Of a stretch of DNA of 35,586 nt, positions 1 to 35,586 are shown piece by piece. The stretch's first letter is position 1. Every line of letters begins with the position of its first letter. The DNA lies in NCBI GenBank assembly GCA_949841045.1, contig CATKXS010000014.1:1-35586 (forward strand), given 5' to 3'. The stretch is from an uncultured Clostridia bacterium. GTDB taxonomy: Bacteria > Bacillota > Clostridia > Christensenellales > UBA1242. The position numbers were made by a program, and so were the translations under genes. The notes under the pieces are model-generated. The model worked only from the letters and a program-made list of their open reading frames with translations, had not been told where the DNA came from and did not search any database.

Positions 1-1
1 C

Positions 2-661
2 GAGCAAGTTACAAATATAGACTTGGGTGCATATTACTGGGAGCCAATAGGAGAATCACAAAATCCTTTCAGAGGAACATACGACGGGAAAGGTTATATA
101 ATCAAAAATCTTAATACTATATCCGAGAAAGATAAAGAGGGTAAATATGTTTTAGAGTATGGCGGACTATTTGGAGTGGCTATAAATGCAAGTTTTAAGA
201 ATATCTATATAATGTCAGGAAACATATGTGGAGAAAGTGCAGGTGGAATAGTAGCGGTAGCGGGATATGGAATCATTACAAATTGCATCAACAGAGCCAA
301 AGTAAATGGAAATGAATATGTTGGCGGGATAGTTGGTAGCATTTTAAATATGGTGATAACATCAAGCTATAACTATGGAGAAGTAAAAGGAGATAGCGGA
401 ATTGGTGGAATAGCAGGTTTTTCAGACGGAGGAAATATAACCAAATGCTATGTAAAAGCTACCATAGAAGGTAATGGAATACTAGGAGTAGGCGAGGCAG
501 AGATTTCTCGAAGTGGTTTTGACGGACTTGCAACTGGTGAGGCAATAGGTGGAGAAAACATGACAGACTGCTTTGCTAATGGTGCAAAGTACGGAACTAT
601 TAATGCTGGAAACTGGACAACAGTTGGCGGTAAGGACATTCCAAAAGGACTTGTAATCTAA
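2..661 (+). CDS. GLUG-repeat surface protein, C-terminal part (5' truncated by window edge)
   Basis: The reading frame is open from base 2, so the N-terminus lies outside the window; the first possible start inside it is a TTG at 23. The visible part holds imperfect repeats of about 40 residues with GGIVG and GGIAG cores, the pattern of GLUG-motif repeats found in bacterial adhesins and other secreted surface proteins. These repeats are predicted to form beta-solenoid-like structures. The protein ends in GKDIPKGLVI with no visible LPxTG motif or C-terminal membrane segment, so any anchor or signal peptide must be upstream. The family assignment rests on the repeat pattern, and the substrate or partner is unknown. 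A terminator follows the stop almost immediately. Confidence 0.7.
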   Translation, partial: EQVTNIDLGAYYWEPIGESQNPFRGTYDGKGYIIKNLNTISEKDKEGKYVLEYGGLFGVAINASFKNIYIMSGNICGESAGGIVAVAGYGIITNCINRAKVNGNEYVGGIVGSILNMVITSSYNYGEVKGDSGIGGIAGFSDGGNITKCYVKATIEGNGILGVGEAEISRSGFDGLATGEAIGGENMTDCFANGAKYGTINAGNWTTVGGKDIPKGLVI

Positions 662-663
662 AT

Positions 664-691
664 AAAAAAGAGGGCAAATGCCCTTTTTTTA
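664..691. terminator. Bidirectional terminator between the GLUG gene and the minus-strand regulator
   Basis: Arms AGGGC and GCCCT close a 4-nt AAAT loop, flanked by an A-run on the left and a T-run on the right. It can terminate the GLUG gene on the plus strand and the convergent regulator gene on the minus strand. Confidence 0.8.
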
Positions 692-892
692 ATCTTCAAG
701 CACTAATAAATAGTCGGAAGTAACATTAAAAAATAGGGCGATATTGTAAAGTTCTTTTATGTTCGGTCTTCTTTCGCCATTTTCCCATCTCGATATGGAC
801 GATTGGCTTATATTTAATTTTTCGGCAAGTTCTGTTGTCGTTAGTTTATTTTCTTTTCTAAGTTCTCTCAATCTTTCACAAAATGTTTTCAT
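689..892 (-). CDS. XRE-family helix-turn-helix repressor (Cro/CI type)
   Basis: This is a 67-residue protein starting MKTFCERLRELRKENK. A TTG four codons upstream (902-904) is also possible, but the ATG at 892 gives the usual N-terminus for the family and has a weak GAGAAC site before it. The whole protein is one HTH_3 domain: the TTTELAEKLN helix, the recognition helix with SQSSISRWENG, and the closing DYLLVLED. Such single-domain proteins bind palindromic operators as dimers. It is divergent from the regulator at 1031, and the 140-bp gap holds three copies of one palindrome, so it probably controls itself and that neighbour. There is no sensor domain or autocleavage motif. Confidence 0.85.
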   Translation of the reverse strand: MKTFCERLRELRKENKLTTTELAEKLNISQSSISRWENGERRPNIKELYNIALFFNVTSDYLLVLED

Positions 893-936
893 TATTGTTC
901 TCAATGTTTGAGATTATAAAACATTTTTAATAACTT

Positions 937-965
937 TTGTTCAATTATGAGTATAATCATAAAAT
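937..965 (+). promoter_or_regulatory. Candidate rightward promoter of the 1031 regulator
   Basis: TTGTTC (937-942), a 17-nt spacer and TAAAAT (960-965). The -10 box overlaps the right half of the first operator copy, so a bound dimer would block it. Other AT-rich choices exist in this region. Confidence 0.4.
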
Positions 966-1020
966 TTTTTAAAATATGAATATAGTCATAAAATCAAATA
1001 CATTATGAGCATATTCATAA
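945..1020. promoter_or_regulatory. Three operator palindromes at exact 29-bp spacing
   Basis: Three 18-bp imperfect dyads of the form TTATGA-N6-TCATAA lie at 945-962 (TTATGAGTATAATCATAA), 974-991 (ATATGAATATAGTCATAA) and 1003-1020 (TTATGAGCATATTCATAA). The start-to-start distance is 29 bp both times. They fill the gap between two divergent helix-turn-helix genes, and the third abuts the AGGAGG ribosome site of the rightward gene. Size, symmetry and placement fit operators for XRE dimers; which of the two proteins binds them is not visible. Confidence 0.8.
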
Positions 1021-1030
1021 AGGAGGTTAT

Positions 1031-1261
1031 ATGAGAGATAAAAGTAGGTTAAAGACAAATGTGAAGCTGATTAAAGGATACATGAAAGAAAATGGAATGA
1101 GAGTGGGGGATTTTTGTAAGTTTTGCAATATAAGTAAATATGCATTTTATAAATTATTAAATAGTAATTTTTCAATAAGAATTACGATAGTTTACAATAT
1201 AAGTAAGGCAACGGGTATTTCAGTAGATAGTATGATTTTTAGTAAAAAATTAAGAAAATAA
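1031..1261 (+). CDS. Small helix-turn-helix regulator (Cro-like)
   Basis: A 76-residue basic protein with an AAAGGAGG ribosome site just upstream. Residues of about 12-65 follow the XRE pattern: a first helix (VKLIKGYMKENGM), VGDFCKF, a recognition helix around NISKYAFYKLLNS, and a closing AKATG-like segment (SKATGISVDSMIF). It is more divergent than its partner at 689-892. The divergent layout around three identical operators resembles the CI/Cro switch of phages and of integrative or plasmid elements, but no other mobile genes are visible. It could be a remnant of a mobile element or a stand-alone bistable switch. There is no terminator before spoIVA. Confidence 0.75.
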   Translation: MRDKSRLKTNVKLIKGYMKENGMRVGDFCKFCNISKYAFYKLLNSNFSIRITIVYNISKATGISVDSMIFSKKLRK

Positions 1262-1275
1262 AATTTTTCTTTTGG

Positions 1276-1304
1276 TTATATTCCGCATCTTTGTCACATA
1301 GATT
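1276..1304 (+). promoter_or_regulatory. Candidate sigma-E promoter of spoIVA
   Basis: TTATATT (1276-1282), a 14-nt gap and CATAGATT (1297-1304) resemble the mother-cell sigma-E consensus (KMATATT, about 14 nt, CATACAHT), with one mismatch in the -35 and two in the -10. SpoIVA genes are known sigma-E targets. Transcription would begin near 1311, downstream of the in-frame ATG at 1291, which supports the start at 1327. Confidence 0.5.
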
Positions 1305-1326
1305 ATCTTGTCGCATGGAGGATATA

Positions 1327-2802
1327 ATGGAAAAATACGAAATCTATGAAGATATAAAAAACCGCACTAATGGCGATATATATATTGGAGTGGTTGGACC
1401 TGTTAGAGTTGGCAAGTCCACATTTATTACTGAATTTATGAAAAAGCTGGTAGTGCCAAACATTGAAGAAAAAAATAGCAAAAAGCGTACTATTGATGAA
1501 TTACCTCAATCTGCTGACGGCAAAACTATTATGACTACTCAACCTCATTTTGTTCCTAATGAGGCTGTCAAAATCAAAGTTGCAAATGCAGAGATGAAAG
1601 TTCGCATGATTGACTGTGTGGGCTATGTTGTAAGTGGTGTTATGGGGCATATGGAAGACGACAAACCTCGTCTTGTAAAAACTCCTTGGTCGGCTGAAGA
1701 CCTTCCTTTTGAAGAGGCGGCTGAACTTGGAACTGACAAGGTTATCAACGAGCATTCGACAATCGGCATTCTTGTTACAACAGACGGGTCTGTCACTGAT
1801 ATTCCAAGAAATAGTTATGTTGAAGCCGAAGAGCGCGTTGTTGCACAGATGAAGGCAAGTGGCAAACCTTTTACGATGGTGCTTAACTGCAAAAATCCAA
1901 ATGCGAGCGACAGCAAGAAACTAGCAAGTGCGCTTAGTGAAAAATATGATGTGCCAGTTGTTGCAATGAACGCTCTTGAAATGAAAGAAGAGGACGTTGA
2001 CAGAGTTGTAGAAAGTGTGCTTATGGAATTCCCTGTGACTTCTATTAAGGTGAATATGCCTGAGTGGCTTAGAGCACTTGACTTTAATAGTGAAATAATC
2101 ACTGAAATTTCAAGTGAGATGAAGAGGCTTAGTCTCAATCTCAATAAGCTTAGCGATGCAAACAAAAATCAAATTGCCTTTGCCGAAAGTGCTTCTTTTG
2201 AGCCTATTACTGTTTCAACTATTGAAGCGGGTGACGGAACAATTAGATTTAACATTATTCCTAAGGAAGGACTTTTCTATCAAGTACTTTCAAACGAATG
2301 TGGTTTTGAAATCAAAGACGATTTTTCTCTTGTTGGCTACATCAAGGAACTTGCAATTGCAAAACTTGAGTATGATAAGATTAAGAGTGCGCTCGAGCAG
2401 GTTAAACAAACTGGCTATGGAATTGTTGAGCCAAGACGTGACGATATGGAACTTGGTGAGCCTGAAATTATCAAACAGGGCAACAGATATGGTGTTAAAA
2501 TCAAAGCGTCAGCGCCTTCACTTCACATTATGCGTGTTGATGTTGAGGCTGAGGTTACTCCTATTGTTGGAAACGAGGACCAAAGTCAAGACCTTGCAAA
2601 AAATCTTGTTGACCAATTTGAGAGCGACCCAGAATCTATCTGGGATACAAATATACTTGGCAAGAGTTTATATAGCCTAGTTGGCGACAGCATTAATTCA
2701 AAGATTGTGCTTATGCCAGTTGAAGCTCAACGTAAGATGAGAAAGACATTGTCTAGAATTGTAAATGAAGGAAAAGGCGGGGTACTTTGCATACTTTTGT
2801 AA
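1327..2802 (+). CDS. spoIVA: Stage IV sporulation protein A, spore coat ATPase
   Basis: A 491-residue protein, matching the roughly 492 residues usual for SpoIVA. SpoIVA hydrolyses ATP and polymerises on the outer forespore membrane as the basement layer of the spore coat, where it also helps cortex assembly. The Walker A motif GPVRVGKST is at residues 24-32. The conserved block DCVGYVVSGVMGHMEDD and the C-terminal segment MRKTLSRIVNEGKGG are typical. The start is the ATG at 1327 because GGAGG sits 5 nt before it and the N-terminus MEKYEIYEDI matches the family; an in-frame ATG at 1291 has no ribosome site. It is monocistronic, between a sigma-E-like promoter and a terminator, and shows that the host makes or once made endospores. 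Confidence 0.97.
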   Translation: MEKYEIYEDIKNRTNGDIYIGVVGPVRVGKSTFITEFMKKLVVPNIEEKNSKKRTIDELPQSADGKTIMTTQPHFVPNEAVKIKVANAEMKVRMIDCVGYVVSGVMGHMEDDKPRLVKTPWSAEDLPFEEAAELGTDKVINEHSTIGILVTTDGSVTDIPRNSYVEAEERVVAQMKASGKPFTMVLNCKNPNASDSKKLASALSEKYDVPVVAMNALEMKEEDVDRVVESVLMEFPVTSIKVNMPEWLRALDFNSEIITEISSEMKRLSLNLNKLSDANKNQIAFAESASFEPITVSTIEAGDGTIRFNIIPKEGLFYQVLSNECGFEIKDDFSLVGYIKELAIAKLEYDKIKSALEQVKQTGYGIVEPRRDDMELGEPEIIKQGNRYGVKIKASAPSLHIMRVDVEAEVTPIVGNEDQSQDLAKNLVDQFESDPESIWDTNILGKSLYSLVGDSINSKIVLMPVEAQRKMRKTLSRIVNEGKGGVLCILL

Positions 2803-2826
2803 TTTAAAAATGACATATTCGAAATA

Positions 2827-2857
2827 AGAAGTGGAGCAATTTGTTCCCTTCTTTTTT
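2827..2857 (+). terminator. Terminator of spoIVA
   Basis: Arms AGAAGTGGA and TTCCCTTCT pair with one mismatch and one wobble, followed by six T. Confidence 0.75.
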
Positions 2858-2860
2858 ATG

Positions 2861-2889
2861 TTGACTTCTACTTAAAGAATTGCTATAAT
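2861..2889 (+). promoter_or_regulatory. Sigma-A promoter, extended -10
   Basis: TTGACT (2861-2866), a 17-nt spacer and TATAAT (2884-2889), with TG one base before the -10. The expected transcription start (about 2896) falls on the first base of the AGGAG ribosome site of the next gene, giving an untranslated leader of only about 11 nt. Confidence 0.85.
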
Positions 2890-2906
2890 ATTTTTAGGAG
2901 AACAGT

Positions 2907-3614
2907 ATGGCAGAATATAAGAGTTTTAATGATTTAATTGTAGGTGAAGTTTCAAAAATTTTAGACAGCAATATCGATTATAAAACAATGAAAACAGAGT
3001 ATGAAAAAGCAAATGCACTTTTTAAAGTTGGTTATAATGGATATAATCTTAGATTAATTGCTCAATTTCACGGTAATTATAACAATGATATATTGAAAAA
3101 TTTTATTCATGAATGGAAATATGTAAAGAGGGAAAAACTTCAATCTAAATTCGAGAAAACTATTTTTAATAAAAACAAAACAAAAATAAAAGAAGAAATT
3201 GATGAAGGAAACAGGGTTCTTCACGATTGCGAAGAAATTTTGAAAGCTTATGATGAACTTAATAAAATCATTGAAACTGAGGGCGGATATTCCTTAGATG
3301 ATGAGCTTTTTTATAAAAAACCTAGTTATATTCATAAAAGAGAAGAAAAGATAAACAAAATCGAAACGGAAACTATTCAACAAGTCTTGGAACAAAATAA
3401 AAATAATCCTTATATTATTGAGATAAAAGAAACGCTTAAAAAGTTTAGTAATTATGAACATAATCAATTGATGGGAGAACTAAAATATAGAGTAGCGCGT
3501 GGTCAAATTGACAAACTTGCAATGATGGCTTGTGGGATTCTGAATGATGAGGCTGTAAAAAGAAAGGCAGAGCCTGAGGTTGTTCAAGAAGGCCAAGAAA
3601 TTGAAATTGAATAA
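2907..3614 (+). CDS. Hypothetical cytosolic helical protein
   Basis: A 235-residue protein I do not recognise. It is charged and Lys/Glu-rich, with no signal peptide, membrane segment or catalytic motif. Residues of about 60-115 and 145-185 look strongly helical and could form a coiled coil. The C-terminus is a Glu-rich tail (EPEVVQEGQEIEIE). It has its own strong promoter, an AGGAG ribosome site 6 nt before the ATG, and its own terminator, so it is a single-gene unit. The neighbours (spoIVA, an M14 peptidase) do not indicate its function. Confidence 0.75.
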   Translation: MAEYKSFNDLIVGEVSKILDSNIDYKTMKTEYEKANALFKVGYNGYNLRLIAQFHGNYNNDILKNFIHEWKYVKREKLQSKFEKTIFNKNKTKIKEEIDEGNRVLHDCEEILKAYDELNKIIETEGGYSLDDELFYKKPSYIHKREEKINKIETETIQQVLEQNKNNPYIIEIKETLKKFSNYEHNQLMGELKYRVARGQIDKLAMMACGILNDEAVKRKAEPEVVQEGQEIEIE

Positions 3615-3622
3615 TTATTTTA

Positions 3623-3651
3623 AATTCACAGCAAAGTGCTGTGGATTTTTT
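3623..3651 (+). terminator. Terminator of the 2907 gene
   Basis: CACAGCA and TGCTGTG arms around a 3-nt AAG loop, extended by AAT/ATT, followed by six T. Confidence 0.8.
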
Positions 3652-3718
3652 GTATAAGTAATAGTAGCTTTTTGTGTGGATTAGTCACTTTTTGTTTACT
3701 TCGTCGTTGTTATATTTT

Positions 3719-3748
3719 TTAACCGTTTTGGCAGAAAAAGAATAAAAT
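3719..3748 (+). promoter_or_regulatory. Weak candidate promoter of the M14 peptidase gene
   Basis: TTAACC (3719-3724), an 18-nt spacer and TAAAAT (3743-3748). Only 5 nt separate the -10 from the ATG at 3754, and no Shine-Dalgarno sequence precedes that ATG. If real, the mRNA would start at or next to the start codon. Confidence 0.35.
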
Positions 3749-3753
3749 ATATC

Positions 3754-4608
3754 ATGAATTACAAAAATTTACAGAAATTTATTAAGAAAAACCGCGATTT
3801 CTTTGAAATTAAAGTGATTGGAAAGTCAGTTTTAAATAAAAACATATATGCAATCAATAAGGTGTTCGACCCAAAAAATGAATGGGCGCTTCTCACTGGA
3901 GGCATTCATGCGAGAGAACATCTTTCATGCGATTTTCTTTGTCATTACATAGAAAAACTTAAAAGTATTCCTTTTCTAGAGTATAATATTTCTTTTGTTC
4001 CGCTTATTAATCCTGACGGGGCAGATTTTGCGGTAAATGGCATTGACAAGTATGACGACAAGATTAAAGAAAGGCTTATTACAATAAATGGAAGGGAAGA
4101 TTTTACGATGTATAAAGCAAACGCGAACGGAGTGGACCTTAATAATAATTGGGACGCCGATTTCAGCAAAAACTTTTCTCGAAAGAAGTCTCCGTCAAGT
4201 CAAGGGTTTTATGGATATTATCCTATGTCAGAGCCAGAGGTGAGGGCGCTAGAAGAGTGGACTTATATTTTATCGCCCTTTATCACGCTGAGTTTTCATC
4301 TCAAGGGAGAGGAGATATACTATGACTTTTTTCAAAAAAGAAAGAGAAAAAAGAGGGATGGTGAAATTGCGAAATTGTTTGCGGGTAGCACTGGTTATAA
4401 GATAAGGTCAACTCAAAATTTAAGTAGTGGTGGATATAAGGATTGGTGCGTGTCAAATTTAAAAATTCCATCTCTAACTATTGAACTTGGTGAAGACCGT
4501 TTTTCTCACCCTTATCCAAAAGAAGAACTTGCCAACATTTGTGCAAAACATAAATGCCTTTTTGAAAATTTAGCAAAAAGTTATGAGATAGTAAAAAAAT
4601 ATAGATAG
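3754..4608 (+). CDS. M14-family zinc peptidase, gamma-D-glutamyl-DAP endopeptidase-like
   Basis: A 284-residue protein of the M14 zinc carboxypeptidase family. The zinc ligands are H52 and E55 in GGIHAREH and H182 in SFHLKGEE; the catalytic glutamate is E244 in TIELGED. The substrate-site block NANGVDLNNNWD (residues 123-134) has Asn where carboxypeptidase A has the carboxylate-binding Arg, a change seen in endopeptidases that cut gamma-D-Glu-DAP bonds in peptidoglycan stem peptides. No signal peptide is visible, so it probably acts on imported muropeptides or inside the spore-forming cell. It has no recognisable ribosome site. A promoter for the next gene begins 3 bp after its stop, so it is likely transcribed alone. 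Confidence 0.88.
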   Translation: MNYKNLQKFIKKNRDFFEIKVIGKSVLNKNIYAINKVFDPKNEWALLTGGIHAREHLSCDFLCHYIEKLKSIPFLEYNISFVPLINPDGADFAVNGIDKYDDKIKERLITINGREDFTMYKANANGVDLNNNWDADFSKNFSRKKSPSSQGFYGYYPMSEPEVRALEEWTYILSPFITLSFHLKGEEIYYDFFQKRKRKKRDGEIAKLFAGSTGYKIRSTQNLSSGGYKDWCVSNLKIPSLTIELGEDRFSHPYPKEELANICAKHKCLFENLAKSYEIVKKYR

Positions 4609-4610
4609 TG

Positions 4611-4639
4611 TTGACGAATTTTAAAGTTTGTGGTATAAT
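4611..4639 (+). promoter_or_regulatory. Sigma-A promoter of the lipoprotein pair
   Basis: TTGACG (4611-4616), a 17-nt spacer and TATAAT (4634-4639), placed directly after the stop of the peptidase gene. Confidence 0.85.
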
Positions 4640-4658
4640 AATACCTATAGAGGTGGGT

Positions 4659-5537
4659 ATGAAAAAAATTAAAACCATTGGTTCTATTATTTTTGCCTGT
4701 GCAAGCGCTGGCTTTGTTGCTACTATGGCGGCGGGCTGTTCTTATCAAGAGTTAGAAAGGGCTGGCGCTCTTGGCGACAAACTCACGAGTGTTATTGTGG
4801 CCATTGATGACGATGTAAAAGATTTTGAACTTATTGGTACTGATGTCAACAAATCAGGCTTTACTTTTGACCTTTCTTTTAATGGTGTGGCATCATTAAA
4901 TGACAATTCAAAAGCTTTTACAACAATAAAGTATGAGGCGAGTTCATCTTTATTTACCGAGTTAAATAAAAGAAGTAACGCCGATTCAGTTTATGATGTA
5001 TTTGATTATGTTGTGGACAACTTGTCAGTTAAAGATTATAGCATTACAAAGGTTAATAATATAAAGAGGTTTAATGACCTCATGGTTAAAAATACGCCTT
5101 CACCTTTTGAGGGATACAAGGTTAGAGAGGGTGTTGTTTACAATATTTCTCCTCTTGAATTCGATGATGAAAATAGTGCGGTAAGTTTTGATGCTAATGT
5201 GCTTGTCAACCTCAGAAAGGGTAAGATTCAACCAGGTTTTGGACTTGCAATTGGATTCAAAGGCGGAGTTGGTATTGGACTTGGCCTATTCTATACTAGG
5301 TGTGAAGGTACTTTCATGCTTATTGATAAGTACACTGTCAATATGAGTGAACAAGATTATTTACTTGCAAAAGAAAACCCAGATTTTGTTTTCGACCTTG
5401 TAGAGGATTCTATTGCAAATCAAAATGACGAAAATTTGAGTGTTTCAAGAGTAAGCACAAACGATGTTACTTACGACTCGGCAGATGTGCTTGACTATTT
5501 GAATTTCAACCAAATGGTTGACGAAATAGAAATGTAG
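4659..5537 (+). CDS. Lipoprotein of unknown function (paralog 1 of a tandem pair)
   Basis: A 292-residue protein. The start is the ATG at 4659, preceded by AGAGGTGG; it gives a clean lipoprotein signal with a Lys-rich n-region, a hydrophobic stretch and the lipobox MAAGC (lipidated Cys at 27). The mature part resembles the next gene: both share an IGTD/LGAD..NGVA..ND block and a following SLFTEL/SFFTGI segment. It differs by a glycine-rich insert (residues of about 195-215, with GFGLAIGFKGG and GIGLGLF) that could pack against a membrane or form a hairpin. No known domain is recognised. It probably sits on the outer face of the cytoplasmic membrane and is co-transcribed with its paralog. Confidence 0.8.
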   Translation: MKKIKTIGSIIFACASAGFVATMAAGCSYQELERAGALGDKLTSVIVAIDDDVKDFELIGTDVNKSGFTFDLSFNGVASLNDNSKAFTTIKYEASSSLFTELNKRSNADSVYDVFDYVVDNLSVKDYSITKVNNIKRFNDLMVKNTPSPFEGYKVREGVVYNISPLEFDDENSAVSFDANVLVNLRKGKIQPGFGLAIGFKGGVGIGLGLFYTRCEGTFMLIDKYTVNMSEQDYLLAKENPDFVFDLVEDSIANQNDENLSVSRVSTNDVTYDSADVLDYLNFNQMVDEIEM

Positions 5538-5547
5538 AGGGGTGGCT

Positions 5548-6426
5548 ATGCTTAAGAACAAAAAGAAATTTATTTTAATTGGCGCGGTGGCGGCACTTGG
5601 AGCAACAATGCTTGCAGGTTGCAGCCAGGCACTTCTTGATGCTCAAACAAACGTTGAAGATTCAATGCTTAAAGCTATAAGAACAAGCGAGCTTGTATCT
5701 GATGAGGTAAACAACAAAGTTGAAGATATAGTATTTCTTGGTGCCGATTTCGATAGAGCTGATAATTCAACTTACGATGTTGATGTCAATGGTGTGGCAA
5801 AATGCAATGATAAAAAGAATGCTTATGTTACTATGTCATACAATATTAATGAAAGTTTTTTTACTGGAATTAGTGAAGATGACAAATCAGAGATTATAAA
5901 TGCGCTTGCGCTTGCAATAGAACAATCAGAAATGAAAGATTTTTCTTTTGTCGAAGTTGGAAATGCAGTCAAATTGGGTGATACATTAAAGAGTATTTCT
6001 GAGTCTCCAGTTAAAGATTATAAGTATGATAAAGGTCTCGTATTATCTATTGAAGATGTTGTTTTTGATGAACAAGAAGGTTATGTTTCTTTTCAAATGA
6101 AAAACCACAATAAATATTGTAAGACCGTCACGCAAATGGTTCCAACCTATACCTATATAAATGGACAAATGCAACTTAGTTATGTTGTTAAAACCAATTA
6201 CTATTATGAGGACTTTGTTCATACAAATGATATTTACATTAGAGCAAGCAGTGAGCAGATGGAAAAAATGAAAGAAGATAGTTCTCTTATTTTTGATACC
6301 TATGCTCTATATGTAAATAACGGGCAAAAAGATAATTATATAATAAATTCTGTTGCGGTTGACAAAGTCTCTGAACGTGATGCGACAATGCTTGGCAATA
6401 TGGATTTAGACAAAGAGCTTGAATAA
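5548..6426 (+). CDS. Lipoprotein of unknown function (paralog 2 of a tandem pair)
   Basis: The ATG at 5548 follows GAGGGGTGG at good spacing; a GTG two codons upstream (5542) lies inside the ribosome site and is less likely. The product is 292 residues, exactly the length of its upstream paralog, with lipobox MLAGC (lipidated Cys at 25). It shares the LGADFDRADN..VNGVAKCND block with paralog 1 but has a Tyr-rich segment (VPTYTYINGQMQ, NYYYEDF) in place of the glycine-rich insert. No known domain is recognised. Only 10 bp separate the two genes, and a strong bidirectional terminator follows. Confidence 0.8.
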   Translation: MLKNKKKFILIGAVAALGATMLAGCSQALLDAQTNVEDSMLKAIRTSELVSDEVNNKVEDIVFLGADFDRADNSTYDVDVNGVAKCNDKKNAYVTMSYNINESFFTGISEDDKSEIINALALAIEQSEMKDFSFVEVGNAVKLGDTLKSISESPVKDYKYDKGLVLSIEDVVFDEQEGYVSFQMKNHNKYCKTVTQMVPTYTYINGQMQLSYVVKTNYYYEDFVHTNDIYIRASSEQMEKMKEDSSLIFDTYALYVNNGQKDNYIINSVAVDKVSERDATMLGNMDLDKELE

Positions 6427-6435
6427 ATTTTGGAA

Positions 6436-6468
6436 TTAATTTTAATTAACAGGTGAGGTTAAAATTAA
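6436..6468. repeat. 10-bp inverted repeat downstream of the lipoprotein pair
   Basis: TTAATTTTAA (6436-6445) and TTAAAATTAA (6459-6468) are exact reverse complements around a 13-nt centre. No T-run follows, so it is not itself a terminator; the real terminator begins 14 bp later. Confidence 0.5.
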
Positions 6469-6481
6469 GCTTAATAAAAAC

Positions 6482-6511
6482 AAAAACTATAGCGACCGCT
6501 ATAGTTTTTTT
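6482..6511. terminator. Bidirectional terminator between the lipoprotein and rubrerythrin genes
   Basis: AACTATAGC and GCTATAGTT arms (9 bp) with a 4-nt loop, an A-run before and a T-run after. It serves the convergent genes on both strands. Confidence 0.9.
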
Positions 6512-6553
6512 GTTAGATATTTTTTTCTGCTTTATTTATTATAAATAATATTT

Positions 6554-7093
6554 TTAATTCTTAAAGTATCTGTCAAGAAGACCTTTGAATGCTTTGCCGT
6601 GTCTAGCTTCATCTCTTGCCATTTCATGAACTGTGTCATGGATTGCGTCAAGGTTTAATTGTTTTGCAAGAGAGGCAAGTTCAACTTTACCAGCAGTTGC
6701 ACCATTTTCAGCTTCAACTCTCATTTCGAGATTTTTCTTTGTTGAAGGAGTGACAACTTCACCAAGAAGTTCAGCAAATTTTGCTGCGTGTTCAGCTTCT
6801 TCGTAAGCGGCCTTTTCATAATAAAGACCAACTTCAGTATAGCCCTCTCTATAAGCAACACGGCTCATAGCAAGATACATTCCAACTTCACTGCATTCTC
6901 CATTGAAATTGGCTCTAAGTCCTTCAAGGATTTCTTTTGGAGCGTCTTTAGCTACGCCAACTACATGTTCAGCCTTCCAAACAAGAGTCTCTGCTCCTTG
7001 CTCTTTCATTTGAGCTCCGCAAACAGGGCAGTTTGCTGGTGGATTTTCGCCTTCATGAACATAGCCACATACTGGGCAAATATATTTTTTCAT
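6554..7093 (-). CDS. Reverse rubrerythrin (N-terminal rubredoxin domain), peroxide/oxygen detoxification
   Basis: A 179-residue protein with the rubredoxin-type iron site at the N-terminus (CPVC at residues 6-9, CPVC at 22-25), followed by a four-helix ferritin-like di-iron domain with E-x-x-A/H motifs ([19 protein letters not shown]). This domain order is the reverse of classical rubrerythrin and typical of clostridial reverse rubrerythrins, which reduce hydrogen peroxide, and oxygen, to water with electrons from NADH-dependent carriers in the cytosol. The ribosome site AAGGAG lies about 10 nt before the ATG. It is divergent from pcrA. The gene implies an anaerobe exposed to occasional oxygen. 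Confidence 0.95.
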
Positions 7094-7124
7094 AAAATTT
7101 TTCTCCTTTTATTTTACAACTTAA

Positions 7125-7153
7125 AGTATATATCTTTTTAAAAAATAAATCAA
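7125..7153 (-). promoter_or_regulatory. Sigma-A promoter of the rubrerythrin gene
   Basis: On the minus strand: TTGATT (7153-7148), a 17-nt spacer and TATACT (7130-7125). No clear PerR-type palindrome was seen next to it. Confidence 0.65.
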
Positions 7154-7185
7154 ATTTTTTAATGAAATTTCTTTATATTTTTTAG

Positions 7186-7214
7186 TTTACTTTTTAGGGA
7201 GTTTTTGATATAAT
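7186..7214 (+). promoter_or_regulatory. Sigma-A promoter of pcrA-ligA, next to the start codon
   Basis: TTTACT (7186-7191), a 17-nt spacer and TATAAT (7209-7214). The A of the pcrA ATG is the eighth base after the -10, about where RNA synthesis should begin, and there is no ribosome site between. Confidence 0.8.
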
Positions 7215-7221
7215 TTTACTT

Positions 7222-11442
<4,221 letters not shown>

Positions 11443-11444
<2 letters not shown>

Positions 11445-11475
11445 ATCGCTGAAAAACTCGGCGATTTTTTCTTTT
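11443..11475 (+). terminator. Terminator of pcrA-ligA
   Basis: AAATCGC and GCGATTT arms (7 bp) around an 11-nt loop, followed by a T-run. The left arm overlaps the ligA stop codon. Confidence 0.8.
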
Positions 11476-11484
11476 AATGCTATA

Positions 11485-11514
11485 TTGACTTTTAGTCTAA
11501 TTATGTTATATAAT
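11485..11514 (+). promoter_or_regulatory. Sigma-A promoter of the four-gene gluzincin-like operon
   Basis: TTGACT (11485-11490), an 18-nt spacer and TATAAT (11509-11514). Transcription would start near 11521, leaving a leader of about 55 nt. Confidence 0.8.
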
Positions 11515-11576
11515 AAATATAGTATTTTTATTGCATAGTGCAGTCGAAATTGTTTGCAAATTTAAGCGAGGTTAAA

Positions 11577-12968
11577 ATGACAGAAATAAAAGGACCTCTC
11601 GGAGCTTCCAAGAAAGATTTAATTGAACTGTTTGTAGAATTTTATGGCGAAGAGCATAGAGAGAATATAACTGAAAACATAAACAATACCTTTTTTATTT
11701 TTACCTCACGTTTATATCTTTTCGATGGACAAAATGGCAAAAATAAAATCGAAGACGACATTGTAATGAATCTTCAAAAACATATTGACTTTCAATCAAA
11801 GAAATTTGCGGTTGATATTTTAATGGAAGCTTTTAAAATTGAGAATAATAGTGAAAATCTTGAAAAACTTTGGAATATTGCTCCAGATTATTTAAAGCTC
11901 CTTACAAAGAACAAAAATTTTTATGATGAATATGATGAAAACTTATTAAAAGATTTTCAAAGTAAAATGCTTGAAATAGCGGCAAACAAGAAAAAGGGAG
12001 CAATTCCTCGTAGCTACAAAAAGGCAATGGATTATGTGTTCAATGGAGGCACAAGGCATTATCTTCTTGACCAGTTTAATGCAGTAGTAAGTAAATTTAG
12101 CAAAAGTTTTGAATCTCAAAAATATCTAATGGGGCTATATGAAAAGATTGATAAAGAGGACATTTTCTTGGCAGAGGAGATAAAAAATTATATAAGCGAT
12201 TTTGTCATGGGTGACAAAGGTGAGTATGGCGGCTCTATGTTTATTACGACAAGCAAAAGCTTGCCAAGCCAAGTGAAAAGTGTTTGCGTTATAGACAAAT
12301 GTGGAGAACTGAGTGATTTAAGTTTTATTCATGAAGTAAATCACATTGCCTCAGCGGCAAGCTGGCTTAAAATTGACGATGCAGAGCGAAAAAGATATTA
12401 TGTGAAAACTGGATACTGCAAACAATATTTTTGCGTTGAAGAATATTTGACAAACGAAAGAGAAGACTCATGGCAACAATATGACGGCATAAACGAGGTC
12501 GTCAATGACTATCTCGCAACCAAGATTTTTAAATTAGCCGAAGACAAAGGGGTGAAGTTTGGAAGAGGGGAAAGTAGGCCGTCATTCTATTCTTTTGCCT
12601 TTCCTATATTTGAAAACTTTTTTGAAGATAATTTAGAACTTTTAAAGGAAGCTTATATTTCAAAAGATAACCTTGCTTTTGCAAAAGCTATAGGAATTGA
12701 GAATTTTGAAAATCTTGCAAATTTATCGGTTGAGATTTTTAAATTTGAAAGTGGACATAGAACGATAAATAGGGAAATTCGAAAATATTATTCTTGCTTA
12801 AATAGTGATTTGTTTAAAATCGCAAAAGATAAAAGCGTAAAACCGAAAAATAAAGCTATGAGAAAATATTTGAGTTTTTTTGAAAAAGGCGAAAAAATAT
12901 TTAACGATATTTATGAAGAATTAAAAGGTAAAAATGATTATGAAGTGGCCGACAATAAAAGAATTTAA
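11577..12968 (+). CDS. Gluzincin-like putative metalloprotease, paralog A
   Basis: A 463-residue protein of no family I recognise by name. Residues 252-256 are HEVNH and, 49 residues later, NE (306-307) starts NEVVNDY. HExxH followed at this distance by NExxxD is the zinc signature of thermolysin-type gluzincins: two His and the second-motif Glu bind zinc, and the HExxH Glu is catalytic. The N-terminal block FYGEEHREN...NTFFIF (residues 23-42) is shared with the three genes behind it. There is no signal peptide or membrane segment, so it should be cytosolic. The start is the ATG at 11577, preceded by GAGG; an upstream GTG-type extension to 11538 lacks a ribosome site. It overlaps paralog B by 35 nt. 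Confidence 0.8.
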   Translation: MTEIKGPLGASKKDLIELFVEFYGEEHRENITENINNTFFIFTSRLYLFDGQNGKNKIEDDIVMNLQKHIDFQSKKFAVDILMEAFKIENNSENLEKLWNIAPDYLKLLTKNKNFYDEYDENLLKDFQSKMLEIAANKKKGAIPRSYKKAMDYVFNGGTRHYLLDQFNAVVSKFSKSFESQKYLMGLYEKIDKEDIFLAEEIKNYISDFVMGDKGEYGGSMFITTSKSLPSQVKSVCVIDKCGELSDLSFIHEVNHIASAASWLKIDDAERKRYYVKTGYCKQYFCVEEYLTNEREDSWQQYDGINEVVNDYLATKIFKLAEDKGVKFGRGESRPSFYSFAFPIFENFFEDNLELLKEAYISKDNLAFAKAIGIENFENLANLSVEIFKFESGHRTINREIRKYYSCLNSDLFKIAKDKSVKPKNKAMRKYLSFFEKGEKIFNDIYEELKGKNDYEVADNKRI

Positions 12969-14445
12969 TTTAAATAATCCGATTGAAGGAAAACTTGATG
13001 ACATAATCAACTATTATGTCAAGTTTTATGGTGAAGAATTTAGAGAACGAATTTCAGATAAGATTGTGAATACATTCTTTATCTTCTTTAATCGTGCAGA
13101 TATAAAATATAAAGACAGCATTGATAAACATTATAAAGAAATTTTTAATGACAAGGCTCTGCCAAAAGAAGGACAAGAATATTTTGAATATGAGAAAAAA
13201 ATCGTGCTAGATTATTACGAAAAATTACCAACCCAGCAGTTTTGCAGAGAATACGAGACTGCCAAGAATAAACTTTTAACCGATTTCATATTTGAAAATT
13301 TGGGAATAGAAAGTACTGAAGAAAACATTTCAAAAATTACAGAGCTTCTGCCTGTTTATGAATATTTTGTTTCTTTTTCCTCAAATTTAAATCTTGAAAA
13401 AAAGCCAAAAATATTTAATGATTTGTTTGATGGACTTGCGTCTTTAAGTTCTGATAAAGAGAAAATAGAAGAAGGACTTAAAACCTTGAGCGACATTAAT
13501 GCAACAAGTAATATAAGGCGAGAGCTTGATAAACTTAACGAAAAAAAGATAATCAGCATAGTAAACGCAAGTCAACTGCCAGAAATAACAGATTATTTTG
13601 AGAGGCTAGATATAGTTTGTAAAGAAGACATTTTGTCTGCTGTTTCAAGTTATTTATTGCATGGTTTGGCAAAGACAATAGGTTTAAACTGTGCAACGGC
13701 AAGCAAACTCAAGCCTGGAAAAACAATTTGTATATGTTTAAATAATGACACTATAAATTTAACAGACGATGTATTCGTGCACGAACTTAACCATTCAGTG
13801 ACTTCTACTACCAGTTTTGAATGGGGCGTAATTACTAAAGATGTAGGTTTTTGTAGAGATAAAAACTTGGAAGATAGTTATGTTTTATTCCAAGATACTA
13901 ATTGGCAACAATTGGAAGCGTTTAATGAAGTGGTGAATGAATATTTTTCATTGGGTGTACTTGCTCTCATGGAGAAAGATAATTTTAGAATTGGCTTTAA
14001 TCGCAATTCATTTTCTGCATATAGAATTCCGCTTAGATTATTTAAGAACTTTTTTGACAAGAATATTGAAGTATTAAAGCGTTGTTATATCAATAATGAT
14101 TTGAAAGGTTTTGCCTCTTGTGTAGGCAAGCGAAATTTGAATAGGCTTATCACTCTTGCTACCAACATGTTGAATTTTTCAATAAACTTTCCAGAGGAAG
14201 AAAAAATCTTAATGCAAATTTGTCAAAATCTAAATGAGGATTATGATACTGTTGATATGGTTAAACTCTTAAACGATAAAACTATAACATTGACAGAAGC
14301 TTTCAAAAAAGATGAAAATTTAAAGAGATTTATGAGCTTTTATAGGGAAGCTGACGAAATTTTTAAAAATATAGATGAATTTCAGGCCAAAAGAAATGTT
14401 GTTGAAAATGGGGGAGAGGTGGCTGATGAACGAGAAGATTATTAA
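12934..14445 (+). CDS. Gluzincin-like putative metalloprotease, paralog B
   Basis: A 503-residue paralog of the preceding gene. The zinc signature is HELNHSVTS (H283, E284, H287) and, 43 residues on, NEVVNEYFS (N331, E332). The N-terminal family block is FYGEEFRERI...NTFFIF (residues 31-51). The region between (about 90-240) is helical and varies most among the paralogs. The ATG at 12934 lies 5 nt after an AGG site; a second ATG at 12940 is possible. The 35-nt overlap with paralog A and the 20-nt overlap with paralog C indicate one operon with translational coupling. It is cytosolic by sequence. Substrate unknown. Confidence 0.8.
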   Translation: MIMKWPTIKEFNLNNPIEGKLDDIINYYVKFYGEEFRERISDKIVNTFFIFFNRADIKYKDSIDKHYKEIFNDKALPKEGQEYFEYEKKIVLDYYEKLPTQQFCREYETAKNKLLTDFIFENLGIESTEENISKITELLPVYEYFVSFSSNLNLEKKPKIFNDLFDGLASLSSDKEKIEEGLKTLSDINATSNIRRELDKLNEKKIISIVNASQLPEITDYFERLDIVCKEDILSAVSSYLLHGLAKTIGLNCATASKLKPGKTICICLNNDTINLTDDVFVHELNHSVTSTTSFEWGVITKDVGFCRDKNLEDSYVLFQDTNWQQLEAFNEVVNEYFSLGVLALMEKDNFRIGFNRNSFSAYRIPLRLFKNFFDKNIEVLKRCYINNDLKGFASCVGKRNLNRLITLATNMLNFSINFPEEEKILMQICQNLNEDYDTVDMVKLLNDKTITLTEAFKKDENLKRFMSFYREADEIFKNIDEFQAKRNVVENGGEVADEREDY

Positions 14446-15439
14446 ACCTTTATCAGCTATTGATTCTATTTCTGACAAACTTGACAGTATCAAAGAAGAA
14501 TTCGTACTCTTCTATGGTGAAAAATTTCGAAAGGAAATTACAGAAAGAATTGAAAATACCTTATTCATTTTTGTTAATCCTTATGAAAGTGAAGAGGAGT
14601 GTGCGGAGTTTATTGATATGGTAAAGGTTAAGTTTGCGAAATATCAATTTCTTTCTGAAAATTCAATCTATAAAAACATAAAAAGTTTTAAGGAAAATAC
14701 ATTTAAGAATGGGAAAAATACTTTGGCAGAAGGAGTTTGTCTTGCGACAATAAGTAGATTAAAGTTAAATAAGTGCTACTCAATAATTTTATTGCCAACA
14801 AAAGACAGGCTTTGTGACCAAGTATTATTCCATGAGCTTAACCATGCTGTTACAACTTCAAGTAAACTTTTGAAAGATACTTTTGAAATCAATGTTGGGT
14901 TTTCAAGTCAGCGTGGGAAGGCGGCAGAATATAACAAAGAAAATTGGTATAATGTGGTACCTTTTACAGAAGTAATAACCGATTATTTTGCATGTGCAAT
15001 TTATGAGAATGCCAAAAAGAATGGAATAAAAATTGGTGAGAAGGGTGATGAAAATATTTCATACAAATCTGTTTTCCCTATGCTTGAACCTTTTTTAGAA
15101 GAAAATTATGAATTAATCAAAAATTGTTTTATAGAAAATAATCGGCAGGGAATTATAAATGCTGTTGGTAAAGACAACTATAACAAACTAGTTTTGCTTA
15201 CATATTATATGCTTGATTTCTGCCAAGAAAATGGCACAACTTATAATTTTTATAAATCTATATGCGAAGAAGAGGGCGAGGATATTGATATTTTTGAATT
15301 TGCATATGATTATAAAGGTGACAGCACTATCACTAAAAATTATTTAAATATATTTAAACAGGCAAGAAAAATCTATGATGATATTTTAGATTATAAAATT
15401 GAAAATAGTAAATATGATGATGGGAAAGATTTAGTTTAA
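14426..15439 (+). CDS. Gluzincin-like putative metalloprotease, paralog C (short form)
   Basis: A 337-residue paralog, shorter because most of the helical middle region is missing. It keeps the N-terminal block FYGEKFRKEI...NTLFIF (residues 29-49) and the zinc signature HELNHAVTT (H136, E137, H140), with the third ligand in TEVITDYFA (E182), where the usual Asn is Thr. The start is the ATG at 14426, preceded by a GA-rich ribosome site (GGGGGAGAGGTGG); in-frame codons upstream back to 14375 lie within paralog B and lack a site. Because it is short, it may define the minimal catalytic unit of this family. Confidence 0.8.
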   Translation: MNEKIIKPLSAIDSISDKLDSIKEEFVLFYGEKFRKEITERIENTLFIFVNPYESEEECAEFIDMVKVKFAKYQFLSENSIYKNIKSFKENTFKNGKNTLAEGVCLATISRLKLNKCYSIILLPTKDRLCDQVLFHELNHAVTTSSKLLKDTFEINVGFSSQRGKAAEYNKENWYNVVPFTEVITDYFACAIYENAKKNGIKIGEKGDENISYKSVFPMLEPFLEENYELIKNCFIENNRQGIINAVGKDNYNKLVLLTYYMLDFCQENGTTYNFYKSICEEEGEDIDIFEFAYDYKGDSTITKNYLNIFKQARKIYDDILDYKIENSKYDDGKDLV

Positions 15440-15456
15440 AATTAGGAAGTGAAAAA

Positions 15457-16617
15457 TTGCAATTACGAAAATTAAAGAAAATGAAAAATGTTTACAATCC
15501 ATTGCAGGGGAAATTAGATAAAATCAAAGATTATCTAATAGGCTTTTTTGGTGAAAAATATAGAGAAGTCATTGAAGAAAGGCTTAATAACACCTCTTAT
15601 ATTTTTTGTGAAAATAAAGAAGATGATGAACTTGTAAAGTATTTTGATAAGGCAATTTTAAGAAAATTGACTGATTTCGCAAGTATTTTTGATAAAAAAT
15701 TTAAATTTTGCGGTGAAATAGAATCTACAGAACAATTTTTGTTGCATTTAGAAAATCTTGATAAATGGATTAAAAAAACGGAAGAAGAAGACTATAAAAG
15801 CATAAATAATTTTTTATCAAAGATTGAGTTTAAAAACGTTATTTCTAAAAATGACACCATTGAAGATATTTTAAAAGACAAGGAGAAAGAAAAGCTTTTT
15901 TATAGCGCTATAAGTGAAATTAGCGAGGCTTATAAAGCGGGTGTCAAGGGTGAAATCGAAAAGATAAAGAAGCAAGAGTATAACATGGTTTATAAAAACT
16001 GGGAAGAGGATACTCTAAAGTTAAAAAGAGAATTGAAGCTTGACGTTTGCGACATTATTATAAAGTCATTAAAAATTCCTTTTACAGAGGAGAATGTAAA
16101 AATAATCTCAAAACATGCTGACGCAGTTACTAATTATTATAAAGACTGGTCGCCATCAGTTTATGATGAGAAGAAATTTATTATGGCGACAGACGAACTG
16201 ATGAAAATTTCAACTTTAGATTTGCTGGAATTTGAAAGGGTGTTAGATGTTCTTAAATATGACATTATGTTTAAGGTTAACGAATTTAATACAAAAGAAT
16301 ATGCCTTAAAAAATGGTTTTGCTTTTGCAAATAAAATGCTTGAAGAAAATTTCAGTGAGAACATCTCAAATGAAATGAAAAAGTCTTTAAATAATAATAA
16401 GACTCAGATTGAATGGGAGGGATTTAATGGCTGTGTTGATTACGCGATAGAGGGCGATAATTTGCAAAGAGTTTGCATTGTGGGCGCGGGTTCTTCTCTT
16501 CAAAATATCACCATTATTCATGAAATTTGCCATGCCGTTCAAATGAGTGGCCATGAAAAAAAATGGTGCATACTTTATGAAAACGGGTGTCTTAGTTGCA
16601 AACAAAGAAGCTGGTGA
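15457..16617 (+). CDS. Gluzincin-like paralog D, N-terminal fragment (frameshifted)
   Basis: This frame encodes 386 residues: the family block FFGEKYREVI...NTSYIF (residues 30-50), the helical middle region, and the zinc motif HEICHAVQM (H355, E356, H359). It then runs into the A8 tract at 16556-16563, after which the translation (WCILYENGC...) no longer resembles the paralogs and stops. The family sequence continues in another frame at 16547-17134. Removing one A joins both parts into a protein of about 558 residues. The TTG at 15457 is chosen for its AGGAAGTG ribosome site; an ATG at 15481 matches the paralog N-termini but has no site. As read, the gene is broken. Confidence 0.75.
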   Translation: MQLRKLKKMKNVYNPLQGKLDKIKDYLIGFFGEKYREVIEERLNNTSYIFCENKEDDELVKYFDKAILRKLTDFASIFDKKFKFCGEIESTEQFLLHLENLDKWIKKTEEEDYKSINNFLSKIEFKNVISKNDTIEDILKDKEKEKLFYSAISEISEAYKAGVKGEIEKIKKQEYNMVYKNWEEDTLKLKRELKLDVCDIIIKSLKIPFTEENVKIISKHADAVTNYYKDWSPSVYDEKKFIMATDELMKISTLDLLEFERVLDVLKYDIMFKVNEFNTKEYALKNGFAFANKMLEENFSENISNEMKKSLNNNKTQIEWEGFNGCVDYAIEGDNLQRVCIVGAGSSLQNITIIHEICHAVQMSGHEKKWCILYENGCLSCKQRSW

Positions 16618-17134
16618 AACAAAAGAAATTAATAATAACTTAACAAACTTAAATGAAGTTTTAAATGAGTATTTTTCTCTTAGCATTTTAAAGCAGATGA
16701 AAAATGACAATTTTGAGATAGGGCCAAAAGGTTTTGATATAGGTCCTTGTCATTATAGAAGTCCATTCATATTTTTGAAAGACTTTATAAAAGATAATTT
16801 GGCTACGCTTATAGATGTTTGTATGAGCGAAGATAAAAATCAAATTTATGACGCCTTTGGCAAAGAAAATCTTTTAAAACTTGATAAGAAAATTGAAGAA
16901 TTATTTAATTTTTATATCAAACAATGCGGGTGCAAGAAATATGAAAAGTCACTTTCTAGGGCGATTGAAAATGTAGGTGGGAGAGATGAATTTTATAAGC
17001 TTGTTAAAGAGGGAGAAATAAAAGGCTCTCAAAGCTACAAAGAATATCTTGACTTCTTTACGGACTTTTATGAGCTTAACTTAGAATGCGAAAACTATTC
17101 AAAACGTGACAAGCTTTGTCATGAGTGTGAATAG
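16547..17134 (+). pseudogene. Gluzincin-like paralog D, C-terminal fragment after the frameshift
   Basis: This frame continues the family fold after the A8 tract: GVLVANKEAGETKE, then the third zinc-ligand motif NEVLNEYFS, placed 39 residues after HEICH once one A is removed, and the helical C-terminal region shared with paralogs A-C. It opens with GTG at 16547 or ATG at 16553 but has no ribosome site, so it is unlikely to be translated alone. Without this part the N-terminal fragment lacks its third zinc ligand. An operon terminator follows 9 bp after the stop. Confidence 0.75.
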
Positions 17135-17142
17135 AGAATTAA

Positions 17143-17167
17143 AGGCGCAAAAAAATGCGTCTTTTTT
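17143..17167 (+). terminator. Terminator of the gluzincin-like operon
   Basis: AGGCGCA and TGCGTCT arms (7 bp, one wobble) around six A, followed by a T-run. Confidence 0.85.
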
Positions 17168-17190
17168 CTTTATTTTATTGCTTAAAATTA

Positions 17191-17219
17191 TTGACAAAGA
17201 AATTACTATTTGATATAAT
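17191..17219 (+). promoter_or_regulatory. Perfect-consensus sigma-A promoter of the str operon
   Basis: TTGACA (17191-17196), exactly 17 nt, and TATAAT (17214-17219). All 12 consensus bases are present, as expected for a highly expressed ribosomal operon. RNA should start near 17226. Confidence 0.92.
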
Positions 17220-17225
17220 ACGGGA

Positions 17226-17705
17226 GTATGCTTCGTTGTCGGAGGCGGTGCTTTTAATTGTGCTATGCACAAGTAGGGCAGAAACAAACAGCAGGTGAGT
17301 CAGTCTTGCCGATTTGCAAAAAGTTGCAAAGTTATGTTTAACATAATCGTGCTGTTCATGTTTTACAAACCAAAAAGCATTTTTTATGCGCATGACGACA
17401 CAGACAACATACGTCATGCGTTTTTTAAATTCGCAAAAACACATCGTACTACGGCGTTTCTGTCAAGTGATATCAGATAGTCACGTACATTTCAGTACGC
17501 TTCAAAACTATTGGGTACCCTGCAAATCGTGAGATTTGTAGGGAGAGGAAAAGCCAAGCGATAGTAAACCGTAAAAGCATAATTTATGCTTGAGGTTTTA
17601 GAGCATGTGCTTTGACGATGCTGAGCCTTGTATTACTCGGTTTTTGTAAATTTAATAGACAAAGCAAAAATCACTCTAACACATTAGAGTTAAAAGGAGA
17701 AAACT
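17226..17705 (+). promoter_or_regulatory. Long structured 5' leader of rpsL with internal terminator
   Basis: About 480 nt without a credible gene. Hairpins seen, in order: TTTGCAA/TTGCAAA around 17311-17329, TTATGT/ACATAA around 17332-17346, the terminator-like hairpin at 17389-17426, CGTAC/GTACG near 17483-17499, an 11-bp stem with a GTGA (GNRA) tetraloop at 17518-17543, AAGCAT/ATGCTT near 17576-17592, and ACTCTAA/TTAGAGT at 17673-17690 just before the AAAGGAG site. Conditional termination (attenuation) is inferred; no known riboswitch or r-protein leader class is recognised. Confidence 0.7.
17389..17426 (+). terminator. Internal terminator (putative attenuator) in the rpsL leader
   Basis: CGCATGACG (17389-17397) and CGTCATGCG (17412-17420) form a perfect 9-bp stem followed by six T. 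A GCAT...ATGC pairing just upstream (17377-17389) could compete for its left arm. It lies about 165 nt into the transcript and about 280 nt before rpsL. Confidence 0.75.
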
Positions 17706-18086
17706 ATGCCTACATTTAACCAACTTGTAAGAAAAGGTCGTAAGGATGCTAAGAAAAAATCTAAAGCTCCACTTCTTAACGAGTGCCCTCAAAAGAGAGG
17801 AGTATGTCTTTCAGTTAAGACTGCTACACCTAAGAAGCCTAACTCAGCTCTTCGTAAAATTGCCAGAGTTAAACTTTCAAACGGATTTGAAGGTACTTGC
17901 TACATTCCTGGAATAGGTCACAACCTTCAAGAGCACAGTGTTGTTCTTGTTCGTGGCGGAAGAGTTAAGGACTTGCCTGGTGTTCGTTATCACATTGTTC
18001 GTGGTACTCTTGATACAGCTGGCGTTCAAAACAGAAAGCAGAGCCGTTCTAAGTATGGTGCTAAGAGACCTAAAAAATCTAAGTAA
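17706..18086 (+). CDS. rpsL: 30S ribosomal protein S12
   Basis: A 126-residue S12, part of the decoding centre of the small subunit. It shows the invariant blocks [29 protein letters not shown] and [15 protein letters not shown]. The lysines in PKKPNS and RVKDLPG, where streptomycin-resistance changes usually occur, are wild type. The ribosome site AAAGGAG precedes the ATG. It is the first gene of the str operon, downstream of a perfect promoter and a long leader, and is followed by an unusually long 260-nt spacer before rpsG. Confidence 0.99.
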
Positions 18087-18346
18087 AATTGATATAAACT
18101 TTGCATGACGGCGTTTGCTGTAAAACGCTCCAATGCGGTCACTTAGGATTTACTAAGCTCCCTTTTGTAGCATTTTTCGAGCCTTGTCCTGCGTGTTTCT
18201 ATCAATTTTTCAGTTTGATTATTTTCTAATAATCATTTTAGATTTTAAAAATCAAAAAATTAAAAAGCGGATAATCCGCAGCGGAAAATCCACGCGGGTA
18301 ATCCGCAAAAAATTTTCAGTTATTACTGATAAAAGGAGAAAATATT
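18087..18346 (+). promoter_or_regulatory. Structured rpsL-rpsG spacer with GCGG...CCGC repeats
   Basis: A 260-nt spacer with no gene. It holds GCGTTT/AAACGC (18111-18128), CTTAG/CTAAG (18142-18157), and three tandem 13-mers, each close to its own reverse complement: GCGGATAATCCGC (18267-18279), GCGGAAAATCCAC (18281-18293) and GCGGGTAATCCGC (18294-18306). A TCAGT/ACTGA hairpin (18316-18329) stands just before the AAAAGGAG site of rpsG. No clean promoter was found. Confidence 0.6.
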
Positions 18347-18820
18347 ATGCCAAGAAGAAATAGCGCCGTAAAAAGAGAAGTTCTTGCTGACCCAATCTAC
18401 AAAAGCACTGTTGTAACTAAGCTTATCAACCAAGTTATGCAGTCTGGTAAAAAAGGTCTTGCTCAAAGAATCGTATACGGCTCATTCGACATTATAAAAG
18501 AAAAAATGGACCTTGACCCAATCGAAGTATTCAACACTGCTCTTGAAAATGTTAAGCCTGTGCTTGAAACAAAATCAAGAAGAGTTGGTGGTGCTACTTA
18601 CCAAGTTCCAATGGAAATCAGACCAGAAAGACGTCAAACTCTTGCTATTCGCTGGATTGTAAGTTTTGCAAGAAAGAGAAGCGGTGAAAGAGGAATGGAC
18701 GCTAAACTTGCTGGTGAAATCATGGATGCTTACAACTCAACTGGTGCTTCTATTAAACGTAGAGATGAAATGCACAGAATGGCTGAAGCTAACAAGGCAT
18801 TCGCTCACTTCAAGTGGTAA
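18347..18820 (+). CDS. rpsG: 30S ribosomal protein S7
   Basis: A 157-residue S7, the primary 16S rRNA binder that nucleates assembly of the 30S head and, in many bacteria, represses its own operon by binding the rpsL-rpsG spacer. It starts [11 protein letters not shown] and contains [17 protein letters not shown] and the C-terminal [15 protein letters not shown]. The AAAAGGAG ribosome site is 8 nt before the ATG. The long hairpin-rich spacer upstream would be the natural place for S7 autoregulation, though no E. coli-like S7 site is recognised. A 278-nt spacer separates it from fusA. Confidence 0.99.
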
Positions 18821-18895
18821 AAATCCTGCGGGCACAACCAAAACTATTAACGCTGACACGCAATTAAGATTGCTAGCAGCTATGTTTCGGTTTTT

Positions 18896-19007
18896 CCCAC
18901 AAACCCTTTTCCGCCTCCTTGAAAAATTCCGCTGGACATTTTTCGGCGTAATAGGGTTGCAAATTTAATTTTAAAAGCAGGCAAAGCCTTTACTTTCAAA
19001 ATTAAAT
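18896..19007. repeat. Duplicated intergenic element, copy 1 (before fusA)
   Basis: Bases 18896-18956 are identical over 61 nt to 21344-21404. A second identical 24-nt block (18973-18996) equals 21421-21444. The end folds into a long hairpin: ATTTAATTTT (18963-18972) pairs with AAAATTAAAT (18998-19007), enclosing AAAG/CTTT and GGC/GCC. No T-run follows, so it is not a normal terminator. An AGGAT/ATCCT hairpin (19068-19083) sits just before the fusA ribosome site. Confidence 0.85.
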
Positions 19008-19098
19008 GTTGCTTTAAAATAGTTTAATTTATATAAATATGTTAATAAATCCATATATTGGAAATTAAGGATAAATAAATCCTAAAAAGGAGAAAAAT

Positions 19099-21174
19099 AT
19101 GTCAGAAAATCTAGAATTAACTAGAAACGTCGGTATTATGGCACACATTGATGCTGGTAAAACTACAACTACTGAAAGAATTTTGTACTATACTGGTAAG
19201 AGCCACAAAATCGGCGAAGTTCACGACGGTGCTGCTACTATGGACTGGATGGCTCAAGAGCAAGAGCGTGGTATTACAATTACTTCTGCTTGTACTACTT
19301 GCCAATGGAAAGGACATAAAATCAACATCATTGATACCCCTGGACACGTTGACTTCACTATTGAAGTTGAACGTTCTTTAAAGGTTCTTGATGGTACTGT
19401 TCTCGTTCTTTCTGCTCGTGATAAAGTTCAACCTCAAACTGAAACAGTTTGGCGTCAAGCTACAAAATATCACGTTCCAGCAATCATTTATGTGAACAAA
19501 ATGGATAGAGACGCTGCCGACTTCTTTGGTTGTGTTGAATCTATTGAAAGACGTCTTAAAACTAAGGCGCTCCCAATTCAAATGCCTATTGGAGAGGCTG
19601 ATACATTCTCAGGAATTATCGACCTTCTTACAATGAAAGCTGAAATCTATAAAGATGATATGGGAACTCAAATTGAAATCACTGATATTCCTGAAGAATT
19701 AAAGGCTCAGGCTGAAGAACTCAGAGCTTCAATGGTTGAAAAAATTGTTGAAACAGATGACGCTCTTCTTGAAAGATATTTCGAAGGTGAAGAGATTTCT
19801 ATTGAGGAGCTCAAAAAAACAATCAGAAAAGCAACTATCGCAAAAGCTTTCACACCTGTTTTATGTGGTTCTTCTTACAAAAACAAGGGTGTTCAAATGC
19901 TTCTTGATGCTATGGTTGAATATCTTCCATCTCCACTTGATATTCCTGCTATCAGAGGTATTAACCCTGATACTGAACAAGAAGAGGAGAGAAAGGCTAG
20001 CGAAAACGAACCTTTTGCAGGTCTTGCATTCAAATTTATGACTGACCCATTCGTTGGTGGTCTCACATTCTTCAGAGTTTACTCTGGAAAACTTACTGCT
20101 GGCTCATACGTTTACAACTCAAACAATGGTAAAACAGAAAGAGTTGGACGTCTTATCCGTATGCACTCTAACAACCGTACTGAAATTACTGAAGTTGGTG
20201 CAGGTGATATTGCCGCTATCGTTGGTCTTAAAGACACAATCACAGGACACACTCTTTGTGATGAAAAACACCCAATTCAACTTGAAAGTATGGAATTCCC
20301 AGAACCTGTTATTCAGCTTGCTATCGAACCTAAAACTAAAGATATGCAAGAAAAAATGGCTCTTGCTCTTGCAAAACTTATGAGAGAAGACCCTTCTTTC
20401 AGAGTTACTTCAAACACTGAAACAGGACAAACTCTTATTGCTGGTATGGGCGAACTTCACCTTGAAATTATCGTTGACCGTCTTCTTCGTGAATTCAAAG
20501 TAGAAGCTACTGTTGGTAAACCTCAAGTATCTTACCGTGAAGCTATCAAGAAAGCTGTACGCTGTGAAGGTAAATTCATTCGTCAGAGCGGTGGTAAGGG
20601 TCAATATGGTCACTGTATCATTGATATGGAACCATTACCTGCTGGCTCTGGTTATGAATTCATTGATAAGACTGTTGGTGGTTCAGTACCAAAAGAATAT
20701 ATCCAACCAATTAACAATGGTATTGCAGAAGCTAGAATGAATGGTATTCTTGCAGGATATGAAACAGTTGACTTCAGAGTAACACTTGTTGATGGTTCTT
20801 ACCACGAAGTTGACTCTTCTGAAATGGCGTTCAAGATTGCCGGTTCAATGGCTTTCCAAGATGGTTGCAAGAAGGCTGACCCAGTTATCCTTGAACCTAT
20901 TATGAAAGTTGCTGTTGAAGTACCAGATGAATATCTTGGAACAGTCATGGGCAACCTCACTTCTCGTCGTGGTATGCTTACAGGAACAGAATCTGTTGCT
21001 GGAATTCAAATTGTAAACGCAGAAGTGCCTCTTGCCGAAATGTTTGGTTATGCAACTGACCTTCGTTCTCAAACTCAGGGTAGAGGTAACTATGTAATGG
21101 AACCTCTTAGATACCAAGAAGTACCTAAGTCAATCGCGAACACAATCATTGGCGAAAGAGCAAAACAAGACTAA
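19099..21174 (+). CDS. fusA: Elongation factor G
   Basis: A 691-residue translational GTPase that drives ribosome translocation and, with RRF, ribosome recycling. G motifs: AHIDAGKTT (G1), RGITI with the switch I Thr (G2), DTPGHVDF (G3), NKMD (G4) and CGSSYKNKG (G5). Domain IV begins near QVSYREAI and the protein ends [16 protein letters not shown]. Length and order match bacterial EF-G. The AAAAAGGAG site precedes the ATG. It lies between two copies of a duplicated intergenic element and keeps the classical rpsL-rpsG-fusA-tuf order. Confidence 0.99.
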
Positions 21175-21343
21175 CAGCATTATGCTGTTTAAGTATCGTG
21201 TGGCGTGATAGTAAATTTCATCTATATTTCGTTCCAGCGAGCCAAATGTTGCACGAGCAAACTTAGTTTGCATCACTATCTTAGGGAGTATTACGTATTT
21301 TTGTTATACAGCGTCCACAAAAAGTCGCCAAGCGTAAGGCTTG

Positions 21344-21454
21344 CCCACAAACCCTTTTCCGCCTCCTTGAAAAATTCCGCTGGACATTTTTCGGCGTAAT
21401 AGGGGTGCAAAGATTATTTTAAAAGCAGGCAAAGCCTTTACTTTTAAAATTATC
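21344..21454. repeat. Duplicated intergenic element, copy 2 (before tuf)
   Basis: Its first 61 bases (21344-21404) match copy 1 at 18896 exactly. The terminal hairpin is kept although its outer sequence differs: GATTATTTTAAAAG (21412-21425) pairs with CTTTTAAAATTATC (21441-21454) with one mismatch. Both arms changed together relative to copy 1, which points to selection for the paired structure. Confidence 0.85.
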
Positions 21455-21549
21455 ATTGCTTATTTAAAATTTAATGACTATATTTAGTCGCAGTAATCCG
21501 AAGCGGGCGTGGTGGCCCTAAAAAACTAAAAAAATCTTGCAAAATCATT

Positions 21550-21577
21550 TTGCAAAACAAAAAAAATATGCTAAAAT
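21550..21577 (+). promoter_or_regulatory. Candidate separate promoter of tuf
   Basis: TTGCAA (21550-21555), a 16-nt spacer and TAAAAT (21572-21577) with an extended TGC before the -10. The -35 overlaps the right arm of a 19-bp palindrome. It could give tuf extra transcription beyond the str promoter. Confidence 0.5.
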
Positions 21578-21609
21578 ACTAGTAGTTATTAAAAAAGGAG
21601 ATTATAAAA

Positions 21610-22797
21610 ATGGCAGAAGCTTATGTTAGATCTAAGCCACACGTTAACATTGGTACTATTGGCCACGTTGACCATGGTAAGACAACTCTTACAGCCGCAA
21701 TTACATTTATGTTCGGCACTCAAAAAATGAAATATGACGAAATCGACAAAGCCCCAGAAGAAAAGGCTAGAGGTATTACTATTAATACTGCTCACGTTGA
21801 ATACGAAAGTGAAACTCGTCACTATGCACACGTAGACTGTCCAGGACACGCTGACTACGTTAAAAACATGATTACTGGTGCAGCCCAAATGGACGGAGCT
21901 ATCCTCGTTGTTGCTGCAACTGATGGTCCAATGCCTCAAACTAGAGAGCACATCTTACTTGCTAGACAGGTTGGTGTTCCATACATCATCGTTTTCATGA
22001 ACAAAACTGACCAAGTTGATGACCCAGAACTTCTTGAACTCGTTGAAATGGAAATCCGTGACCTTCTTTCTAAGTACGACTTCCCAGGAGATGACACTCC
22101 AATTATCAAAGGTTCAGCTCTTAAAGCTCTTGAAGCTGCTCAAGCTGGTAACGTTAATGACCCAGCATGTGACTGCATTAGAGAACTTATTAAAGCAGTT
22201 GACGCTTATATTCCAGAACCTACAAGAGATACAGACAAACCTTTCCTTATGCCTGTTGAAGACGTATTCACTATCACTGGTCGTGGTACTGTTGCAACTG
22301 GTAGAGTTGAAAGAGGCTCTGTTAAAGTTGGTGATACAGTAGAACTCGTTGGTCTTGGCGAATCTAGAACAACAGTTGTTACTGGTGTGGAAATGTTCCA
22401 CAAATCACTCGACGCTGCAATCGCTGGTGATAACGCTGGACTTCTTCTTCGTGGTATCAACAGAACTGATATTGAAAGAGGTCAAGTACTTTGCAAACCA
22501 GGTTCAATCCACCCACACACTCACTTCACTGCAGAAGTTTACGTTCTTAAGAAAGAAGAAGGTGGCCGTCATACTCCATTCTTCAATGGTTATAGACCAC
22601 AATTCTACTTCAGAACTACAGACGTTACTGGCGTAGTTGAACTTGAGAAGGGCGTTGAAATGGTTATGCCTGGCGACCACATTAAGATGACTATCACTCT
22701 TAATAAGCCAGTTGCTATTGAACAAGGACTTCGTTTCGCTATCCGTGAAGGTGGCAGAACAGTTGGTTCAGGTGTTGTTTCAACAGTTATTGAATAG
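21610..22797 (+). CDS. tuf: Elongation factor Tu
   Basis: A 395-residue GTPase that delivers aminoacyl-tRNA to the ribosome. G motifs: GHVDHGKTT (G1), RGITI (G2), [12 protein letters not shown] (G3), NKTD (G4) and GSALKALE (G5). Domains II and III follow ([39 protein letters not shown]). The AAAAAAGGAG site lies 8 nt before the ATG. It is the last gene of the str operon and is closed by a strong terminator. It may also be transcribed from its own promoter. Confidence 0.99.
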
Positions 22798-22807
22798 AAT
22801 ACAAAAT

Positions 22808-22837
22808 AAAAGCGGTGCTAAAAGCACTGCTTTTTTT
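22808..22837 (+). terminator. Terminator of the str operon
   Basis: AAAGCGGTGCT and AGCACTGCTTT arms (11 bp with one wobble), followed by seven or more T. Confidence 0.92.
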
Positions 22838-22920
22838 ATTCGACTATGCTATGAAAATGATATTTGATAAGTTATTAGTAGTAAAACAAATAAATTTGTT
22901 AAGTTTAATATTATAAGGTA

Positions 22921-22949
22921 TTGACTTTATAAACAAATTATAATATAAT
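22921..22949 (+). promoter_or_regulatory. Sigma-A promoter of the 22970 gene
   Basis: TTGACT (22921-22926), a 17-nt spacer and TATAAT (22944-22949). Confidence 0.88.
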
Positions 22950-22969
22950 TCTAATAAGGGGGAGAAAAT

Positions 22970-23203
22970 ATGAATTTCTTATATGATGGTTTAGCAGTAT
23001 ATGCTTATGACAAAGACACCAAACTTACGCTGGTGAATAGTGAGGGTGTTTGGGAAATTTCTGATGAAAACTTTTTTGATATTGAAGAAAGTTTAAAAGA
23101 TGAGGCTGTCTCTATTTCATTAGAAGAAGCTATCAAAATTACTGGACAAGACCCAAACGAGACAATAGTTGATTATAAAAATGAAGCAAATTTTGAGATG
23201 TAA
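22970..23203 (+). CDS. Small acidic hypothetical protein
   Basis: A 77-residue acidic protein starting MNFLYDGLAVYAYDKDTK, with a GGGGGAG ribosome site 6 nt upstream. No known domain is recognised. The first half has alternating hydrophobic residues that suggest a small beta-sheet; the second half (SLKDEAVSISLEEAIKITG) looks helical. It has its own strong promoter and terminator, so it is a complete single-gene unit and probably real. Nothing in the context gives a role. Confidence 0.75.
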   Translation: MNFLYDGLAVYAYDKDTKLTLVNSEGVWEISDENFFDIEESLKDEAVSISLEEAIKITGQDPNETIVDYKNEANFEM

Positions 23204-23229
23204 AAATGCGGGATTTCCTGCATTTTTTT
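23204..23229 (+). terminator. Terminator of the 22970 gene
   Basis: AAATGCGGG and CCTGCATTT arms (9 bp, one wobble) with a 4-nt loop, followed by a T-run. The left arm begins right after the stop codon. Confidence 0.88.
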
Positions 23230-23315
23230 CTTTTAATATAATAAGATAAAGTATTTTCTACAAAATTTACAAGAAAAATGCTTAAAAATTTTTAAATTTT
23301 GCTGTAAGAGGATGA

Positions 23316-23347
23316 AAAAAGCACATATAAAATAATATGTGCTTTTT
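23316..23347 (-). terminator. Terminator of the minus-strand 23380 gene
   Basis: AGCACATAT (23320-23328) and ATATGTGCT (23335-23343) pair perfectly over 9 bp, with an A-run on the left (a T-run in the minus-strand RNA) and T on the right. It can act in both directions. Confidence 0.85.
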
Positions 23348-23379
23348 GTTTGTATTTACAAATTTTTTTGGTTTGAATT

Positions 23380-23892
23380 TTATTCAGCTTCTTTTTCTGG
23401 TTCAAGGTCTACTATTTGGTCGTTTTCATCATGAGCGATAATAGGGTAATTGCCAAGAGGAACGCCATGATATTTTACTACTTCATCAATACAGTCGAAA
23501 GCTACATCTTTTGAAACGAAGAAATCTAAATTAAAATCGGCGGTGTCATGAATTGTGACATTTCTTTCTCTAGTTAAAAATATATAGCCACCTTTGAGTT
23601 CTTCTGCTTTAGCAAGTAATTCAGCTTGCTTTTTATAATAAGCATCATAAAGAGCTCTTTCAGCTCGATTTAAACAAGAACTGAGGACAGCGCGTTCACC
23701 ATAGTGCCATTTGGATTGTTCGCTTTCTTTTTCAAAAAGTCTCAAAGCTTCTTCTCTTATTTCTTCTTTGCTTGGGTAATCATAATAATTAGCATATTCT
23801 TCTTTAGATTCAAAAACAGGGTTTTTGGCTTTAATACCCATTACGTAATTTAAATTTTTAAAATTAACATTATTAGATTCAATAAATTTCAT
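23380..23892 (-). CDS. Hypothetical cytosolic protein
   Basis: A 170-residue charged protein I do not recognise. There is no signal peptide or membrane segment. The central region (about residues 38-100) is helical and rich in Glu, Lys and Ala; the last 70 residues (TRERNVTIHDTADFNLDFFV onward) look mixed alpha/beta, and the C-terminus is acidic. The AGGAGG ribosome site is well placed and the gene has its own promoter and terminator, which supports that it is expressed. Its neighbours give no functional clue. Confidence 0.75.
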   Translation of the reverse strand: MKFIESNNVNFKNLNYVMGIKAKNPVFESKEEYANYYDYPSKEEIREEALRLFEKESEQSKWHYGERAVLSSCLNRAERALYDAYYKKQAELLAKAEELKGGYIFLTRERNVTIHDTADFNLDFFVSKDVAFDCIDEVVKYHGVPLGNYPIIAHDENDQIVDLEPEKEAE

Positions 23893-23916
23893 AGCTTCCT
23901 CCTAGTTTATATTTCC

Positions 23917-23945
23917 ATGTTAACATATTTTAATGCATTTGTCAA
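23917..23945 (-). promoter_or_regulatory. Sigma-A promoter of the 23380 gene
   Basis: On the minus strand: TTGACA (23945-23940), a 17-nt spacer and TAACAT (23922-23917). The -35 is perfect and the -10 has two mismatches. Confidence 0.6.
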
Positions 23946-23975
23946 TATCTTTTAATTTTTATATTTAAATTAATA

Positions 23976-24004
23976 TTGACTTTGAGTAGGATATATTGTA
24001 AAAT
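23976..24004 (+). promoter_or_regulatory. Sigma-A promoter of the transglutaminase-like gene
   Basis: TTGACT (23976-23981), a 17-nt spacer and TAAAAT (23999-24004), divergent from the promoter at 23917-23945. Confidence 0.75.
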
Positions 24005-24020
24005 ATATTTGAGGAATATT

Positions 24021-25247
24021 ATGGTTGAATCATTCAAATTTTATGGTATAAATAGGGAAGGCGGAGAAGAAAGACTTGAAAATTTAATCAAGATGAATGA
24101 ATTTTGTCAACTCCGATTATATTTTGATAACAAAGATAAAGATTATGCAATTAAAAAGTTGCAGGAAATTAAAAATAAAATTCAGGGAACAAAACTTTCT
24201 ATTTTTTCTGTTAATTTAATTTATGAAAAAGATTATATTGATGATTCTGTTGAAATTGAAAGTTTAAAAAGTTTTGCGAAAGAGTGTGAAGAACTTGAAG
24301 CAGCATTAAGGCTTAGTTTTTATAACAAAAATGATGAATATTCTGATTATATTGATAGCGATATTAATCAATACTTTATTGCAAAGAAGAAGGTTAATGA
24401 TTTTGCCGAAAAAGTGAAGAATTTTAGCATTAAAGAAAATGGTGAAGACAAACAATTATCGGTTTTTGAAAAATTTATGCTTGTTTATCGATTTGTTAGC
24501 AACAGAAAATATAATAGAAGTGATAACTTCATGGATCTTGACATGAGAAACTGGGTGGGAGTGCTTACAACTGATAAAATTATTTGTTCAGGATATGCGT
24601 CTTTACTTAGATGTTTATGTAATAGGATATTCAGTGATGATGAATTGAAATGTTTTTATCAGAGTGTAAAAGTAAAAAATAAGTATGGTAAATTCTTTAA
24701 TCATGCAAACAACATCATTTATATAAAAGATGATAAATATGGAATAAACGGTATGTTTTATTGTGATTCTTGTTTTGATTGTGAAAAAGAGAACAATGAT
24801 TCTACTTTTGAGTTTTTTATGTTACCTTATCAAGAACTCAATAAATATAATAAGGCGGATTTGATAATAAAAGGACATAATATTATATTGGAGTCCTGTG
24901 GATTAAAACCTCTGGAAGACGTTGGCTTTGCCGATAGATATTATTTTAAGCACGAGATGGATAAATTCTTATTCAACAAGTTCTTACCTGAAAAAGGGAA
25001 AACTTTTGAAGGGAAAATAAAAAAAATGATAAAAAATAATGAAAAAGTCTTCAAACCAGCTATTATACCAGATAATTTATTGAAAAAAGGCTTCAAGGCT
25101 GTTGCTATCTTTGAAGGCAAGCGCGAAGAAGAAGTGGACGATTTTGTAGAGCAAAAGTTCAAACAAACAAAGAATTTACTTGAAGAAAATTTTGTAAATT
25201 TTGGCAAAGATATAGAAGAAACAGAAACTTCAGAAGAATTGAAATAA
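24021..25247 (+). CDS. Transglutaminase-like (papain-fold) protein of unknown role
   Basis: A 408-residue protein. The segment DKIICSGYASLLRCLC (Cys at 189), followed by NHANNIIYI (His at 228) and YCDSCFD (Asp at 249), has the Cys-His-Asp order and surroundings of the transglutaminase-like core, which acts as a cysteine protease or amide-transfer enzyme in many bacteria. Residues 1-150 have no recognised domain, and the C-terminal 100 residues are Lys/Glu-rich and probably coiled-coil. There is no signal peptide, so a cytosolic role is expected. The start is the ATG at 24021, after GAGG; in-frame codons upstream to 23976 overlap the promoter. Assignment rests on the triad pattern only. Confidence 0.7.
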   Translation: MVESFKFYGINREGGEERLENLIKMNEFCQLRLYFDNKDKDYAIKKLQEIKNKIQGTKLSIFSVNLIYEKDYIDDSVEIESLKSFAKECEELEAALRLSFYNKNDEYSDYIDSDINQYFIAKKKVNDFAEKVKNFSIKENGEDKQLSVFEKFMLVYRFVSNRKYNRSDNFMDLDMRNWVGVLTTDKIICSGYASLLRCLCNRIFSDDELKCFYQSVKVKNKYGKFFNHANNIIYIKDDKYGINGMFYCDSCFDCEKENNDSTFEFFMLPYQELNKYNKADLIIKGHNIILESCGLKPLEDVGFADRYYFKHEMDKFLFNKFLPEKGKTFEGKIKKMIKNNEKVFKPAIIPDNLLKKGFKAVAIFEGKREEEVDDFVEQKFKQTKNLLEENFVNFGKDIEETETSEELK

Positions 25248-25281
25248 GAATAAAAATTTATCATAATTAAAGAAAAATGAC

Positions 25282-25321
25282 AAAAAATCAGAGAAAATTT
25301 TGAGTTTTCTCTGATTTTTTT
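25282..25321. terminator. Bidirectional terminator at 25.3 kb
   Basis: TCAGAGAAAA and TTTTCTCTGA arms (10 bp), flanked by A on the left and T on the right. It sits between convergent genes and can serve both. Confidence 0.9.
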
Positions 25322-25359
25322 GCTTATTTAACAATTTTTAGGCTTAATTATTTACCGCA

Positions 25360-25560
25360 TTATTTACCGCAGCCGTTTCCGCAACCACATAATAATAAGA
25401 GTAAAATTAATGTGCAGCAGTCCATGCCACAGCCATTGCCATTACCGCAAAGGCATTGTAAAATTAAAAGCCATAATACGAGTGAGCAGCAGTCGCAACC
25501 GCAGCCATTGCCGCCGAAACCGTTTCCGCAGCCACCACAAGAGTTGTTAAAGAAATTCAT
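25360..25560 (-). CDS. Small Cys/Gly-rich hydrophobic protein (clostridial high-cysteine type)
   Basis: A 66-residue protein with 14 cysteines and many glycines. It contains two similar units, GNGCGCDCCSLVLWLLILQC and GNGCGMDCCTLILLLLLC, each a Cys/Gly cluster followed by a short hydrophobic run. The pattern recalls small clostridial proteins annotated by analogy with high-cysteine chorion proteins; their role is unknown, with membrane or spore-coat association as the usual guess. The AGGAGG site before the ATG is strong. A sigma-E-like arrangement upstream (ATATT, 16 nt, CATATACA on the minus strand) is only suggestive because the gap is long. A 12-bp duplication, ATTATTTACCGC twice, overlaps the stop at 25347-25370. 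Confidence 0.75.
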   Translation of the reverse strand: MNFFNNSCGGCGNGFGGNGCGCDCCSLVLWLLILQCLCGNGNGCGMDCCTLILLLLLCGCGNGCGK

Positions 25561-25921
25561 TTGTTCCTCCTAATATAATTTTTCTATGTATATGAAGGGT
25601 GTAAATGATTAATATATCTTCACTTAAAACCTTTCACATTAACATACTACTATTCAAACAAAAAAAATGTGCAAGATTTGTTAAAAATAATATTAAATTC
25701 TTGAAAAAAAGTTTAAATTAGAATTGATAACAAAACGGCCTAAAATTATAGCAAAAATAACAGGAAATTTTTCGACAAAACTAGTGAATTTTAGACAGCA
25801 TAAAAGTGATTTTCAGACACAAAATATTTTTGTTTTATATAGCAATTTTGTTGACTTAATCTCAAAAATAGTTTACAATAAATTGTTAAATAATATATTA
25901 AGTAAAGAATAGGAGTTTAAT
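25561..25921. other. Intergenic region between divergent genes at 25.6-25.9 kb
   Basis: A 361-bp very AT-rich gap. The only clear elements are the AGGAGG site of the minus-strand mini-protein gene near 25566 and the sigma-A promoter at 25851-25879 with the AGGAG site (25911-25915) of the large surface protein. No credible gene, hairpin array or repeat was seen in the middle. Confidence 0.6.
25851..25879 (+). promoter_or_regulatory. Sigma-A promoter of the large surface protein gene
   Basis: TTGACT (25851-25856), a 17-nt spacer and TACAAT (25874-25879). Confidence 0.8.
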
Positions 25922-28900
25922 ATGTCAAAACAAAAATCTAAATTCAAAGGTATTTTTAAGGGAGCGGCTATTGGCTTCGCTTTTGTTATGTGTGCATCTT
26001 TCTTTCCAGCTCACGCAATTGCAAGTGCAGTTGATATGGTAGGAAAAGACAATATCTTATTAAATACAATTAAAGTAGATGGTCAATCAAATTCTATGAC
26101 TGTTAAAAAGGGTGAGTCTGTTACAATCCCAGAAGGCGTTTATGAATATGAAAACGCAGGTGTTAAGGCTACTCATACAATTGGGCAAACTTCAACTGAC
26201 GGAATTGAATCACGAGTTGATGTTTACTATAAGGCGACTGGTGACAAACTTGACGTTAAAGACAACAAATTTACAGCAGATAGAGTTGGTAGATATACAA
26301 TCACTTATACTGTAAAACATGGGGATAACACTTATTCTTATGACTTTGTTGTTAGAAGTGAAGTAGGAGAGGCTACTTTTGAATTTGCTTCAAATAGCGA
26401 TAAAATCATTCCAACAGTTTATGACACTAAACTCACAGACAAGAATATAGAACTTCCTCTTCCATCAGTCAAGTCTGGTGATGATGAACTTATTTCTGCC
26501 GAAGTTGGCAATTTCACTCTTAACAAAGAGGGTAATCAAAAAGATTTCGTTCTTGTTAGCCTTGCAAATGTAAGCAAAGATAGTGAGGGCAATGATTTAA
26601 TTAAAATCAACCCAACTAAAGTAGATGAAGAGGTTGTTGGTTATCATCTTTCAGCGTCTGACCTTAAAAAGGCAGAACTTGCTGGACAAGATATAACAGT
26701 TATCTATTCTTATTATCAAATTGCAGAAAATGGAAGTATCGTTTTTGTTGATTCAACAAGTAGAACATTCTCAATTTCAAAAGCGAAGGGTTATTATTTC
26801 ATGACAAGTTCTGATAATGCAGAACAAGGCTATGAACTTGAAACAAGTTGGTCTTCTTCAATTTCAGACATTTCTGCTGTCGTTGGTGTTGAAAGAGAAC
26901 TCCCAAAAATTACTGCAAAAACGAAATCTACAAACAGTCCTTCAAATGAAACAATTGAAATCAGCTATGATATTCAAATTTTCAGAAAAAATTCAAGTGG
27001 AAAATGGGAAGAAATTACTGGTGACGATAAAAAAGCTGTAATGCCAGAATTTGGTACATTCAAAGCTGATGCAAAAGGTTCATATAAGTTTGTTTATACT
27101 GTAAACGATTTCTATGGTTATGGCGATAAAATAAGTGAAACAAAGAGAAGCTTTGAAATTTCAAATGTTAAAGATACAAGAGCAGCTAACGTTTACGTTT
27201 ATGATGCTGGCTTGATTGACGATGAAGGCAATCAAATTGCTTATGATGAAGAGAAAAATTCATATACTAGTGCATTAAATATGCTTAAGAGTCAAAGTGG
27301 AAACAGAAATATCGTTATGTATGCCGTTGGCGGTACTGATAATATGATTGATAAGGATGACCTTACTTTAAGAAGAACTATCCTTGACAATACTGGTATC
27401 ACAATGTTTAACATTGATGAAAAGTTATATCATAACTACAACTTAATCTTTGCTCCTGGTCTTAGTCAAGGTGCTGGTGATAATGCTTCAGTTTACAAAC
27501 AAATAGTAGATGACAATTATCAAATCATGAAACAGATGAGATTTGAGAATAAAGATATTACTTCAGAATCTGCCATCAAGGCTTTCTTAAAAGAACACAA
27601 CTATTTATTAGTTACAACTGATGAAGATAAAGCGACTGAACTTGTTAGCGACTTTGATGCAACAAATGAAGAAAAGGTTAAAGAACTTATTGCTACTGGA
27701 TATGCTTATGTAAAACCTTCTAACTCAAAAAGAACAACTTTCACTGATGGTACTTATACTTTTGTTTATGGTGCAAAAGATGAGGACAATACTGAGACAA
27801 CAACTCGTCAAACAATGGTTATTTCTGAAGGATATACAGATGCTTCTGTTCCAACCCTCAATTTCACAAATAGCCTTCAAGTGACTTATCTTACTTCTGA
27901 TACAATTGAATTTAACGTTGCTACTGCAACCGATTCATCATCTCAAGATACAAGACTTGAAACAGTAACAGCTTATAGATTTCTTAATGATAAAAATGAG
28001 ACTGTTACAAATTCTCAAACAACTTCTGTATTAAAATATCTTGCTACAAATGTTGGAACAGGTGTTTCTTCTAAATGGTATGGAGAAGTAGGTAAAGTTT
28101 ATAATGAAGAAGGTTGGTATATTGATGATACAAAATCTACTTATACAATAAACCTTGCTTCTAGACCACAAAATGCAAAATATGTTGAAATCTTAGCTTA
28201 TGCTATTGACGACTACGGCAATGCAGGCTTCTACAACAGAATTATTACAATTGCAGAAGTAAACGATACAAAAATGCCTGAAATTTTCAGAGCAGTAAAT
28301 GTTCCAGACGGCAAAGTTATTGATGCTCCAAAGGAAGTTACTCTTCCAACGCTTTACTTTACTGATGACAATGTTGATTACATGTCAGCTCAAGTAAATG
28401 TTTACAAGATTGTTGATGGCGAAAAAGTGTCAATGCAAGTGTCAAATGTACAAACTGAGTTCAATACTCTTCAAGAAACATTTATGGTTAAAGCTGGTAC
28501 TTTCCGTGCTTCAACTGATGGTGAATATCAGGTGGCTGTAACAGTCACTGACGCTGGAAATCATAGCGTTACAACTTATTTCCACTACACAGCAAAAGGT
28601 GGTTCTGTTCTTGTTCAACCAGAGATTTCAAATATTACTTCTGAAACAATTGAACTTGATGCAGGAAAGGCTTATTACCTTGTTCCTCCTACAATTTCAG
28701 TACTTGATAATAATAACTATGGTTATATTGGAATAAGTGATGATGATTCAAGAACTGCAACAAACTATACTACAACTATTGTTTCTGCAACTGACGATTA
28801 TGAACTTACAAAATATTACTTTACAGGAAGCAAGAGTGGTGTATTCAAACTTCAATACAAAGTATATTTAATGCAATATTCTAAAGACAGTAGTGTCTAT

Positions 28901-29998
28901 GCTGAAAGTGCAACTTTAAATAAAGTTTATCTTGAAAATGGTAAATTGAAATATAAGACAAATAATGGCGAATATTTCGTATTTATCAGTGAAAATGCAG
29001 ATGGTCAATATGTACTTGATGCAAACACTTCACTTCAAGGTGATGGAACAACTATTGGAAGCACAGATTTGACAAACCTTCAAAAGATTGTTAACGTTTA
29101 CACTATTTTAAGTAAAGTTCAAACAATCAATGTTGGTGGAATAGATATGAATATCACTATTGATGACAATATCTACTCTAAGGCTTATACTCAACTTGGA
29201 GAGGAAGTCCCAATTGTTAAACCAAGCAACATTGAATACAATGCTCCTGGTTATCAAACAAATACTAAAGACTCAACTGTTACTATTACAAGAACCATTG
29301 GAAATACAACAACAACTCTTGCTACTTTGAATTTTGCAGATTGGGAAAAGGATGTCCCAACTGGTAGCGATGACGTTAAACTTAACGATAAGGAAGAAGT
29401 TATTCTTGCTCTTAATGACAACGGCAGATATACAATCAAATATTCTGTTCAAGCAATGGATAAGAATGGCTTAAATGTTGGTTCTCCAAAGACTGTTGAA
29501 TATACTATTAAAAATGGTGACGTTGTAGGCCCTACAATCGAACTTGCAAAGAATCTCGTAAACGCTAAATATAAACTTGGCGACACATTATCTCTTAATA
29601 TGGCTGGTTTAACTGTTTCTGACAATGTTACAACTGATGTTAATGACTTATTGTCAAACATGACAGTTAAAATTAGGAATAATGACCAAGACGATAGTTA
29701 TACAACTCTTACTAATACTGGTGATGCCGAAAATAACGAATATGTTTACACACACAAACTTGAAAGCGCAGGAAGCTATACTTTAACTATTACAATTAAA
29801 GATAAAGCTGGCAATGAATCATCTCAATCTGTTTCATTCGAAGTTACAACTGATGACAAGAAAGAAGTCAATGTAAAAGAAGTAATGGGCGGAGTTCTCA
29901 TTGGGCTTTCAGTTGCAATACTTGCAGGCGTTGTAATCTACTTCGTAGTAAGCAAAGTTAAACTTGATAAGAAAGAGAAAAAATACAAAGACAAATAA
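25922..29998 (+). CDS. Large membrane-anchored surface protein with Ig-like repeats
   Basis: A 1358-residue protein. The N-terminus has a Lys-rich start, a hydrophobic segment (GAAIGFAFVMCASFF) and a cleavage-like AHAIASA around residue 35. The long outer part is rich in Thr, Ser, Asn and beta-strand patterns, with repeated segments such as GTFKADAKGSYKFVYTVNDF, GTFRASTDGEYQVAVTVTDA and AGSYTLTITIKDKAGN, the closing strands of bacterial Ig-like or cadherin-like domains (at least four, about 100-130 residues apart in places). The C-terminus is one membrane helix (about 1321-1343) and a 15-residue Lys-rich tail; there is no LPxTG sorting signal. It is probably an adhesin or structural surface protein, monocistronic with its own promoter and terminator. 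Confidence 0.85.
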   Translation: MSKQKSKFKGIFKGAAIGFAFVMCASFFPAHAIASAVDMVGKDNILLNTIKVDGQSNSMTVKKGESVTIPEGVYEYENAGVKATHTIGQTSTDGIESRVDVYYKATGDKLDVKDNKFTADRVGRYTITYTVKHGDNTYSYDFVVRSEVGEATFEFASNSDKIIPTVYDTKLTDKNIELPLPSVKSGDDELISAEVGNFTLNKEGNQKDFVLVSLANVSKDSEGNDLIKINPTKVDEEVVGYHLSASDLKKAELAGQDITVIYSYYQIAENGSIVFVDSTSRTFSISKAKGYYFMTSSDNAEQGYELETSWSSSISDISAVVGVERELPKITAKTKSTNSPSNETIEISYDIQIFRKNSSGKWEEITGDDKKAVMPEFGTFKADAKGSYKFVYTVNDFYGYGDKISETKRSFEISNVKDTRAANVYVYDAGLIDDEGNQIAYDEEKNSYTSALNMLKSQSGNRNIVMYAVGGTDNMIDKDDLTLRRTILDNTGITMFNIDEKLYHNYNLIFAPGLSQGAGDNASVYKQIVDDNYQIMKQMRFENKDITSESAIKAFLKEHNYLLVTTDEDKATELVSDFDATNEEKVKELIATGYAYVKPSNSKRTTFTDGTYTFVYGAKDEDNTETTTRQTMVISEGYTDASVPTLNFTNSLQVTYLTSDTIEFNVATATDSSSQDTRLETVTAYRFLNDKNETVTNSQTTSVLKYLATNVGTGVSSKWYGEVGKVYNEEGWYIDDTKSTYTINLASRPQNAKYVEILAYAIDDYGNAGFYNRIITIAEVNDTKMPEIFRAVNVPDGKVIDAPKEVTLPTLYFTDDNVDYMSAQVNVYKIVDGEKVSMQVSNVQTEFNTLQETFMVKAGTFRASTDGEYQVAVTVTDAGNHSVTTYFHYTAKGGSVLVQPEISNITSETIELDAGKAYYLVPPTISVLDNNNYGYIGISDDDSRTATNYTTTIVSATDDYELTKYYFTGSKSGVFKLQYKVYLMQYSKDSSVYAESATLNKVYLENGKLKYKTNNGEYFVFISENADGQYVLDANTSLQGDGTTIGSTDLTNLQKIVNVYTILSKVQTINVGGIDMNITIDDNIYSKAYTQLGEEVPIVKPSNIEYNAPGYQTNTKDSTVTITRTIGNTTTTLATLNFADWEKDVPTGSDDVKLNDKEEVILALNDNGRYTIKYSVQAMDKNGLNVGSPKTVEYTIKNGDVVGPTIELAKNLVNAKYKLGDTLSLNMAGLTVSDNVTTDVNDLLSNMTVKIRNNDQDDSYTTLTNTGDAENNEYVYTHKLESAGSYTLTITIKDKAGNESSQSVSFEVTTDDKKEVNVKEVMGGVLIGLSVAILAGVVIYFVVSKVKLDKKEKKYKDK

Positions 29999-30036
29999 AT
30001 CTTAAGTTTTCTTATAGTTATTTGTAAAATTTAAAG

Positions 30037-30065
30037 AAAAGTGGTTAAATTTAACCACTTTTTTG
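30037..30065 (+). terminator. Terminator of the large surface protein gene
   Basis: A perfect palindrome with arms AAAAGTGGTTAAA and TTTAACCACTTTT, followed by more T. Confidence 0.9.
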
Positions 30066-30164
30066 TTTTATTTTTGTTATTTCCGCTTAAAATCTTGACT
30101 TTTTTCTGTATTGAGTTTAATTGGCTTTAAAGAATTTGCTATTGTAAAAATTTAAAGATTTCAC

Positions 30165-30193
30165 TTGACTTTAAAAGCATTATATGATATATT
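30165..30193 (+). promoter_or_regulatory. Sigma-A promoter of rplU-prp-rpmA
   Basis: TTGACT (30165-30170), a 17-nt spacer and TATATT (30188-30193). Confidence 0.82.
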
Positions 30194-30199
30194 ATTTAG

Positions 30200-30283
30200 G
30201 TATCCGCATGTGTAGGGTCTCTAAGATTGGCGTTGCGCTAACACCCGAATTAAAACAGCGAGTTTGGTTAGAGGAGGTAAAAA
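30200..30283 (+). promoter_or_regulatory. L21 ribosomal protein leader
   Basis: The roughly 84-nt leader contains CCGCATGTGTAGGGTCTC, then CTAAGATTGGCG, GCGCTAACACCC and GCGAGTTTGGTTAGAGGAGG, running into the ribosome site. Sequence and position match my recollection of the conserved Bacillota L21 leader, a structure thought to let L21 control its own operon. A covariance-model search was not possible here. Confidence 0.7.
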
Positions 30284-30592
30284 ATGTTTGCTATCGTAGA
30301 ATGTGGTGGAAAGCAATATAAAGTAAGCGAAAATGACGTTATCAGTGTTGAAAAATTAAACAATGCTGTTGGCGATAAAGTAAGTCTTAATGTAATGCTT
30401 TTAAGTGATAACGGTTCTGTTGTTGCTGGAAATCCTTTCGTTGCAGGCGCTGTTTGTGAAGCTGAAGTTGTTGCTCACGGTAAAGGCGACAAAATTGTTG
30501 TTTTTAAGTACAAGCCTAAGAAAAACGAAAGAAAGAAACAAGGTCACAGACAACCATTCACTCAATTAAAAATAACAACTATTAAAAAGTAA
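30284..30592 (+). CDS. rplU: 50S ribosomal protein L21
   Basis: A 102-residue L21, a 23S rRNA-binding protein of the large subunit. It starts MFAIVECGGKQYKVSEND and contains VVFKYKPKKNERKKQGHRQPFTQLKI, here quoted only in part: YKPKKNERKKQGHRQ is the hallmark C-terminal block. It is the first gene of the rplU-prp-rpmA operon, with AGGAGG 6 nt before the ATG as the last part of the leader structure. prp follows after 8 bp. Confidence 0.98.
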   Translation: MFAIVECGGKQYKVSENDVISVEKLNNAVGDKVSLNVMLLSDNGSVVAGNPFVAGAVCEAEVVAHGKGDKIVVFKYKPKKNERKKQGHRQPFTQLKITTIKK

Positions 30593-30600
30593 GGTTTATT

Positions 30601-30915
30601 ATGACAAAGATTACTTTTTATAAAAAAGGCAGCCTTTTTATTGGTTTTGAAGTCTCTGGACATACCGGAAAGGATGATTATGGCAAAGATTTATTGTGTG
30701 CACAGATTTCAACAGTTGCTCAACTTGCACTTGTTGGAGTTATGGAGCTCAATGCTTTTCATGAAGTGTCAGATGGTTATTTAAAAATAAAATTAAATGA
30801 TAATGACGCAAAGAAAGAGGAAATTCAATTTCTCTTGACTACTTGTAAAAAATCATTTGAATCAATAATTATAGGTGAAGAAAAATTTGCAAAATTGGAG
30901 GTAAAAAATGTTTAA
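30601..30915 (+). CDS. prp: Ribosomal-processing cysteine protease Prp
   Basis: A 104-residue protein of the YsxB/Prp family, encoded between L21 and L27 genes in Bacillota. Prp removes the N-terminal extension of L27, an essential step in those species. The catalytic pair is H21 in SGHTG and C33 in DLLCAQIS, matching the family. The L27 encoded next door carries the matching extension, so substrate and enzyme are adjacent. Its end overlaps rpmA by 8 nt, which couples their translation. Confidence 0.95.
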
Positions 30916-31180
30916 GTTTAATGCTCAACTTTTTGCTCATAAAAAGGGTGGTGGTAGTACTAAAAACGGTCGTGACTCTCAAAGCAAACGTCTTGGTGTA
31001 AAAGCTTATGGCGGGGAGAATGTTACTGCTGGCTCTATCATTGTAAGACAAAGAGGAACAAGAATCTATCCTGGTGTTAATGTTGGCATGGGTAAAGATT
31101 ATACACTTTTCGCATTATGTGACGGAAAAGTTAAATTCGGAATGTCAAACGGCAAAAAGAATGTATCAATAGAGAAATAA
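30908..31180 (+). CDS. rpmA: 50S ribosomal protein L27 with cleavable N-terminal extension
   Basis: A 90-residue L27 near the peptidyl-transferase centre. The start [19 protein letters not shown] holds the Bacillota-type extension; by analogy Prp cuts between F9 and A10, leaving AHKKGGG as the mature N-terminus that reaches the active site. The rest ([44 protein letters not shown]) is standard. The ribosome site GGAGG lies inside prp. It is the last gene of the operon, followed by three terminator hairpins. Confidence 0.98.
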
Positions 31181-31183
31181 TAA

Positions 31184-31210
31184 AAATCGCGAGATATTCG
31201 CGATTTTTTT
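31184..31210 (+). terminator. First terminator after rpmA
   Basis: AAATCGCGA and TCGCGATTT arms (9 bp) around GATAT, followed by a T-run. Confidence 0.92.
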
Positions 31211-31223
31211 GTACATATATCAT

Positions 31224-31247
31224 ATCGCAGAATTACTGCGATTTTTT
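31224..31247 (+). terminator. Second terminator after rpmA
   Basis: ATCGCAG and CTGCGAT arms (7 bp) with a 5-nt loop, followed by six T. Confidence 0.82.
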
Positions 31248-31259
31248 ATTACTTGCGTA

Positions 31260-31293
31260 AAAAAATCCACAGGTAAACCTTGTGGATTTTTTT
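31260..31293. terminator. Third terminator after rpmA, bidirectional
   Basis: AATCCACA and TGTGGATT arms with an inner GG/CC, an A-run before and a T-run after. It can also end the minus-strand HD gene. Confidence 0.8.
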
Positions 31294-31302
31294 CGTACCT
31301 AA

Positions 31303-31359
31303 ACAAATATCATGGACAATTCACATTTTTTTGCTTATCTAATACAAATATCATGGACA
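31303..31359. repeat. Two 16-bp direct repeats 41 bp apart
   Basis: ACAAATATCATGGACA occurs at 31303-31318 and 31344-31359, each preceded by a similar CCTAA/TCTAAT. The distance is 41 bp. The region lies between converging terminators and has no gene. Confidence 0.8.
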
Positions 31360-31450
31360 TAATGCGATTTTTTGTGCGCTCAATAAGATAACCAAAGATT
31401 TCACTTATATTCTTTTTAAATTGAAAAACCTGTGATTAATTCGCAATTTT

Positions 31451-32350
31451 TCATTTCTCTAAAAATGGACAGAAGTCTGGAATTGGCTGTTTTTCGTAAG
31501 GGCGGTTCATTTCAGAGATGGTGCGGTTTGCTTTTTTGCAAACATATTCTTCATCATCGTCATTGAACCAATCGTTTGGGTCTGGCGTTATAATTCTTTT
31601 CATAAAGAAGCATTCAGTACAATCGGTAATCTTTTTACCAGAAACATACGCACATGGTTTATTTTTCTTTTTTATCATGCCTTTGCTATTGGAAGTGGTT
31701 TGTTTGTTTTCTTGAATTATGGGTTTAGTTTGAGTTTTAGCTGTTTTTTTTGTAGTTTTTTTTGTTGAAATATCAAATTTTTCCTTAAAAACTTCCTCAT
31801 ATACGCATATTAAGTCTTTTAATGCTTTCGTGTCTGACAAGTCTTTATAAATTGCTTGAAGGGTTTTACAATAGTGTGCTTTAATATTCTCCTTTGAAGA
31901 ATTAAATGAATTCCATATGTCATTTTTACCAGATTTAATTTCAAGTAAAAGACTTTTTAAGTTTGATAAACAATCAGCACATTTTATTAGTTTTGCTTTC
32001 TTTGGTGCGAGTGAAATACGTTGTGCTTGAATTTCTTTGCGTTCGTTATATTCAAGTTCTTTGTCTTCAGATAAAATGTCAACCAAGTGAGCCACTTCAT
32101 AGCCAAACTTATTAGAAATTTCTTCAAGGGTAGTATCAGTGTCTTCCACAGTGTCATGCAATATGCCAGCTACCAAAGAGTTTTCATCGGCATTGTTTTC
32201 TCTTAAAATATTTGCTACGTCATAAATGTGTACAATATAAGGCCAGGGCAGAGATTTTCTTATTTGGTCCAAATGTTTGCGGGTGGCAAATAAAATTGCC
32301 TGTTCAACTTTGTTGAGTTTGTTTTTATCTAAATCATCTATTGTTTTCAT
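31451..32350 (-). CDS. HD-domain hydrolase (RelA/SpoT hydrolase-like) fused to a Cys-rich tail
   Basis: A 299-residue protein. Residues 1-190 carry the HD hydrolase fold of the SpoT/MESH1 group: H41 in YIVHIYDV, the HD pair H65-D66 in GILHDTVEDTD, the E69-D70 pair that in (p)ppGpp hydrolases assists catalysis, and D126 in KCADCLSN. A Lys/Thr-rich linker (about 195-230) leads to a C-terminal segment with five Cys (233, 244, 247, 271, 294) in a CxxC-centred arrangement ending RPYEKQPIPDFCPFLEK, which looks metal-binding. There is no synthetase domain. The start is the ATG at 32350, after AAGGAG. Its substrate may be (p)ppGpp or another nucleotide; the tail's role is unknown. Confidence 0.82.
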   Translation of the reverse strand: MKTIDDLDKNKLNKVEQAILFATRKHLDQIRKSLPWPYIVHIYDVANILRENNADENSLVAGILHDTVEDTDTTLEEISNKFGYEVAHLVDILSEDKELEYNERKEIQAQRISLAPKKAKLIKCADCLSNLKSLLLEIKSGKNDIWNSFNSSKENIKAHYCKTLQAIYKDLSDTKALKDLICVYEEVFKEKFDISTKKTTKKTAKTQTKPIIQENKQTTSNSKGMIKKKNKPCAYVSGKKITDCTECFFMKRIITPDPNDWFNDDDEEYVCKKANRTISEMNRPYEKQPIPDFCPFLEK

Positions 32351-32373
32351 AATTTTTCTCCTTTTACATTTGT

Positions 32374-32402
32374 ATTTTAGCATTAAAACTTATATAAGTA
32401 AA
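32374..32402 (-). promoter_or_regulatory. Sigma-A promoter of the HD hydrolase gene
   Basis: On the minus strand: TTTACT (32402-32397), a 17-nt spacer and TAAAAT (32379-32374), with an extended TGC before the -10. Confidence 0.65.
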
Positions 32403-32484
32403 ATATATGTTTTTTATCTTAAGCATAAAATTAAATTATTGATTAAATCATATTAATATTTAATAATTTTTTATATCTAAGAGA

Positions 32485-32513
32485 TGTACAATGAAATAAT
32501 AATGTGTTATAAT
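32485..32513 (+). promoter_or_regulatory. Promoter of the ogg-type gene, next to the start codon
   Basis: TGTACA (32485-32490), a 17-nt spacer and TATAAT (32508-32513), with TG one base before the -10. Only 6 nt separate the -10 from the ATG at 32520, and there is no ribosome site. Confidence 0.75.
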
Positions 32514-32519
32514 ATAGTT

Positions 32520-33359
32520 ATGAAATACATTATAGAGAAAGATTGTATAAAAGTATATTCAAAAGATGACTTTTGTCCAAAACATATTTTGGAGTGCGGA
32601 CAAGTCTTTTGTTATAAAAAAGAGGGTGACGTCTACAAGGTTTATCCAGAAGATAATTACGCTGAAATCGAAGAATTTGATGATTTTTATATGATAAAAA
32701 CGTCAAATCCGCATTATTTTGTTGATTTTTTCGATTTAAACAATGATTACACGCAAATTAAGAAAAGTTTAAGTGAATATAAAATTATGGCAAATCCGCT
32801 TAAATTTGGTCATGGAATTAGAATTTTAAATCAGGATTTGTTTGAAACAATGATTTCATTTATTATTTCTTCAAACAATAATATAAAAAGAATTATGCTG
32901 ATTTTGAACAATTTGCGTGAAAATTTAGGCGAAAAAATAGAAGAGGGCATATATTCATTTCCAAGTTATCAAAAACTGTTAGAGTGTGACGAAGAGTTTT
33001 TTAAACGTATGGGTGCGGGATATAGGGCAAGTTATTTGTATAAGGTCCTTAGACAGATTACTCCTGAGGAGTTGACAAATCTAGCGTCTTTGTCAACAAG
33101 TGAGCTCAGAAACAAGCTTATTGCGCTTAGTGGTGTTGGACCAAAGGTTGCCGATTGTCTATTATTATTTGGTTTTCACAAAGGCGATGTTTTCCCTGTT
33201 GATACATGGATACATCAAATGTATAATAGTTACTTTAATCCGATTGATAATAGGGAAGTTATCAGAAAGAATTTAGTAGACAAATTTGGTGAACTTTCTG
33301 GTTATGCACAACAATATTTATTCTATTTTCAGCGTAGTTTTGAGCAAAAACAAAATTAA
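32520..33359 (+). CDS. ogg: 8-oxoguanine DNA glycosylase / AP lyase, OGG1 type
   Basis: A 279-residue HhH-GPD glycosylase that removes 8-oxoguanine opposite C in base excision repair. The hairpin-helix-hairpin and catalytic block LSGVGPKVADCLLLFG contains the Schiff-base lysine, and FPVDTWIHQ the catalytic aspartate. The N-terminal half has the OGG_N-like fold (CGQVFCYKKEGD). The start is the ATG at 32520: upstream in-frame codons (to 32484) overlap the promoter, and the N-terminus MKYIIEKDCIKV fits the family. No Shine-Dalgarno site is present, so a leaderless mRNA is likely. It is divergent from the HD hydrolase. Confidence 0.92.
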   Translation: MKYIIEKDCIKVYSKDDFCPKHILECGQVFCYKKEGDVYKVYPEDNYAEIEEFDDFYMIKTSNPHYFVDFFDLNNDYTQIKKSLSEYKIMANPLKFGHGIRILNQDLFETMISFIISSNNNIKRIMLILNNLRENLGEKIEEGIYSFPSYQKLLECDEEFFKRMGAGYRASYLYKVLRQITPEELTNLASLSTSELRNKLIALSGVGPKVADCLLLFGFHKGDVFPVDTWIHQMYNSYFNPIDNREVIRKNLVDKFGELSGYAQQYLFYFQRSFEQKQN

Positions 33360-33372
33360 AAGCAAATAAATA

Positions 33373-33401
33373 TTTACATTACATTATTTTTGTGCTATAC
33401 T
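33373..33401 (+). promoter_or_regulatory. Sigma-A promoter of the floA-like operon
   Basis: TTTACA (33373-33378), a 17-nt spacer and TATACT (33396-33401), with TG one base before the -10. Confidence 0.75.
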
Positions 33402-33470
33402 AAGGCTGATAATAAAAAAATCTTGTTATATTTTACTGTATTTTAAAATTATATATTTAAGGAGGCGTAA

Positions 33471-34505
33471 ATGTCTTATTCATCTCTTTTGAATTTTGGA
33501 ACAGCAGATATTGTTCTTGTTTCGGTATTTGGAGCGATTCTTATTGGTTTTATTATCTATTTATGCTTTGTTCCATTAAAGAACTACTTTACTGCGCTTT
33601 TTTCAGGAGCATACATTTCATCTTTTAGACTTATAAGTATTAAAAATCGTAAAATGGTTGTTCCTACTATTGTAAATGCTTACATTATGTCAAAGAAGTC
33701 AAAACTCAATATTTCTTTAAGAGAAATTGAAAGTTTGTATCTTTCTGGTGGTGATGTAGTAGAAGTTTTGTCGGCGATGAATCTTGCAAAAAGTTCAAAT
33801 ATTAGTTTAAGTTTTGACCTCGCTAGTGCAATTGAACTAGCATCTCACAACATTATGCCTATTGTTCAAAGTAGTATTAATTCTCAAGTGATTACCATAG
33901 AAAATATCTCTGCTTTTGCACAAAATGACGTTGAAATCATTGCAAAAATTAAAGCTTCTGTTAAAACTTCACTTGATAAATATATTAATGGACTTGGACT
34001 TGATGACTTAAAAAGCACAATAAATTCTTGGATACTTGAAAATATTTCAAAAACTAAAGACCACAAAGATATTTTAAAAGAGCCAAATAAAAGTCTTCTT
34101 TCAAACCTCGACCTCCGTGTTGTTACACAAAAATCAATGTATAATGTAATTGATATAAACGTAGCGAGCGTTGAAGTTGGTCGCGACCTTAATGCAGAAA
34201 GAGACCTTAAATCCGCCGAGAAAGAAAAGGTTTATGCTTCAATCGAAGCTGAAAGAAGAAAGAACGCAGAAGAGATTAAAGAGCTCCGCATGCGTACAAA
34301 AACCGAAGAAATGAAGTCTGCCGTGCTTGAAGCAGAGGCTGATGTTCCACGTGCTATTTCACAAGCAATAAAAGAAGGGCGTTTCTCAGTAATGGATTAT
34401 TACAAACTTATGAACCTTCAAGCCGACACGGCGATGAGAAGGGCAATCATAAACGGCAAAAATGATAGCTTAGACGATGACGATGATGAAGGAGACTTCT
34501 TTTAA
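33471..34505 (+). CDS. floA: Flotillin-like membrane scaffold protein FloA (YqfA/UPF0365)
   Basis: A 344-residue protein (B. subtilis FloA has 331). FloA-type proteins organise functional membrane microdomains. A membrane hairpin or helix occupies about residues 13-33 (IVLVSVFGAILIGFIIYLC). The hallmark C-terminal half is present: NVASVEVGRDLNAERDLKSA, a Lys/Glu coiled coil (EKVYASIEAERRKNAEEI), then AEADVPRAISQAIKEGRFSVMDYYKLMNLQADT. The middle (residues of about 85-200) is more divergent than usual and the end is an acidic DDDDDEGDFF. The AAGGAGG site is well placed. Downstream, a membrane protein and a yqfC-like gene match the conserved yqfA-yqfB-yqfC neighbourhood. Confidence 0.93.
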   Translation: MSYSSLLNFGTADIVLVSVFGAILIGFIIYLCFVPLKNYFTALFSGAYISSFRLISIKNRKMVVPTIVNAYIMSKKSKLNISLREIESLYLSGGDVVEVLSAMNLAKSSNISLSFDLASAIELASHNIMPIVQSSINSQVITIENISAFAQNDVEIIAKIKASVKTSLDKYINGLGLDDLKSTINSWILENISKTKDHKDILKEPNKSLLSNLDLRVVTQKSMYNVIDINVASVEVGRDLNAERDLKSAEKEKVYASIEAERRKNAEEIKELRMRTKTEEMKSAVLEAEADVPRAISQAIKEGRFSVMDYYKLMNLQADTAMRRAIINGKNDSLDDDDDEGDFF

Positions 34506-35056
34506 TGGATAAGACTACTCTTTATATAATCATTGGAGCGAGTGTTGTTCTATTCTTAGTCCTAGTATTTACCTTTATTAGGCTTTCAGGAAGAAGAAAG
34601 GCAAAAAAACTTCAAGAAAGTCTTGATAAAGTTAAAAAAGAAAGCGCGCCAGAAGAGGAAGTTCAGCCTATAACTTATTCTGCTGATGAAGTTGGTCAAA
34701 ATGTATCTGAAGATGAAATCTTTGGCGATGACTATACTGTCAGCGAAGGCGGTGGCTTCTTTAAACAGAGCAAAGAAGAAGATGATGAAGATTTGAGCGA
34801 AGATTCGATTTTTCAAGAATTTGAAAGTAAAGAAGAAGACGATGATATGCCAAGAATGCCAAGACGACCTAACAGTAGGCAAATTCAGCGAGAGCGTGAA
34901 AATCGTGACGCCGAGTTTGAGGAGTTCTTAAATGAACATGCATTTTCTAGAAAGGTATTTGATAAACCTCTTCTCGATAAAATAAAGAAGCTTCCTCCTG
35001 AGATTAAATCAATTATTATGGGCAACGTTTTTGATAAGTTTGATGATGATAAATAA
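34505..35056 (+). CDS. Single-pass membrane protein with acidic cytoplasmic domain, floA partner
   Basis: A 183-residue protein whose ATG overlaps the floA stop (TAATG), so both are translated together. One N-terminal membrane helix (residues of about 6-27, LYIIIGASVVLFLVLVF) is followed by a basic RRKAKK stop-transfer stretch, a long acidic low-complexity region (KEEDDEDLSEDS, KEEDDD), and a more ordered C-terminal part (EFEEFLNEHAFSRKVFDKPLLDKIKKLPPE). I recognise no family. Its position matches that of yqfB between floA and yqfC, but it does not look like the small B. subtilis YqfB. Membrane location with a floA partner suggests a role in the same microdomain. Confidence 0.8.
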   Translation: MDKTTLYIIIGASVVLFLVLVFTFIRLSGRRKAKKLQESLDKVKKESAPEEEVQPITYSADEVGQNVSEDEIFGDDYTVSEGGGFFKQSKEEDDEDLSEDSIFQEFESKEEDDDMPRMPRRPNSRQIQRERENRDAEFEEFLNEHAFSRKVFDKPLLDKIKKLPPEIKSIIMGNVFDKFDDDK

Positions 35057-35192
35057 CATAGTTTATAATATCGGAAGCCGAACTTGCTTGCAAGAGTGAG
35101 GCTGATGATAATACATAACATAGTTTATAATATCGGAAGCCGAACTTGCTCGCAAGAGTGAGGCTGATGATAATACATAACATAGTTTATAA
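35053..35192. repeat. 62-bp tandem repeat array (2.3 copies) with a conserved hairpin
   Basis: Units start at 35053, 35115 and 35177 (the last truncated after ATAACATAGTTTATAA). The two full copies differ at the junction and at one loop base: CTTGC-TT-GCAAG versus CTTGC-TC-GCAAG. Each unit has a GCC...GGC outer stem around this hairpin. The array begins at the stop codon of the upstream gene, and a TGATGATAA-like sequence at each junction suggests it arose by duplication of the gene's 3' end. Confidence 0.88.
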
Positions 35193-35198
35193 AAATTT

Positions 35199-35231
35199 AA
35201 GTTCTTCCTAAAACGGAAGGACTTTTTTATT
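35199..35231 (+). terminator. Terminator of the floA-like operon
   Basis: AAGTTCTTCC and GGAAGGACTT arms (10 bp, one wobble) around TAAAAC, followed by a T-run. The remaining bases to 35426 are AT-rich, with a 10-bp palindrome ATGCGCGCAT near 35389 and no clear promoter. Confidence 0.88.
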
Positions 35232-35426
35232 GTTTTTTAGCTTTATGGAATCATCAAAAATTTTTAGTTATGAAGCATTTGCTTGAAATGAATTTTATGT
35301 ATTTTTGAGTTTAATAAATGAGGTTGTCTTATTTTATAAATATGACTTAAACTACAATAAATATTATATAAAACAAATAAAATAGGACATGCGCGCATAA
35401 ATATATAGAAGCGGAGGGAGCCAATA

Positions 35427-35586
35427 GTGTTTAATTTTTTTGACGAACTTAAAAAGAAATCTACAAACCATGAACTGCTATCAAATTTTAACATTATAAA
35501 TATGTCAGGCAACCTTTTGTATGTTGAAGGGCATTTAGGACTTACAATTCTTTCAACAGAAATGATTGCATTCAAGATTAAGAAAG
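35427..35586 (+). CDS. yqfC: YqfC-like sporulation protein, N-terminal part (truncated by window end)
   Basis: Only the first 53 codons are visible. The GTG at 35427 follows a GGAGGGAG site. The fragment MFNFFDELKKKSTNHELL leads into ISN-like strands with MSGNLLYVEGHLGLTILS and EMIAFKIKK, the opening of the YabP/YqfC family, small sporulation proteins produced under sigma-E. Its place after floA and a membrane gene matches the conserved yqfA-yqfC order, where yqfD and phoH would be expected next. The terminator upstream separates it from the floA unit, so it should have its own promoter. Confidence 0.82.
   Translation, partial: MFNFFDELKKKSTNHELLSNFNIINMSGNLLYVEGHLGLTILSTEMIAFKIKK

Follow-up and report, generated by a model that had tools for sequence, protein, structure and literature searches.

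Within the window, the 35,586 nucleotides of DNA from an uncultured Clostridia bacterium analysed here, lie three intact genes and a frameshifted fourth copy encoding members of what, on their sequences, appears to be an unnamed peptidase family. We call it FAM, a working name for the protein family of the window's HExxH genes. A second unnamed family, c0, a protein of about 101 residues, accompanies FAM from genome to genome. We give an even chance to the reading that FAM proteins are cytosolic gluzincin-type zinc endopeptidases restrained by c0 as a shared inhibitor; the inhibition, the proteolytic activity and the targets are what we infer. Two families without a name are thereby described, one of apparent peptidases and one of partner proteins, and inhibition by the latter is open to test.

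The array lies between ligA and rpsL, with all of its features on the forward strand. Gene 1 (11577-12968; 463 residues from an ATG start, a GTG at 11538 being also possible) encodes HEVNH at 12330-12344 and NEVVNDY at 12492-12512. Gene 2 (12934-14445; 503 residues), the product of which was modelled, encodes HELNH at 13780-13794 and NEVVNEY at 13924-13944, and gene 3 (14426-15439; 337 residues), a short form missing most of the helical insert, encodes HELNH at 14831-14845 and TEVITDY at 14966-14986. Genes 1 and 2 overlap by 35 nt and genes 2 and 3 by 20 nt, and the spacing from the second histidine to the glutamate is 50, 44, and 41 residues in genes 1, 2, and 3, respectively. Profile searches and BLAST showed that genes 1-3 and the fourth copy are paralogs and hence the motif is not due to chance. 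The original prediction of four paralogous genes having a zinc signature is borne out by the three intact reading frames, but the fourth is not open. The first piece of copy 4 (15481-16617, the listed reading frame beginning at TTG 15457) contains HEICH at 16519-16533, whereas NEVLNEY (16652-16672) lies in a second piece read in another frame (16547-17134, the listed GTG start being mechanical). As the two motifs are in different frames, copy 4 is no open gene in the present assembly and the predicted protein of about 558 residues is obtained only if the pieces are joined; we kept them apart. A run of eight A (16556-16563) lies within the overlap of the pieces, and the frame break may be due to mutation, assembly error or slippage. 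Decay is as likely as a programmed frameshift, because other genomes also hold broken copies (a split copy in G043, scraps with stops in G058 and a copy with six stops in G365).

Terminator-like hairpins follow ligA (11443-11467) and copy 4 (17141-17164), and a promoter-like site, TTGACT-18-TATAAT (11485-11514, 11 of 12 consensus positions), precedes gene 1. Hence, sites are present at both ends of the unit proposed to have its own promoter and terminator, but all are consensus matches only and the promoter-like site is weak evidence, because the region has 43 such sites versus 28.3 in shuffled sequences. Among the neighbouring genes, LigA, RpsL, RpsG, TlyA, DAK, HtrA, and SecA were named by eye from translations without a family search, PcrA/UvrD, EF-G, EF-Tu, SpoIVA, and M14 of the window were named from Pfam, and the AAA-M41, FtsK_gamma, LRR_5, and ASCH proteins were named by domain search rather than by eye.

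Profile searches of fetched loci gave 44 FAM open reading frames, 40 of which were aligned (alignment A1; two copy 4 pieces, a 142-residue piece and a frame cut by the locus end were omitted, and one 404-residue piece of a split copy was retained). In public bacterial genomes, a scan found 29 loci containing 57 FAM open reading frames, some of these loci being the same genome places as in the first set, and 55 of the 57 were aligned with the three window genes (alignment A3; both pieces of the split copy were omitted). The aligned proteins share 16-27% identity with gene 2, and the H, E, H, G, and E residues are invariant in 40/40 rows of A1 and 58/58 rows of A3. The full set of invariant A3 residues (gene 2 numbering) is Y32, G33, E34, R37, I40, H283, E284, H287, G305, and E332, and includes a YGExxRxxI motif present in all 58 members. 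As predicted originally, the pattern is that of the gluzincins (clan MA(E)), HExxH plus a downstream glutamate, with H283, E284, H287, and E332 found in 58/58 members; the window copies carry E-xxx-(D/E) at that glutamate, and the wording of the motif as HExxH plus an ExxxD-like glutamate is from a passage of PMC7726476.

The failure of the original prediction to place these proteins in a named family was also upheld. Pfam, NCBIfam, and PADLOC gave FAM no name, the matches being weak, spread out and attributed to chance. No Pfam M4 match was obtained for the window proteins at E <= 1, and for 40 FAM members neither M4 nor any convincing domain was present among the weak Pfam families listed (25 of 57). 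A PADLOC scan of six proteins (genes 1-3, two c0 proteins and one c17 protein) matched no defence model; a Cas5_IIIg match to residues 12-123 of gene 3 (E 8.1e-4) was judged to be chance. Searches of FAM and c0 profiles against solved structures returned only chance-level helical or unrelated chains, and a narrow set of terms retrieved no description of the FAM family from the open-licence PMC literature. By hydropathy alone, neither a signal peptide nor a transmembrane stretch was seen in any of the 40 A1 members (best 19-residue mean <= 1.59), in keeping with the predicted lack of a secretion signal. This does not decide M4 membership, because protealysin is also called intracellular in a passage of PMC9505478.

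The model of the gene 2 protein (pLDDT 90.8, pTM 0.90) has strands at residues 250-257 and 264-271, the HExxH helix at 278-289 and the glutamate helix at 324-348. HExxH and the glutamate are therefore placed on consecutive helices as in gluzincins, but the fold matches are middling in strength. The best 20 rows include known zinc peptidases: Pz peptidase A (3ahm, rank 1), collagenase H (7zoc, rank 10) and oligoendopeptidase F (3sks, rank 20), and the model aligns with these M3/M9-type gluzincins over 178-184 residues. The short FAM forms (331-337 residues) keep the core strands, the HExxH helix and the glutamate helix, and in this may resemble the minigluzincin/M48-like minimal scaffold, the C-terminal helical part of which differs from that of FAM.

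Two more intact FAM copies (C5:51459-53147 and C15:15389-16849), overlooked by the original prediction as was c0, lie elsewhere in the window genome (1.16 Mb in 34 contigs, 95% complete). Of the 29 public loci, 27 belong to MAGs with Clostridia or Clostridiales in the title (one being Candidatus Caccopulliclostridium gallistercoris) and two are from Bacilli MAGs. A FAM match was found in 19 of 112 genomes of the same genus, in six of 396 genomes of an order sample (four of 142 genera, all within one bacterial family; G343 has a remote relative only and G365 carries stops) and in one of 398 genomes of a phylum sample, that one being the window genome. As found, FAM sequences seem confined to small-genome Clostridia plus two distant Bacilli MAGs, and the carriers are apparently a small group of gut-dwelling bacteria. 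A phage or plasmid origin was rejected: tblastn gave no match for the FAM protein of locus L040 in 50,697 phage records or for gene 2 in 72,556 plasmid records, and none of 36 IMG/VR stretches that fit a pattern encodes a relative. The fetched rpsL stretches of 18 same-genus genomes lacking FAM contained no FAM reading frame (18/18) and ligA was recognised beside rpsL in eight. These stretches also gave no match to c17, a protein encoded at the start of four arrays, which was discarded as a general partner because it occurs at four loci only.

Neighbour clustering gave c0 as the sole recurrent small neighbour of FAM, at 20 of 41 loci including the window. The c0 gene is upstream on the same strand and overlaps the FAM gene by 7-26 nt in 19 of the 20 linked loci, the exception being a locus of the window's own genome (L009), where c0 is 103 nt upstream of FAM on a contig other than that of the window. 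In that genome, G000, the c0 gene occupies C5:53251-53556. Four further linked loci have overlaps of 1 nt (L117) and 4 nt (L121) or gaps of 44 nt (L094) and 69 nt (L118). Among the 112 same-genus genomes FAM occurs in 19, c0 in 19 and both in 18 (Fisher p 1.3e-18, ignoring phylogeny). In the single FAM-only genome (G058) FAM consists of the scraps mentioned above, in the single c0-only genome (G054) a 447-residue LRR protein ends in the c0-like stretch, and the genomes of the genus that lack FAM yielded no full c0. The association is not only linkage, because three of the 18 genomes (G010, G038, and G118) carry c0 and FAM on separate contigs. G010 and G038 have a lone c0 between tlyA and DAK and their own FAM array at ligA-rpsL; the tlyA-DAK site holds both c0 and FAM in five genomes (G000, G043, G047, G056, and G114).

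Usually there is one c0 per genome beside up to about nine FAM loci, although two whole c0 genes are found in G115 (each adjoining a FAM gene) and in G182 (one on either side of a FAM gene). The 14 genomes reached via FAM loci include 12 Clostridia, all having c0, and two Bacilli, one (G184) with only a c0-like domain in a 165-residue protein having a hydrophobic N-terminus and the other (G185) in which c0 was not found. This set is not independent of the other samples, because five of the 14 share coordinates with genomes of the genus sample and G182 shares them with G385 of the order sample. Alignment A4 comprises 19 of 20 c0 proteins, one cut by a contig end being omitted. Over 18 of the 20 pairs of c0 and adjacent FAM (L009 and L071 omitted) the distances correlate with r 0.78, a value reached in 0 of 2000 permutations, the species tree being uncorrected.

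The FAM copies are of old origin, some of them are broken, and their divergence outpaces that of the neighbouring genes. Between matched genomes, neighbouring genes are 60-100% identical (n=15, at least 86% in 11), FAM orthologs 33-60% in nine of ten comparisons and 81% in one, and c0 64-79% (n=4). In the same genome pairs c0 versus FAM identities are 79% versus 45-56% (three pairs) and 64% versus 33% (the fourth). The dN/dS ratios are 0.13-0.36 for eight FAM pairs, 0.00-0.11 for seven neighbour pairs and 0.08-0.09 for two c0 pairs. With dN/dS below 1 in all eight FAM pairs and dS near saturation in most, the ratios speak for faster evolution under constraint and no more, not for positive selection. 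In seven of the eight pairs the catalytic core is better conserved than the helical insert, and conservation is highest over the N-terminal 55 residues in six. In a tree made by a quick method (75 rows, SH-aLRT support only, with a program warning on several long branches) the copies are not grouped by genome, and window copies 1-3 cluster with three copies that G043 carries at the same ligA-rpsL site (SH-aLRT 96). Recent tandem amplification was rejected on the basis of this tree. The original interpretation as a whole is supported in part.

Because FAM proteins lack a signal peptide and any obvious propeptide, we consider that their activity would be held off by c0. HExxH and the later glutamate would bind zinc and the proteins would cut other proteins, with the helical insert, usually the most variable part, helping to choose substrates. 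The c0 protein, whose synthesis would directly precede that of a FAM protein, would hold the latter inactive and would also act in trans on the other FAM copies of the cell. Some trigger would then free the proteases or let them outnumber c0, and the freed enzymes would cleave a small number of cytosolic proteins, a conflict or a stress response being the most likely setting.

The strongest rival reading, although a rather unlikely one, is that c0 delivers substrates to FAM, as an adaptor, activator or folding partner. The c0 model (pLDDT 95.1) is a small alpha/beta protein with Mago nashi, a protein-binding protein, as its best fold match, followed by the SSI/sermetstatin inhibitor fold. The strongest stand-alone c0 outside FAM genomes appears to share an operon with an FtsH-type AAA-M41 zinc protease, and proteases of this class use adaptors; c0-like domains also occur in larger proteins, one fused to an FtsK-gamma-like domain. 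These observations fit an adaptor, but the antidote-first gene order with its overlap, the usual single c0 whatever the FAM number and the recurrence of SSI-type inhibitor folds in the match list argue for inhibition, with which the pairing with a zinc protease also agrees. Of the 19 best fold rows, eight are SSI-type inhibitors; they come from three proteins and include sermetstatin in complex with snapalysin, a metallopeptidase. The SSI family (I16) comprises inhibitors of secreted proteases in Streptomyces; the c0 model is similar to sermetstatin, SSI, and SSTI over 77-82 of its 101 residues at 10-12% identity, Mago nashi being higher by Z, and no sequence signature common to c0 and these inhibitors was found. 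The c0 matches in Pfam, NCBIfam, and PADLOC were weak and scattered and were treated as chance, and a distant c0 of G434 had no match in the phage or plasmid collections.

That FAM proteins are effectors delivered to rivals or a host by an unusual route, with c0 as the immunity protein, seems improbable. Fast divergence and the pairing of a protease with an immunity-like partner would suit such a role, which the protealysin authors propose for their own pair in a passage of PMC9505478. However, the 40 members have neither a signal peptide nor a transmembrane stretch by hydropathy, their listed weak Pfam families (25 of 57) include no convincing domain, no secretion genes were recognised by eye (without a profile) among the recurrent neighbours, although a gene that looks SecA-like by eye adjoins the stand-alone c0 of G118, and one constant c0 serves many divergent copies, unlike one-to-one effector-immunity pairs. 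We hold equally improbable the view that FAM proteins are ordinary lineage-specific peptidases of peptide turnover and c0 a co-inherited neighbour having no direct role. The restriction to one bacterial family in our samples and the possibility that both genes descend from a common ancestor are consistent with this view, but c0 persists away from FAM in three genomes, a full c0 is absent from FAM-less genomes of the genus and the dN/dS excess over the neighbouring genes is unusual for housekeeping turnover. Despite the weak fold matches, it is very improbable that FAM keeps the zincin fold without being a peptidase, for instance as a zinc-binding regulator, given that the HExxH glutamate, which zincins require for catalysis and not for zinc binding, is invariant in 58/58 members.

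Inhibition by c0 could be taken further, to a conserved inhibitor that alone restrains a growing, rapidly diversifying and lineage-specific gluzincin set, such that many proteases differing in specificity are set free together when an intruder disturbs the inhibitor or the dose changes. We think this extension unlikely; if true, it would mean a protease-based immunity or cell-arrest system in genomes of about 1 Mb and a new inhibitor family, also paired with an AAA-M41 protease. If c0 inhibits at all, many divergent gluzincins would be blocked by one protein of about 100 residues, a new scaffold for metalloprotease inhibition in an unusual many-to-one poison-antidote arrangement. That bacteria with little over 1 Mb of DNA have up to about nine loci for fast-evolving cytosolic proteases raises the question of the targets.

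Like type II toxin-antitoxin modules, FAM-c0 has the small gene first, a short overlap and a putative active part seldom found without its partner, but differs in having a large protease as the active part and usually one c0 for many copies. A second likeness is to protealysin-emfourin of Serratia proteamaculans, described in a passage of PMC9505478 as an intracellular metalloprotease and a small dedicated inhibitor encoded in one operon, with emfourin binding the active-site region of protealysin and a competition or regulatory role proposed for the pair. The Emfourin family (PF20242) gave no match to eight single c0 proteins or to 19 c0 members at E <= 5 and was found in 0/21 genomes; emfourin is absent from the c0 fold list, which says nothing either way. 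By profile there is thus no kinship, FAM lacking an M4 match and c0 an Emfourin match. If c0 inhibits, FAM-c0 would by analogy work like protealysin-emfourin, but with the putative inhibitor gene upstream of, and overlapping, the protease gene and usually one such gene for many protease copies.

One copy of the unnamed family of predicted cytosolic gluzincin-type zinc proteases, at 7058-8842 of locus L081 and 7538-9319 of locus L079, has a dS of 0.61 between these two genomes, whereas their ligA has a dS of 1.48. Because the protease copies are the less diverged at synonymous sites, we read this pair as a product of recent exchange or gene conversion. Four genomes have the order ligA, c17, protease array, c17 being a small protein of 154-169 residues with a hydrophobic stretch (L062 733-1242, L069 5496-5960, L079 3362-3835 and L081 4691-5167). 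It is absent from the interval between ligA and the protease array in the window.

Downstream of that array, a perfect TTGACA-17-TATAAT consensus match (17191-17219) lies upstream of rpsL, and the 480 nt between them (17226-17705) gave a folding z score of -5.7 relative to shuffled sequences, none of 100 being as good. This segment is possibly a structured leader of the rpsL operon; an Rfam search of the region gave only matches below the cut-offs. Elsewhere the window encodes an M14 zinc carboxypeptidase (3754-4608), a 1358-residue protein with a weak, below cut-off bacterial Ig-like match (25922-29998) and the sporulation protein SpoIVA (1291-2802), retained in this 1.16 Mb genome.

In five loci (L065, L076, L078, L082 and L085) the unit of c0, the putative inhibitor partner, and protease is followed by mutually related large ORFs of at least 1386-1866 residues, all of which run off the locus end; the one inspected by eye has a lipoprotein-like N-terminus. 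A stand-alone c0 occurs in genome G434 (contig C30), within an apparent operon (L156 2877-8567) that also encodes an AAA_2-AAA-M41 zinc protease (950 residues), an FtsK_gamma protein and an LRR_5 protein; this genome belongs to a different bacterial family of the same order. In genome G331 (L158 3888-4640) a c0-like domain is fused behind an FtsK-gamma-like domain, the latter a weak Pfam match.
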